The notes beneath the pieces are model-generated. The model saw nothing but the letters and a program-made list of their open reading frames with translations. It searched no databases and was not told the DNA's origin. Made by a program: the position numbers and the translations under genes. Below, one piece after another: positions 1 to 64,000 of a stretch of DNA of 64,000 nucleotides. The DNA is taken from the NCBI GenBank assembly GCA_003130835.1, contig QEXX01000048.1:1-64000 (forward strand), read 5' to 3'. The number at the start of each line of letters is the position of its first letter. The stretch's first letter is position 1. Source of the stretch: Anaerolineae bacterium. GTDB taxonomy: Bacteria > Chloroflexota > Anaerolineae > Anaerolineales > UBA4823.

Positions 1-410
1 CAGGTGACATGCATGTCGCTTACGCGGTAGCACGAGATTTATCTCGTGGATTTAGGCGACATGAATGTCGCGGCACGAATGATTTATCTCGTGGATTCAA
101 GCGACATGAATGTCGCGGCACGAATGATTTATCTCGTGGATTCAGGCGATATGAATGTCGCGGCACGAATGATTTATCTCGTGGATTCAGGCGACATGAA
201 TGTCGCGGCACGAATGATTTATCTCGTGGATTCAGGCGACATGCATGTCGCTTACGCGGTAGCACGAGATTTATCTCGTGGCTTCAGGCGACATGAATGT
301 CGCTTACGCGGTAGCGCGAGATTTATCTCGTGGATTTAGGCGACATGAATGTCGCGGCACAAATGATTTATCTCGTGGATTCAGGCGACATGAATGTCGC
401 GGCACGAATG
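1..410. repeat. Tandem array of 45-bp and 52-bp units carrying two palindromes each
   Basis: Units start near 4, 56, 101, 146, 191, 236, 288, 340 and 385 (spacings 52,45,45,45,45,52,52,45). Core GCGACATGAATGTCGC / GCGACATGCATGTCGC followed by CACGAGATTTATCTCGTG or its degenerate form CACGAATGATTTATCTCGTG. The array probably continues left of the window. Confidence 0.95.
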
Positions 411-422
411 AACTGCGTAACG

Positions 423-998
423 TCAGTTCTTAAAATTATTGGAACCGGAGTCGGCGATGAGTTTTACATCCTGAATGTACAGTATTTGTTTGTTGAAGAG
501 ATTGTTAAGACGCCCTTCCTCTGTGCCGCGGTTAGGCTCGCAGAAAAATTTCACCCGAATGCGCTCCCCGCGGTAGGCGGATAAATCAATCCTCATTTCA
601 TACCAATCACGTGTGCCACCAATGACCTTGACCCGATCCCATTGCACTGAGCCTTCTTTCTGGAGTTCAACATAGCAGAAATTCAGGCGACGCTGAGAGT
701 AATGTTTCACCCAGAATGTTAGGGCAGGTTTTGCCCACGCTTGTTCAATGGGAAAATAAGCTTGACTCATCAACCAAGAATTGACATGGTAATCTGGGTT
801 CGCATAACAACCAGGAACGCCGTCATGGCAAGAATAGGGGGAGAGAATCAGGCTAAATCGGTGAATGTACCATCGGTTGATTTCCATATCCTGACTTGAA
901 GCAGCGTGGACAGGTAAGCCTGTATAAAGGCTTATCGCAACGAGGAGCAGCAGCTCCCAAATGATCATACGAAGGATATTGGGTATTCTTTTCTTCAT
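423..998 (-). CDS. Secreted hypothetical protein with N-terminal signal peptide
   Basis: 191-aa ORF; N-terminus MKKRIPNILRMIIWELLLLVAISLYTGLPVHAASS is signal-peptide-like. Confidence 0.6.
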   Translation of the reverse strand: MKKRIPNILRMIIWELLLLVAISLYTGLPVHAASSQDMEINRWYIHRFSLILSPYSCHDGVPGCYANPDYHVNSWLMSQAYFPIEQAWAKPALTFWVKHYSQRRLNFCYVELQKEGSVQWDRVKVIGGTRDWYEMRIDLSAYRGERIRVKFFCEPNRGTEEGRLNNLFNKQILYIQDVKLIADSGSNNFKN

Positions 999-1025
999 TT
1001 TTACCCTGCGCTTTCTAAAAACAAC

Positions 1026-2720
1026 TCAAACTTCTTTCAGGGAAGCCTCGATTTTTGCCCAAGTGTCCTTGAGGGTAGCGGTTCGGTTAAGGACGAGATG
1101 CCCAGGGCGCGAGTCTTTACTGTCCAAGCAAAAGTATCCCTCCCGTTCTAACTGAAAGCGATCCCCGGGTTTTGCCTCGCCCAAACTCGGTTCCACCTTG
1201 CAATTTGTGAGAATCGTGAGCGAATTCGGGTTAAGGTACTTTAGAAAATCGCCTTCTTCGTCATCTAACGGATTTGGAACGGTGAAGAGGCGGTCATAAA
1301 GGCGTACCTCCGCATCCAAGGCGTGACGGGCAGATACCCAATGGATGGTGGCTTTGACCTTGCGCCCATCTGGCGCAAAACCGCCGCGTGTGTTGGGGTC
1401 ATACGTGCAACGCAATTCGACAACTTCGCCTTTCTCGTTCTTGACCACTTCCTGGCATTTAACAAAGTAACCATATCTTAAGCGAACCTCTCGCCCGGGC
1501 GCTAAGCGATAATACTTCGGGGGTGGTTCTTCCCGAAAATCATCCTGGTCGATATATAAATCGCGACAGAACGGCACCAAACGAGTGCCCATACTCTCGT
1601 CTTCTGGGTTGTTTAGACATTCCATGTATTCTACTTGGTCTGCGGGGTAATTGATCAACGTCACTTTTAAGGGGTTGAGGACGCCCATCACGCGTGGTGC
1701 AGTCTTATTCAGCACCTCACGGATGCAATATTCCAACAGAGCAATATCGACCACGCTATCATTTTTGGCAACCCCGATTCTTTCGCAAAAATTCCGAATC
1801 GCTTCGGGAGGAACACCGCGGCGCCTAAGTCCGGAAAGGGTTGGCATGCGCGGGTCATCCCATCCAGCCACATGTCCCTCTTTGACAAGCTGCAGGAGTT
1901 TTCGTTTGCTCATGACCGTGTAAGATAGATTTAAGCGGGCAAATTCAATTTGCTGGGGATGATAAATGCCTAATTCATCCAAAAACCAATCATAGAGGGG
2001 GCGGTGGTCTTCAAATTCTAGCGTGCAAATCGAATGGGTGATTCCCTCGATGGAGTCGGACACACAATGCGTATAGTCATACATGGGATAGATGCACCAT
2101 TTGTCGCCTACGTGTGGATGAGTGGCGTACTTAATTCGATACATGACCGGGTCGCGCATGTTGAGGTTGGGCGATTTCATATCGATTTTTGCCCGTAAAG
2201 TCCGCGAGCCTTCCGGGAATTCTCCATTGCGCATGCGTTGAAAAAGGTCAAGATTTTCTTCGACCGAGCGATTTCGATAGGGGCTTTCCACACCAGGCTC
2301 GGTAAGGGTACCGCGTTGCTGACGCAACTCTTCTGGAGAGAGATCGTCCACATAAGCCTTGCCTTTTTTAATCAATTGGATGGCATATTCGTAAAGTTGA
2401 TCAAAGTAGTCTGAGGCATGGAAGCAACGATCTCCCCAATCGTAGCCTAGCCAACGCACGTCTTCCTTGATGGCTTCGATATATTCGATATCTTCTTTTT
2501 CGGGATTGGTATCATCAAAGCGAAGGTTGCACAGCCCATTGAACTCTTCGGCAATGCCAAAATTGAGCACGATCGACTTGGCGTGGCCAATGTGAAGATA
2601 CCCATTGGGTTCGGGAGGAAAGCGTGTGTGAACCCGCCCTCCAAAACGATTGGTTTCGATGTCTTTGCGAATCATTTCACGTATAAAATCGCTGCTGGTT
2701 GGTTTTTCAGACTCTGGCAT
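1026..2720 (-). CDS. glnS: Glutaminyl-tRNA synthetase
   Basis: [18 protein letters not shown] (HIGH motif), DDTNPEKE and VMSKRKL (KMSKS-like); class I GlnRS signatures. Start placed at MPESEKP; a longer ORF runs to 2789. Confidence 0.93.
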
Positions 2721-3096
2721 ACTTAACCTCGCAAGGATAAGGTCTTTTAGGCTCTTTTTCCTGCGTTCGCTCAGGTGAAAAGCCTGCATTGGTCAGCGCA
2801 GTCAGGTTGACTAAGCAATCTACCAAAACTCGCTTTTGTTCCTTAATGGGTAGGATAGTTTGGTAAATTGTGCCCGATCTGGGCAATTTTCTGCATGAAC
2901 AGGAACGCTTCAGCCATTATAAAATACTAGGAATGTTTTATCAATATTGAATGACATTCATCCATTGGCAGATGAGGTTTTTTTAGGCATAATTCTTGCG
3001 TAGCAAGGGGTTGGGTTGGTGTTCATGCAATGTTTTCAGCGATGGGTACGATTTGGGAAGAGGTACTTACAAGAATAATTCCATAAGGAGAGTGAG

Positions 3097-3975
3097 ATGA
3101 CAGCACAAATTATTGATGGAAAATTAATTGCTCAGAAAGTCAGAGAGGAAGTCGCTGCTGAAGTAAAGAAAATGGTCGAAGCTGGAAAGCCGCGGCCTGG
3201 TTTAGCAACCGTCTTAGTTGGCGACCGTGTGGATTCGGCGACCTATGTGCGCTCAAAGCAAAAAGCTTGTGCCGAACTGGGGATCGAGTCTTATGGACAT
3301 CATCTGCCCGCCGATGCTACCCAGCAGGAGGTGGAGGATTTGGTTAAGCGTCTCAGTGATGATCCAAAAGTCAATGGTATCCTGGTTCAGCTACCCTTGC
3401 CCTCTCACCTCAACGAGGAACGCGTTTTACAGACCATTGCGCTGGAGAAAGATGTCGATGGATTTCATCCGATTAACATCGGCCGTTTAGCCCAAAAAGG
3501 CCGTGAACCCTTGTTTATTCCTTGTACTCCCTATGGATGTATTTATTTGTTAGAACAAGCCGGCGTGCAAATTGAAGGAGCGAATGCAGTGGTATTAGGG
3601 CGTTCCAACATTGTCGGGATGCCAGCCGCTCTCTTGTTGATCGGGAAAAACGCCACCACAACCGTTTGCCACTCGCGCACAAGGGACTTGCCCGATGTCG
3701 TGCGACAGGCTGATATACTGATCGCCGCCATCGGAAAAGCTGAGATGGTGCGCGGCAGTTGGATTAAACCCGGCGCAGCAGTCATCGATGTCGGAATCAA
3801 TAGCAAGGAAGACCCCACCAAGGAAAAGGGCTACCGCCTGGTAGGCGATGTCAACTTTGAAGAGGCAAAAGAAGTTGCCGGGTGGATAACACCCGTGCCG
3901 GGTGGAGTTGGACCGATGACCATTGCCATGCTGATGAAAAACACTCTGCGCGCTGCCCAAATTCAGAACCCCTAG
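3097..3975 (+). CDS. folD: Bifunctional methylenetetrahydrofolate dehydrogenase/cyclohydrolase
   Basis: VGDRVDSATYVRSKQKACAELGI, VLGRSNIVGMPAALLL and PVPGGVGPMTIAMLM motifs. Confidence 0.95.
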   Translation: MTAQIIDGKLIAQKVREEVAAEVKKMVEAGKPRPGLATVLVGDRVDSATYVRSKQKACAELGIESYGHHLPADATQQEVEDLVKRLSDDPKVNGILVQLPLPSHLNEERVLQTIALEKDVDGFHPINIGRLAQKGREPLFIPCTPYGCIYLLEQAGVQIEGANAVVLGRSNIVGMPAALLLIGKNATTTVCHSRTRDLPDVVRQADILIAAIGKAEMVRGSWIKPGAAVIDVGINSKEDPTKEKGYRLVGDVNFEEAKEVAGWITPVPGGVGPMTIAMLMKNTLRAAQIQNP

Positions 3976-4003
3976 TTTTCTGCATCTAAACCAGGATTGA
4001 TGC

Positions 4004-4039
4004 AAAACACCGTCAGAGGCCTTTCTGACGGTGTTTTTT
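4004..4039 (+). terminator. Rho-independent terminator after folD
   Basis: aaaacaccgtcaga-ggcctt-tctgacggtgtttttta: long GC-containing stem followed by T6. Confidence 0.85.
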
Positions 4040-4078
4040 ACATTGCTCACCATGAAGATAAAATGAGAAAAAATTAAT

Positions 4079-4134
4079 TTGTCAGACAATTGACGGATTC
4101 TAGCCAATATGCTATACTATGTTTTGTCAGACAA
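4079..4134 (+). promoter_or_regulatory. Promoter flanked by two identical palindromic operators (probable GntR sites)
   Basis: TTGTCAGACAA at 4079-4089 and 4124-4134. Between them -35 TTGACG (4090-4095), 17-bp spacer, -10 TATACT (4113-4118). Confidence 0.75.
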
Positions 4135-4151
4135 ATAGGGATTGAGGAATT

Positions 4152-5537
4152 ATGGCGACATTACTCGTTCGAAATTGTGCTGTCTTAGTAACGATGGATG
4201 AAAAGCGCCGTGAAATTAAGCATGGCGGCATGTTTATTCGAGATGGGTTTATTGAACAAGTCGGCGAAAGTGACGAATTACCCAATAGCGCTGACGAAGT
4301 TCTTGACCTAAGCGACCATATTGTCCTACCTGGTTTGATCAACACTCATCACCATTTTTATCAAACCTTGACGCGCGTGGTGCCGGCAGCCCAAAATGCG
4401 AACCTGTTCCAATGGTTAAAGACTTTGTATCCGATCTGGGCTCGAATGACTCCACAGGATGTTCGAGTTTCCACCCAAACTGCATTGAGTGAGTTGGCGC
4501 TTTCGGGCTGCACCACTGCTTCGGATCATCTTTATCTTTTCCCCAATGGTTCACGGTTAGATGATGAGATTGAAGCGGCAGCCGAAGTTGGCTTGCGCTT
4601 GCAGGCTTCGCGGGGTTCGATGAGCTTAGGGGAGAGCAAAGGGGGCTTGCCGCCGGATAGCGTTGTGGAAGACGAAGCTTCGATTTTACGCGACTCGCAA
4701 CGCTTGATCGAGCAATATCACGATCCAAAGCCGGGCGCCATGGTGCAGATCGTCCTTGCGCCGTGTTCCCCTTTTAGTGTGACGGGCGAACTGATGCGGG
4801 AATCGGCAGCTTTAGCGCGCCAGTATGGCGTGCGGCTGCATACCCACTTAGCAGAGACGCAAGACGAAGAACAGTTTTGCTTACAGAAATTCGGTTATCG
4901 CCCTGTCGAATACATGGAGCAAGTTGATTGGCTTGGTGAGGATGTCTGGTTTGCCCATTCGGTGCATGTCAACGATGAAGAAATTGAAATCTATCGCACG
5001 AGTGGAAGTGGGGTTGCTCACTGTCCGACTTCGAATATGCGTTTGGCATCCGGAATTGCACCGATCTTAAAGATGCTCAATCAAGGGGTCAAAGTGGGCT
5101 TGGGGGTTGATGGTTCGGCAAGCAATGATGGCTCAAATCTCTTGGAAGAAGCCCGCCAAGCCATGTTGGTGGCGCGTTTGAAAGCCGCTTTGGAAGGTGC
5201 CTCCCTTTCTCAGGAAGATTCGCCCCCCTTGATGACTGCTCGCCAGGCGTTGGAGATCGCCACGCGAGGGGGAGCATCTGTGCTGGGACGCAACGATATT
5301 GGCTCGTTAGAAGTTGGCAAATGTGCAGACTTTTTTGCCATTCATTTAGAACGACTAGACTATGCGGGCGCCCTGCATGACCCGGTGGCAGCCGTGGTGT
5401 TCTGCGCTCCGGTTCGGGCAGACTATACCGTGGTGGGGGGACGGTTGGTGGTGAAGCATGGAAGACTGGTCAATCTAGAGGAAGCCGACTTGGTGAACCG
5501 CCATAACGAAGCTGCAAAACGCTTGTTGAATGGTTGA
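4152..5537 (+). CDS. Amidohydrolase, SsnA / 8-oxoguanine deaminase / hydroxyatrazine-hydrolase-like
   Basis: VLPGLINTHHHFYQTLTR, HTHLAET, HCPTSNMRLASGIAP and GLGVDGSASNDGSNLLEEARQA motifs of cyclic deaminases (amidohydrolase superfamily). Confidence 0.85.
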   Translation: MATLLVRNCAVLVTMDEKRREIKHGGMFIRDGFIEQVGESDELPNSADEVLDLSDHIVLPGLINTHHHFYQTLTRVVPAAQNANLFQWLKTLYPIWARMTPQDVRVSTQTALSELALSGCTTASDHLYLFPNGSRLDDEIEAAAEVGLRLQASRGSMSLGESKGGLPPDSVVEDEASILRDSQRLIEQYHDPKPGAMVQIVLAPCSPFSVTGELMRESAALARQYGVRLHTHLAETQDEEQFCLQKFGYRPVEYMEQVDWLGEDVWFAHSVHVNDEEIEIYRTSGSGVAHCPTSNMRLASGIAPILKMLNQGVKVGLGVDGSASNDGSNLLEEARQAMLVARLKAALEGASLSQEDSPPLMTARQALEIATRGGASVLGRNDIGSLEVGKCADFFAIHLERLDYAGALHDPVAAVVFCAPVRADYTVVGGRLVVKHGRLVNLEEADLVNRHNEAAKRLLNG

Positions 5538-6298
5538 GTGTTCATGAGGTTTCCATGAGCGAAGCGACCCAGAGTTTGCAAGAACGATTGGCGGCGATCA
5601 TTGCCCAAACGCCCCCCGGCATGCGTTTGCCTTCCGAACCGGATTTGGCGCGCGAGATGGGGGTTTCCCGCGCTAGTCTGCGTGAGGCAATGCGTACGTT
5701 TGAGATGCAAGGCATGATCCACCGCCGCCCACGCGCAGGCACCTACGTGATGCAACCGCCAGCCGTGATTGAGAGCGGCTTAGAGGTGCTCGAAAGTATT
5801 GATACCTTAGCCGCTCGTATGGGGCTACCAGTTTGTATGGGAGATGTGTCGATCCAAAAACGTCTAGCCACTCGGGAGGAAGCCACAGCGCTTGGACTCA
5901 TGGAGAGCGCTCTGGTTTTGGACATTCGTCGCTCGATCTTAACCCAGAAAAAGGCGGTTGCCTATCTCATTGATGTGTTGCCCGAAGGTCTGATAGGGGA
6001 TGAAGAAATGTGTGAGTTTCAAGGATCGGTATTGGATTTGCTCTTGAAGCGGGGTTCTCCTTCACTTCAGTCCTCGCGCTGTGAAATCAATGTGATTCAG
6101 GCAAACCGTGAGTTGGCAAAGGTGTTTGGCATTCAACGCGGCGATGGATTGCTGATGTTCCGAGCTTGGTTGTATACCGTAAGCGGTCAAGTGATCGACT
6201 ATTCGTTTAGTTATTTCTTGCCTGGCTACTTTCGCTTTCATGTCGTGCGAAGAGTTGGGCAGGTTATCAACCCTAATTTAAATCCAACAATCAAATAA
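5534..6298 (+). CDS. GntR-family transcriptional regulator with UTRA-type ligand domain
   Basis: N-terminal wHTH MRLPSEPDLAREMGVSRASLREAMRTFEMQGMIHRRPRAGTYV; C-terminal UTRA-like domain. Confidence 0.88.
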   Translation: MSVHEVSMSEATQSLQERLAAIIAQTPPGMRLPSEPDLAREMGVSRASLREAMRTFEMQGMIHRRPRAGTYVMQPPAVIESGLEVLESIDTLAARMGLPVCMGDVSIQKRLATREEATALGLMESALVLDIRRSILTQKKAVAYLIDVLPEGLIGDEEMCEFQGSVLDLLLKRGSPSLQSSRCEINVIQANRELAKVFGIQRGDGLLMFRAWLYTVSGQVIDYSFSYFLPGYFRFHVVRRVGQVINPNLNPTIK

Positions 6299-6310
6299 GG
6301 AGAGTGTAAC

Positions 6311-7264
6311 ATGCGTAGTTTTATGGGCCGCGACATCTTGTCGCTCAAAGATTTCGAACGAAATGAATTTTTCCACATCTTTGAAGTCGCTGCGAAAATG
6401 GAGCCGATTGCTCGCAGTCGGCGCAACTCCGATATGCTCAAGGAGAAAACCCTGGTCGCAGCGTTCTATCAACCTTCCACCCGCACGCGCCTCGCTCACG
6501 AAGCAGCTATGCATCGCTTGGGTGGGCACGTAGTCGGTTTTGCCGATCCGAAGATGACCCGCGCAGGTGACTTCTATCAGGAATCGATCAAAGACACCGT
6601 CAAAATGCTGGAATTCTATGGTGACGTGATTGTGATGCGCCATTTCCAGCAAGGTGCTCCGCATGAAGCTGCCAAATGGGCTTCGATTCCGGTGATTAAC
6701 GGTGGCGATGGTTGGGGCGAACATCCAACCCAGATCCTGACTGACTTATACACCGTCCTGCGCGAGAAAGGCCGCATCGATGGGCTACGTTGGTTAGCCG
6801 TCGGTGATATGCGCATGCGCACGATGCACTCCTTGGCATACGCACTCACCCAATTTGACTGCCCGATCACTTTTGTCGCTCCACCGGAGATGACCCTAAC
6901 GGAAGAATTCAAGGCTGAACTGCGTCAGTACAGCTTAGATTTCAAGGAAGCTGAGCACGTTGAGCAAGCCATCAGCACAGCGGACGTCATTTTGGTTGAG
7001 CCAGTGGTGCAACCGGATTACACCAAATCCCGCGATGAACGCACGGGCGAAGTGAGCTTGACTCCTGCGAATTACAAGATTACCCGCCAACTGCTGGAGA
7101 CCAAAGCCAAACCGGATGCCATCCTACTGCACTCCTTACCCCGCATGGATGAAATCCCGACCGATGTAGACATTACGCGCTGGTCGCGCTACTGGCAAGA
7201 AGCCTTCAACGGGGTTGTGATGCGCATGGCTCTGCTAGCCTTAGTTTTAGGTGCGATGGAATAA
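6311..7264 (+). CDS. Aspartate/ornithine carbamoyltransferase family protein (PyrB-like)
   Basis: FYQPSTRTRLAHEAAM, HPTQILTDLYT and LHSLPRMDEIPTDVD motifs. Confidence 0.85.
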   Translation: MRSFMGRDILSLKDFERNEFFHIFEVAAKMEPIARSRRNSDMLKEKTLVAAFYQPSTRTRLAHEAAMHRLGGHVVGFADPKMTRAGDFYQESIKDTVKMLEFYGDVIVMRHFQQGAPHEAAKWASIPVINGGDGWGEHPTQILTDLYTVLREKGRIDGLRWLAVGDMRMRTMHSLAYALTQFDCPITFVAPPEMTLTEEFKAELRQYSLDFKEAEHVEQAISTADVILVEPVVQPDYTKSRDERTGEVSLTPANYKITRQLLETKAKPDAILLHSLPRMDEIPTDVDITRWSRYWQEAFNGVVMRMALLALVLGAME

Positions 7265-7276
7265 TCGGAGGCAAAG

Positions 7277-8272
7277 ATGCAAACCCATTTCTACGGAAGA
7301 GACCTAATTGGTGATTTGGATTTCAGTAAAGAAGAAGTCGAAACCGTCCTGGATGTTGCCTTTGACCTGAAGCGCAAGCGGGCTTTAGGCCAGCCCCATG
7401 CCTATTTGCGCGATAAGGTCTTGGCAATGCTGTTCTTCTTCTCTAGTACGCGCACGCGTGGCTCTTTCGAAGCGGGCATGGCACAGCTTGGTGGTCATGC
7501 AGCATTCATTGAGAGCAAGACCACCCAAATTGCCCATGGCGATACCCCAAAGGAAATCGGCGAGATCTTCGGCCGCTATTTCGACGGAATTGCGATTCGC
7601 CATGTGGATTGGGGTGTTGGCAATAAATACTTGAATGAGGTCGCCAAATATTCGCGCGTGCCAGTGTTGAATATGCAGTGCGACATTTATCACCCCTTCC
7701 AAATCTTAGCTGACTTGATGACCATTGTCGAAAAGAAGGGCCGCGATTTGCGCCGCAAGAAGATGGTGGTTTCTTGGGCATACGCCGCCTCATATCAGAA
7801 ACCGATGTCGGTACCTCAATCCCTAGTGGTCCAAATGCCACGCTTTGGTTTGGATGTCGTTCTTGTCCATCCACCCGAATTTCGCTTGATGCCTGAGATT
7901 ATGGATATGGCTCAGGAACAAGCCCGCAAGTACGGGACGGGATTTGAGGTAATCAGCGATCCGGATGGGATGGAAAAAGCCTTTAAAGACGCCGATATTA
8001 TCTATGCCAAATCGTGGGGCGCTATGGTGCATACGCCGGATGCCGAGGAAGGGGCAAAGATCATCAAGAAATATGCTCATTGGATTACCGATGAGCGCAA
8101 GATGGCTTTAGCAAAACCTGATGCGATTTACATGCATCCCTTGCCTGCAGACCGCAATATTGAGGTGACAGATGGCGTTATCGATAGTGCACAGTCGGTT
8201 GTCTATGACGAGGCGGAAAACCGCATGCATGTTCAGAAAGCGGTCATGGCTTTGACCATGGGAGGAATCTAA
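7277..8272 (+). CDS. Second carbamoyltransferase (YgeW/OTC-like)
   Basis: FFFSSTRTRGSFEAGMAQLGGHA, YHPFQILADLMT and MHPLPADR motifs; clearly divergent from the upstream paralogue. Confidence 0.85.
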   Translation: MQTHFYGRDLIGDLDFSKEEVETVLDVAFDLKRKRALGQPHAYLRDKVLAMLFFFSSTRTRGSFEAGMAQLGGHAAFIESKTTQIAHGDTPKEIGEIFGRYFDGIAIRHVDWGVGNKYLNEVAKYSRVPVLNMQCDIYHPFQILADLMTIVEKKGRDLRRKKMVVSWAYAASYQKPMSVPQSLVVQMPRFGLDVVLVHPPEFRLMPEIMDMAQEQARKYGTGFEVISDPDGMEKAFKDADIIYAKSWGAMVHTPDAEEGAKIIKKYAHWITDERKMALAKPDAIYMHPLPADRNIEVTDGVIDSAQSVVYDEAENRMHVQKAVMALTMGGI

Positions 8273-8273
8273 G

Positions 8274-9233
8274 ATGGCAGAAAAGAAAGTTGCAGTCGTT
8301 GCGATTGGTGGAAATTCGCTGATTAAGGACGAACGACATAAAACGGTTGAAGATCAATACGAAGCCGCCAAAGAGACCACCTATCACATCGCCGACATGA
8401 TCGAAGCGGGTTGGGACGTGGCGATTGGCCATGGAAATGGCCCTCAGGTGGGATTCGTCTTGAGACGCTCGGAAATTGCTGCAAAGGTAGAAGGGATGCA
8501 CGAGGTGCCCTTGGATGTCTGCGGAGCAGACACCCAAGGCGCCATCGGCTATGCCCTACAGCAAACCCTTCAGAACTGGCTATATAAGCGGGGCATCAAG
8601 AAACCCGTTGCAACCGTCATTACTCAGGTATTAGTCGATAAAGACGATCCGGCCTTCAAAAACCCCACCAAGCCGATTGGCAGCTTCATGGATGCAGAAG
8701 AAGCTCAACGGCGAGCACGTGAAATGGGTTGGAACGTGGTTGAAGATGCCGGACGAGGTTGGCGGCGGGTGGTTGCTTCCCCCTTGCCGAAGGAAGTGGT
8801 CGAGTTTGAGACGGTCAAAACCCTGATTGACGCTGGCGTGATTGTCATCACCGTAGGCGGCGGTGGTATCCCGGTCATCGATGTTGGCGATGGAGAATAT
8901 CGCGGCGTTGCAGCCGTCATCGATAAAGATTACGCGAGCAGTCTGTTAGCCCGAATGCTCAAGGCAGATCTGTTCCTAATCTCCACAGCCGTAGAGAAAG
9001 TTGCGCTAAACTTTGGTAAACCCAATCAACAATGGGTCGATCGTATGACCCTCTCTGAAGCCAAGCAATATCTGGCTGAAGGCACCCACTTTGCCAAAGG
9101 CTCTATGGCGCCGAAGATCCAAGCCATTATCTGGTATCTCGAAGCCGGTGGAAAACACGCCATTATCACCAATCCGGAGAACATTGGCCGGGCACTGCGT
9201 GGCGAGACCGGAACACACATTGTGCCGGATTAA
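8274..9233 (+). CDS. arcC: Carbamate kinase
   Basis: VVAIGGNSLIKD, GHGNGPQVGFVLRRSE, DVCGADTQGAIGYALQQ and ITVGGGGIPVI motifs. Confidence 0.93.
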   Translation: MAEKKVAVVAIGGNSLIKDERHKTVEDQYEAAKETTYHIADMIEAGWDVAIGHGNGPQVGFVLRRSEIAAKVEGMHEVPLDVCGADTQGAIGYALQQTLQNWLYKRGIKKPVATVITQVLVDKDDPAFKNPTKPIGSFMDAEEAQRRAREMGWNVVEDAGRGWRRVVASPLPKEVVEFETVKTLIDAGVIVITVGGGGIPVIDVGDGEYRGVAAVIDKDYASSLLARMLKADLFLISTAVEKVALNFGKPNQQWVDRMTLSEAKQYLAEGTHFAKGSMAPKIQAIIWYLEAGGKHAIITNPENIGRALRGETGTHIVPD

Positions 9234-9423
9234 GGAGTTGAGTAAGGTGACGATTCACCAATTGGAATGTCAAAAATAGGAAAAATTTCACTGGGTAGAA
9301 CATCAAGAATGGGTATAATGGACGGTAGGTTCGTTGATGAAAGGAGGTGACTATCGACGGATAACAACACTTACTTTTCCTACTCAGTCTATCTCACCAT
9401 TCTATTTAGAGGAGAAGTACATT

Positions 9424-10734
9424 ATGAAATTCCAACAGACATTCCGAATCCTAGCCCTTGTATTGGTTGTGAGTATGGTTCTTGCGGCTTGCGCGCAACC
9501 TACCCAACCACCAGCTGCTCCTGAGCAACCTCAAGCTCCGGCGCAGACTGAAGCTCCAGCCGCTCCTGAGCAACCTCAAGCTCCGGCGCAAACCGAAGCC
9601 CCTGCAGAGACCGGTGGATTCCAGATCCCGGATATCCAAGAAGGGAAGTTCAATGTAGCAATGGTGCTCATCGGTCCACATGATGATGGCGGTTGGTCTC
9701 AGGCGCATTATGAAGGCTTAGTGTATGTTCAGGAGAACGTCCCCAACGTTCATACCGCATACATTGAGAACGTTCCTGAAGGCGCTGACTCAGAGCAAGT
9801 CTTCCGCAGTCTGTCGCGCAAAGGTTTTAACCTGATCTTCGGCACTTCCTTCGGGTTCATGGATCCGATGGAAACCGTTGCGAGCGAGTTCCCCGATGTT
9901 GTCTATATTCACATTAGTGGCTTTAAGTCCAACCAAACCAACTTTGGGAATTTGTTTGGCGCGATGGAAAACATGAAATACCTAGCGGGGATGATCGCTG
10001 GGGCGCGAGCAAAGTTGGATGGGAATCCAAAATTGGGTTACATGGCGACCTTCCCAATTCCAGAAGAATTGCGCCTGGGGAATGCCATCGCCTTAGGCAT
10101 GCGCAAGACGTGCCCGGAGTGCACTATGGATGTGCGCTGGATCAATACCTGGCATGATCCTGTCATCGAAAAAGAAGCTGCAGCTTCCTTGTTTGATGCA
10201 GGGTCTCAGGTGGTCTTCACCGGCGCGGATACCCCAGCTGTTGCGGATGTTGCCCAAGAAAAGGGTAAATGGGGTGTAACCTATGACTGGGTTGGTTCTT
10301 GCAGAGTTGAGCGTTGCCTAACTGCTCCCTACTGGAATTGGGGCCCGGTTTATGCCAAGATTACGCAAGGTGTCATTGACGGTACCTATAAACCCGGCTG
10401 GGATTACTTCGATGCGGATAGCGGTGGCCTCGGGCTATATGGCTTTATGGAAGGCCAAGAACTTACGCCGGGTATGAAGGACTTACCGGAGGAGGTGATC
10501 ACGATGGTGCGTGATCTGCTCTCCAAGATGTTGGCGGGTGAGTTTACACGCTTCGATGTCTTTTCCGGCCCGATCAAAGATAACCAAGGCAACATTATCG
10601 TTCCAGAAGGCGAGAAATTGCAGCAATCCGATCTGGATCAGTTCCCGCCTGGGGCACCTGGTTTGGAGTGCAAGTACTGCATGTATTGGTGGGCGGAAGG
10701 CATCACTGCTGAATTACCCTCCTTAGGTCAATAA
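9424..10734 (+). CDS. BMP-family ABC transporter substrate-binding lipoprotein (nucleoside type)
   Basis: Lipobox VLAACAQ; FNVAMVLIGPHDDGGWSQAHYEGL typical of BMP/Med family; RBS aggag before ATG 9424; followed by matching ATPase and permeases. Confidence 0.88.
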   Translation: MKFQQTFRILALVLVVSMVLAACAQPTQPPAAPEQPQAPAQTEAPAAPEQPQAPAQTEAPAETGGFQIPDIQEGKFNVAMVLIGPHDDGGWSQAHYEGLVYVQENVPNVHTAYIENVPEGADSEQVFRSLSRKGFNLIFGTSFGFMDPMETVASEFPDVVYIHISGFKSNQTNFGNLFGAMENMKYLAGMIAGARAKLDGNPKLGYMATFPIPEELRLGNAIALGMRKTCPECTMDVRWINTWHDPVIEKEAAASLFDAGSQVVFTGADTPAVADVAQEKGKWGVTYDWVGSCRVERCLTAPYWNWGPVYAKITQGVIDGTYKPGWDYFDADSGGLGLYGFMEGQELTPGMKDLPEEVITMVRDLLSKMLAGEFTRFDVFSGPIKDNQGNIIVPEGEKLQQSDLDQFPPGAPGLECKYCMYWWAEGITAELPSLGQ

Positions 10735-10742
10735 GATGTAGA

Positions 10743-10778
10743 GGGGCCAGACTCGTAGGGGTTCTGGCCCCTTTTTTA
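10743..10778 (+). terminator. Rho-independent terminator between substrate-binding protein and ATPase genes
   Basis: ggggccaga-N11-tctggcccc followed by tttttt. Confidence 0.85.
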
Positions 10779-10812
10779 CCTACTTTCTTAATCGTTCAAC
10801 GCGGAATCATTT

Positions 10813-12378
10813 ATGGACGGACGACAAGAATTCGAGAGCCATTCGTCTGAACCACCTGTGGTGGTTGAAATGCGCGGTATTATCAAACGCTTTCCAGGCG
10901 TTTTAGCCAACGATCACGTAGATTTCAAACTTTATCAAGGCGAAATTCACGCATTGCTGGGAGAAAATGGGGCTGGTAAAAGTACATTAATGAATATTTT
11001 AGCTGGGTTATACCGTCCGGACGCGGGAGAGATTTATGTAAAGGGGAAATTGGTTCATTTCTCATCCCCACGCGATGCGATCAAGGCTGGGATTGGCATG
11101 ATCCATCAGCATTTCATGTTGGTTCCTTCGCAGACGGTAACAGAAAACATATTATTAGGTTTGGATCAGCCGCGTTTTATTCTTCGATTATCTGAATATC
11201 ACCAGAAGATTGCCGAGTTTGCTGAGCGGTTTGGATTAAAGATCGATCCAAAAGCAAAAATTTGGCAGCTTTCCGTGGGTGAACAACAACGAGTCGAAAT
11301 TTTGAAAATGCTTTATCGCGGTGCCGACATCCTCATTATGGACGAACCAACGGCTGTCTTGGCCCCTCAAGAAATTGAAGCATTGTTTATTACCCTGCGT
11401 AAAATGGTTTCGGAAGGGAAATCAATCATTTTCATCAGCCATAAGCTTCACGAGGTGATGGAAATCGCAGATCGAGTCTCAGTGCTCAGTAAAGGGAAGG
11501 TGACCGCTTCTGGCGTTCCGGCAAAGGGCATTACTCGTCAGGAACTTGCTCGCTTGATGGTCGGACGAGAGGTTCTATTTCGCCTAGATAAAAAAGAACA
11601 AGCGCCAGGGGATGTCGTTTTACAGGTTGAAGATCTGCACGCCGAGAATGATAAAGGCTTACCTGCTTTACGCGGGGTGTCCCTAACGGTTCGCGCCGGA
11701 GAGATTGTTGGGTTAGCTGGCGTTGCCGGAAATGGTCAACGGGAATTGGCTCAGGTGATTACTGGGCTACGCAAGTGCACAAAAGGGAAAATCCTACTCA
11801 ATGGTGAAGATATTACCAATCAACCGGTTAGCTATAGCATCCAGCGTGGCCTTGGGCATATTCCGGAAGACCGCACACACGTCGGGACTTCACCAAACTT
11901 AAGCATCACGGATAATGTCATCATGAAGAAATATCGCCAGCCGCCGATTGCGCGTGGAATGGTTATCGATATGAATCAGGCTTCTCAATTCGCCCAGCAA
12001 TTGGTGGCTACCTACGATATTATGGTGCCGACCATCCGTACTCCCGCCCGTCTGTTATCCGGCGGCAATTTGCAAAAGGTCATTCTAGCGCGGGAGATCT
12101 CTGGCAATCCTAGGCTATTGGTTGCTGTTCAACCCACCCGAGGGCTGGATGTTGGCGCTATCGAAGGGATTCAGAGATTATTATTAACCCAACGGGAAGC
12201 TGGTGCAGCCATTCTCTTGATTTCCGAGGAACTGGAAGAATTGATCTCTCTGAGCGATCGGATCTATGTGATCTACGAAGGAAAAATTATGGGGGAGGTC
12301 ACCGATGGAAACATTGAAGTCATTGGATTGATGATGACCGGCACACCAATGGAACAAATCCGCCAAGGAGTCCAATAA
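10813..12378 (+). CDS. ABC transporter ATP-binding protein, double-ATPase simple-sugar/nucleoside type
   Basis: Walker A GENGAGKSTLMNILAG; signature LSVGEQQRVEILK and second copy LLSGGNLQKVILAREI. Confidence 0.93.
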   Translation: MDGRQEFESHSSEPPVVVEMRGIIKRFPGVLANDHVDFKLYQGEIHALLGENGAGKSTLMNILAGLYRPDAGEIYVKGKLVHFSSPRDAIKAGIGMIHQHFMLVPSQTVTENILLGLDQPRFILRLSEYHQKIAEFAERFGLKIDPKAKIWQLSVGEQQRVEILKMLYRGADILIMDEPTAVLAPQEIEALFITLRKMVSEGKSIIFISHKLHEVMEIADRVSVLSKGKVTASGVPAKGITRQELARLMVGREVLFRLDKKEQAPGDVVLQVEDLHAENDKGLPALRGVSLTVRAGEIVGLAGVAGNGQRELAQVITGLRKCTKGKILLNGEDITNQPVSYSIQRGLGHIPEDRTHVGTSPNLSITDNVIMKKYRQPPIARGMVIDMNQASQFAQQLVATYDIMVPTIRTPARLLSGGNLQKVILAREISGNPRLLVAVQPTRGLDVGAIEGIQRLLLTQREAGAAILLISEELEELISLSDRIYVIYEGKIMGEVTDGNIEVIGLMMTGTPMEQIRQGVQ

Positions 12379-12379
12379 G

Positions 12380-13501
12380 ATGAACAGCGAGATAGCAAAG
12401 TCGACCTCTCGTTCTTTTCCTTATCGAATCGTCATTGAGCAACGGCTAAAGGAACCCTCGCGAACATATTCCCTCCTGATTTCAGTGCTTGCTATTGTTG
12501 TAGCACTTTTTATTGGCGGTTTTGTGATTGCACAAGCAGGAGGCGATCCGATCCGTTCCTACCGACATATTGCCAAAGCGTCTTTTGGGAATATTGGCGT
12601 GTTTTCAGATACATTGGTCAAGGCAACCCCTTTGATCCTTGTTGGGTTAGCCTGTGCGGTTGCCTTTCGGTCGCGTTTGTGGAACATCGGCGCAGAGGGC
12701 CAGTTTTTTGTCGGCGCGTTTGGCGCCAGCGCCATTGTCCTCACTCCTATTCTTCCTCCAGATACCTCGCCGTGGATTTTCATCCCGGTGATGATGGTAG
12801 CGGGAATCTTGATGGGTGCTTTTTGGGGATTGATCCCCGGATTTCTCAAAGCGAAATATAACGTCAACGAAATCATCTCGACGTTGATGATGAACTACAT
12901 AGCCGTAGCTTGGAATAACTTTTTTATCTATGCTGTTTGGAGCGAAAGCGGCTTCCAAATGAGTCCTATGTTCACCAAAAATGCTTGGTTACCACGCTTG
13001 ACCGATTATTCTAAAGTCGTACCGGCTTTTCGGGGTTTGACAACTCACTTGGGCTTATTATTTGGGATTCTGGCTGCTGTTCTGATTTGGTTTATCCTTT
13101 ATCGCAGCCGCTGGGGATATGAAATTCGCTTGATCGGTGATAATCCCCAGGCAGCCCGCTATGCAGGCCTCAATATTACGCGCAATACCATCTTGGTGAT
13201 GATGCTTTCTGGTGGATTAGCAGGGCTAGCGGGAATGTCAGAAATCACTGGAGTTGTGCATCGCTTACAAGGAGCGATCTCACCCGGTTATGGCTTTACC
13301 GGGATCATTGTGGCGTGGTTGTCTAAGCTGAATCCGTTTGCAGTCATCTTGGTTTCGATCCTGTTTGGGGCATTGATCCTTGCTGGGCGTGAGATTCAGC
13401 CGTCGGGGATTCCCAAGATGATCCAAGGCGTGATTTTGGTTTGCTTAATTGCCAGTGATTTCTTCCTTCGCTATCAAATTCGCATTGTCCGCCGCGAGTA
13501 G
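12380..13501 (+). CDS. ABC transporter permease (nucleoside, YufP-like)
   Basis: Polytopic; LWNIGAEGQFFVGAFGAS and ANVNEIISTLMMNYIA-type motifs. Confidence 0.88.
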   Translation: MNSEIAKSTSRSFPYRIVIEQRLKEPSRTYSLLISVLAIVVALFIGGFVIAQAGGDPIRSYRHIAKASFGNIGVFSDTLVKATPLILVGLACAVAFRSRLWNIGAEGQFFVGAFGASAIVLTPILPPDTSPWIFIPVMMVAGILMGAFWGLIPGFLKAKYNVNEIISTLMMNYIAVAWNNFFIYAVWSESGFQMSPMFTKNAWLPRLTDYSKVVPAFRGLTTHLGLLFGILAAVLIWFILYRSRWGYEIRLIGDNPQAARYAGLNITRNTILVMMLSGGLAGLAGMSEITGVVHRLQGAISPGYGFTGIIVAWLSKLNPFAVILVSILFGALILAGREIQPSGIPKMIQGVILVCLIASDFFLRYQIRIVRRE

Positions 13502-13509
13502 GAGGTTGC

Positions 13510-14478
13510 ATGGATCCAATCATTATTTTACAAGCTGGTGTAGCGAGCGGGACGGTATTGTTGTTTGCAACAATCGGTGAAATCTTTGCTGAACGATCGG
13601 GGGTTTTGAACTTGGGGGTGGAAGGGATGATGCTGCTCGGAGCAATGAGCGCCTTCAGCATCACGGTCAAAACCGGTAATCCTTGGTTAGGTTTATTGGT
13701 TGCGATGCTTGCAGGCGGATTAATCAGCCAGATTCATGCCTTCATTAGCATCCATCTCCAAGCTGATCAGGTCGTGAGCGGTTTGGCATTAGGATTTTTA
13801 GCTACCGGTATCAGCTTGGTTTTGGGAGAAGGTTTAAGCAAAGCAGGTACGGTTTCCCTTATGCCGAGTTTCTCTATCCCGGTCTTATCTCAAATTCCTA
13901 TCGTTGGACCAATTTTCTTCACTCGCCATAGTGTGCTAACGTATTTTGGTTACTTGTTGATTCCGGCTGCTTGGTATTATATTAACCACACCCGCCCAGG
14001 GATGAATTTACGTGCGATTGGTGAATTTCCGGCTGCAGCGGATACATTGGGGATTAATATTTATCGCTTGCGGTATTTTTATGTCTTCCTTGGCGGCGTG
14101 ATGGCCGGCTTAGCAGGAGCGACCATTAGTCTTGCTATCGCTCCTGGTTGGTTCAGTGAAATGACCACAGCCGGGCAAGGGTGGATCGCAGTTGGTTTGG
14201 TCATCTTTGCCCAATGGGACCCGATTCGAGCAGCTTTTGGGTCGTACACCTTTGGCGCTTTGAGACGGTTGATTTTGGATATTCAAGGTCCGACCACTAT
14301 TCTCGGCCTCCGTAATCCGTTTTATTACAACCCGTATTGGGGCTTCTTTTTGCAGATGTTACCTTATGCATTCACGATCATTGTCCTAGTGATTGGTTCG
14401 CGGGAAGCGATACGGAAACGCCTTGGGGCACCCGCGGCTTTAGGTACCCCTTATATCCGTGGTGAGCGTGGTTTATAA
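13510..14478 (+). CDS. ABC transporter permease (nucleoside, YufQ-like)
   Basis: FAERSGVLNLGVEGMMLLGAM motif; polytopic. Confidence 0.88.
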   Translation: MDPIIILQAGVASGTVLLFATIGEIFAERSGVLNLGVEGMMLLGAMSAFSITVKTGNPWLGLLVAMLAGGLISQIHAFISIHLQADQVVSGLALGFLATGISLVLGEGLSKAGTVSLMPSFSIPVLSQIPIVGPIFFTRHSVLTYFGYLLIPAAWYYINHTRPGMNLRAIGEFPAAADTLGINIYRLRYFYVFLGGVMAGLAGATISLAIAPGWFSEMTTAGQGWIAVGLVIFAQWDPIRAAFGSYTFGALRRLILDIQGPTTILGLRNPFYYNPYWGFFLQMLPYAFTIIVLVIGSREAIRKRLGAPAALGTPYIRGERGL

Positions 14479-14498
14479 CATCGACTTGGAGTTAACGC

Positions 14499-15752
14499 AT
14501 GGATAAATTTCTTGGTTATCGTTGCTCTCTCTGTCAGTGCGAATATGCCCCAACCCAGGTGCAATATACCTGTCCTGCGGATGGCGGTAACTTGGATGTG
14601 GTTTTGGATATTGAGCATATTCGGCGCTTTGTATCGCCTGAGGTCATCTTTAATCAGTCCGAAGCCTCGATCTGGCGTTATTTACCCCTACTACCGGTGG
14701 ATGAGCCGGGTTTTGAGGGGACACCGTTTCGGCGAGTCGGCTGGACGCCGGTCTTTGAGTCAGCGCGCTTGGCGCGTCCATTGGGATTGAGCACGCTCTG
14801 GGTCAAAGACGAAAGCCGTAATCCAACGGCGTCGTTCAAAGATCGCGCGAGCGCGGTCGTTGTGGCGCGGGCGAGGGAAATCCAAGCCGAGGTGGTTGTT
14901 ACCGCTTCGACCGGCAACGCCGGAGCAGCCCTAGCCGGCATGGCGGCGGCTGTAGGACACCAAGCAGTCATTTTTGCCCCGAAAACCGCTCCGGCGGCGA
15001 AAGTCGCCCAATTGTTGGTGTTCGGCGCTCAAGTGATTTTAGTGGATGGCAATTATGATAGTGCCTTCGATTTGACCATCCAAGCGGCGCAGGAGTTTGG
15101 CTGGTATTGTCGCAATACAGGCTACAATCCCTTTACCGCTGAAGGAAAGAAAACGGCTGCCTTTGAAATTTGGGAGTGGTGGGAGAAAACCCGTCGACAA
15201 CGCCCAGACCTAAAGCGTTTGAATGTTTTTGTCTCTGTTGGGGATGGGAACATCATCTCCGGCATCCACAAGGGATTTAAGGATTTACTGGCTTTGGGCT
15301 GGCTTGATCAAATGCCGCGCATTTTTGGTGTCCAATCCACCGGTTCCGCCGCGATCTACAACGCCTTTCAAGCCGGCAACGAACAAATCATTCCGGTAGC
15401 TGCCAATACCCTTGCCGACTCTATTTCCGTGGATTTACCCCGTGACGGTGTGCGCGCGGTGCGAGCTGCCCGAGAGAGCGGTGGCTGTTATCTAGCGGTT
15501 GAAGATGAGCAGATTCTTCAAGCCATCGCTGCCTTAGGGCAGGCGGGCATTTTTGCAGAGCCAGCCGGGGCGACCTCTTTTGCTGGCTTGGTGCAAGCTG
15601 TACAACGAGGATTCATCAACCAAGAGGATGCTGTGCTGGTGCTGAACACCGGCAGCGGTTTAAAAGATGTCAAAGCCGCCATGCAAGCGGTGAGTGAAGC
15701 CCCCATCATTGAGCCGAGTCTGCAAGCCCTAAAGAAACATCTCTCTCAGTAA
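14499..15752 (+). CDS. thrC: Threonine synthase-like PLP (fold type II) enzyme
   Basis: N-terminal Cys-rich ribbon YRCSLCQCEY...YTCPADGG; KDESRNPTASFKDRA (PLP lysine), STGNAGAALAG. Confidence 0.85.
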   Translation: MDKFLGYRCSLCQCEYAPTQVQYTCPADGGNLDVVLDIEHIRRFVSPEVIFNQSEASIWRYLPLLPVDEPGFEGTPFRRVGWTPVFESARLARPLGLSTLWVKDESRNPTASFKDRASAVVVARAREIQAEVVVTASTGNAGAALAGMAAAVGHQAVIFAPKTAPAAKVAQLLVFGAQVILVDGNYDSAFDLTIQAAQEFGWYCRNTGYNPFTAEGKKTAAFEIWEWWEKTRRQRPDLKRLNVFVSVGDGNIISGIHKGFKDLLALGWLDQMPRIFGVQSTGSAAIYNAFQAGNEQIIPVAANTLADSISVDLPRDGVRAVRAARESGGCYLAVEDEQILQAIAALGQAGIFAEPAGATSFAGLVQAVQRGFINQEDAVLVLNTGSGLKDVKAAMQAVSEAPIIEPSLQALKKHLSQ

Positions 15753-15759
15753 TTGCTAG

Positions 15760-16746
15760 ATGGACGCCAATCCAGAAATATCGGTGATCGCACCGGTGTT
15801 TAATGAGTTTGAATCGCTGCCGGAGTTCTATCGCAGGGTGCGGCAAGTCTTAGATGGACTTGCCCTGACGTGGGAGTTGCTCTTGGTCGATGATGGTTCG
15901 ACGGATGGTTCGACTGACCTTATCCGTCAATTTGCCAAAGAAGACCCGCGGGTGCGAGCCTTGATCTTTGCCCGCAATTTTGGTCATCAACTAGCTGTCA
16001 CGGCTGGGCTTGATCACTGTCGCGGCAAGGCCGCCATTATTATCGACTCTGACCTGCAAGACCCGCCCGAAGTGATGGCAGACTTAATCGCCAAATGGCG
16101 CGAAGGCTATGAAGTCGTGTATGCCATGCGCGCCGAGCGGGAAGGTGAGACTTGGTTCAAGCTCTTTACAGCTTCGTTGTTTTATCGCTTGATCTACCGC
16201 ATCACAGATGTCAAAATTCCCTTGGATACTGGCGATTTTCGCCTGCTTGACCGTCAAGTTGTGGATGTCCTCAAAACGATGCGGGAAAGACACCGCTTTT
16301 TGCGTGGCATGTCTGTATGGGTTGGTTTTCGCCAAACGGGTGTTCCTTATCGGCGGGCTGCCCGTTTTGCCGGACAGACCAAATATCCCTTGCGCAAAAT
16401 GATTAAGTTTGCCAGCGATGCCATCACAAGCTTTTCGTATTTACCTTTGCAATTGGCGACCTATTTAGGCTTTGCGGCAGCTCTGCTCAGTATCTTAGCT
16501 ATCCCAATTGTGATCATCTTGCGCCAATCGGGGATGCAAGCGTTTTTGGGCCAAGCGACCACGTTGATCGCTGTCCTTTTCCTAGGAGGCGTACAACTCA
16601 TCTCGCTGGGCATCCTCGGCGAATATATTGGGCGTTTATACGATGAAGCCAAAGGCCGCCCATTATATATTCTGAGGCAAGAACCTAACCAAAATCCCAT
16701 GAGTGAGGCAATTGGAGAGCAAGAGCAAGAGACAAATCCTGTGTAG
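15760..16746 (+). CDS. Family 2 glycosyltransferase (DPM1/GtrB-like) with two C-terminal TM helices
   Basis: SVIAPVFNEFESLPEFYRRV, LVDDGSTDGST, IIIDSDLQDPPEVM; C-terminal hydrophobic helices. Confidence 0.9.
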   Translation: MDANPEISVIAPVFNEFESLPEFYRRVRQVLDGLALTWELLLVDDGSTDGSTDLIRQFAKEDPRVRALIFARNFGHQLAVTAGLDHCRGKAAIIIDSDLQDPPEVMADLIAKWREGYEVVYAMRAEREGETWFKLFTASLFYRLIYRITDVKIPLDTGDFRLLDRQVVDVLKTMRERHRFLRGMSVWVGFRQTGVPYRRAARFAGQTKYPLRKMIKFASDAITSFSYLPLQLATYLGFAAALLSILAIPIVIILRQSGMQAFLGQATTLIAVLFLGGVQLISLGILGEYIGRLYDEAKGRPLYILRQEPNQNPMSEAIGEQEQETNPV

Positions 16747-16787
16747 CTCTCATGAAATTTAGAACTTTTCGTAAGAAGGAGAAAATT

Positions 16788-18254
16788 ATGGCAAAGATTG
16801 ACTTAACGGTTATTCCAGAACGACGGAAACGGGCGGTGCAACGTGTGCGTGAGCGGAATATCATTATTCCCACCTTCGCGCAAATGAAGGACCCAAATCT
16901 CATCCCCGACAAAATTAAGAATGAATTGAAATCGATTGGATTATGGGACTTGAACCCCCGCAATCTCTTTCGCATCACTTGGAAGAATGAACCGGTGGAG
17001 AGCGGTGGGGGATTTGGTCGGGTCAATTATATGGAGTTGCCTTCTTCCTTGACCGGCGTGCCGGCGCGCATTATCGTTTTGGTCGGTAAATGGTTCCCGA
17101 CCGGCGCGCATAAGGTGGGGGCAGCCTTTGGTTGTCTGGTGCCGCGCTTGGTTACCGGTCAGTTTGACCCAACCACCCAAAAAGCCGTGTGGCCCTCGAC
17201 TGGAAACTACTGTCGCGGTGGGGCGTATGACTCTGCTCTGCTCGCTTGCGAATCGATTGCCATCCTTCCCGAAGGGATGAGCCGCGAACGGTTTGAATGG
17301 CTATCTAAGATCGCTGGTGAGGTGATCGCTACGCCCGGCAGCGAATCTAATGTCAAGGAAATCTTCGATAAATGTTGGGAACTGCGCCGCTCTGGTCAAG
17401 ATTTGATGATCTTCAACCAGTTTGATGAGTTTGGGAATTACCTGTGGCACTATGAAGTGACCGGCCATGCGATGGAAGAAGTGCTCAAGGAAACCATGCG
17501 TCCCAACGACACCTACCGCGGCATGGTCTCGGCGACCGGTTCGGCTGGTACAATTGCCAGCGGTGACTACATGAAACAACTCTTCCCAGACAGCAAGATT
17601 TGTGCTAGCGAAGCCTTGCAGTGCCCGACACTGTTGGAAAATGGATTCGGTGCTCACCGCATCGAGGGCATTGGCGATAAACACGTGCCGTGGATTCATA
17701 ATGTGAAAAATACCGATCTGGTTGTCGCCATTGACGACAATGCAGTGGTCAACTTGGCGCGCCTCTTCAATGAGCCGGCTGGACGTGCCTATTTGGTGAA
17801 GAAGGGCGTTCCGGAAGCCGTTGTTGAGAAATTGGATTTGCTTGGCTTCTCTGGGATCTCTAATGTCCTTTCGGCGATCAAGATGGCAAAGTACTACGAA
17901 CTCGGCGACAAGGATATCGTGTTGACCGTCTTAACCGACTCGATGCAGTTATACGGCAGCCGTCTTAAAGAAATGCACGAGGAATTCGGTGAGTATACGG
18001 AAACCGATGCAGCCGCGCATTTTGCTCAATATTTGCACGGTCAAACGACCGATCATCTGCTGGAACTGCGCTATGTCGATCGCCGCCGCGTGCACAATCT
18101 CAAATACTTTACCTGGGTTGAGCAACAGGGCAAGACCTATGAGGAAATCCTCGAACAATGGTACCAACCCAACTATTGGACGGATGTCCAAAAACAGGTT
18201 GAAGAGATTGACGCTCTAATCGAGGAGTTCAACCGCGATGTCGGGTTGGTCTAG
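16788..18254 (+). CDS. PLP-dependent fold-type II lyase-like protein
   Basis: WFPTGAHKVGAAFGCLVPRLV (candidate PLP Lys), WPSTGNYCRGGAYDSALLA, SATGSAGTIASGDYMK; RBS aagaaggag before ATG 16788. Confidence 0.8.
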   Translation: MAKIDLTVIPERRKRAVQRVRERNIIIPTFAQMKDPNLIPDKIKNELKSIGLWDLNPRNLFRITWKNEPVESGGGFGRVNYMELPSSLTGVPARIIVLVGKWFPTGAHKVGAAFGCLVPRLVTGQFDPTTQKAVWPSTGNYCRGGAYDSALLACESIAILPEGMSRERFEWLSKIAGEVIATPGSESNVKEIFDKCWELRRSGQDLMIFNQFDEFGNYLWHYEVTGHAMEEVLKETMRPNDTYRGMVSATGSAGTIASGDYMKQLFPDSKICASEALQCPTLLENGFGAHRIEGIGDKHVPWIHNVKNTDLVVAIDDNAVVNLARLFNEPAGRAYLVKKGVPEAVVEKLDLLGFSGISNVLSAIKMAKYYELGDKDIVLTVLTDSMQLYGSRLKEMHEEFGEYTETDAAAHFAQYLHGQTTDHLLELRYVDRRRVHNLKYFTWVEQQGKTYEEILEQWYQPNYWTDVQKQVEEIDALIEEFNRDVGLV

Positions 18255-18284
18255 GTAGTCATCCTAACGATGTTACCCTTTATC

Positions 18285-18320
18285 TACCGTAGAGACGTTG
18301 CCAGCAACGTCTCTACGGTA
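18285..18320. repeat. Near-perfect 36-bp palindrome (possible dispersed palindromic element or terminator)
   Basis: TACCGTAGAGACGTTGC-CA-GCAACGTCTCTACGGTA, 17-bp arms, followed by ttttagg. Confidence 0.85.
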
Positions 18321-18357
18321 TTTTAGGAGGCAATCCATCTTCGAGTATAATAAACCT

Positions 18358-18948
18358 ATGCTCGACCCCAATGCCCTGATCTTGGTGGCTATTCTTAAAG
18401 CGCCGCGCGACTTAGAAATTGCCCGATTATTTGGCTGGTATCGCATTCCAGTACGTTCAGCACCAAAAATTGTGTCGGTAGATTATTTGGCATTTTATCA
18501 GGCTGCTGCCTTTGGGGAATTGAAGTGGCGCATTGAATACTTGGCGGAAATTCGGGGAGTGGAATTAACCACCCGTGCCGAGCTGCTGCAAAATGAACCC
18601 AATCATCCCTTTGCCCAGCAAGCCTATTACAAGATTCAAATCGGTGCGCTGATCGCACTGCCAAAACCGCTGCCAACCGGGCGATGGAAGCGCATCACCT
18701 TCTTCTACACGACCGGTGAGTATCTGAATCAGGCGCAGACAATTGACGACCTAATCTTGGCTGAGACAGATCGGGCAGGGTTGTGGCGGGCACTTCGCGA
18801 GCGCCAAACCCAGTTTGAGGCTCCCAAGGGGTCAGCCGAATGCGAAGCTGATCTACCCCCAGAGCTCTTGGCTGCGGTTTTGGGAATTGCAGGCGCTTGG
18901 AAGATTCATCATAAACATTGGTCGCTCGAAAGAGAAGTAAACAAGTGA
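18358..18948 (+). CDS. Hypothetical protein
   Basis: ORF MLDPNALILVAILKAPRDLEIARLFGWYRIPVRSAPKIVSVDYLAFYQ between PLP enzyme and hydantoinase genes. Confidence 0.7.
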   Translation: MLDPNALILVAILKAPRDLEIARLFGWYRIPVRSAPKIVSVDYLAFYQAAAFGELKWRIEYLAEIRGVELTTRAELLQNEPNHPFAQQAYYKIQIGALIALPKPLPTGRWKRITFFYTTGEYLNQAQTIDDLILAETDRAGLWRALRERQTQFEAPKGSAECEADLPPELLAAVLGIAGAWKIHHKHWSLEREVNK

Positions 18949-18957
18949 GGTAAGTTT

Positions 18958-20385
18958 ATGGAAGGTAGCCAGCGCATCCTGATCAAGAACGTGGAAATTC
19001 TTACAGCAAGCGAAAAGTACCCGGCCAATATCCTAATTGAAGGGGAAAAAATCCATACCATCGGGTCCAATTTGTCCGCAGAGGGCTGTGTTGTGATCGA
19101 TGGGCGTGGGTTGACGGCCATGCCGGGTGGCGTAGATGTCCATACACACTTCGACCTGCCGATGTTTGGCACGGTTTCCAGCGATGATCATTACACAGGC
19201 CATAAAGCCGCCGCCTTTGGGGGAACGACAACGGTGATCGATTTTGTCCCCTTAGACAAACCGACCTTGGAAGAGAGCATTCAGGTTTGGCGCGAAAAAG
19301 CCGATCCGAAGGCAGCCATAGACTTTAGTTTTCACATGAATATCTCGCGTTGGAATGACCAAATTGCTCGAGAATTGCCCAAATTGGTTGATTGGGGAAT
19401 GCCTTCTATCAAGGTGTTTACAGCGTATAACCATCGCTTGCGCATTCAGGATGGTGAAATTTTCTCAGCGATGCGTATAGCAAAAGAACACGGCATCCTG
19501 ACCTTACTTCATGCCGAAAATGGGGATGTCATCGAAACCTTAGTTGCTGAAGCTCTAGCGAACGGTAAAACAGCTCCTGAATGGCATGCTTATACGCGGC
19601 CGAGTTGGGGTGCAGTGGAAGCGACCCTGCGAGGCATTGCCCTAGCCGCCCAGAGCGGTGCTCCGCTCTACGTGGTTCACATGAATGCTGGGGGCGAGGT
19701 AGACCAATTGGCTTATGGGCGGGAGAAGGGAGTGGCCGTGATGGGAGAGACTTGTCCCCAGTATCTATTCTTCACCGTAGAGCATTTGCGTCGTCCTGAT
19801 GGGGCAAAGTGGATTTGTTCGCCCCCCATGCGTACGGCCGAAGATAATGAGCGCTTGTGGGAGGGTTTGGCGCAGGGCATCATCCAGACAATCGGCACCG
19901 ATCATTGTCCGTTCTTTTATGATGGTACCAAACCGATCCTCTATGAGGGAAAAGAGGTAGCTATCCCCGGCAAAGAACTGGGCAAAGATGACTTTACCAA
20001 GATTCCCAATGGTTTGCCGGGCGTTGGTGACCGCTTACCCATTCTTTGGACCTATGGCGTGCGTGCAGGCCGCATTACCGAAAACCAATTTGTGGCATTG
20101 AACTGCACGAATCCAGCCAAAATCTTTGGCTTGTATCCCCGAAAAGGAACGCTTTTGCCCGGCTCGGATGCAGATATTGTGCTGTGGGACTTGAATAAGC
20201 GTGTCACCTATGGGGTTTCGGTAGCCCAGCATCGCACCGATTACAACCTTTATGAAGGTTGGGAGCTGGTGGGTTATCCGGTCAAGGTTTTCTTGCGAGG
20301 TAAATTGATTGTCGATGGAGAGCAGTGGCTCGGAACGCCGGGACAAGGGCTATTCCTGAAGCGCTCGAGCGGTATGGTGTTATAG
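18958..20385 (+). CDS. Dihydropyrimidinase / hydantoinase family amidohydrolase
   Basis: GGVDVHTHFDLPMFGTVSSDDHYTGHKAAAFGGTTTVIDFV, SIKVFTAYNHRL (carbamylated Lys region), HAENGD, TDHCPFFYD. Confidence 0.92.
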   Translation: MEGSQRILIKNVEILTASEKYPANILIEGEKIHTIGSNLSAEGCVVIDGRGLTAMPGGVDVHTHFDLPMFGTVSSDDHYTGHKAAAFGGTTTVIDFVPLDKPTLEESIQVWREKADPKAAIDFSFHMNISRWNDQIARELPKLVDWGMPSIKVFTAYNHRLRIQDGEIFSAMRIAKEHGILTLLHAENGDVIETLVAEALANGKTAPEWHAYTRPSWGAVEATLRGIALAAQSGAPLYVVHMNAGGEVDQLAYGREKGVAVMGETCPQYLFFTVEHLRRPDGAKWICSPPMRTAEDNERLWEGLAQGIIQTIGTDHCPFFYDGTKPILYEGKEVAIPGKELGKDDFTKIPNGLPGVGDRLPILWTYGVRAGRITENQFVALNCTNPAKIFGLYPRKGTLLPGSDADIVLWDLNKRVTYGVSVAQHRTDYNLYEGWELVGYPVKVFLRGKLIVDGEQWLGTPGQGLFLKRSSGMVL

Positions 20386-20392
20386 GTCTTGC

Positions 20393-21943
20393 ATGATCGC
20401 TTCGTTTTTCTTGGTCGGCGCCATTCTTGCGCCGCTGTTCTCCTTTGCCTTGTTGGCGCTTCTGCGCTTTCGTAAGGCAAGGATAGGCCTCCAGTGGTTG
20501 GTGAGCTACCTGGGGGCAATGTTTGCTTGGCTTTGCCTGTTCGGATTGCGATTCTTCTTGCCCCATGAGCTGGCGATGTGGCGCTGGCAGCCGCAAAATC
20601 TCTTTCCGCTTTCGCCAGCCCTCTTGGCAGATGGTTTTTCATGGCCAATCGGCTTGATTTTGGTTTCGGTGGGCGGGGCTGTCCTGTTGACTGAAGCAAC
20701 AACGCAAGCTGAAGAACGGGTATTCGGATGGGCAGGCAACTTATTGTTAGTAGGGCTGGGGTTGAGTGCCATTTTTGCTGGCAACCAGTTAACTCTCTTG
20801 TTGGCATGGGCAGCCACTGATTTGGTTGAATTGGCAATTTGGTTGAGCCGCCCAGCCCAAGCGCAATTGCGAGAGCGGGTGATCTTGGCTTTTTCTTCCC
20901 GCGCCTTTGCGGTCATGCTGTCCTTGTGGGGCTTTGGAAACCCGTGGGCTTATGTGGTTTCGATTCTTTTACGCTGGGGTGTATTTCCCTTTCATCTGCC
21001 TTATCTGGAATCGCCGGATCTGCGCCGCGGGTTAGGGACGATCATCCGAATCGTGCCTCCCCTGACCACGATCCCATTGCTTGCCCGTTTTGCTGACTTG
21101 GCAACTTTTTCCAGCTTAGAATGGATCCGGCTGATTCTGGGCGTGATTGCTTTGCTTGCCCTGATCCAGTGGGTGCTGAGCGCAGACGTGTTTGAGAGCC
21201 GGCCGTTTTGGATCATTGGCGTAGCTTCGTTTGCTTTTTATGCTGCAGTTTTAGGCCGCCCGGAGGCCGTACTTGCTTGGGGGGGTGTTCTAGCTGTTTG
21301 TGGCAGCTTTTTATTCTTGACACAAGTGCGTGATCGTTTCTGGTTGCTGACCTTTGGCTTTGTTGTGATGTTGCTGCTCGGTCTGCCTTTCACCCCCTTT
21401 TGGGACTTGGTACGCATCTATCCTCGCCGTTGGTCAATGGAAACTCTGTTTTGGATGCTCTCGCATTTTCTGCTGATTGTGGGAGCAGGGCGCTTTTTCC
21501 TCCAAAAACCCAAAGGCGCCATCGAAGGGGAGCCCTGGACTCAATTCTTGCATCGTTTTGCCTTGATTGGTTTGATCGGCTCTGTTTTGATCGTAGGCTA
21601 TGGCGGGTGGAGAAGCGTACTTGAAACAGCGCTAAGCCGCCCTTATACCCAAGGACGGAGTTGGCTAGAGTATTTCATTGGGTTCGGACTGATGGGCATG
21701 AGCCTCCTAATGGCTTTGATGCTGCGCTGGCGATCTTTGCCGAGCTTGCGCCTCTCCGAACGATGGAGGCGATGGTTTTCAATGGAGTGGCTATACGGTT
21801 TTCTGCGCTGGGCTTTTCGGCAAGTAGGGATACTCTATCAGCAATTTGAAGCGGTGCTGGAAGGCAGAGGCGGCATCCTATGGGCAATTGTATTTACCTT
21901 TGTGCTTGCGCGGGTTTTTCTCTTCTTTCGGGAGGGACAATAA
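20393..21943 (+). CDS. Complex I/Mrp antiporter-like membrane protein (NuoL/M/N family, divergent)
   Basis: Highly hydrophobic; WGVFPFHLPYLES resembles the PFHxWLPDA loop. Confidence 0.6.
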   Translation: MIASFFLVGAILAPLFSFALLALLRFRKARIGLQWLVSYLGAMFAWLCLFGLRFFLPHELAMWRWQPQNLFPLSPALLADGFSWPIGLILVSVGGAVLLTEATTQAEERVFGWAGNLLLVGLGLSAIFAGNQLTLLLAWAATDLVELAIWLSRPAQAQLRERVILAFSSRAFAVMLSLWGFGNPWAYVVSILLRWGVFPFHLPYLESPDLRRGLGTIIRIVPPLTTIPLLARFADLATFSSLEWIRLILGVIALLALIQWVLSADVFESRPFWIIGVASFAFYAAVLGRPEAVLAWGGVLAVCGSFLFLTQVRDRFWLLTFGFVVMLLLGLPFTPFWDLVRIYPRRWSMETLFWMLSHFLLIVGAGRFFLQKPKGAIEGEPWTQFLHRFALIGLIGSVLIVGYGGWRSVLETALSRPYTQGRSWLEYFIGFGLMGMSLLMALMLRWRSLPSLRLSERWRRWFSMEWLYGFLRWAFRQVGILYQQFEAVLEGRGGILWAIVFTFVLARVFLFFREGQ

Positions 21944-21946
21944 TCA

Positions 21947-22573
21947 TTGAACGCAGCCTGGGCGGAGCTGGCCGGCGTTTTTGTGGTGCTTACCGTTAGC
22001 CTCCTAAACCTTGTCATGCAGGACTGGCGGAAAAGAATTGTCGCTTTGGCTGCTCAAGCGATTGGTGTGTTCTTGCTTTGCTTCCAGAGTTTATCCCTAA
22101 ACTTAGCGTTGGTAAAGTTTATCGAGGGGTGGATGGCTGCTGCGATCTTAGGGACAGCGATGGCGAATGTACAATCAGGCTTGAAGACGAAAGCTGATCA
22201 GCCAACCGATGGCGCTTCGAATTTTTCTATGCCGCTCTCTGCCTTCGTTTTTCGATTGGCGACCGTGCTACTCATCAGCGGGCTTTTGTACGTCGGTGCT
22301 CCCTATTTGATGTCGGTTTTCAATGGTGTTCGCTTTTTGCAAAGCCTGGCGGTGTTAGGTTTGTGTGGAGTGGGGCTATTGGTGCTGAGTTTTCGAGTCT
22401 CGGCGCTATCGCTTGCCATTGGTTTAATCACCGTGCTGAACGGTTTCGAGATCCTCTTGGCTGTGATCGAACCTTCCCTCCTGCTACACGGTTTGCTGGC
22501 GGGGGTGATCTTGAGTATTGCTTTTCTGGGTGCATTTCTGTTGCTTTACGAAGGAGAAGTGGTTCCCTTGTGA
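21947..22573 (+). CDS. Small polytopic membrane protein, NuoK/HyfE-like by context
   Basis: 208 aa, multiple TM helices, between two NuoL/N-like genes. Confidence 0.5.
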   Translation: MNAAWAELAGVFVVLTVSLLNLVMQDWRKRIVALAAQAIGVFLLCFQSLSLNLALVKFIEGWMAAAILGTAMANVQSGLKTKADQPTDGASNFSMPLSAFVFRLATVLLISGLLYVGAPYLMSVFNGVRFLQSLAVLGLCGVGLLVLSFRVSALSLAIGLITVLNGFEILLAVIEPSLLLHGLLAGVILSIAFLGAFLLLYEGEVVPL

Positions 22574-23976
22574 ATGCCCCCATTCTCTGGATTCTCTTGC
22601 CTTTAGTCTTTGCTGTTGGGTTGCTGCTCATCGCCCGCTGGCAGAGGCTATGCCGTGCCGTGGGAAGCGCCTTCGCGTTGCTTTTGACGGCTTCGGCCTT
22701 GCTTTTACCGGTTGGAGAAATCGTCCAATTAGGGATTGTCTCATTTGAAATTCAACCCAGTTGGGTTGTGTTGGGGCGTCGGTTTGTGATCGATGAACTG
22801 GATCGTCCTTATGTCCTGCTGATTTACCTAGTCGTTACCTTTTGGTTTATTGGTAGCCTAAGCCAAACGACCTCTCTGCTTTTCATTCCGTTGGGCATGG
22901 CACTTGGTGGAACGCTGATTGCAGCTATCTTTATCAAGCCTTTTTACTATGGGGCTATCTTACTCCTGTTCGCCGCCCTGCTGAATATCGTCTGGTTTGT
23001 TTCAGACGAAAATGCGCTGGATTTGGGAATCAAGCGCTATTGGATCTTTCAAACGCTGGCGATGCCATTGTTGGTCTTAGCGGGTTGGTTGATTGGCGGC
23101 ACAGAAGCGAACCCGGGAGATATTCCGGCGGCTGCGTTAATTTATGGGCTCCTATTGCTTGGCTTCAGTCTGTTGCTCAGCAATGTACCGTTTCAAAGTT
23201 GGCTTCCTGCAGTAGCGCAGCGAGTCAAACCCTATTCATTTTCGTTGACCATCTTCCTAACTCCCTTTACTGCTCTGGTTTTTGTGCTCACCTTTCTTCG
23301 GCAAGCCAGTTGGCTGCTTTCCTCTCCGTGGATTGTGCTTTTCTTTAGTATTCAGGGTTTCTTGATGGTGATTCTAGGAGGGATCGGAGCAATTTACCAC
23401 CGCCATATCGGGCGTTGGATGGGGTATGCCCTGATGAAGGAGATTGGATTAAGTTTGCTGTTGATCGGCTTGGGCATCGGCTTATCTGATCCACGTCCAT
23501 TCTTCGCTATGCTTTTTATGCAAATTGTGCCGCGCGGCTTGGCTTTAGCTCTTGGCGGATTTGCCGCGAACCTCTATGCTGAACAGGGCAAGGGATTGGG
23601 GCTTCAGCAGTTGGTTGGCATCGGCAGACACTATCCGGTTGCTACCTTGGGGTATTTTCTTGCGGTATTAACCCTAGTGGGTTTCCCGTTATTGGCTTCC
23701 TTTCCCGTCCATTTGACGCTTTGGCAAGCGTGGTTTCAAAGGTTTCCGCCTTTTGCGTTTGCAGCGATCTTTGGCAGTGTGGGGGTGCTCATCGGTGGGT
23801 TGCGGTCGCTGGCTGTCCTGGTGCGTACTGTTGATCCCATGCAGGCATCAAACCTAGAATCTCGACCTCAAAAGCTGTTGATCCTCGTTGGATCGGTTTT
23901 GTTGCTCTTAATGGGCGTTTTTCCCCAGTGGTTCTTATTTCCGTTTTACCAAATGGGACTCGCGTTTTTCCGCTAA
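22570..23976 (+). CDS. Complex I/hydrogenase-4-like membrane subunit (NuoN/M-like)
   Basis: SNVPFQSWLPAVAQRVKPYSFSL loop; GTG start overlaps upstream stop (GTGA at 22570). Listed ORF begins at 22363. Confidence 0.65.
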   Translation: MNAPILWILLPLVFAVGLLLIARWQRLCRAVGSAFALLLTASALLLPVGEIVQLGIVSFEIQPSWVVLGRRFVIDELDRPYVLLIYLVVTFWFIGSLSQTTSLLFIPLGMALGGTLIAAIFIKPFYYGAILLLFAALLNIVWFVSDENALDLGIKRYWIFQTLAMPLLVLAGWLIGGTEANPGDIPAAALIYGLLLLGFSLLLSNVPFQSWLPAVAQRVKPYSFSLTIFLTPFTALVFVLTFLRQASWLLSSPWIVLFFSIQGFLMVILGGIGAIYHRHIGRWMGYALMKEIGLSLLLIGLGIGLSDPRPFFAMLFMQIVPRGLALALGGFAANLYAEQGKGLGLQQLVGIGRHYPVATLGYFLAVLTLVGFPLLASFPVHLTLWQAWFQRFPPFAFAAIFGSVGVLIGGLRSLAVLVRTVDPMQASNLESRPQKLLILVGSVLLLLMGVFPQWFLFPFYQMGLAFFR

Positions 23977-24109
23977 GGCTCCGCAGAAGGAAGGCTGGGT
24001 TCCTGAATGGCTTTCCAGATTTTGCCTGTCGAACATCAAATCTTCAGGGTCATTCGCTCATGCTATAATCGGCATGAAGCAGTTTACCCGCTCGGGATGA
24101 GGAGCATCC

Positions 24110-25276
24110 ATGCAACCTGAACAGATATTAAAAAAATTAGATTGGTTGGATGAAGAGCGCCGCCGGGACAAGGCGACCATCGTCTCCTTAGAGGAGAAAA
24201 TCAAAGGCTTAGAGCAAAGTTTACAAAGTGCCAACCAGCAAATTAAGGAATTATTAACGGAGTTAAGTCGATTAAAACCCTTAGGCGGGCGGATTGACCA
24301 AACGGACGAGGCAATTTTGAAATTCAAAGTGGAAGTCAAGCAACAGTTTGAGGAACTGGAGAAGGAAACGCTGCGTCGTGACCAGGAAACCGAAAAACTC
24401 CACCGTGTTGAAATCAAAGCTTTGGACGCTTCCGTCATTGAGTTGCGCAAGGAGCTGAGTACATTAGCAGAGATTCGGCGCAGCTTACAAACCCGCATTG
24501 AGGAAGAACTGCGCCTCTCCCGAGCAATCGAGGAGGTGGAAGAAAAAGTCGCCGAATTGCAACGCAGTGAAGAAGAGTTCCATCGTCTTGTCCGTCAGAG
24601 CGAGGACAATCGGCGTCAGGATGCGCGCAAGATCACCGATTTGCAAGGAGAGACAACCGCCATCCGCAAACTTTACAACGAATTACAGGCGCAGTTTGAG
24701 TTAGCCAGTGTGACAGCCAAACGGATTGAAAATCGAATTACCGAGTTGGAAGGCACCTTCGCTGAACTCAAGCAAGCGCAGATGAAGTTTATTGAAGAGC
24801 AATCCCTTATTCAGGTGGAACGAGAACGCCTTTGGAAAGAATGGTTGGGGAGGATTGAGCAATATGAAGAGACCGTCAAAGACGTGAATCAAACCCTACA
24901 AAGTGTGGAGGCTACCCATCGCTCTGTCCAACGGGCGCAAAAGGCTGTGGAAGAGCTTGCCCAAAAGGTCGAGCGGCGAGTGAGCGAGCTAACCGAGTTA
25001 CAGCGTCTGGGCGAGGAACGCTTACGGCAAGAATGGGTAGCTTTCAAGAGCGATGATCAGAAGCGCTGGACGAACTACACCCTCGTTCAAGAAGAAATTC
25101 GTTCCGAATTCGTCCGCCAGATGGAGAAATTTTCCCAAGAATTAAGCGAGTTGGAGGAAGACATCCAACCCATAAAAGATGCCATTGCTTTACTGAACGC
25201 CCAAATGGAACGGAACTTGCGCAACCTGCTGAATGCCATCTATAACTGGGCTTCGGAATATGACCGTTCATCCTGA
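24110..25276 (+). CDS. Long coiled-coil protein
   Basis: Heptad-rich E/K/Q/L sequence over nearly all 388 aa, no signal peptide seen. Confidence 0.7.
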   Translation: MQPEQILKKLDWLDEERRRDKATIVSLEEKIKGLEQSLQSANQQIKELLTELSRLKPLGGRIDQTDEAILKFKVEVKQQFEELEKETLRRDQETEKLHRVEIKALDASVIELRKELSTLAEIRRSLQTRIEEELRLSRAIEEVEEKVAELQRSEEEFHRLVRQSEDNRRQDARKITDLQGETTAIRKLYNELQAQFELASVTAKRIENRITELEGTFAELKQAQMKFIEEQSLIQVERERLWKEWLGRIEQYEETVKDVNQTLQSVEATHRSVQRAQKAVEELAQKVERRVSELTELQRLGEERLRQEWVAFKSDDQKRWTNYTLVQEEIRSEFVRQMEKFSQELSELEEDIQPIKDAIALLNAQMERNLRNLLNAIYNWASEYDRSS

Positions 25277-25295
25277 CTCTTAGAGGAGCTGCCGG

Positions 25296-27221
25296 GTGAG
25301 AGTAGTTGGCACAGCCGGACATGTTGATCACGGAAAATCCAGCTTGGTCCAGGCTTTGAGCGGGATGAACCCCGATCGCCTGGCGGAAGAGCAAGCCCGC
25401 CAAATGACCATTGACTTGGGGTTTGCTTGGCTGACTTTACCCAATGGCGAAGAAATCGGGATTGTGGATGTGCCTGGTCATCGCGATTTTATCGAGAATA
25501 TGCTCGCTGGCGTGGGGGGGATTGATGCCGTTTTGCTGGTCATCGCTGCCGATGAAGGTGTCATGCCGCAAACCAAAGAACACTTGGCGATTATCGATTT
25601 GCTGCAGATTGAGCATGGCGTGGTTGCGTTAAATAAGGTGGATTTGGTGGATGATGAATGGGTGGATTTGGTCGAGAGCGAAGTGCGCGACTTGTTGCTG
25701 AAAACCCGGCTTGCTCAGGCGCCGCTTGTGCGGGTTTCGGCGAAAACCAAGCACGGTCTGGATGCCTTACTGTACTCGCTCCAAGATCAGCTTGCTCATC
25801 TGCCCCTGCGACTTAACCGTGGCAGGCCCCGCTTGCCGATCGATCGCGTCTTCACCCTGAGTGGCTTTGGGACGATTGTCACCGGCACACTGATTGACGG
25901 CGATTTGGAAGTCGGCAGGGAGTGTGAGATCTTACCCAAAGGAATCAAGACCCGCATTCGCAGCCTGCAAACCCATAAAAAGAAAGAAGAACTGGCTTTA
26001 GCGGGTAGCCGCACTGCTGCAAACTTAGCTGGGGTTTCTGTTGATCAGATTCGGCGGGGAGATGTTTTGGTGCAAAGCGGCTCGCTGAAGCCAACTCAGC
26101 GCGTGGATGTCCGCTTTCGGCTCTTGGCGGATGTCTCCGCTCCCTTGAAACATAACATGGAGGTCAAGTTTTTCCTTTATACTAGTGAAACGCTGGGTCG
26201 GGTGCGCGTGTTGGGTGCGGAAGCACTTGCAGCCGGGCAAGAAGGATGGCTGCAGATTGAACTTCAACAGCCGATTGTTGCCCTGCGCGGCGATCGTTTC
26301 ATTTTGCGTCGACCTTCACCGCCCGAAACGCTCGGTGGGGGGGAGATCCTGGATGCCTTCCCACAGCGGCGTTATAAACGCTTTGGCGAGGAATGGCGCG
26401 AACGGCTGCAAGCCTTGTCCAAGGGCGAACCCAAAGAGGTGATCCTAAGGCTTTTACAGCGCAACCAATGGATGACCGCCCAGCAAATCCTTCAACACAC
26501 CAACTTTTCCACCGAAGTGGTACAACAGGCGCTGCAGCAATTGTTGCAAGAAAACCAAGTGGTTGATCCCCAAGAGCGCTTTCTATCAGCGAGTAAAGAA
26601 AGCTGGGAAACCCCTTTGGTGGCGCGTTCCCAATGGGAAACCTGGCAGCACCAAGCGTTGAATCTCCTGAGTGAATACCATCGTGCTTACCCCTTACGGC
26701 GCGGCATGCCCCGTGAAGCGTTGAAGAACCGCCTCAAACTAACGATTCCTCTGTTCCAGGTCCTGGTTGATGAGCTGCTTCGGCAACAAGCCTTGCGCCA
26801 GGCACAAAACATACTGGCACGGGCGGACTTTAGCATCCAGCTCAAAGCGGCTCAGCGGGAACAAGCCGATGCGCTGTTGCGTCAAATGGCTGAGTCGCCG
26901 TATGCACCGCCCAGTGTCAAAGACTGTAAGCAAAAACTCGGTGAAGAGCTTTATCAAGCTATGTTAGAATTGGGCGAGTTAATTCAAGTCTCCGATGAGG
27001 TTGTTTTTCGCAGGCAAGATTACCTCACAGCCAAAGAAGCGGTACAGAGGTTAATTAACCAGCATGGGCAGGTCAGCGCGGCGCAGGTGCGCGATCACCT
27101 GCAGACCAGCCGCAAATACGCGCTGGCTTTACTGGAATACCTTGATCAGGTCGGATTCACCGAACGGCGGGGTGATGTGCGTATCTTGAAAGCTGATGTG
27201 CTGAACGGGAAGGAGAAGTGA
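25296..27221 (+). CDS. selB: Selenocysteine-specific translation elongation factor
   Basis: GTG start; VVGTAGHVDHGKSSLVQALSG, RQMTIDLGFAWL, DVPGHRDFIENMLAG, NKVDLV and C-terminal winged-helix region. Confidence 0.93.
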   Translation: MRVVGTAGHVDHGKSSLVQALSGMNPDRLAEEQARQMTIDLGFAWLTLPNGEEIGIVDVPGHRDFIENMLAGVGGIDAVLLVIAADEGVMPQTKEHLAIIDLLQIEHGVVALNKVDLVDDEWVDLVESEVRDLLLKTRLAQAPLVRVSAKTKHGLDALLYSLQDQLAHLPLRLNRGRPRLPIDRVFTLSGFGTIVTGTLIDGDLEVGRECEILPKGIKTRIRSLQTHKKKEELALAGSRTAANLAGVSVDQIRRGDVLVQSGSLKPTQRVDVRFRLLADVSAPLKHNMEVKFFLYTSETLGRVRVLGAEALAAGQEGWLQIELQQPIVALRGDRFILRRPSPPETLGGGEILDAFPQRRYKRFGEEWRERLQALSKGEPKEVILRLLQRNQWMTAQQILQHTNFSTEVVQQALQQLLQENQVVDPQERFLSASKESWETPLVARSQWETWQHQALNLLSEYHRAYPLRRGMPREALKNRLKLTIPLFQVLVDELLRQQALRQAQNILARADFSIQLKAAQREQADALLRQMAESPYAPPSVKDCKQKLGEELYQAMLELGELIQVSDEVVFRRQDYLTAKEAVQRLINQHGQVSAAQVRDHLQTSRKYALALLEYLDQVGFTERRGDVRILKADVLNGKEK

Positions 27222-30187
27222 GCATGAGCGAGAAAGGTGATTCTGAGAGCCTGCATCCCCCTATGCGGTTTTTCCACCTTGCCTTGGCGCTGGCGTGCGC
27301 TTTTGGCATGCTGACGGCCGTGGTGGGAATGGTGCGCGCAACTGCGTTTGCGCAAGAAGCACAGGGGAGCAATGAGCTGAACGGCTCTCTCAACCTACCT
27401 CAAAACGGTGGCGTGGATTTGTCGATCACGAAAACACACGACACTCGTTTTTTTGTGGGAGAAATTGGAATATATACGATTTTCGTCAAGAATGTGGGGG
27501 GTTCGATTTCAACCCCCTTTACCGTCACCATTACCGATACCTTACCAACACCACTGGAGTATCATTCCTTCAAGGGAAATAACTGGAATTGCACAAACGA
27601 TAGTCGAAAAGTCAGGTGTCATTTTGTGCTTACTGACACCCTCAATACAAATATCTCTTTACCTCTTCTAAAAATCGCTGTAAAGCTCAAACCGGCGACT
27701 AGTCAGACGGTAAAGAATGTTGTTGAAATCAATGATACTGAAGGTCTAGATAACATATTCACTGATACAACGGATATCAGTGCCGATTTGTCGATTACGA
27801 AAAGTGTGTTACCAACCGTTATCACTCCGACCCGAGTGCTGACCTTTACCCTTCAAGTAAAAAACAATGGACCAAACGATACGACGAATGTCAAAGTTAC
27901 CGATACTCTGCCCAGTGTATTGACTTTCAAGGGCGCCAAACCGAGCGGTCAATATAACCCTACAAATGGGTCATGGTTAATTGGAAATCTGGCAAAAGAC
28001 GAGACGAAAACTTTAGTGATCACTGCCACAGTGAAAGATGGCACTTGCGGACAAGCATACACAAATGTCACTCAGGGATTGACCTCGGATCTGCTTGATC
28101 CAGTACCCAATGATAATCTTGCCACAGCGTCTTTTACAGTCGCCAATACCTGTATTACCGGAATAGTCGTCCGCTCTGACAACAACAACCCCATTCAATC
28201 CGCCAAGGTGCAAATTAAGGATAGTAATAACCATGTTTACACATACACTACTGGATCGGATGGTATTTTTACCTTTACGAATTTGTCAGCATATCCTTTG
28301 GTTCCTGGAAATGCTATCTTTTCGGCATCTGCAGTAGGCTTTCGATCGAAAACTACGCCTTCCATCTTTCTTCAACCGAACATAAAAAACGGACCGGTTG
28401 AAATCAAACTTGATCCAATCGCTCAGCTTGATCTACGAAAATCCGATGGCACCCTGTATATTGTTCCTGGTGAGACGATTACCTACACAATCCCAATCAC
28501 GAATTTGGGGGTGCTGAATGCCAGCAATTTTGTCATTAGTGATGTGCTCGATAGTCAGTTGACCTTCATTACCTATACCCTTAAGGACAAAAATGGGAAA
28601 ATCCCTCATACCCCTCCAAACCCGGTGAATCGAGTTTATACCTGGACTCTTTCTTCGGGTTACCTCCTGACACCAACTGAAAAAATGACTCTAGCGATTC
28701 GAGTCAAATTGGCTGACTCCCTCGCTAGTGGTACAAATCAAATCGATAACAAAATTTCTCTGCGCTATAACGAAGATAACTCAACGCCTGTCAACAAAAC
28801 AGCTACCGATGTTTCATACACTCCGAATTTTGAGATTCTCCAATATAGCGTTAACCCAACTGAAGCGAAGGTCAACGAAAGGCTAACCTTCAGCTTTCGC
28901 GTCTATAATCGTCAACCACAAGTCCAAGCAACCAACGTAGTTTTCACGAATACCTTTCCAAGCTATTTGAGCTTTTATTCCAGCACTCCATCTGGAAGCT
29001 ATAACAGCAGCAGCCGTGTTTTTTCGGTTGATTTGGGGACGATTGCACCTAATACCTACAAAGATGTCACCATTATTATGACGGTGAATAATGCAGCTTC
29101 TTCTACCCAAACGCTCAACAATACGGCAACAGCCCGGTTTGAACACGGTGGCAAGAAACAATGGCGGAGTTCGAATACGGTGCAATATCGCATTTTAGCT
29201 TCCTCAACCTTGCCGGGCACTGGCTTGGCGCCTCCGGCAGGTGTTTCAGTCAAGCGCTCGTTATTTTCTTCTCCCTCGCAGCGCTGGTCTAGGGGGGAGG
29301 GGATGATTGTTCAAAGCGTATTCGATTTGCCGCTCGCTTTTTGGGCAGCTCTGGGGATTGGTATTTTGTTGGTCGGTGGCGGGCTGTTGGCAATTGCGTA
29401 TAGCCTAACAAACAAGGGCTCAGAGTGGGCGGGCTGGGCGCGTCAGATGGGCTGGATCGTGAGCTTAGCTAGCTTGTTCTTTTTCGCTGCCGCATGGTGG
29501 CTGCAATCTACTATTAAACCGCCTCAAACGGTTGCAAGCGTTCCGACTGTTACTCCATCAGCGCATCCTCAGCCCACCCAAATTGCTTTTCCGCCACCGG
29601 AGTGGTGGGAAGCCCAGCCTGACAAACTGCCGGAATATCCGGTGCCGACTCCAACCTTAACTGCCGATCAAACTGCGGGTGAGGTGGACGATACCCCACC
29701 AACGCGCTTGCTCATCCCCAAATTGGGTGTGGACGCGATCGTCAAATATGTTCCCTTTGATGGCTTTAGTTGGCTGATCGCCGGCTTGCAAAACGAGATT
29801 GCTTGGATGGGCAGCACCTCCTGGCCGGGTTTGGGAGGCAACACCGCTTTAGCCGGGCACGTCACGTTGCGCAATGGCGCCGATGGTCCTTTCCGCTATT
29901 TGGAAACCTTGCGCCAAGGGGATATCGTGCAACTATACACTGAAAAGGGTGTCTATTTTTACCGCGTGCAAGAAAGCCTAGTTGTCAAAGACGATGACTT
30001 ATCGGTGGTTCAGCCCACGCAAGAAGCGATGTTAACCTTGATTACCTGCACCGGTTGGAATAGCGATCTGGGGCATTATCTTGAACGATTGGTTGTGCGG
30101 GCGACTTTGGAGAGCACTCAGCCCTTGAGCGGCAGGGAGCCAATTTGGCATCCCGTTTGGGGATTTTTGCCCTTGGGCGGCGATTAG
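27218..30187 (+). CDS. DUF11-repeat surface protein with internal LPGTG/TM segment and C-terminal sortase domain
   Basis: Repeated VDLSITKTHDT..., ADLSITKSVLPTV... DUF11-type modules; LPGTG at 29210-29224, hydrophobic helix LAFWAALGIGILLVGGGLLAIAYSL; sortase motifs ALAGHVTL, TLITCTGW (Cys codon 30047-30049), RLVVRATL. Confidence 0.88.
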   Translation: MSMSEKGDSESLHPPMRFFHLALALACAFGMLTAVVGMVRATAFAQEAQGSNELNGSLNLPQNGGVDLSITKTHDTRFFVGEIGIYTIFVKNVGGSISTPFTVTITDTLPTPLEYHSFKGNNWNCTNDSRKVRCHFVLTDTLNTNISLPLLKIAVKLKPATSQTVKNVVEINDTEGLDNIFTDTTDISADLSITKSVLPTVITPTRVLTFTLQVKNNGPNDTTNVKVTDTLPSVLTFKGAKPSGQYNPTNGSWLIGNLAKDETKTLVITATVKDGTCGQAYTNVTQGLTSDLLDPVPNDNLATASFTVANTCITGIVVRSDNNNPIQSAKVQIKDSNNHVYTYTTGSDGIFTFTNLSAYPLVPGNAIFSASAVGFRSKTTPSIFLQPNIKNGPVEIKLDPIAQLDLRKSDGTLYIVPGETITYTIPITNLGVLNASNFVISDVLDSQLTFITYTLKDKNGKIPHTPPNPVNRVYTWTLSSGYLLTPTEKMTLAIRVKLADSLASGTNQIDNKISLRYNEDNSTPVNKTATDVSYTPNFEILQYSVNPTEAKVNERLTFSFRVYNRQPQVQATNVVFTNTFPSYLSFYSSTPSGSYNSSSRVFSVDLGTIAPNTYKDVTIIMTVNNAASSTQTLNNTATARFEHGGKKQWRSSNTVQYRILASSTLPGTGLAPPAGVSVKRSLFSSPSQRWSRGEGMIVQSVFDLPLAFWAALGIGILLVGGGLLAIAYSLTNKGSEWAGWARQMGWIVSLASLFFFAAAWWLQSTIKPPQTVASVPTVTPSAHPQPTQIAFPPPEWWEAQPDKLPEYPVPTPTLTADQTAGEVDDTPPTRLLIPKLGVDAIVKYVPFDGFSWLIAGLQNEIAWMGSTSWPGLGGNTALAGHVTLRNGADGPFRYLETLRQGDIVQLYTEKGVYFYRVQESLVVKDDDLSVVQPTQEAMLTLITCTGWNSDLGHYLERLVVRATLESTQPLSGREPIWHPVWGFLPLGGD

Positions 30188-30238
30188 GGCTATCCACATT
30201 TTCAGAGTTCTTGATCGCAAACCGAGCCAGCTGAGAGT

Positions 30239-30268
30239 CGTGCAGGTGCCGTGACAAGCACCTGCACG
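30239..30268. repeat. Perfect 11-bp-arm inverted repeat
   Basis: CGTGCAGGTGC-CGTGACAA-GCACCTGCACG; no obvious T tract. Confidence 0.7.
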
Positions 30269-30589
30269 CGCTTGAGAGGCTTGTGGCTGCTTGCGGGTTT
30301 AGGCAGACAGGAAGGTCAAATTTCTGAGATAGCAGCGGCGTGTTATGCGCAGTTCAATTCCATTCGCCCGCTGGGAGCAGGGCTGGGACTGAGGGTGGCA
30401 AAAGGCGAGGGTGGACTGGAGCACACCCCGCGATTCTCATCGGGATCAAGGGGTAAGTTTTGATATGGACTGTAACAATTTATGGTATTTATTCGTTTTA
30501 ATAACGAAGGACATCCGTAACTTTATCTGTAGGATGCAAAGTTTGCCGACCTTTTGTTTTTCCATTGAGGCTTTAGGAAGTTTTGTGGT

Positions 30590-31312
30590 ATGAAAACCGT
30601 GCAGGAAGGACAACCCTATCGCATTCTGTATGGAGATGATGACCCGGATATGCAGACCTTGGTCAGGCTGATTCTACAGCGCGCGGGTATGCAGGTTGAC
30701 AGTGCCAGCAATGGGCAGGAGGCGTTAGACCTTTGGCGGCGTACTCATTTTGATGGAGTTGTCCTAGATGTGATGATGCCGGTGATCGATGGCTTGGAAA
30801 TTTGTCGGCGCATCCGGCGCCTTTCGCAAGTGCCCATCATTTTGCTGACAGCGCGCGGACAAGAGGACGAAGTCGTGCGTGGCTTGGAAGCTGGTGCTGA
30901 TGACTACGTTGTCAAACCCATTCGCCAGAAGGAGTTTTTAGCGCGCTTAAATGTCGCCCTCAAACGCGGCGAACGGATGCATGCCCAAGAGGAGCAGTCG
31001 ATTCATTATCAAGATTTGGTGATTCATCTCCAACGTCGCTCGGTGACTTATCGCGGCCGCCCAATTCACTTAACGCCCTTGGAATTCCAACTCTTGGTGT
31101 ATTTGGCGCGTAAACCCGGCGCGATTATCCCAAAACGCGAATTGTTTGACAGCGTTTGGGGCTATAGTAGCGGCATGGACTCCGATTATGTGGATCTCAA
31201 CATCGTGGAATCGGCTATTCGCCGCCTGCGCCGTAAACTTGGAGAGGATGCCGAGCGGCCTGATCTTATTGTAACTGTACGAGGGCTGGGGTATCAATTC
31301 GGGCATGTGTAA
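30590..31312 (+). CDS. OmpR/PhoB-family response regulator
   Basis: Receiver YGDDDPDMQTLVRLIL, VVLDVMMPVIDG, ADDYVVKPI; C-terminal wHTH LTPLEFQLLVYLARKPG...RRLRRKLGEDAERPDLIVTVRGLGYQF. Confidence 0.95.
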   Translation: MKTVQEGQPYRILYGDDDPDMQTLVRLILQRAGMQVDSASNGQEALDLWRRTHFDGVVLDVMMPVIDGLEICRRIRRLSQVPIILLTARGQEDEVVRGLEAGADDYVVKPIRQKEFLARLNVALKRGERMHAQEEQSIHYQDLVIHLQRRSVTYRGRPIHLTPLEFQLLVYLARKPGAIIPKRELFDSVWGYSSGMDSDYVDLNIVESAIRRLRRKLGEDAERPDLIVTVRGLGYQFGHV

Positions 31313-31334
31313 ATGGGAGAAGATTAGTCCTAAA

Positions 31335-31356
31335 CTGTCAGCAAACTGTCAGCAAA
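31335..31356 (+). promoter_or_regulatory. 11-bp-phased CTGTCA direct repeat, Pho-box-like response-regulator site
   Basis: CTGTCAGCAAA CTGTCAGCAAA at 31335-31345 and 31346-31356. Confidence 0.6.
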
Positions 31357-31415
31357 AAATCTTGAAATCCATTCTAAAATAGACTTAGCAAAACGTTCGT
31401 CAGTCGAACGGAAGA

Positions 31416-31494
31416 TACAGAAAAAGGCAAACCCATCGTGAGGTGGGGGCGCAAAGCTGTGAATCTGCTTACGCAGATTGTCTGGCTGCCTGTG
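31416..31494 (+). ncRNA. Cyclic-di-GMP-I (GEMM) riboswitch aptamer
   Basis: GGCAAACCCATC-GTGA-GGTGGGGGCGCAAAGC: matches the GCAAACC-stem-GNRA-stem-GGGxCGCAAAGC core of the c-di-GMP-I aptamer; second hairpin AATCTGC-TTAC-GCAGATT; closing ...GGCTGCCTG. Confidence 0.82.
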
Positions 31495-31518
31495 GAAATT
31501 CCATTGGCAGCTTTTTTA
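31484..31518 (+). terminator. Riboswitch expression-platform terminator
   Basis: GGCTGCCTGTGGAAATTCCATTGGCAGC followed by TTTTTT; 5' arm overlaps aptamer 3' strand. Confidence 0.8.
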
Positions 31519-31566
31519 TTCTAAATTGTTGCCATCATTCAACAGATCGAAAAAAGGAGGTGGTTT

Positions 31567-32724
31567 ATGAAACCAGGCAAAATTTTACTAGCAATCGGCG
31601 TTGGGATGACCTTGACCATGGCACTACTATTTGTGCTACCTGGCTTGGCAGCTTCAGTCGTCCCAGAACTTGTTGATGGAAACCCTAAGTGTGTAGACTA
31701 TAATTTGGTAGGCTATAAACCAAACGAGACGCTAACCGGTACATATACTTACAATATCAATGGGATGGGGGTATTGACGATGACCATAAAGAATGGCCCA
31801 TTGGTGGATTGGAGTTCAACGTTTTGGATCGATAAGGTCATTGTCAAAGGTGGTCCCAATGCGAATGTCTATAGCTACTCCCCTGCGTCCAAGGGTGATA
31901 CAGATTTGACTACCCCTACAAATCCGAAAAATAGCACACCTTATGGATTGAGCCATGTGGAGTTTTGCTACAGCGATCAACAAGCCGTCCAGGCAGATTT
32001 TGGTGACTTACCAACAGCTTATGGCTTGACTCAATTAGGCGAAAATGGTGCAAGGCATATCCCTGTCAATAACGATGTTATACTTGGCTCTCTTCGAGAT
32101 TTAGAGTTAAATGGAAGCCCTGATGACAGCGCTTTAGGTGATGACAATGATGATTCCTCTAACGACGAAGATGGTGTAATCCGAGGACCTTCTTGGGGCG
32201 GCGGCCAGGGTGTCATTTCAGTCAGCGTATCGGGTCCTTCCTGCCTAATGGGCTGGGTGGACTGGGCCAAAGTCGATGAGAGCAATACTTTTGTTGATGT
32301 TGGCCACGACTTTAAGTTCTCGGAAAATTTCTCGATTGGCAGCATCGTATATACTGAGAAAGTGATCGATAATCTTTACCTACCTGGAGCTGGTATCTAT
32401 CAATTTACCTTTCCTCTTCCAAGTGATTTCAAGAATGCAATTGTCTATGCCCGCTTCCGTCTCTCACCGGCGACTTTCTCGATTCCGGCAGGCACGCTGG
32501 CTTCAGAGGATGAATATGTGCAATGCGACCAAACAGCAGCTGGGTTGAGTGGATTGGTTATGGGGGGTGAGGTAGAAGATTACTACTGGCGTTTTGGGCC
32601 AACAGCCGTGAATCTCAAAAGGATCAGTGCTGTGCCGCAACAATCGGCTGCTGGCTTTGGCTTGCTGGTGGTGGGCTTGGTAGCCAGCCTAACCGCCGTA
32701 TGGTTTGGACGCCGCCGACAATAG
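31567..32724 (+). CDS. Secreted GEVED-domain surface protein with C-terminal TM/RRR tail
   Basis: Signal peptide; DFGDLPTAYG...GARHIP, DEDGV and MGGEVEDYYWRFG motifs; C-terminus GFGLLVVGLVASLTAVWFGRRRQ. RBS aaaggagg. Confidence 0.85.
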   Translation: MKPGKILLAIGVGMTLTMALLFVLPGLAASVVPELVDGNPKCVDYNLVGYKPNETLTGTYTYNINGMGVLTMTIKNGPLVDWSSTFWIDKVIVKGGPNANVYSYSPASKGDTDLTTPTNPKNSTPYGLSHVEFCYSDQQAVQADFGDLPTAYGLTQLGENGARHIPVNNDVILGSLRDLELNGSPDDSALGDDNDDSSNDEDGVIRGPSWGGGQGVISVSVSGPSCLMGWVDWAKVDESNTFVDVGHDFKFSENFSIGSIVYTEKVIDNLYLPGAGIYQFTFPLPSDFKNAIVYARFRLSPATFSIPAGTLASEDEYVQCDQTAAGLSGLVMGGEVEDYYWRFGPTAVNLKRISAVPQQSAAGFGLLVVGLVASLTAVWFGRRRQ

Positions 32725-32748
32725 ATTAGGGACAGAGAGGAGTCAACC

Positions 32749-32865
32749 ATGAACGAAAATGAACTGAAAACGTATCTTGCTCCTGCGATCGTTTTGGAGA
32801 TGGAATTAGAAACCCGCGCCGGATCGTCATTGGGGGAAGTTATTGACGAATACTTTGAAGAGTAA
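32749..32865 (+). CDS. Unannotated 38-aa peptide (RiPP-precursor-like)
   Basis: MNENELKTYLAPAIVLEMELETRAGSSLGEVIDEYFEE; RBS agaggag; below the ORF-track cutoff. Confidence 0.6.
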   Translation: MNENELKTYLAPAIVLEMELETRAGSSLGEVIDEYFEE

Positions 32866-32893
32866 GCTGAGCTAGGTTCTGTTGAATCGCTAA

Positions 32894-32937
32894 ACACACT
32901 CCCACGGTGAAAATTGCTGTGGGGGTGTGTTGTTTTT
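32894..32937 (+). terminator. Rho-independent terminator after the small ORF
   Basis: ACACACTCCCAC-N13-GTGGGGGTGTGT followed by TGTTTTT. Confidence 0.8.
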
Positions 32938-33033
32938 GGATTTGGCTGATGAAAATGGATGGATGGGATTCCGGATTAGCGGTTCTTCTTAGGGCGGATT
33001 AGGCAGGAAAAAATCCGGTGTCAAGATCAAGGC

Positions 33034-34662
33034 TTAGATACCTGCATTTTGCATTGACCAGGCCCATTGACCGTTGATCATGGTCGCAAGGGGGAGGAGA
33101 TCTTTGAGTTCTTCAGGTGATACTTCAAAGGGATCATGATCGAGCACGATCAGGTCGGCATAGTAAGCAGGAGAGAGTTTGCCGAGGCGATTTTCCATAC
33201 CGGCGGCATACGCTGCGCCGAGGGTATAGGCGCGCAAGGCTTCTGTGAGGGTCAGCTTCTCTTCGGGAATCCAACCCTGCTCTGACGGGCTGCCATCGGC
33301 GCGTTGACGGGTGACGGCAGCATGAAGCCCCCAAAAAGGGTTGGGAAGCTCAACCGGCGCATCCGAGCCGAAGGCTAAAACCGTGCCGTGATCTAATTGT
33401 GTCCGCCAGGCATAAGCGTAGCGGTTGCGCTGTTGTCCCCAATAGCGCTCTGCCATCTCCATGTCCGAAATGGCATGAAAGGGCTGCATGGAAGCGATCA
33501 GGTCTAGCTCAGCCAAACGATGGCGATCGCGCGGATGGATGACTTGGACGTGCTCGATGCGGTGGCGCAGCTTCGGTGGGGTTGACGGGAACTCATCCCG
33601 TTCGAGGCGGCGCAAGTTTTGGAAGGCATTGAGCACTTCGTGATTGGCGCGATCGCCGATGGCATGGACAGCCAGCGACCAACCGTTTTGGATGGCTTGG
33701 CGGCCTCGTTCGGTCAGCGTTTCCGAGTCCAGCAGCAGGTTGCCGCAGTTGTTGGGTTCGCCGAGATAGGGTTCGAACATGGCTGCAGTACGCGGGCCTA
33801 GAGCGCCATCGGCGAAAAATTTGAGACTGCCCAAGCGCAAGCGATCATCTCCAAAGCCGCTTCGCAGACCGAGTGCAATCGCTTCCTCCATCAACTCGGC
33901 TGGCAGATTTTTAATCACGCGTAGGGTTAGAAGCCCGTCTTGATGGAGTTCTTGAAGGGCGGTGAAGCATTCTTTGCCGTCAAAATCATGGATGCAGGTA
34001 ATGCCTATTTGTAAGAGGGACGCTTGAGCGGTTCGGATCGCCTGCTTTAATTGGTGGAGGCTTGGAGGAGGGATACATTCCTCGACCAACTGCATGGCGC
34101 TTTCAAGAAGAATACCGCTGGGGCTTCCATCGGAGCGGCGTACAATGCTACCACCGGGTGGATCGGGCGTGTGGTTATGAATGCCTGCTTTTTGTAAGGC
34201 AAGGCTGTTCGCCCATGCGGCGTGCAGAGACTTAGCGGTTAGATAAACAGGATGATGAGGAGCAACATGATCTAAATCCGTGGCATCGCCGAAGCCGCTC
34301 TGCCATTGATTTTGGTTCCAACCATGCCCTAAAATCCACTCCCCAGCCGGAAGGTCTTTTGTCCGTTCCGCCACACGCGTCAGGCACATTTCCTTCGTGT
34401 CTGTCTCGCAGTTCACTTTATGTAAGCTCAAACTGTAATGTTGTAAGTGTAAATGGGCATCTGTCAAGCCGGGCAGAACGGTCTTGCCTTTCAGATCGAT
34501 CCCTTCAACTTTGAATGGGGAAAAGTGGTACTTTTCGAGCAGTTGTTGCGTATCTCCCACTTCGATGATCTTTTCGCCGAGAATGGCTAACGCAGTGGCT
34601 TTTGGGTATTTTTTATCCTGAGTGATCAGATGCGCGTTATACAGAATGGATAATTGAGTCAT
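33034..34662 (-). CDS. Amidohydrolase family protein (YtcJ-like)
   Basis: TVLPGLTDAHLHL, GHGWNQNQW, HAIGDRAN, RIEHVQVIHP and FGSDAPVE motifs. Confidence 0.88.
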   Translation of the reverse strand: MTQLSILYNAHLITQDKKYPKATALAILGEKIIEVGDTQQLLEKYHFSPFKVEGIDLKGKTVLPGLTDAHLHLQHYSLSLHKVNCETDTKEMCLTRVAERTKDLPAGEWILGHGWNQNQWQSGFGDATDLDHVAPHHPVYLTAKSLHAAWANSLALQKAGIHNHTPDPPGGSIVRRSDGSPSGILLESAMQLVEECIPPPSLHQLKQAIRTAQASLLQIGITCIHDFDGKECFTALQELHQDGLLTLRVIKNLPAELMEEAIALGLRSGFGDDRLRLGSLKFFADGALGPRTAAMFEPYLGEPNNCGNLLLDSETLTERGRQAIQNGWSLAVHAIGDRANHEVLNAFQNLRRLERDEFPSTPPKLRHRIEHVQVIHPRDRHRLAELDLIASMQPFHAISDMEMAERYWGQQRNRYAYAWRTQLDHGTVLAFGSDAPVELPNPFWGLHAAVTRQRADGSPSEQGWIPEEKLTLTEALRAYTLGAAYAAGMENRLGKLSPAYYADLIVLDHDPFEVSPEELKDLLPLATMINGQWAWSMQNAGI

Positions 34663-34675
34663 ACGGCTGGGATCG

Positions 34676-35527
34676 TTACCCCTCGGGCAGGATGTGTTGG
34701 AGCAAATGATCGAGCTCTTCGTCGGAATAATAATGAATGATGATCATACCGCCCCCCTTTTTACGAGGTGTGATGTTAACTTTTGTCCCCAATGCCTGAC
34801 GCAATTGGTTTTCTAGGGAGCTGATTTCAGGGGAAATTTCTTTCCGCTGGCTGGTTGGAGATTTTTTGCCTAAATATTTGCGCACCAACTGCTCGGTTTG
34901 ACGGACATTGAGATCATTTTGAAGGATGGTCTGCAACGCAGCGACCTGAGCTTGGGGCGTGGGTAGGGCTAACAAAGCACGCGCATGTCCTTCGCTGATC
35001 TGTCCTTGTCGCAAGGCCTCCTTTACCGCTTGCGGTAACCTCAACAGGCGTAAGGTGTTGGTGATCGTGACGCGGCTTTTTCCCACCCGTTCTGCAATTT
35101 GTTCGTGGGAAAGTTGGAATTGTTCCGCCAAACGCTGGTATGCCTCGGCAGCCTCCAATGGGTCGAGGTCTTCGCGCTGCAGGTTCTCGACCAGAGCCAG
35201 CTCCAAGCGGGTTCGCTCGTCTACCTGGCGCTGGATGACCGGAACACTGCTCAAGCCGGCTTGCTTAGCGGCGAGCAGGCGCCTTTCGCCGGCGATCAGG
35301 ATATAACGGTCTTGAGCAGCATCATAGCTAACCACCAGGGGTTGCAGGATGCCGTGTTCCTTAATCGAAGCCGCAAGCTCAGCCAATTCGGCCTCTTTGA
35401 ATTGGGCGCGCGGCTGTAAGGGATTGGGGATTATTTTGTCTATGGGGACGAAAAGGGTGGCTGCACTTTCCTCACCGGCCGGAATGAGGGCATCCAAGCC
35501 GCGGCCAAGAACAGTTCGCTTTGGCAT
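34676..35527 (-). CDS. parB: Chromosome partitioning protein ParB
   Basis: RGLDALIP, IPNPLQPRAQF, YILIAGERRLLAAKQAGL, LVENLQREDLDPLEAAEAYQRL. Confidence 0.95.
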   Translation of the reverse strand: MPKRTVLGRGLDALIPAGEESAATLFVPIDKIIPNPLQPRAQFKEAELAELAASIKEHGILQPLVVSYDAAQDRYILIAGERRLLAAKQAGLSSVPVIQRQVDERTRLELALVENLQREDLDPLEAAEAYQRLAEQFQLSHEQIAERVGKSRVTITNTLRLLRLPQAVKEALRQGQISEGHARALLALPTPQAQVAALQTILQNDLNVRQTEQLVRKYLGKKSPTSQRKEISPEISSLENQLRQALGTKVNITPRKKGGGMIIIHYYSDEELDHLLQHILPEG

Positions 35528-35535
35528 TGCGCACC

Positions 35536-36336
35536 TCAGTTCGGATGAATGGGCGACGGGATGGCGATTCCGTCGCCCTGCAAGATTTCTCGGGTAAACG
35601 CTTCGTACGCAAGCGCTCCGCTCGATTGAGGAGCGTAGAGCACAATGGGTTTCCCGAAGGATGGGGCTTCGGCGAGACGAATGCTGCGGGGGATGATGGT
35701 TTCAAAAACCTTGTTTGGGAAAAAACGCTTGACCTCCTCGACAATTTCGTTGGATAGGTTGGTGCGGCTGTCAAACATGGTCAATAAGACGCCGCGAATG
35801 ACCAACTCTGGGAACAAGGCTGTGCGCACCCGGCGGATGGTATCCATCAGCCGCCCCAATCCTTCCAGTGCGAGATACTCGCACTGAACAGGGATGATTA
35901 AGCCATCCCTTGCTGCTACCAGTCCGTTGAGAGTCAAAAGTCCTAATGAGGGCGGGCAATCAATCAGGATATAGTCGTATTTGTCCACGAGATGGTGAAT
36001 GGCGCGGCGCAGTTTGCTCTCGCGAGCCATCTCACTGACTAATTCAATTTCGGCTCCGGCTAGCTCAGCCGAAGCTGGCAAAATGGAAAGCTTAAGACGG
36101 GGATTGTACAAAATAAACGACTCAGGAGGAGAGGCTCCAATGAGCACTTGATAGGTGCCGCCCTTGATCACTTGGCGATCGATGTTTAAGCAGGAGGTTG
36201 CGTTGGCTTGGGGGTCTAGATCGATAATCAGGACTTTTTGACCGAAAACGCCAAGATAAGCCCCCAGATTAATCGCTGAAGTTGTCTTGCCAACCCCACC
36301 TTTTTGATTAACGAAGGTATAGACCCGCCCCATCAA
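35536..36336 (-). CDS. parA: Chromosome partitioning ATPase ParA/Soj
   Basis: VNQKGGVGKTTSAINLGAYL, DLDPQANATS, IDCPPSLG. Confidence 0.95.
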   Translation of the reverse strand: MMGRVYTFVNQKGGVGKTTSAINLGAYLGVFGQKVLIIDLDPQANATSCLNIDRQVIKGGTYQVLIGASPPESFILYNPRLKLSILPASAELAGAEIELVSEMARESKLRRAIHHLVDKYDYILIDCPPSLGLLTLNGLVAARDGLIIPVQCEYLALEGLGRLMDTIRRVRTALFPELVIRGVLLTMFDSRTNLSNEIVEEVKRFFPNKVFETIIPRSIRLAEAPSFGKPIVLYAPQSSGALAYEAFTREILQGDGIAIPSPIHPN

Positions 36337-37187
36337 TAGACCTCAATGCGGCATGCTTCAATCTCTTGACGAGTCGGAGGGCTATCCAATCCAGCCCGAG
36401 TAATAGAATAGGAAGCCAGTTGTGTTGCAAAACGTCCTGCCTCCCAGGGGTCGCGGGTTTCAAATAGGCGAATGAAGAAAGCTGCGGCGTAGATGTCACC
36501 TGCTCCAACGGGGTCAACTTCGGTCAGATTAGCCGGTGGTCGAAAGCGGCGCACATCCCCGTTCCAATAAACCCGAGAGCCTTCTGCGCCTTCGGTAACC
36601 GCTAAGATATGGCAGGAGGCGGAGATTTCTTCGATCCGCTCTTCATTTCTACCGACATCTTCGATGCTGATTACAGTGGCGTTAACATACGGCAAAACAA
36701 AGGTGGCTTCTGGCCATTCGGTGGGATGGACATTGCCTTCTTTATCCCAAGCTCTCAACCACCCTTGAGGGGTGATGCCGATAAAGGAGTGCGGAAAGTG
36801 ACGGACAAAATCGGCACTCACTTCTTGTGCAACTGGAGCCAAATGCAGAATGGCTGAATTGCGCCAGGCTTGAGGGACAAGGTAGTATTCCAGGGTTTCA
36901 GCGCGATGGTAGATTTTTTGGATTCTCCCTTGGGGAGTTTCTTGATTCGAGAAAGTTGTCGTTGTTAGCGAAACTAAGTTAATGATGGGGATCGAGGCAA
37001 GCTGGTCAATGGGTAAATCTTCTGCGTACGAGGTGATGATTCCCACCCGCATCCCTAGGGCTTTTGCCGTTAGGGCAGCATAGGCAACACTGCCCCCTAG
37101 CCGACTGCTGCCATTCACCAAATCACAGGTGAGATGACCGACCAGCAGGTAGTCTATCGGTTGCGGGTTTTCTAAGGAATAAACCAT
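36333..37187 (-). CDS. PfkB-family carbohydrate kinase
   Basis: DPVGAGDIYAAAFFIRL signature; LGGSVAYAALTAKALGM. Confidence 0.85.
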   Translation of the reverse strand: MVYSLENPQPIDYLLVGHLTCDLVNGSSRLGGSVAYAALTAKALGMRVGIITSYAEDLPIDQLASIPIINLVSLTTTTFSNQETPQGRIQKIYHRAETLEYYLVPQAWRNSAILHLAPVAQEVSADFVRHFPHSFIGITPQGWLRAWDKEGNVHPTEWPEATFVLPYVNATVISIEDVGRNEERIEEISASCHILAVTEGAEGSRVYWNGDVRRFRPPANLTEVDPVGAGDIYAAAFFIRLFETRDPWEAGRFATQLASYSITRAGLDSPPTRQEIEACRIEVY

Positions 37188-37249
37188 AGTTACATTCTAT
37201 CAGATACCGAACCCATAAGCAGGAGAAACCGAGATGTCACTACCGCCGA

Positions 37250-37984
37250 TTACTTTGGGATAATGGTGACCTTGCGGCGCGGTTCTTCGCCAATCGACTC
37301 GGTTGTCACACCTTGGAAGTCGCGCAATTCCAGGTGAACGATGCGCCTTTCGTTGGCTGGCATCGGTTCTAACACCTGGCGGCGGCCGGTTTTAAGCGCT
37401 TGTTCTGCCATTTTGCGTGCCAAACGGCGCAGTTGATTTTCGCGTCGTGAGCGATAACCCTCCACATCAATCAGAATAGGGATGGAACGTCCGGTTTGTT
37501 TGCCCATCATCAGGTTGACAATGTATTGCAGGGCATTCAAGGTCTCGGCTTGAGGTCCAATCAGAATGGTTAAGTCCTTGCCGCGAATATCGACCTGAAT
37601 GGGGGGGATATCGCTTGCGTTAGAGGGCTGAATATAGGAAGCCCTCACTTGGGCGCGAATGCGCATTTCCTGGAGTAGGCGCGAAACGATCTGTTCCACC
37701 TGTCGGAGATAGGTAGGATCTCCTGTCTGGGAAGAGGGTTCGCTTGGAGGAGCGGAAGTTGGTTTTTCTTGCTCTTTGGGGGGTTCAGGAGGGGCAACCG
37801 AGGTCAAGAGGGTGAGTCTCACACGCGCTTGACGTGCCCCGATGCCGAATAAGCCACGGCTACCCTCATCGAGTACATCAATGCTCACTTGGTTAGAAGG
37901 AACCCCTAATTGTTCTAAACCTTGTTGGATAGCTTCGGCTACCGTTGGTGCAATAATTTCTAGACTCGTTCGTTTCTCGCTCAT
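37250..37984 (-). CDS. jag: Jag/SpoIIIJ-associated RNA-binding protein (KH-R3H)
   Basis: Jag-N RGLFGIGARQARVRL, KH core LTILIGPQAETLNALQYIVNLMM, R3H MPANERRIVHLELRD; start at MSEKRTS overlapping yidC. Confidence 0.93.
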   Translation of the reverse strand: MSEKRTSLEIIAPTVAEAIQQGLEQLGVPSNQVSIDVLDEGSRGLFGIGARQARVRLTLLTSVAPPEPPKEQEKPTSAPPSEPSSQTGDPTYLRQVEQIVSRLLQEMRIRAQVRASYIQPSNASDIPPIQVDIRGKDLTILIGPQAETLNALQYIVNLMMGKQTGRSIPILIDVEGYRSRRENQLRRLARKMAEQALKTGRRQVLEPMPANERRIVHLELRDFQGVTTESIGEEPRRKVTIIPK

Positions 37985-38769
37985 TTTTTCTTTCCACCGT
38001 TTTTCTGTGAACTCGATCGGAAACCAAAACGAAACAAATTTTGCCAATTGGCTTTGCCCATGGCGGCATATTGAAGAATCCCGACTACATTGCTGGTCAC
38101 GAAATATAATGCCAGTCCAGAGGCGAGGGTGTAGGAAATATATCCAATGAATAAGGGCATATACAGATTCATCATTTGGCTCATCTGAGCGGTTTGGTCA
38201 CCGGGCTGGGCAGGTGCGGGAGTCATCAGTTTTTGCTGAAGATAGGTTGTAATCACCACGACGATGGCTAAAACTGGAATACCGATGCCAAAGAGCGGTA
38301 AACGCTCCGGTTGACTGAGATCCATCCAAAGAAATTTGTTATTGAGCGGAATAAGCTCAGCCGCGTCAATAAAGGAATAGAGATGTTTCGATAGATCTAA
38401 AAGCTGATAGGGCGTGGTGGCAAGGGCGCGGATGATTGCCTGATACAGCCCGATGATAATCGGAAACTGGATCAGCAAGGGTAAGCAGGAGCCAAACGGA
38501 TTGATGCCCATCTCCTGATAGAGGCGCATTTGCTCTTGGGATAACTTTTGTTTATCATCCTTATACTTCTTTTGAATCTCTTGCCATTCTTTGGATTTTT
38601 GCAAATCCTGCATCGCCTGAGCGCTTTTCATCTGGCTCACCGTCAGCGGATGAGTGATGAGACGAATCAGGATGGTGAAAATAATGATGGAAATGCCAAA
38701 ATTGCCGATCACACTGTAGATATACAACAGTGTGTTCACCATGGGGTTAATGATGATCAAATCCCACAT
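37981..38769 (-). CDS. yidC: YidC/Oxa1 membrane protein insertase
   Basis: FGISIIIFTILIRLITHPLTVSQMKSAQAMQDLQ, INPFGSCLPLLIQFPIIIGLYQ. Confidence 0.95.
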   Translation of the reverse strand: MWDLIIINPMVNTLLYIYSVIGNFGISIIIFTILIRLITHPLTVSQMKSAQAMQDLQKSKEWQEIQKKYKDDKQKLSQEQMRLYQEMGINPFGSCLPLLIQFPIIIGLYQAIIRALATTPYQLLDLSKHLYSFIDAAELIPLNNKFLWMDLSQPERLPLFGIGIPVLAIVVVITTYLQQKLMTPAPAQPGDQTAQMSQMMNLYMPLFIGYISYTLASGLALYFVTSNVVGILQYAAMGKANWQNLFRFGFRSSSQKNGGKKK

Positions 38770-38788
38770 ACTCTTTTTCCACTTCTCT

Positions 38789-39940
38789 CTATTTTACCGG
38801 TTGGTACGCCCAAGCTTGTTCACCATCGAGGTGTAGGGCAACCATCAGATGATCTTTAGCGACCAAAGGCAGCACCACAAGGTCTTCTGAGGTGAGGGCT
38901 GCCGCAAGTATTTTACCGTCAAATTGCTTCGGTTGCGGCCAGACAAAATTACCTTTGAGGTCAAGGGCATAAACCTCGCCAGCCTCGTTGCCAACGTAGA
39001 TGACGTTATTATATACGAGCGGCTGGGCGGTAATTGCAGCCTGAGTAGCCACCTTCCACCGCTCCGCGCCGCTTTTGGCGTCCAAAGCAAAGATATTGCC
39101 GGATAGGTCGGTAAAGAGGACTTGATCTTCAATCAAGACCGGTGAACCCCAAATCCAATTGGAGGCTGTGTAGGTCCACAGATCAGTTTTTGAACGTGGG
39201 TCAAAGGCGTGGAACAACTTGCCAAATGTGCCAAAATATAGGATTCCGTCCTCGCTGAGAGCTGGGGAATTGGCAATAGCTCCTTCTAACCGTTCGGTTT
39301 GCCAAAGCAGGCTACCATCTTCAGCTTTGACTGCGTATAAGATATGATCGAGACAAGCGATGTAAATACACTCACAGCTTGGGTCGTAGAGCGGCCTTGC
39401 CCAAATGGGGGCAGAAGTTTTGAATTCCCAGCGCCGATTGCCCTTGCGATCGAGCGCGTACAGAAGATGATCATTGGTGGGGGCATAAATGCTGTCTTCT
39501 GTGACGAGCGGGCTGGCGATATAGGGATATTTTGATTCTTCAAAGCGCCATTGTTCGCTCCCCGACTTTGGATCAAGGCTATACAGCACGTGGTTGAATC
39601 CACCTGCGATCAATTGGTTACCGTCTGGACTGAGGGCAGGCGGGGCATAAAACGACACTTTATTATCGGCTTCTTTTGGGAAACGCCAAAGTTCTTCGCC
39701 ATTTGTGGCTCGAACAGCATAGACATGGGCTTGGTAGGCGACATAGATCACACCCTCTTGAATGATGGCGCCCGGCCAGTTTGACATCATGCCTGCCGAG
39801 GAACAAGCGGTTAGTATGGAGGCGGAAACCAGCAGGAAGAAGGTGAAGATCGACCTTTGGAGGATTTTGTTGATCCGCCCCTTTGCGTAAAGGAACATCT
39901 GGGTAAAGTTACCGATGAAGTTTGATGGCAGAGAATCCAT
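38789..39940 (-). CDS. PQQ-like beta-propeller lipoprotein (BamB-like)
   Basis: Lipobox SILTACSS; repeated VYAVRATNGEELWRF, LYSLDPKSGSEQWRF, LYAVKAEDGSLLWQTE blades. Confidence 0.88.
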   Translation of the reverse strand: MDSLPSNFIGNFTQMFLYAKGRINKILQRSIFTFFLLVSASILTACSSAGMMSNWPGAIIQEGVIYVAYQAHVYAVRATNGEELWRFPKEADNKVSFYAPPALSPDGNQLIAGGFNHVLYSLDPKSGSEQWRFEESKYPYIASPLVTEDSIYAPTNDHLLYALDRKGNRRWEFKTSAPIWARPLYDPSCECIYIACLDHILYAVKAEDGSLLWQTERLEGAIANSPALSEDGILYFGTFGKLFHAFDPRSKTDLWTYTASNWIWGSPVLIEDQVLFTDLSGNIFALDAKSGAERWKVATQAAITAQPLVYNNVIYVGNEAGEVYALDLKGNFVWPQPKQFDGKILAAALTSEDLVVLPLVAKDHLMVALHLDGEQAWAYQPVK

Positions 39941-39972
39941 AATCTTAATTGCTCAACATTCTGTTTCAAAAT

Positions 39973-40278
39973 TTAGGGAACTGGGTCGTAGCCGCCTGGA
40001 TTGAATGGATTACAACGCAGGACTCGCCAAGCCGCCAAAAGTGTGCCTTTAATTAAGCCATGTTTGTAAATCGCTTGATAGCCATAATGAGAGCAGCTCG
40101 GGTAAAACCGACAGGTATTGGGCGGCAAGGCTTTTGAAATCGTCATTTGATAGAGACGAATCATCGCTAAGATAGGAAATCGAAAAAGGGTGCTAGGTTT
40201 GATTTCCAAATCGCGTAAAGCCGGTTCCGGAGGGATGTCTTGGGGAAGCGGTTTGGGTTTCATGCGTTGGTTCTCCAA
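39973..40278 (-). CDS. yidD: Membrane protein insertion efficiency factor YidD
   Basis: [38 protein letters not shown]...[14 protein letters not shown]. Start uncertain. Confidence 0.92.
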
Positions 40279-40606
40279 TCAACCGTTGATCTTCTAGAAT
40301 CTTTTCCATCGCTTTGATAATTTGCGAGAAGGGTGCTTGTAAGAGGGGTTTTCGAGCCAAAAGCACCAAGTCAACCCCAGCTTGAAGATAATCCAAGAAG
40401 GGTTGGATCGCGGCGCGTAAGCGACGTTTTGCCCGATTTCTCTGTACAGCATTTCCGATTGACCGCCCTGCGGAAACCCCGACCCGCACGCGACCGATGG
40501 AATTCTGACTATAGATCAACACGAAAAGCGGGTGTGCGGTTGCAATGCCTTGTTGACGAACCCGCTTGAAATTGGTTGACCCTCTCAAGCGATAGTTACG
40601 GTTCAC
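40193..40606 (-). CDS. rnpA: Ribonuclease P protein component
   Basis: [39 protein letters not shown]. Confidence 0.93.
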
Positions 40607-40656
40607 GAAAGAACTGGATTAAGTGCAGATCAGGATACCTTAGGCAAATCCAAACG

Positions 40657-40833
40657 CTAACTCTTCCAGTTTACGTTCTTGACGTGGTTATTTTTCTTGA
40701 CCGTCAGGCGATAGCGGCCTTGCAAACGGCGATTTTTCAATACTTTTCGTCCACTTGCCGTTGCCATGCGGGCGCGAAAACCATGTACACGAACGCGACG
40801 ACGGATTTTAGGTTGATATGTTCTTTTTGGCAT
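40657..40833 (-). CDS. rpmH: 50S ribosomal protein L34
   Basis: Reverse-complement translation [58 protein letters not shown]; not in ORF track because <60 aa. Confidence 0.95.
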
Positions 40834-40903
40834 TGTACCTTCCTCATTCCAGTTTTAGATTTCTAGGACAAATTAGCATTATAACCGAAAGATTCAAAAT
40901 CCG

Positions 40904-41917
40904 TCAAATCGGCAAGGAGTCCGATTCGGTTTTGCTTAGGGCACGAAAAGCGATGAATCCCAAAAACAAAGGATACCAAAAGGTAAAGCCGCGATAGGCT
41001 AGAGCTAAAACGGCGGCTACGCTGATGGGAATGTAAAAAGAGGACAGCACGAGGGTCAGCGCGCCTTCTACAAAACCAATGCCGGCTGGGGTAGGTGAGA
41101 CGATCATAAAGAGGTAACCTACACTAAAGCCTGCGATCACAGTGCCGATGGAGATCGGGACTTTGAAGGCGAAAAAAACCATAGCGAGGGTTAAGATCAA
41201 AAGAAGCTTGTTGAACAGCCCAAGCATTAAGGGGACAATTAGGGTACGATGATCAGAACGCAAAGCTTCGAGTCCGCTAGAGACTTCTTCGGCGAACTCA
41301 TGAGCGCGCTGTTCCGATAAATAGTTGCGGCGAATGAAGGGAAAAAGCAGGCGGTTGACTAGCCTAGCGAGATGGGCTAAGATATTCCCAAGAGTGACCG
41401 GTGAGCGCGCACCGATTGTTATTAAGGTTGCCATCGTTATCGCTAAGAGAAAAAGTAAGATAGAGGCAATGATTTCTGGGGGGTCTAAATCATCGCGGCG
41501 AAAGAGCACGATTAATCCCAGCGCAAGCACGCAAAGAAAGGCCGCATAATCCACCAACACAAATAAGATGCCAGCCAAGGTTACCTTCCCAACCGGTAGT
41601 CCGCTCTTGCGAGCTTGAGCAATAAAAACTGCCATCCCGCTCATTCCAACCGACGGGGCGACAATGTTTGCGAAATTGGATGCCAAAGCCATGGTGACTA
41701 AACGGCGTAGTCGATCGTGGGTTCCAAGACAGTGATAAATGGATTGATAGGTAGCCCCCAAATTCATCACCCAAATGGATTGAACGATAAACGCCAATAG
41801 GATGAAGCGCCAATCTCCTTTTCGTAATGTTTCCCAGATCAGTTGGACTTCGCTGAAACGGGTGATAAAAAAAACAATCCCTAGCAAAATGAGGAGAGCA
41901 AAAAGAAAACGGCGCAT
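40904..41917 (-). CDS. Lysylphosphatidylglycerol synthase TM / YbhN-like flippase-type membrane protein
   Basis: Polytopic; NIVAPSVGMSGMAVFI and SPTPAGIGFVEGALTLVL motifs. Confidence 0.8.
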   Translation of the reverse strand: MRRFLFALLILLGIVFFITRFSEVQLIWETLRKGDWRFILLAFIVQSIWVMNLGATYQSIYHCLGTHDRLRRLVTMALASNFANIVAPSVGMSGMAVFIAQARKSGLPVGKVTLAGILFVLVDYAAFLCVLALGLIVLFRRDDLDPPEIIASILLFLLAITMATLITIGARSPVTLGNILAHLARLVNRLLFPFIRRNYLSEQRAHEFAEEVSSGLEALRSDHRTLIVPLMLGLFNKLLLILTLAMVFFAFKVPISIGTVIAGFSVGYLFMIVSPTPAGIGFVEGALTLVLSSFYIPISVAAVLALAYRGFTFWYPLFLGFIAFRALSKTESDSLPI

Positions 41918-41956
41918 GGAGGCTATGGCTATACAGTCGAAAAGAGGCGGAGAGAA

Positions 41957-42658
41957 TTATTCTCTCCGCCGTCCGCCCATGCCTAGGACAAGGCTGGCGT
42001 AGTAAAGTAATTGCAAAACAGCAGTCACCAAAGCAGCAACATAGGTCAAAGCTGCTGCGTTGAGAACCTGATTGACGCCGCGCAGCTCTTCTTCTGTGGA
42101 AATTAGCCCGGACTCGACCAGCAGGCGCTTCGCCCGTGCAGAGGCGTTGAATTCGACCGGCAGGGTGGCTAGGGCAAACAGGGCTCCAGCGGAGAAAACG
42201 ATGACACCCAGCCAAGCCAGTTGAGGCGAGCGGAGCAGCAAGCCAATCATCAACAGAATCCAACCCAGATAGGAACCGATATTTACCGCTGGCACCAGCG
42301 CCGAACGCAGTTTGAGCGGCGCGTATCCTTCTTGGTCTTGTAGGGCATGACCCAACTCGTGAGCAGCTACGGCTAAAGCGGCTACCGAAGCACCGCTATA
42401 AACACCCTCAGAGAGCCTTAAGGTTTTGTCGCGAGGGTCGTAGTGATCGGTCAGTTGTCCTGGGATACCCTCGATGCGCACTCGAGCCAGACCGCTGTAC
42501 CGAATCAGTTGCGAAGCGGCTTGGGCGCCGCTAATACGCAAGCGTGATGGCACCTGACTCCATTTTGAGTACGAGGAGTTGACATAAAATTGGACAGCCA
42601 GCATGAGGATAAAAGCTGGCGCCATAAAAATTATGTAGTAAGGATCAAAGAAAAACAT
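41957..42658 (-). CDS. Zinc metallopeptidase, YugP-like
   Basis: AAHELGHALQDQEGYAPLKLRSALVP (HEXXH) with TM helices. Confidence 0.88.
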   Translation of the reverse strand: MFFFDPYYIIFMAPAFILMLAVQFYVNSSYSKWSQVPSRLRISGAQAASQLIRYSGLARVRIEGIPGQLTDHYDPRDKTLRLSEGVYSGASVAALAVAAHELGHALQDQEGYAPLKLRSALVPAVNIGSYLGWILLMIGLLLRSPQLAWLGVIVFSAGALFALATLPVEFNASARAKRLLVESGLISTEEELRGVNQVLNAAALTYVAALVTAVLQLLYYASLVLGMGGRRRE

Positions 42659-42672
42659 CGTTGCCCTCCGTT

Positions 42673-43917
42673 TTACTTGGTCAGTAGTTCAATGGCTTGA
42701 TCAAGCTGTGGGTCTTTACCGGCCGCATAATCTTCCTCCGTCATTGGGACTTCGATATCCGGTGTCAGACCCGTGCCCTGAATTGTGCGTCCGTTGGGGG
42801 TTAACCAACGGGCAGTTGTTATTCTCACAGCGCCTTGGTTGTTGATTAGGTCATTCCAAATCTGGACTGAACCTTTGCCGTAGGTAGTTGCACCTAGTAA
42901 TTTGCCTCGGCCAAGATCTTGAATGGCACCGGCGACAATCTCTGAAGCTGAGGCGCTACCCTCATTGACTAAGACAATCAAAGGGATTTCGGTAGCAATG
43001 CCTTTGCCGCTCGCTTTAAAGGTGTCGCGGCGTCCATCACCATACACCTCATAGGCGATCACACCGTCCTTGATGAATTCAGAAGCGATATCGATTGCAG
43101 AGCTAAGCAATCCGCCGCCATTGTTCCGCAAGTCTAAGATCAACCCATCGGGATTTTCAGCCAGTAATTTTTTCAACATCTCACGGAAATCGCGAATCGT
43201 GTTTTCATCGCCAAACGCCAGCAAGCGGATGTATGCAATGTTGTTTCTCTCCATGCGCCCGATGACATTTGTGGATTTGATGCTGGCACGGACAATTTCG
43301 ACGTCAAACGGCTCTTCAACCCCCGGACGCTTAATCGTTAAACGCACTTTTGAACCGGCTGGGCCAAGCACTTTTTGACGCACCAACTCGCCATCAATGC
43401 CGGTCATATCTTCACCATCGATCGCAATGATCTGATCACCGGGTTTAAGCCCGGCTTTTTCGGCGGGGGAACCCATCATCGGTGCAATGATGGTTAAGTA
43501 TTCCCGAGTGGTATCGACATAGGCGCCAATGCCTTCATACTCGGTTCCAGTAAGCTGGGCTTGGAATTCTTCTAATGACTCTGGGTCAATATAGGAGGAG
43601 TGTTCGTCACCCAGCGCATCGACCATTCCCTGGATGGCGCCCCGCATCAGTTTGACGTCATCAACGGGTTGTTCGACATATTGCTCATGAATCAGCCGCC
43701 AAGCTTGCCAAAATGGGGCAAATAGCTCATCCACCCTTTGCCCAACCGGGGCTTGGGGCAGGGCTTCTGCTTGTGGGGTGCCCTCGGTGGTGATGAGAAA
43801 CGATGCTTCTTGGTTGCTTGCAGAGACCCGACCGGCATAAAAACCGGCTAAGGTTGAGCCGACAACCAAGACAAACAGGACAACAATAATTAGGATTGGA
43901 GGTCGTTTGCTTTCCAT
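42673..43917 (-). CDS. ctpA: S41 C-terminal processing peptidase with PDZ domain
   Basis: GIGAYVD, PDZ SPAEKAGLKPGDQIIAIDGEDM, LDLRNNGGGLL, VNEGSASASEIVAGAIQD. Confidence 0.93.
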   Translation of the reverse strand: MESKRPPILIIVVLFVLVVGSTLAGFYAGRVSASNQEASFLITTEGTPQAEALPQAPVGQRVDELFAPFWQAWRLIHEQYVEQPVDDVKLMRGAIQGMVDALGDEHSSYIDPESLEEFQAQLTGTEYEGIGAYVDTTREYLTIIAPMMGSPAEKAGLKPGDQIIAIDGEDMTGIDGELVRQKVLGPAGSKVRLTIKRPGVEEPFDVEIVRASIKSTNVIGRMERNNIAYIRLLAFGDENTIRDFREMLKKLLAENPDGLILDLRNNGGGLLSSAIDIASEFIKDGVIAYEVYGDGRRDTFKASGKGIATEIPLIVLVNEGSASASEIVAGAIQDLGRGKLLGATTYGKGSVQIWNDLINNQGAVRITTARWLTPNGRTIQGTGLTPDIEVPMTEEDYAAGKDPQLDQAIELLTK

Positions 43918-44001
43918 TGATTTCCTCGACTTATTACGAAAATCCTTTTACCTTGAATTACAATTCAATCAGATAATTGTAAAAAAAATCTATAGAATAG
44001 A

Positions 44002-44817
44002 TTAATGTTCGATATGAACTTGAGACAGAAACAACGTCAGATAGCGCTCGAAGGAATCTGGATCCGAGACCGTTGAGACATAATCTAAAAGAGCAAATCC
44101 ATCCAAAGCATAGAGCGGGTGACAAGAAGTGGGTTTTGCACCTTGGGGTGCGTGGACGACAAAATGTACAAAAGGGGCGACAATGTCTGCTTCTTGAAGG
44201 GCAGGGACGATCTCTTCTGCTGTCACGATCACCGTCTTTGACGTTAGCGCAAGCTCCTCATCGATCCCTTTGTTCTTTCCGATGATGGCGTTTCCTTCCT
44301 TGTCGGCTTGCAAGGCGTGAATGACAGCCACATCGGCTTGGATAGCCGGAAAAGCGGTGAGTTCTTCGCCGCTGTAAGGGTCGATGATGGTCTTGACGTC
44401 TGGCCTTAGTTTGAAAAGGTCGGTGCCGATCCATGCTAAACTTGGCATAAAGCCAACCCCAGCCATCTGAGCACGGAGTCCAAAGGCGATACTGGCTTCC
44501 GTTTCTTCGATAATCTGAAGGGCGCCCTGATTGGCGTAATAGGTGAACATGGGTGCAAAGCCGAAGATTTCAAGCCCGAAATAACAGGTGCGAATGGTCT
44601 TTGCGATACCGGCACCCACAAGCAGGTCGGACTCATAACCTGCCGTAAAGGCAAGCAGGGTGAGATTTTCGATCGATTTGTGATGGCGAACGGTCTTGAT
44701 CAAGTGGCGAACAAAGGCTACTGGGCGACGGTAGAGGGTCATGCCTCCCAATGCAAGGGTATCCCCACTTTGGACAATCGAAACCGCTTCTTCAAGAGAG
44801 ATTCGTTTGGCTATCAT
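44002..44817 (-). CDS. CoA-transferase subunit A-like protein
   Basis: VQSGDTLALGGMTLYRRPVAFVRHLI...LTLLAFTAGYESDLLVGAG; glutaconate/acyl CoA-transferase alpha style. Start overlaps the HAD gene stop. Confidence 0.8.
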   Translation of the reverse strand: MIAKRISLEEAVSIVQSGDTLALGGMTLYRRPVAFVRHLIKTVRHHKSIENLTLLAFTAGYESDLLVGAGIAKTIRTCYFGLEIFGFAPMFTYYANQGALQIIEETEASIAFGLRAQMAGVGFMPSLAWIGTDLFKLRPDVKTIIDPYSGEELTAFPAIQADVAVIHALQADKEGNAIIGKNKGIDEELALTSKTVIVTAEEIVPALQEADIVAPFVHFVVHAPQGAKPTSCHPLYALDGFALLDYVSTVSDPDSFERYLTLFLSQVHIEH

Positions 44818-45479
44818 GATGCTTCTCGATGGTTGTCCCAGAGCGTCGGCATTTTTTGGCGTAATTCCTTGATCTCCCGAATGCTCAAGTCGACCTGCGA
44901 GTCCGGTTCCCCTTGCCCAACCCAAACGGTATAAAATCCCATCCTGCGCGCCGCCGCTAAATTGCTCAAGGAATCATCCAAGTAGAGGCACCGCTCAGGA
45001 TGTTCGACCTGAGCGATTTGTAAGGCGAGCTGATAGGCTTGCGGCTCAGGTTTGCAATAAAACTGGATGGCACGCACGTCAATAATTCCTTCGAAGCAAT
45101 CTTCAACCCCTAAGACCTGTAAAACTCGTCTGGCGTGATCCCGATCGGCGTTGGTGAAGATAAACCGTCGCAGAGGCAAGGTGATCAGCATCTGACGTAA
45201 TTCTGGATCGGGTTGGATAAACTCGTGGATGGGAAGATCATGGACATAAGCAAGATAATCATCAGCGTTCACCTGATGATGTAGCTGCAAGCCTCTTAGG
45301 GTTGTTCCGTAGGTTTCAAAATAATGCCGCCGCAGGGTCGGAATGATGTCCCAAGACATCCCCAAGCGTTCGTGCATGTATAACGACATGCGCTGACGAA
45401 TAGCTTCCCATAGCCCACTCTGCTTATCGTAGAGCGTATCATCCAAATCAAAAAAGGCTACCTCGAACTTCATGCCCAA
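44814..45479 (-). CDS. HAD-family hydrolase (pyrimidine 5'-nucleotidase-like)
   Basis: FFDLDDTLYDKQSGLW, FTNADRDHARRVLQVLGVEDCFEGIIDV, YLDDSLSNLAAARRMG. Confidence 0.88.
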   Translation of the reverse strand: MGMKFEVAFFDLDDTLYDKQSGLWEAIRQRMSLYMHERLGMSWDIIPTLRRHYFETYGTTLRGLQLHHQVNADDYLAYVHDLPIHEFIQPDPELRQMLITLPLRRFIFTNADRDHARRVLQVLGVEDCFEGIIDVRAIQFYCKPEPQAYQLALQIAQVEHPERCLYLDDSLSNLAAARRMGFYTVWVGQGEPDSQVDLSIREIKELRQKMPTLWDNHREAS

Positions 45480-45534
45480 AGTATAACTGAAAACCTGTGG
45501 ATAAGGCAGGTATAATGAGTGGAAGAGTGAGAAA

Positions 45535-47250
45535 ATGGTGATACAAATTTTGCCTCCAGAGGTTGCGTCTCAAATTGCGGCTGGCGAGGTAGTGGAACGT
45601 CCTGCCTCGGTGGTTAAGGAATTGGTCGAAAATGCCCTGGACGCATCAGCAACCCAAATTACCGTTCGCTGCCTTTCAGCCGGCAAGAAACTCATTGAAG
45701 TCTCGGATGATGGGGATGGGATGACGGTCGAAGATCTACCATTAGCGGTTCAGCGTCATGCAACCAGCAAGATTCGGTGTGCACAAGACCTTTGGCGCAT
45801 CCGCACGCTTGGCTTTCGCGGGGAGGCTTTAGCATCAATTGCATCCGTTGCCCGCCTAACGATTAAGACGCGCGCCCGACAGGCAGAAGTGGGTTACCAA
45901 TTGGCTGTTGACGGGGGAGCACCGGCAACCCTTCAAGCCATTGGCATTCCGCATGGGACGACAGTGCAGGTTGAAGATTTGTTCTTTAATGTCCCAGCCA
46001 GGTTGAAATTTCTCAAAAGTGAGCTAACCGAGCGCAATCGCATCGAATCGGTCGTGATTGATTATGCCTTAGCTTTTTCACATGTTCGATTTCAACTTTG
46101 GCAAGAAAACCGCTTAAGTTTTACGAGTAGCGGCAACGGCGAGCGACGTGAAATTTTGGCGAACAACCTCGGTGTAGAAGACGCGCAGCAATTAATTGAG
46201 GTCGATTACGAGGAGTCGGATTTGCGTCTTTTGGGATTAATTAGCCCACCGGGACTGACTCGTTCTAATCGGCGCGAAATTCACCTTTATGTCAATCATC
46301 GCCCAGTTCAAGATAGCATGTTGACTTCTGCGGTTTTGCAGGCGTATCACACGCTGATCATGGTGGGACGCTTCCCATTGGTTTGGCTTTTCATCGAGAT
46401 TCAACCGGAGAAGGTAGATGTCAATGTGCATCCTGCCAAAGCGGAAGTGCGCTTTGTTGACCCTAACCGGGTATTTAGTGCTCTACAACATGCTATACGC
46501 CGCTCTTTGATCGCTGGGACAAGGCTCATGGCGATACCCACTCCAGCGGTTTGGCAGCCTCCTTTTGATGAGATTCAATCCCCCCGCGCAGTTGTTCAAC
46601 CTGAAGCGATTCCTCAATCCCCATCGGAGACACCCCAAGCGGTGGGGTTGCCTAAATTTGAGCCAAGGGTGCCTCTCTTAAGGTGGATTGGACAAGTGGC
46701 AAACACCTATATCATTGCCGAAGGGCCGGATGGCTTATACTTAATTGATCAACATGCTGCCCATGAACGTGTGCTGTTCGAGAGATTTCTGCGCCAGTCC
46801 CAAACGTCAATACCTTCTCAAAAACTTCTCCATCCCGGTCTGATCACCCTGAGTTCGACCCAAGCTCGGTTGCTTGAAGAACAAATTCCCATCCTCAACC
46901 GCCTCGGCTTTGAGATTGTGCCTTTTGGTGTGAACACTTATCAAGTTCGGGCATTGCCGACGGTTTTTTCCGGCGTGGACGGAGAGGTTGCGGTGCGGGC
47001 TACAATCGATGAGTTTGAGGAAAATGAAGAACCCTTGCAGCGGGAAACCGAGAAGCGCTTAATAGCTAGAATTTGCAAACGGGTTGCCGTCAAAGCCGGG
47101 CAGAGCCTTTCGCCTGACGAACAAAAAGCCCTTTTGCAAGAATTGGAAAACTGTCAATCGCCCCGTACCTGTCCACATGGACGTCCAACCATGATTCATC
47201 TTTCCGTGGACTTATTAGAACGGCAGTTTGGGCGGCGGGGTGCCATCTAG
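45535..47250 (+). CDS. mutL: DNA mismatch repair protein MutL
   Basis: IAAGEVVERPASVVKELVENALDA, DDGDGM, HATSKI, GFRGEALASIASV. Confidence 0.96.
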   Translation: MVIQILPPEVASQIAAGEVVERPASVVKELVENALDASATQITVRCLSAGKKLIEVSDDGDGMTVEDLPLAVQRHATSKIRCAQDLWRIRTLGFRGEALASIASVARLTIKTRARQAEVGYQLAVDGGAPATLQAIGIPHGTTVQVEDLFFNVPARLKFLKSELTERNRIESVVIDYALAFSHVRFQLWQENRLSFTSSGNGERREILANNLGVEDAQQLIEVDYEESDLRLLGLISPPGLTRSNRREIHLYVNHRPVQDSMLTSAVLQAYHTLIMVGRFPLVWLFIEIQPEKVDVNVHPAKAEVRFVDPNRVFSALQHAIRRSLIAGTRLMAIPTPAVWQPPFDEIQSPRAVVQPEAIPQSPSETPQAVGLPKFEPRVPLLRWIGQVANTYIIAEGPDGLYLIDQHAAHERVLFERFLRQSQTSIPSQKLLHPGLITLSSTQARLLEEQIPILNRLGFEIVPFGVNTYQVRALPTVFSGVDGEVAVRATIDEFEENEEPLQRETEKRLIARICKRVAVKAGQSLSPDEQKALLQELENCQSPRTCPHGRPTMIHLSVDLLERQFGRRGAI

Positions 47251-47268
47251 GGTGAGCTATTACTTAGC

Positions 47269-48048
47269 TTAGGGTTGGTGAAGAATTTCAGCGACAATTT
47301 GGGGTAAGATCACAGCCACATCTTCTGAAAAAACGACGTCTGCGCGCACATCTAGGTAAGTGGGGGTATGGTTGATGATAATTAGATGCGCCCCGCGCTC
47401 AACGGCTTCCATCGGTAAGCGAGCAACCGGTAAAACCTCTAGAGATGAGCCAGCTACGATCATCAAATCGCAATGACGGCAGGCCTTTTGTGCCTGAAGC
47501 CAGGGTTGATGAGGCATTTGCTCGCCGAAGAGGATGACATCTGGCTTTAGAATGCCACGACAGTTGGGGCAACGAGGGAGGATGCCTTGTTCTAAGAACG
47601 GCGGGATATAGGGGTGGGAGGAGACTTTGGTGAAACACGCCACACATGTCATGGTTTCAAAGCTGCCGTGCACTTCCAGAACATTTTTGCTGCCCGCTTT
47701 CTGATGCAATCCATCGATGTTTTGAGTTACAATGGTATGGACATACCCCATCTGTTGCAGTTGATGAACAGCAAGATGAGCCGCATTTGGCTCAGCAGTT
47801 AGGACTTTGAGGGCTAAGGGCCGCAACCATTCAAAAAAACGCACAGGGTCATACCGAAAAGCCAGCGCAGAAGCGACTTCAATTGGTTCGATGGTTGACC
47901 AAAGCCCTGTCTGCGGAGAACGAAAGTCTGGAATGCCGGAGGGCGTTGAGATCCCTGCTCCACTCAAGACCACCCCTCGTTTGCTTTTGCGCACAATCTC
48001 TGCCGCACTTTGAATGGAGTTGGGGATTGGATGGGTAGAGCGAGACAT
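47269..48048 (-). CDS. Sir2-family NAD-dependent protein deacylase
   Basis: VVLSGAGISTPSGIPDFRS, TQNIDGLHQKAG, CVAC/CPNC zinc ligands. Confidence 0.93.
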   Translation of the reverse strand: MSRSTHPIPNSIQSAAEIVRKSKRGVVLSGAGISTPSGIPDFRSPQTGLWSTIEPIEVASALAFRYDPVRFFEWLRPLALKVLTAEPNAAHLAVHQLQQMGYVHTIVTQNIDGLHQKAGSKNVLEVHGSFETMTCVACFTKVSSHPYIPPFLEQGILPRCPNCRGILKPDVILFGEQMPHQPWLQAQKACRHCDLMIVAGSSLEVLPVARLPMEAVERGAHLIIINHTPTYLDVRADVVFSEDVAVILPQIVAEILHQP

Positions 48049-48052
48049 GGAT

Positions 48053-49210
<1,158 letters not shown>

Positions 49211-49325
49211 GAGGTTTTTCTCCTGAGAAGTAGCTCGGTCATTGGGATGCTCCGAGTGAGCGATTGATCAATGCGTCATGCGACGATCCGAATCCTATAT
49301 AATCAAATTATAATCTTTTCTGAAA

Positions 49326-50780
49326 ATGTTCGCAGTTGTACCAAGAGTTTTACAAGAAAGATGCCAGTTGCAACCCAAAGATCTCCTCGTGGTGGGTGTC
49401 TCTGGTGGCCCAGACAGCTTGGCATTAATGCGGCTTCTCCATCAATTGGATTGGAAGTTGATGATTGCTCACGTAAACCATCAACTACGCCGAACCGCTG
49501 ACCAGGAAGAAGAAGGGGTCCACCGCTGGGCAGAAGCGATTGGCGTTCCATGCATCTCTCGAAAAATTGATGTGGCTGACTATGCCCGAAAGCATTCGTT
49601 GACGATCGAAGAAGCGGCACGCATTTGCCGCTATCGTTTTCTTTTTGAGGTGGCAGAGGAAAGGCAAGCCAAAGCTGTTTTGGTTGCCCACACTGCAGAT
49701 GATCAAGTCGAAACTTTCCTGATGCACTTATTGCGAGGCTCCGGGGGGCAGGGATTGAGCGGCATGAAAGTCTATTCGCTTCCAAACCCATGGAGCCAGA
49801 CCCTTCCGTTAGTGCGCCCACTGTTATCGGTATGGCGTTCTCAGATCGTAGCTTACCTAGCAGAAATTGGCATTGAGCCGTTTATCGATGAGTCCAATTT
49901 CGATCTGACCTATACGCGCAATCGAATTCGAAACAGCCTGCTGCCCTTCCTTGAAACGTATAATCCAGCGATCCGCAAATTGCTTTGGCAAACTGCTCAA
50001 TTGCTGAGCGATGAAGAGGAAGTTCTGCGGGCAGTGGAAGATACAGCGTGGCAAGAGACGCTAACCTTTTCCAATTCTGAGTTGGTGGGATTTAATTTGG
50101 AGAGGTTCCGGGGGCTGCCACAGGCGCTTCGCAGGCGGTTGATTCGGCGTGCCTATCAAACCCTGTACCCCGGTTTGCCCTTGTTGGAATTTGTGCAAAT
50201 TGAGGCTATTGTCAATGTTTTTCTCGACCGCAAGCGTACACATCGGAAGATTGGTGGATTTTTGTCCTGTATCAACGATGGAAACCAAGCTTATCTTCTG
50301 AAAGAAGGAGCAATACCACCGCATCCGCAATACCCTCAAATGACCAACCAAGCGCGGCTGGACTTGCCGAATCACGGTACTCTACATCTCGATGACCATT
50401 GGGTTCTCCAAGTCGAACTGGTGGCGGAAGAACCTTTCTCCCGCATGCGCAAAGCTGTGGTTGATGCCTTTGAAGCTTGGTTGGATTTTGAAGTGTGCAA
50501 AAATGGGATCTTCGTTCGCGTACCGCAGCCAGGCGACCGATTTGCTCCTCTTGCCATGAGCGGCCACACTGCCAAACTCTCGGATATTTTCATCAATCGC
50601 AGAATTCCGGCTTGGCTGCGCAAAGCGTATCCGCTGGTATGTAATGAAACGCAAATCCTGTGGGTGCCGGGTTATACCATCAGTCATTCAGCGCGATTGA
50701 CCCCCCAAAGCTGCGCAGCCGTCCATCTCAAGCTGTTTCGAGTGCAGGAGGGGGTGGACGATCTAACGGTTGAGAAGTGA
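49326..50780 (+). CDS. tilS: tRNA(Ile)-lysidine synthase
   Basis: VVGVSGGPDSLALMRLLHQL PP-loop; HVNHQLR; AHTADDQVETFLMHLLRG. Confidence 0.94.
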   Translation: MFAVVPRVLQERCQLQPKDLLVVGVSGGPDSLALMRLLHQLDWKLMIAHVNHQLRRTADQEEEGVHRWAEAIGVPCISRKIDVADYARKHSLTIEEAARICRYRFLFEVAEERQAKAVLVAHTADDQVETFLMHLLRGSGGQGLSGMKVYSLPNPWSQTLPLVRPLLSVWRSQIVAYLAEIGIEPFIDESNFDLTYTRNRIRNSLLPFLETYNPAIRKLLWQTAQLLSDEEEVLRAVEDTAWQETLTFSNSELVGFNLERFRGLPQALRRRLIRRAYQTLYPGLPLLEFVQIEAIVNVFLDRKRTHRKIGGFLSCINDGNQAYLLKEGAIPPHPQYPQMTNQARLDLPNHGTLHLDDHWVLQVELVAEEPFSRMRKAVVDAFEAWLDFEVCKNGIFVRVPQPGDRFAPLAMSGHTAKLSDIFINRRIPAWLRKAYPLVCNETQILWVPGYTISHSARLTPQSCAAVHLKLFRVQEGVDDLTVEK

Positions 50781-51662
50781 CTCGGCCAATTGGTCCAGTT
50801 TCATCCCGATTTCTCGCCATTGGACTTTAGAGAGACCTAATTTTTGCCGGATGGCATTTTTTTCCATCCCGCTCTGTAGGTCAAGCAAGGCACAGGTCCA
50901 TCGACACATATCGAAGGAAATGTGTTTTTCCAAACCAGCTTCTTGGGAGAGATCTTCCAGCAAATATTCAAGGCGGCGTTGGGACCAAGGGAAAACGCGA
51001 TCGTAGATGTTATATTGATGACGGTATTCTTCAAAACCCTCCAACCAATCTTTAGGTAGGGAAATTTTTCTCTCTTTATAGCGGTACTGAGGATTCGGGT
51101 AGCGAACAAATAAATATGGGTTAGAGGGGTCTAGGTCGAGGTGGTTTAAGTTCAGGGCGAGGCATTCGGTTTTCTTGATGCCGCTGGAGATAAGCAAATA
51201 AAACAAGGCGAAATAGCGCGCATCGGGCTTTTTCGCCCGGCGGTGCTTCTGGCACACTTCCATGACAAGGTCAACTTCTTGCGGAGTCAAAACGACCGGC
51301 AGGGGACTGAGGACCGAGTGTTGGACGAGCTTTTCAGCTGGGTTCATGGGCAAGACCGCATGTTGGTGAAGCCAGCGGAAGAATGACTTGAGCGAGGTAA
51401 TGCGACGCGCAAGCGTTTTGGGGCTACAAGGAACGCCGCGCCCTTTTTGAAGCCAATTGAGAAAGTGATTCAGGTCGGCTGTAGTGATGCTGCCGAGAGT
51501 GCGGGTTGGGGATAAGAAAGCTGCAAGCAATTCCAAATCGTGAACAAAGGCTTTGACAGTGTGAACGGAGTTTCCTTGATCGGCGAGATAAAGTTTCCAT
51601 CCTTGGATAGCCGGGGGGAGCGTGGATTGAGCCGTAAGGTGAGCAGAAGTTGAGTCGGACAC
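50763..51662 (-). CDS. Tyrosine-recombinase-fold protein, active-site residues apparently degenerate
   Basis: N-terminal SAM-like domain NSVHTVKAFVHDLELLAAFL...LARRITSLKSFFRWLHQHAVLPMNPAEKL; C-terminal SSGIKKTECLAL, FDMCRWTCALL, LGLSKVQWREIGMKLDQL. Confidence 0.8.
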   Translation of the reverse strand: MSDSTSAHLTAQSTLPPAIQGWKLYLADQGNSVHTVKAFVHDLELLAAFLSPTRTLGSITTADLNHFLNWLQKGRGVPCSPKTLARRITSLKSFFRWLHQHAVLPMNPAEKLVQHSVLSPLPVVLTPQEVDLVMEVCQKHRRAKKPDARYFALFYLLISSGIKKTECLALNLNHLDLDPSNPYLFVRYPNPQYRYKERKISLPKDWLEGFEEYRHQYNIYDRVFPWSQRRLEYLLEDLSQEAGLEKHISFDMCRWTCALLDLQSGMEKNAIRQKLGLSKVQWREIGMKLDQLAESLLNR

Positions 51663-51835
51663 TACTTAAACCTCCAAATTTCGTATAGCCGTTCAAACCT
51701 TAGTGTAACATGCCTTAGGCAAGCTGTCAACCTGCAAAAAATTTGTGTGTTTGACCATCGTTTCCCTTTGACATTTACGCATTTTCGGGTAGGATTGAGA
51801 TAATTTCCAAATCTTATCCACTTTGTGAGGGATGT

Positions 51836-52999
51836 ATGAACTTTGTTTTTCTTTCTCCTCATTTTCCACCCAACTATTATCTGTTTTGCGTTCACTTGCG
51901 TCGCTTTGGGGCGACAGTATTGGGGCTTGCGGATGAGCCTTATGAATACCTCAGACCTGAGTTGCGCGAGGCGCTGCAGGAATATTATCGTGTCTATGAT
52001 CTTCACGACTACGATGCCTTGGTGCGGGCTTTGGGATACTTTACCCATCGCTACGGTAAAATCCATGGTATCGACTCCCACAATGAATATTGGTTAGAGA
52101 CAGAAGCGAAATTGCGGACGGATTTCAACATTCCCGGCTTAGACCTCAAACAAATTAGCAAAGTCAAAAAGAAATCGGAGATGAAAAAACAATTTCGCAA
52201 AGCGGGGGTTGCGGTGGCGCGCGGCAAGGTGGTCTCAAGTTTCCAGCAGGCACGTCAATTTATAGCCGAGGTGGGCTATCCGGTCGTTGCCAAGCCAGAT
52301 ATTGGGGTAGGAGCTGCGAAGACCTATAAAATCAACAACGAAGCGGATTTAGAGTTTTTCTGGCGGGACAAACTGCCGACGCCTTATCTCCTAGAAGAAT
52401 TTGTAAGTGGGCAAATTTTCACCTTTGACGGTTTGGTTGATCAGGATGGTCAAATTGTATTTTACACTTCCCATTACTATAGCCAAGGAATAATGGAAAC
52501 CGTCAATGAAGACCGCGATGTCTATTATGTCTCTTTGCGGCAAATCCCTGCCGATTTAGAGATGGCAGGCAGAGCGATTGTGCGAGTTTACCAGCTAAGA
52601 GCTCGCTTTTTCCACTTTGAATTTTTTCGTACCCCGCAAGGAAAGCTAATTGCCTTAGAAGTCAACATGAGACCTCCCGGTGGCCTCACAACCGATATGT
52701 TTAACTACGCCAATGACACGGATGTCTATCAAGAATGGGCTAACATCATCGTAAACAATCGTTTTGAAGGCCGTAATGATCGTCCCTATCACTGCGCCTA
52801 TGTCGGTCGCAAGAATAACAAAGTCTATCGTCATTCTCACCAAGATATCCTGCGAGAGTTAGGACAAGCGGTAGTGCACCATGAAGCCATTAGTGGCATT
52901 TTCAGTGCAGCGCTGGGTAACTATGGCTACCTTATTCGCTCGCCCAGCTTGGAAGAAATTGAGCGCATGGCTGCTTATATTCAAGAAAAGGAGGCTTAG
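51836..52999 (+). CDS. ATP-grasp domain carboxylate-amine ligase-like protein
   Basis: GYPVVAKPDIGVGAAKTYKINNEADLE, PYLLEEFVSGQIFTFDGLVDQDG, LIALEVNMRPPGG. Confidence 0.85.
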   Translation: MNFVFLSPHFPPNYYLFCVHLRRFGATVLGLADEPYEYLRPELREALQEYYRVYDLHDYDALVRALGYFTHRYGKIHGIDSHNEYWLETEAKLRTDFNIPGLDLKQISKVKKKSEMKKQFRKAGVAVARGKVVSSFQQARQFIAEVGYPVVAKPDIGVGAAKTYKINNEADLEFFWRDKLPTPYLLEEFVSGQIFTFDGLVDQDGQIVFYTSHYYSQGIMETVNEDRDVYYVSLRQIPADLEMAGRAIVRVYQLRARFFHFEFFRTPQGKLIALEVNMRPPGGLTTDMFNYANDTDVYQEWANIIVNNRFEGRNDRPYHCAYVGRKNNKVYRHSHQDILRELGQAVVHHEAISGIFSAALGNYGYLIRSPSLEEIERMAAYIQEKEA

Positions 53000-53004
53000 G
53001 CACC

Positions 53005-53745
53005 ATGCAGGTCGAATATCATCACTGGTACAGTCCCTCATTGCACCAGGAGATGGAACTCAAGGTCTATGGATGGTATGGAAAACCGGTGCTTGTCTTT
53101 CCAGCTCAGGAAGGTCGTTTTTTTGACTTTGAAAATTTCGGAATGATTGAGGCTATCGCCAATTTTATCGAAAGCGGCAAAATCAAGGTTTTCACTGTGG
53201 ATAGTATTGACCGTCAGAGTTGGGCAAATTGGCAAGTTCATCCGGCTGATCGAGCTAGTCGACATGAGGACTACGATCGTTACATTATCGAAGAAGTTGT
53301 TCCGTTTATAAATCAGCATTGCGGAAACGCTCAGCAGGGTATCCTGACAACGGGATGCAGTATGGGCGGTTATCACGCAGCCAACTTTTTCTTTCGACAT
53401 CCCGATTGCTTTGATGCTTTGATTTGCCTTAGCGGTTTATTTCAATTAGGGATGTTTGTGGGGGACTATATGGATCAAACCATTTATTACAACAGCCCGT
53501 TAATTTATTTGCCCAATCTGCAAGACCCGTGGTACCTCGAACGTTATCGGAAGAGCCAAATTATTATCTGTTGTGGACAAGGGGCATGGGAGGATGCCAT
53601 GCAAGCCGACGCTCGCGCAATGAAAGCCATTTTGGACTCGAAAGGTATCCCGGCTTGGGTTGATTTTTGGGGCTATGATGTGAACCACGATTGGCCTTGG
53701 TGGAGAAAACAATTGCCCTATTTTTTGGAACGGATGGATTTATGA
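53005..53745 (+). CDS. Putative esterase, alpha/beta hydrolase (esterase D-like)
   Basis: TTGCSMGGYHAANFFFRHPDCFDALICLSG (GxSxG), Asp/His downstream NHDWPWW. Confidence 0.85.
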   Translation: MQVEYHHWYSPSLHQEMELKVYGWYGKPVLVFPAQEGRFFDFENFGMIEAIANFIESGKIKVFTVDSIDRQSWANWQVHPADRASRHEDYDRYIIEEVVPFINQHCGNAQQGILTTGCSMGGYHAANFFFRHPDCFDALICLSGLFQLGMFVGDYMDQTIYYNSPLIYLPNLQDPWYLERYRKSQIIICCGQGAWEDAMQADARAMKAILDSKGIPAWVDFWGYDVNHDWPWWRKQLPYFLERMDL

Positions 53746-53767
53746 GCCAATTGCCATCCGTCGCGGC

Positions 53768-54319
53768 TTAGAATCCTAAGTCTTTTGCCACTCGGCGCAT
53801 GGCAAGAATGACATTACCGACATGCTCCCAAAGGTCAATGCCTAATTCTTGGGCACCTTTCTCGATTTCCTGACGGTTAGCACCGGCCGCAAAAGCCTTA
53901 TCCTTCCACTTTTTCTTAACCGAGGAGACTTCCAGATCGTCTAGGGATCGAGAGGGACGCACAAGTGCGACCGCAATAACGAGACCAGTAATCTCGTCAC
54001 AGGCGTAGAGGGTCTTCTCCATTAGGGTTTCTCTTGGAACTCCAGTATGATCGGCATGGCTTAGAATTGCGCGCACAATTTCTTCCGGCACACCTTTTTC
54101 ACGCAGGATGGGCGCTCCATCCTGGGGATGAGATTCAAGCGTGGGATGGATCTCGTAGTCGAAATCATGCAGGAGACCGACAACCCCCCATTTCTCTGGA
54201 TCTTCGCCGAATTTTTCAGCGTAATAGCGCATGGCGGCCTCAACAGCTAACATGTGACGGATGAGATTCTCGTTTTTGACATACTCATGGAGGATATCTA
54301 AAGCCTGTTGTCGATTCAT
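53768..54319 (-). CDS. HD-domain phosphohydrolase
   Basis: HMLAVEAAMRYYAEKF, GLLHDFDYEIHPTLESHPQDG, ILSHADH. Confidence 0.88.
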   Translation of the reverse strand: MNRQQALDILHEYVKNENLIRHMLAVEAAMRYYAEKFGEDPEKWGVVGLLHDFDYEIHPTLESHPQDGAPILREKGVPEEIVRAILSHADHTGVPRETLMEKTLYACDEITGLVIAVALVRPSRSLDDLEVSSVKKKWKDKAFAAGANRQEIEKGAQELGIDLWEHVGNVILAMRRVAKDLGF

Positions 54320-54975
54320 GGGGTTTTCTCCGGAAAAATGGGTTCAGGTTTTCCCAGCACGGGCAGTGGGCGGTGGACGTGAATTTCCCAAAAAGCGTTT
54401 AGTGTAGCAAAGAGTTCCCTCATCTGCCAAAACCAGATCGCTCTGCGACGATAGGGATGCCAATCGGCTGCAACCCCTGTGGCTTTTAAGCCGAGCATTG
54501 AGCAGGTGTAGATCGCTCGCGGCAGGTGAAAGCGTTGCGTGACGAGAATAACCTCTCGGAGTCCGAAGATGGCTTTTGCCCGGTAGCAGGTGTCATAAGT
54601 GCTGCGGCCGGCAAAATCGAGCACAATATCCTGGTCAGGTATGCCCAACGACCAAGCGTATTCTCGCATTGCTTGGGGTTCATTGTAATCGATAAAACGA
54701 TTATCACCGCTCATTAAGAGCTTGCTTATTTTGCCGCTGGAGTAAAGTTTTGCTCCCATTGAAACCCGATCTCGCAATACAAGCGTGGGTTGCCCGTCGC
54801 GGCGCAGTCCAGCTCCAAAGACAATTGCAACCGGAGCTGGTGGGACTTGTTCCGGGGTAAAGATTCTCGGCCGAGAAAATACTTCGGTAATAACCCTCAA
54901 CAAGATAAGTAGACCGATAAAAATGATGGGGATGCCGATCAAGAGAACCGTGATCATGGACTTTTTCGAGCGCAC
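54316..54975 (-). CDS. SanA/YdcF-like DUF218 membrane protein
   Basis: IVFGAGLRRDGQPTLVLRDRVSMGAKLYSSGKISKLLMSGDNR, TYDTCYRAKAIFG, LVTQRFHLPRAIYTC. Confidence 0.88.
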   Translation of the reverse strand: MRSKKSMITVLLIGIPIIFIGLLILLRVITEVFSRPRIFTPEQVPPAPVAIVFGAGLRRDGQPTLVLRDRVSMGAKLYSSGKISKLLMSGDNRFIDYNEPQAMREYAWSLGIPDQDIVLDFAGRSTYDTCYRAKAIFGLREVILVTQRFHLPRAIYTCSMLGLKATGVAADWHPYRRRAIWFWQMRELFATLNAFWEIHVHRPLPVLGKPEPIFPEKTP

Positions 54976-55039
54976 TGCGAAATTTTACCATGCAAAGGGG
55001 GTTGCAAACCGAACCACGAACGGTTACAATCCACTCATT

Positions 55040-56413
55040 ATGGAAAATGATAAGGTATATCAACAGACATTAGACTACCTCTATTCCTTTGTGGATTACA
55101 GCTTAACCAAAGCGGATCGCTTAGCACAGGCAAATTTTAATCTCTCGCGCATGGTTGAACTGATGCACCTTTTGGGCGATCCCCACAAAGCTTATCCTTT
55201 GATTCATGTTGCCGGAACGAAAGGCAAGGGGTCAGTTACGGCTATGTGTAGCTCGATCCTGCAAGCTGCCGGGTACCGAACCGGTATGTACACTTCCCCC
55301 CACCTCGAAGATTACGCAGAACGCATTCAGGTCAATGGCAAGCCGATCCCTCATTCCGTTCTGGTTGAATTGGTGGAGAGGATTAAACCGCATATTGAAA
55401 CGATAGCAAACCTGACCACCTTTGAAATAACCACTGCACTGGCTTTTCTATACTTCAAGGAGGTGGGCGTTGATGCAGCTGTGATTGAAGTGGGATTAGG
55501 GGGGCGCTTGGATGCGACCAATATCGTTTCACCGGCCGTTTCGGTCATTACTTCGATTTCCTATGATCATACCCAAGTTTTAGGCAAGACTTTGACAGCC
55601 ATCGCCACCGAAAAATGTGGGATTATCAAACCCGCTGTTCCAGTGGTTAGCGCACCCCAAGAGGCAGAGCCTATGGCGGTGATCGAACAGATTGCTGAAG
55701 CAAGAAATGCCCCATTGAAAGTGGTTGGGAGACATCTATTTGCTCATTCCATCAGCCGATCTCTTAATCAGCAAGTCGTTGAATTTTCTTTTCCAAGCGA
55801 GGCAAGCCTGGCAAACCACCAAAAGACTCAAGAAAAGTTTCAATTTGTCCTACCGCTCTTAGGGGATCATCAAGTAGAAAACGCCGCAGTGGCTTATTTA
55901 GCTATCGATTGCTTTCGACAGAAAGCTTTACGGATTGACGATGCTCAAATCCGTGAAGGTTACTTGAGAGCCTTCTGGCCTGGTCGATTTGAAATCCTTA
56001 AGCAAAACCCCGCTATGATTCTGGATTGTGCTCACAATCGGGAGTCCTGTCATCAGTTGGTCTTAACCCTAGATACCTACTTCCCTCAAAAAAAAGTCCT
56101 ATTGATTTTTGGTGCTTCCGAAGATAAAGATATTGATGGGATGTTCGATGAACTCCTGCCTCGGGTTGATCAGACAATCTTTGTCAAGTCCTTTCACCCC
56201 AGGGCTATTTCGCCTTATCTTCTGTTAGAAAAAGCGAAACAGTTAGGGACTGCGGCTCTAGTGATTGAAAATATATCGGAGGCTTTAACCCACGCCCTGA
56301 GTCATGTTTCTGAAGAACAGGTGATCTTAGTAACAGGTTCGATTTTTGTCGTAGCGGAAGCACGCCATGCTTGGCAAACGCATCTGCGTTCCACGGTTAT
56401 AAATCCTGAGTAG
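55040..56413 (+). CDS. folC: Folylpolyglutamate/dihydrofolate synthase
   Basis: HVAGTKGKGSVTAMCSSILQAAGYRTGMYTSPHLEDYAERIQVNG; VEVGLGGRLDATNIV. Start at MENDKVYQ. Confidence 0.94.
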   Translation: MENDKVYQQTLDYLYSFVDYSLTKADRLAQANFNLSRMVELMHLLGDPHKAYPLIHVAGTKGKGSVTAMCSSILQAAGYRTGMYTSPHLEDYAERIQVNGKPIPHSVLVELVERIKPHIETIANLTTFEITTALAFLYFKEVGVDAAVIEVGLGGRLDATNIVSPAVSVITSISYDHTQVLGKTLTAIATEKCGIIKPAVPVVSAPQEAEPMAVIEQIAEARNAPLKVVGRHLFAHSISRSLNQQVVEFSFPSEASLANHQKTQEKFQFVLPLLGDHQVENAAVAYLAIDCFRQKALRIDDAQIREGYLRAFWPGRFEILKQNPAMILDCAHNRESCHQLVLTLDTYFPQKKVLLIFGASEDKDIDGMFDELLPRVDQTIFVKSFHPRAISPYLLLEKAKQLGTAALVIENISEALTHALSHVSEEQVILVTGSIFVVAEARHAWQTHLRSTVINPE

Positions 56414-56552
56414 CTGAAGTAGGGTAGAATTTATAAAAACATGTCTTTGCGAAAAGAGCAGCTCAGTGAAAATTTATGCGGGCTATGCCCAGGTCTGATT
56501 GACTTGAGCTATCACCAGATCAAGTCTGTTATATGTGAAGGGATCAATGTGA

Positions 56553-59117
56553 ATGAGAGAGTTTGATTGGTATTCTAGAGACCAAGAGGAAGAATTCGGC
56601 GAAGCTCTTCATCGCCGCACCGAAGAGTTATATCAAATTCCGGATAGCATCCCTGACGAACAGGGTATCATCGAATGTCCGGTGCTTCCTTTGCGAGATT
56701 TAGTTGTTTTCCCGCACATGATCTCGCCAATCTTTATTGAAAGGGAAAGCTCTCTCGAAGCCATCGAAGAGGCGCAAATTTTGGATCAGACTGTGATTGC
56801 CTTGACCCAGCGCGATCCAGAGATTGATGATCCGACCCCGCAGGACCTTCTACCGATTGGGGTGGAGATGGCAGTGGGACGGCTCTTGGAGATGCCGGAT
56901 GGGTCGAGCTCGGCTTTGGTGCAGGGGCGGCGCCGCGTTCAGGTCGTGGAATTTACCCAGACTCAGCCTTTTATGAAAGCCCGTGCCCGCCTGATCGATG
57001 AAAACCGCGAAGTCGATCGCCAAATCGAAGCCACAATGCGCACGGTGTTGGAGCTTTTCAAGAAGTGCGTCGAACTGAATCGAAGCTTGCCAGAAGAAGC
57101 CTACCTCTATGCGTTGAATATCGTCGAGCCAGGCTGGTTAGCAGACATGGTGGTCACAGCCATCGCTCCTTCGATCAAAGAGCGCATAGACTTCTTGATG
57201 ACCGTTGACCCATTAGCCAGACTCAATAAGGTCGTTAGCTTATTAGCGCGTGAAGCCGATGTGCTAGAGTTAGAGGATAAAATTCACTCTCGCGCTCAAA
57301 GCGAAGTCGACCGCAGCCAGCGTGAATATTATCTACGAGAGCAGATGAAGGCAATCCAGACTGAACTGGGAGAAGGAGACATCTGGACGCAGGAAATTGA
57401 GGAGCTAAGGGAACGGGTGCAACAAGCGAACTTGCCCCAAGAAGCACAGGAGCGCGCCCTAAAGGAAATTGATCGTTTGAGCCAAATGCCTCCCATGTCA
57501 CCAGAGATCGGCATCTTGCGCACCTATATTGACTGGATTCTCGATTTACCTTGGACGGAAGAAACAGAAGATAACCTCGATGTCAAACATGCCGCCCAAG
57601 TTCTCGAACGCGATCATTACGGTTTACCCAAGGCAAAAGAACGCATTTTGGAATATATTGCCGTGCGCAATCTGAAACCCAAAAAAGTACGCCAGCCGAT
57701 CTTGTGTTTTGTCGGACCGCCTGGCACCGGTAAAACTTCTCTGGGTCAGTCCATCGCCAACGCATTAGGGAGAAAATTTGTTCGCTTGTCGTTGGGAGGG
57801 GTGCGAGATGAAGCGGAAATACGCGGTCATAGGCGGACGTATATCGGGGCATTGCCCGGCCGCATTTTACAAACCATGAAGCGGGCCGGCACAATTAATC
57901 CATTATTCATGTTGGATGAGATCGATAAACTGGGCACGGATTTTCGTGGTGATCCTGCTGCGGCATTACTAGAGGTTTTAGACCCTGAGCAGAATAATGC
58001 CTTTTCGGATCACTATTTAGAGATTCCCTATGACCTTTCCAAAGTGCTGTTTATCACCACAGCAAACTATACCGGCACGATTCCACCCGCTTTGTTGGAT
58101 CGCATGGAAGTGATTGAGTTTCCAGGTTATATCGAGGAGGAAAAACTCGAAATTGCCCAACGGTACTTAATACCACGTCAGTTAGAGGAAACTGGATTAG
58201 AAGAGAGCCAAATCCGCTTTCTGCCGAGTGCAATTGTCAAAATCATTCGAGAATATACTTATGAAGCTGGGGTGCGCAACCTAGAACGTGAAATTGGGCG
58301 AGTCTGCCGCAAAATCGCTCGGGCAAAAGCGGAAGGGAAAAGACACCCAACGGTAGTGACCCCAGCTTTAGTCGAGAAGTACCTTGGTCCGCCTCAATTT
58401 TTCAACCTCGAAGCAGAGCGGAAGAATGAAGTGGGGGTTGCTACGGCTGTTGCGTGGACGGAGTATGGGGGTGAAATTATGCCGGTTGAAGTGCTCTTAA
58501 TGGAGGGGAAGGGTGGCTTACAAATCACGGGACAGGTTGGAAACGTCATGCAAGAATCGGCACAAGCTGCCCTGTCTTATCTGAAGTCACGCGCTGAAGA
58601 TTTCAACCTCAAAATGAACCTTTTCGAGAAGGTCGATATCCATATTCATATTCCAGAAGGCGCCATTCCAAAAGACGGTCCGAGTGCTGGAATCACCATT
58701 TGTACGGCCTTGGTTTCTGCTTTTACCGGACGAGAAGTGTTAAAAGACGTCGGTATGACTGGTGAAATTACCTTGCGCGGCCGCATCCTGCCGGTAGGCG
58801 GTATCCGCGAGAAGGTGCTTGCAGCTCATCGCGCCGGTTTAAAAACCGTGATTCTTCCTAAAAAGAATATGAAAGACCTGATCGATGTGCCAAAGAAAGC
58901 TCGCGACGAATTGAAAATTGTCCCCGTCGAAGATATGGATCAAGTATTACAGATTGCGTTATCGACAGCGCCGCCCAAACGGAAACACTTACGCTTTCTG
59001 AAGCGCCTGAGTGAAGAAGATCAAGAAGAGAAAGAAGAAACGGAAGAAAAAGCTCCTCGATCAAGCTCGTACACGCGCCGTCGCACCCAAACCTCAACCA
59101 CCCAGCCTGGAGCTTAG
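56553..59117 (+). CDS. lon: ATP-dependent Lon protease
   Basis: [58 protein letters not shown] (catalytic Ser). Confidence 0.97.
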
Positions 59118-59120
59118 TTC

Positions 59121-60047
59121 GTGCTTAAATCCCGCCTTAGATGGATCATCGTTTTGATAGGATGGTTGGTGTCTTGTCAAGGGAGGAGTACTCAGACAAC
59201 ACCCCCATCTGTCCAGGTTAGCGAGTTGCCCCCATCTCCTACCCTGAGCATGGCGGTTGCAGCAACTCCTACGCTTGCCTACACTCCGACTCCAATGCCG
59301 ACATTTGGTTCTACTGTTTCGGTAGTTTTTGTGCCCGATCAGCAATCGCTCCCTGTGTTGGCTAGCCCTCAGTCAAACGCAGATGTGGTTGGGTATCTAG
59401 AAGCCAATCAAACCAATCTGACCGCCAGTGGAAACTATCGAAAGGAAGGAGATGACTTATGGGTGGAAATTGGCCTTCCTCAGGGGGGCATGGGATGGGT
59501 GAAGGCTGATTATCTGACCACTACGATCCCTGCAGACCAATTTTGCTCCAACCCGCAAATCCAGGGTTTTACAGATCAAATCCTAACCATCTTTTCGCAA
59601 AAGGATGGGCAGCGGTTGGCGGCTATTGTTAGCCCGATTCATGGATTACGCCTGCGTACCCATTGGTCAAATGCCGAGGTCTTTTTGGGGGACAGGCAAA
59701 TCCTTGACGGTTTATTTCAGGATACAACCACCTATACCTTTGGGGTTGAAAAATTCTCGCAGCAGCCCATTCAAGGCACGTTTCAAGAGGTTGTCTATCC
59801 ACTTTTGATGGATGTATTTGAAGGTGGTATGGAGACTTGTAATACGTTAGATCAAGGGTTGGCGGCTGATTGGGTGAGCGGGTATATTCAATGGCCCTTT
59901 GAATATGCCAATCTAAATTATCTAGCGCGCTTTCGCCCGGCGCCTGCGCAAGATGAGTTGAATTGGCGAATGTGGGCATTTGGGATTGAGTGGGTCAACC
60001 AACAACCAACACTCACTGTCATGGTTCATTACCAATGGGATTTCTAG
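59121..60047 (+). CDS. Lipoprotein with SH3-like domain
   Basis: Lipobox-like WLVSCQG; Thr/Pro-rich linker; LPVLASPQSNADVVGYLEANQTNLTASGNYRKEGDDLWVEIGLPQGGMGWVKADYL. Confidence 0.7.
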   Translation: MLKSRLRWIIVLIGWLVSCQGRSTQTTPPSVQVSELPPSPTLSMAVAATPTLAYTPTPMPTFGSTVSVVFVPDQQSLPVLASPQSNADVVGYLEANQTNLTASGNYRKEGDDLWVEIGLPQGGMGWVKADYLTTTIPADQFCSNPQIQGFTDQILTIFSQKDGQRLAAIVSPIHGLRLRTHWSNAEVFLGDRQILDGLFQDTTTYTFGVEKFSQQPIQGTFQEVVYPLLMDVFEGGMETCNTLDQGLAADWVSGYIQWPFEYANLNYLARFRPAPAQDELNWRMWAFGIEWVNQQPTLTVMVHYQWDF

Positions 60048-60151
60048 ATTAACGAATTTCTCCTTTAAGCTTGAGAAGATTAAGTGATGTTATAATCATT
60101 TTATCGGGACAACAATTCGAGGGTTTTGCACAGTTGAAAAGGAGATTGTTT

Positions 60152-61486
60152 ATGCCAGTAATGAACCTACCTGGACCGAAAGCCAAGTCAATTATCAAGC
60201 GAGATCGGGAAGTGATTTCGCCTTCTTATCCGCGAGGGTATCCATTTGTGATGGATCACGGAAAAGGCACCGAGGTATGGGATGTCGACGGGAATCGCTT
60301 TTTGGATTTTGCAGCCGGAATTGCAGTGGTTGCTACCGGCCATAGCCACCCAAAAGTTGTCCAAGCTATCCAAGAACAAGCGGAAAAATTTTTACATATC
60401 TCTTCCGACTTTTACCATGAAAAATGGGTTGAGTTAGGGGAAAAGCTAAATGAGATAGCCCCTTTCATAAGTAATGCAGTGTCGTTTATGACCAATTCCG
60501 GCACGGAAAGCGTTGAAACGGCGATCAAATTAGCCCGACATTATACTGGAAGAACCGAGTTTATCGGCTTCTTAGGGGCTTTTCATGGCAGGACCATGGG
60601 AGCAGTGACCTTCACCGCAAGTAAATCACTCTATCATCGGGATTTCTATCCCTTGATGAATGGGGTGACCCATGTTCCATTTCCGAATCCGTATCGGCCT
60701 GTCTTAATCTCGCACCCCGACGAAGATTACGGCGAAACCGTCGTTCGATATATCGAAGAGCAAATTTTTCGGTTTGTGCTTCCACCTGAGAATGTAGCCG
60801 CAATCTTGGTCGAGCCAATCCAAGGGGAAGGCGGGTATGTTGTGCCCCCGCCAGGTTTTTTCCCCGCTTTGCGTGAGTTATGCGACCGGTATGGAATCTT
60901 GCTCATCGTGGACGAAGTTCAAAGCGGTGTCGGGCGCACGGGGAAATGGTGGGCAATCGAGCATTGGGAGGTTGAACCGGATATTGTCTGTGCAGCAAAG
61001 GGCATTGCGTCTGGGATGCCGCTTGGTGCTACCATTGCAAAAGATTACATAATGAATTGGCCAAAAGGGGCACATGGGAATACCTATGGCGGCAACCCTA
61101 TCTCCTGCGCAGCGGCCTTGGCAACCATTGAATTAATTGAAGGTGGTTACATGCAAAATGCCGCTGAAATGGGAGAGTATCTCCTCCGCTTGCTGCGTGA
61201 GATGCAAGAGCGTCATCCATCGATTGGCGACGTGCGTGGCAAGGGGTTAATGATTGGGGTCGAATTTGTAGAAGATCGTCAATCAAAAGTGTATGCTGAA
61301 AAGCTACGCGATCTCATCGTGGAGAATGCGTTTCGACGAGGTCTGCTGTTACTAGGTTGTGGCAAAAGCACCATCCGTATTTCGCCTCCCTTGTGTGTGA
61401 CCCGCGCCGAGATCGATGAAGCGATGGAAATCTTTGAAGAAGCCATAACAATTAGCGAGAGTGAGACCTTAACCCTTGTTGCCTGA
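60152..61486 (+). CDS. Class III aminotransferase (acetylornithine/4-aminobutyrate aminotransferase family)
   Basis: FLDFAAGIAVVATGHSHPKVV, MTNSGTESVETAIKLAR, LIVDEVQSGVGRTGKWWAIEH, GNTYGGNPISCAAALATIE. Confidence 0.92.
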   Translation: MPVMNLPGPKAKSIIKRDREVISPSYPRGYPFVMDHGKGTEVWDVDGNRFLDFAAGIAVVATGHSHPKVVQAIQEQAEKFLHISSDFYHEKWVELGEKLNEIAPFISNAVSFMTNSGTESVETAIKLARHYTGRTEFIGFLGAFHGRTMGAVTFTASKSLYHRDFYPLMNGVTHVPFPNPYRPVLISHPDEDYGETVVRYIEEQIFRFVLPPENVAAILVEPIQGEGGYVVPPPGFFPALRELCDRYGILLIVDEVQSGVGRTGKWWAIEHWEVEPDIVCAAKGIASGMPLGATIAKDYIMNWPKGAHGNTYGGNPISCAAALATIELIEGGYMQNAAEMGEYLLRLLREMQERHPSIGDVRGKGLMIGVEFVEDRQSKVYAEKLRDLIVENAFRRGLLLLGCGKSTIRISPPLCVTRAEIDEAMEIFEEAITISESETLTLVA

Positions 61487-63050
61487 TTTTCGCGTCCGTC
61501 AACGCGATTACCTTCTTGAGATCAGCCGGGCGATTACCCAGGAACTCAATCTGGATAGTCTCCTGGCTCGTATTTTAACGATTTCCATTGAGATGCTTGC
61601 CGGACAAGCGGGCTTAATTGCCTTGTGGGAAGAACGCGGGGGCTGGAGCGTTGCGGCTTCAATTGGCGTTGCCACACCTTTCTTGAGGTACCTTGAATCT
61701 TTACTCAGCCAGGTCTCCAATCAAGGCGATCCGAGTTTGTTAGATTTATCGGAAATCAATCACGTTGTACAAAAGCTCACCCGCACGGCAAGTTTTGGCT
61801 TATTGACCGGTGTTGGATTACCGTTGGTGGTGCGTAGGCGGGTTATTGGGTTGATTTTTATTTTTCGCAACTATGCAGGGGTGTTTTCCTCGAACGATCG
61901 GGCTTTATTGCAAAGCTTCGCCGATCAAGCAGCGATTGCTGTCTACAATGCTCAGCTTTATACCCAAGTTAGCCGTGAAAAGCAACGCCTCGATGCAATC
62001 CTAGATTCAGCAGCAGATGGTATCTTGATTATTGCTGCAGATCATCGCATTGAACGCTGTAACCCGGCTTTTGCTCGCATGGCAGGCATCCCCCAAGCAG
62101 CAATTATCGGGCGGCGGCATGAAGATGTGGTTGTTCTCTCGAAGCAAAAGGATGAGATGACCTTAGAGAAAGCGGAAGCTGGCGGGTGGCCCCTCACCCC
62201 TCATGCGACATTATATGTAGAAGGCGATTTACAACGTCCGAATGGAATTCCCTTACCGGTTGGGATTACATACGCGCCGCTCTTAAATCAAGATGGCTCT
62301 TTAATTGGGATTATTGCTACGGTGCGAGATATTACCCGTTTTCGTGAGGCGGATGAGCTAAAAACTACGTTTATCTCCGTAATCAGTCATGAGTTAAAAA
62401 CTCCTGTGGCGTTAATCAAGGGCTACGTAAGTACATTGCGGCGAGAAGATGCCCATTGGGATCCTTCAATCGTCCAAGATAGCCTCGCTGTCATTGAAGA
62501 AGAAGCCGATCGCCTAACCGAGTTGATCGAGAATTTATTAGATGCCACCCGATTGCAAGCGGGTGTCTTGTCGATCAATTTAGCTGATGTTGCTTTAGTA
62601 CCATTGATCGAGCGGATTGTCGCCAAGTTTCGCACCCAAACGACACAGCACAAGTTTGTGGTTGAATTACCGCCTGATCTACCTGTCATCATGGCGGATG
62701 AGAACCGCATTTCTCAATTGCTTTCTAATCTCCTTTCCAATGCCATTAAGTATTCACCAGAGGGGGGAGAAATCCGCATCAGTGGGCAAGAGCGAGCGGA
62801 GCAGATCGTCATTTGTGTTTCAGATGAAGGTTGTGGCATCTCTCCGGAAGACATCCCCTTTATTTTCGATCGTTTTTACCGTTCTGACACGGCAAAGCGG
62901 ACAACCAAAGGGGCTGGGTTGGGGTTATACCTTGCAAGAGCAGTCGTTGAGGCTCATGGAGGACATATTTGGGTTGACCCGAAAACCGAAAAAGGTACTA
63001 AAATATGTTTTTCTTTACCGAAAGATGCCAAGAGAAAATTAAGTCGATAG
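61476..63050 (+). CDS. GAF-PAS sensor histidine kinase
   Basis: GAF-like N-terminus; PAS; H-box FISVISHELKTPVALIKGYV; N box NLLSNAIKYSPEGG; G boxes VSDEGCGISPEDIPFIFDRFYR, GAGLGLYLARAVVEAHGG. TTG start. Confidence 0.94.
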   Translation: MLPDFRVRQRDYLLEISRAITQELNLDSLLARILTISIEMLAGQAGLIALWEERGGWSVAASIGVATPFLRYLESLLSQVSNQGDPSLLDLSEINHVVQKLTRTASFGLLTGVGLPLVVRRRVIGLIFIFRNYAGVFSSNDRALLQSFADQAAIAVYNAQLYTQVSREKQRLDAILDSAADGILIIAADHRIERCNPAFARMAGIPQAAIIGRRHEDVVVLSKQKDEMTLEKAEAGGWPLTPHATLYVEGDLQRPNGIPLPVGITYAPLLNQDGSLIGIIATVRDITRFREADELKTTFISVISHELKTPVALIKGYVSTLRREDAHWDPSIVQDSLAVIEEEADRLTELIENLLDATRLQAGVLSINLADVALVPLIERIVAKFRTQTTQHKFVVELPPDLPVIMADENRISQLLSNLLSNAIKYSPEGGEIRISGQERAEQIVICVSDEGCGISPEDIPFIFDRFYRSDTAKRTTKGAGLGLYLARAVVEAHGGHIWVDPKTEKGTKICFSLPKDAKRKLSR

Positions 63051-63062
63051 AGTGGAGTCATT

Positions 63063-64000
63063 ATGCCAAGATCCGTAGTGAGTTGTCCGAATTGTAAAAG
63101 GCCGGTGCAGGCCGAGATTCAGCAGCTTTTTGATCTCAATCAAGATCCGGCTGCAAAACAAAAATTGCTCTCTGGAGCGTTTAACCTGATTCAGTGTCCC
63201 AATTGCGGCTTTCGCGGTACAGCCGCCATGCCAATCGTTTATCATGATGCGGATAAGGAACTCTTATTAACTTTTGTTCCGCCAGAGTTGGGCTTGCCTC
63301 CCAATGAACAGGAACGCATAATCGGTGGATTAATCAATCAAGTCATGTCTTATTTGCCTCAAGAAAAACGTAAGGCGTACCTTTTGAGGCCGCAACAAAC
63401 CTTAACCATGCAAGGTTTAATTGAGCGTGTCCTAGAGGCCGATGGAATCACCAGAGAGATGCTCCAAGCTCAACAGCAAAGGTTGACGCTCATCCAGCGG
63501 TTGCATACAGCCTCATCAGCCGATGTTCAAAAGGAGATAATTGGTCAGGAAGATGCGTTGATCGATGAGCAATTTATAGCCTTGCTGGAACGCCTGATTG
63601 AGCTTGCGGCAGCCAGTGGGGATCAACAATCTGCCCAGAAATTAGTTGAGTTGCAGAAACTAGTCATCGAAGAGTCAACCTATGGGCGTCAGCTTAGCCA
63701 TCAAGTGCAGGAGGTAGAAGCTGCATTAGCCTCTCTGAAGGAAGCGGGTCAATCCCTAAATCGGGAAAAGTTGCTTGATATTGTCATGGCTGCACCCAAT
63801 GAGGAGCGAGTCCGAGCGTTGGTCAGCTTTGCAAGGGCCGGCATGGACTATCAATTCTTTCAGCTCCTGAGTGAGCGAATCGATCGGGTGAAAGGGGAGG
63901 AACGCGCTCGCTTAGTCAAGTTACGCGATACCCTTCTGCAATTCACCCAAGAGTACGACCAAGACCTTGCTCAAAGAGTGGAACAAGCTCGCCAGAGGCT
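63063..64000 (+). CDS. CpXC-domain protein (truncated by window end)
   Basis: MPRSVVSCPNCKRPVQAEIQQLFDLNQDPAAKQKLLSGAFNLIQCPNCGFRGTAAMPIVYHD; open to window edge, so absent from ORF track. Confidence 0.8.
   Translation, partial: MPRSVVSCPNCKRPVQAEIQQLFDLNQDPAAKQKLLSGAFNLIQCPNCGFRGTAAMPIVYHDADKELLLTFVPPELGLPPNEQERIIGGLINQVMSYLPQEKRKAYLLRPQQTLTMQGLIERVLEADGITREMLQAQQQRLTLIQRLHTASSADVQKEIIGQEDALIDEQFIALLERLIELAAASGDQQSAQKLVELQKLVIEESTYGRQLSHQVQEVEAALASLKEAGQSLNREKLLDIVMAAPNEERVRALVSFARAGMDYQFFQLLSERIDRVKGEERARLVKLRDTLLQFTQEYDQDLAQRVEQARQR

Follow-up and report, generated by a model that had tools for sequence, protein, structure and literature searches.

Results

Organisation of the locus

The window (the whole 64,000-nt stretch of DNA that was analysed) holds, on its plus strand, a response regulator gene, a candidate promoter, a cyclic di-GMP (c-di-GMP) class I aptamer overlapped by an intrinsic terminator, and a gene for an exported surface protein, in that order (Table 1). 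Two genes upstream of the surface-protein gene, at 27218-30187 (+), lies the gene for a 989-aa protein that has DUF11 repeats and, at its C-terminus, a sortase domain.

Table 1. Features of the riboswitch locus, in window coordinates
Feature	Position	Strand	Description or evidence
OmpR/PhoB-type response regulator gene, directly upstream	30590..31312	+	Pfam Response_reg 5.9e-32, Trans_reg_C 2.4e-23
PhoB-box-like tandem repeat, CTGTCAGCAAA x2	31335..31356	+	perfect, 11-bp period; orthologous promoter alignment
-10 element TAAAAT (TATAAT in three orthologues)	31375..31380	+	orthologous promoter alignment
5' hairpin CGUUCG-UCAGU-CGAACG, between predicted transcript start and aptamer	31394..31410	+	-6.2 kcal/mol, z -2.9
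c-di-GMP class I aptamer	31416..31494	+	RF03167 59.9 bits, RF01051 58.1 bits; covariation over 88 family aptamers
P1, UACAG/CUGUG	31416-31420 with 31490-31494	+	pair listing
P2, GUGA loop	31432-31447	+	pair listing
P3, one U-U mismatch at 31460/31483	31455-31487	+	pair listing
Intrinsic terminator hairpin, GGCUGCC-U-GUGGA-AAU-UCCAU-U-GGCAGCU, overlapping P3/C92/P1	31484..31512	+	-18.1 kcal/mol, z -4.9
U6 tract of terminator	31512..31517	+	sequence
Shine-Dalgarno AGGAGG, outside switch structures	31555..31560	+	sequence
385-aa exported surface protein (signal-like N-terminus, GEVED-like domain, tail VPQQSA-hydrophobic stretch-GRRRQ)	31567..32724	+	ORF, homologues, profile

A class I aptamer with a canonical pocket

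A cmscan search of the whole window gave a single match, to RF03167 (c-di-GMP-I-GGC) at 31417-31494 of the plus strand (E 1.3e-11), which passes the gathering score of 59 by 0.9 bit. At the same place the RF01051 (c-di-GMP-I) model exceeds its gathering score of 35 by 23 bits, and neither model had a match in any of 14 control genomes. An earlier note on this DNA had placed a GEMM-I aptamer with an overlapping terminator at 31416-31518 and named a covariance-model run as its check; that run gave significant matches. The core motifs that the note had pointed to, GGCAAACC and CGCAAAGC, are present, and the P2 tetraloop GUGA is a GNRA loop. At the level of sequence, the element is confirmed as a c-di-GMP class I (GEMM-I) aptamer.

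The bases G20, A47, A48, and C92 have been given as key bases of the c-di-GMP-I pocket (PMC3764141); the numbering follows that source and the mapping onto our alignment is our own. All four are matched in the window (31426 G, 31453 A, 31454 A, and 31489 C). The genome carries nine c-di-GMP-I aptamers, and G20, A47, and C92 are found in every one. The window copy is among the lowest scoring of the nine, and its P1 sequence is unlike that of most copies. Across 132 aligned Chloroflexota aptamers, A47 and C92 are invariant (132/132), and position 20 is an A in nine. Among 88 aptamers of the taxonomic family, 96.3% of cells are paired and 158 both-sided changes were counted (shuffled controls, 43; slid controls, no more than 28), figures that lean towards the structure because the alignment was fitted to it.

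Within the family 31 of 38 genomes have such aptamers, as do 26 of 121 genomes sampled across the phylum. The genome encodes 14 GGDEF domains, so c-di-GMP is likely present and would be the ligand of the window aptamer.

Promoter and response regulator

The response regulator scores below the NCBIfam equivalog cut-offs among those shown, including that for PhoB (179 of 296 bits), and no histidine kinase was seen adjoining its gene. Coding sequence for the C-terminus of the regulator also precedes the switch in three other loci (L093, L098, and L078), so this gene-switch neighbourhood is kept. The tandem repeat stands 18 bp before the -10 element; all four orthologous promoters retain its pattern, CTGTCA-N5-CTGTCA, whose sole exact copy in the 3.4-Mb genome is the one here. 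It is probably a response-regulator site, judging by its resemblance to a PhoB box, and the adjacent regulator probably runs the promoter. Transcription would start near 31387. Orthologues have hairpins at the place of the 5' hairpin, with differing sequence. A consensus promoter/terminator scan missed both the proposed -10 element and the terminator, which contains mismatches. The leader may have a two-input design in which the regulator would act on initiation and c-di-GMP on elongation.

An overlapping terminator and its predicted switching

None of 200 shuffles was as stable as the terminator fold. Its 5' arm shares G31484, G31485, C31486, and U31487 with P3; C31489 is C92 itself and C31490 lies in P1. 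The overlap of this arm (GGCTGCC) with the 3' closing strand of the aptamer, as described in the earlier note, is therefore real (shared bases 31484-31490), and it is kept, with changed sequence, in three orthologous leaders of the genus (L078, L093, and L098). Since the terminator reuses P3, C92, and P1, the bound and terminated folds are mutually exclusive and ligand binding should block termination. This competition for the same bases agrees with the ON sign that the note had assigned.

For the full leader at equilibrium, the terminator fold (-43.0 kcal/mol) is favoured over the enforced aptamer fold (-31.6 kcal/mol) by about 11 kcal/mol, so switching must rely on the energy of the ligand and on folding order. 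When folding of the growing transcript was computed, an aptamer-like fold (P1 and P3) had the lowest energy until about 31506, with the terminator taking over from 31509. The layout is that of an ON switch that would depend on the ligand arriving before the terminator is complete. RNA polymerase would start at about 31387 and make the 5' hairpin, then the aptamer. With c-di-GMP bound, P1, P3, and C92 would be held in the aptamer and the terminator 5' arm (GGCUGCC) would not be free, giving read-through into the surface-protein gene; with ligand absent, the 29-nt terminator would form and the transcript would stop.

The target and a regulon linked by a C-terminal tail

Homologues of the target are 72-73% identical over their full length and 51-59% identical over the C-terminal part, and an aptamer lies upstream of all of them. 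Put by locus, the aptamer precedes the homologue at all five Anaerolineae loci with at least 48% identity and at none of three distant ones (30-34%). The GEVED assignment of the earlier note fits the target class, with five of six members of the homologue alignment matching (PF20009, best E 1.6e-4), but is weak for the window protein by itself, which scores 12.9 bits against the Pfam gathering score of 24.4; one ON-type target of another genus passes that cut-off (26.8 bits). The target's AlphaFold model was set aside for its mean pLDDT of 40.

A profile was built from the C-terminal tail of the switch targets (PQQS-hydrophobic-RRR), and the window target matches it with E 9.4e-16. Searched against the genome, the profile finds four proteins at E < 1e-14, the next match being at E 1.09, and an aptamer precedes each of the four. 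Genus-wide, 13 of 13 tails lie behind an aptamer on the same strand; a weak tail match in another genus (E 0.009) is without an upstream aptamer. The tail-bearing targets have SpaA/SdrD_B, thioester (TED), and GEVED domains. The target gene would thus be part of a small regulon whose adhesin-like products have one C-terminal anchoring tail in common and are expected to increase with c-di-GMP; a role of the target in attachment would be in keeping with this.

No NCBIfam model matches the tail. An exosortase was considered as the anchoring enzyme and rejected, as none was found in the genome. The genome encodes three sortase-domain proteins, and anchoring of the tail by one of them is our guess.

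Two platform types across the family

Terminators overlap the aptamer in the same manner elsewhere in the genome, at C15:51671 and C157, and at C48 the overlap is over P1. In the other platform the terminator stands apart from the aptamer, usually starting 25-44 nt beyond P3. The 3' strand of P3 (GCCAGG) can pair with the 5' arm of this terminator (typically GCCUGG), so that without ligand the two would form an antiterminator and the switch is predicted to be OFF. The pairing tracks changes in both partners (CCAAG/CUUGG in L110; CCAGGUC/GACCUGG in L125). In 16 of 40 downstream-type leaders it was matched by at most 1% of shuffles (median fraction 0.0175); four leaders had no support in the same test, namely C141 and L074, whose terminators lie far downstream, and L112 and L127. 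A third group (the C13 type) lacks a terminator; here the start codon lies 38-44 nt past the aptamer, and control is probably at translation. Automatic platform calls were corrected by manual reading: C157, scored as having none, is overlap-type by sequence (CUGCC/GGCAG), and L095:470, scored 'A', has a short leader.

Across the family, overlapping terminators (predicted ON) precede adhesin-like proteins; in genus g10 the overlap-type leaders have GEVED/SpaA proteins downstream, and one genome of that genus (G009) has both platform kinds. In nine other genera the OFF-type leaders precede secreted subtilases, with Peptidase_S8 found in all nine long targets tested (E 4.7e-50 or better). Other downstream-type leaders precede other exported proteins. 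Two more downstream-type targets were tested without a Pfam match (L107 and L111), and that of L074 gave a weak sortase match. The prediction for switches of this opposite platform is that c-di-GMP lowers exported proteins of other kinds within the genome and family of the window, and secreted subtilases in related genera.

Several further leaders were noted. The target of the C141 switch (L026 1021-1769 (-) in the genome of the window; L074 2704-3420 (-)) looks, in relatives, like a small sortase-domain protein with a TLQTC motif (Sortase 7.7e-4, below cut-off); the genome of the window has it as two separate pieces of reading frame. Two aptamers in true tandem, each complete with a P1 of its own, lie at L025 4321-4600 (C15:49326-49595 in the genome of the window) and precede a 562-aa exported protein ending in YSVFIPILIKP; five related genomes have this pair as well. 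In short-leader switches (L028, L079, L084, L088, L091, and L095:470), the 5' strand of P1 carries a CUCC-like sequence with two alternative candidate partners, GGAG of P1 and the Shine-Dalgarno GGAGG, and these switches may act on translation. About 60 nt upstream of the aptamer, a GGGGGATTG element is conserved in one group of ON-type leaders (L030, L096, L092, L077, and L086).

The P2 tetraloop follows the platform

Within the genus, a GNRA loop other than GAAA is found in all 22 overlap-type or short-leader aptamers and GAAA in all 19 downstream or tandem ones. Over the family and phylum, as sorted by the automatic classifier, overlapping terminators go with 26 non-GAAA loops and one GAAA loop, and downstream terminators with two other GNRA loops and 42 GAAA loops (the 42 including one AAAA loop). 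Relatedness is not accounted for in the Fisher values (4e-12 and 5.5e-16), and the number of independent events is smaller than the counts; the link is seen in more than one taxonomic family. We tentatively suggest, at a little under even odds, that the Anaerolineae class I aptamer is split into two subfamilies by P2 tetraloop (GAAA or other GNRA) and control sign, a system of adhesins up and secreted protease down in which both arms would be class I and the sign could be read from the aptamer.

Discussion

Here, we propose that the window element is a class I c-di-GMP riboswitch acting as a transcriptional ON switch for a surface-protein gene in a small adhesin-like regulon, a reading to which we give a probability of about 0.88. 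Its parts (aptamer, pocket bases, terminator, overlap, conservation, and regulon) were established computationally, and its ON sign is predicted from the way they are arranged.

Bc2 RNA of Bacillus thuringiensis is the closest tested precedent, being a terminator-based class I ON switch upstream of cap, which encodes an LPXTG collagen adhesin (PMC4933901). The two have in common a class I aptamer, a terminator in the ligand-free state, read-through with ligand, and a surface adhesin with a C-terminal anchoring signal, all of this as predicted in the case of the window switch (PMC4933901). Unlike Bc2, the window switch is found in Chloroflexota, its target has GEVED/SpaA-type domains and a PQQS-type tail rather than LPXTG, its promoter has a response-regulator-like repeat, and it is one of nine switches in its genome with two predicted signs. 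The circuit of Clostridioides difficile pairs class II ON switches for sortase-anchored adhesins with a class I OFF switch for the protease ZmpI (PMC6366702). The predicted logic is common to both circuits, with high c-di-GMP putting adhesins up and a secreted protease down (PMC6366702), but in Anaerolineae both arms are predicted to be class I and the protease of related genera is a subtilase (S8) rather than a zinc protease. Any cleavage of the adhesins by the subtilase is putative.

No study of c-di-GMP riboswitches in Anaerolineae was found in the open literature searched. The window switch itself is of a known kind and the regulon-level pattern is the point of greater interest. If our reading is true, c-di-GMP controls a defined set of surface adhesins in Anaerolineae directly at the RNA level. 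In addition, the one-to-one link between tail and switch gives a handle on an undescribed surface-anchoring signal, and the link between tetraloop and platform gives a concrete hypothesis on how switch sign evolves.

Could the aptamer have another ligand? RF03167 is the best-scoring Rfam family for the window and for most genomic copies, which would suggest membership of the c-di-GMP-I-GGC variant class, whose pocket is altered and whose ligand may differ. This variant was reportedly defined in a 2017 PNAS paper. The window sequence and its flanks do score slightly better with that model, but the discriminating base differs: the G at model position 37 (Vc2 position 47) is an A in the window, as in every other copy of the genome and every one of the 132 aligned Chloroflexota aptamers. 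Lacking A47G, the window aptamer was rejected as a member of RF03167. With A47 kept and the pocket canonical, the GGC label is a score artefact, a by-product of similar flanks and loops, and the narrow RF03167 margin beside the wide one for RF01051 also speaks against the variant class, which we consider highly improbable. Just as improbable is a response to 3',3'-cGAMP of the kind known from the GEMM-Ib riboswitches of Geobacter, which have the same fold. The base of cGAMP-type variants, A20, does occur in nine of the 132 relatives, but the window (31426) and all nine genomic copies have G20, on which ground cGAMP sensing was rejected for this genome.

That the aptamer is real and the response OFF, the terminator forming only when the ligand holds some other element, is very unlikely, even though class I switches can be OFF (as are all seven functional ones in C. 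difficile; PMC6366702) and OFF-type platforms are present in the same genome. In the window the terminator and aptamer use the same bases and exclude one another, and the leader is without the separate terminator and antiterminator of the OFF platforms. Least probable of all is that the aptamer is a relic beside a terminator that is decayed or constitutive. The low score among the genomic copies and the strength of the terminator at equilibrium would fit it, but the pocket bases, P1, the P2 and P3 helices (with the U-U mismatch 31460/31483), and the overlap are all kept in orthologues that differ in the sequence of P1, P2, and the terminator stem yet keep the structure. An ON switch for c-di-GMP is our preferred reading.

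Some observations on A20 aptamers and arrays stand apart from the window switch. The nine A20 aptamers, from Chloroflexota rather than Geobacter, are L088, L124, L112, L127, and L119 and four of the phylum set. Triple head-to-tail c-di-GMP-I arrays were seen in L182 (G010:C52) at 1660-1966, L183 (G009:C15) at 1673-1978, L180 (G040:C1) at about 1481-1800 on the reverse strand, and L179 (G109:C9) at about 1530-1830. One outer P1 apparently encloses three P2/P3 units (TGCATCC...GGATGCA; TTGCTC...GAGCAA), the units mix A20 (cGAMP-type) and G20, and a hairpin or terminator lies 3' of the array. The genes that follow are unrelated (GatB/YqeY-like, ThiN-like, and ruvB-like, by eye), and the arrays are possibly free-standing RNAs.
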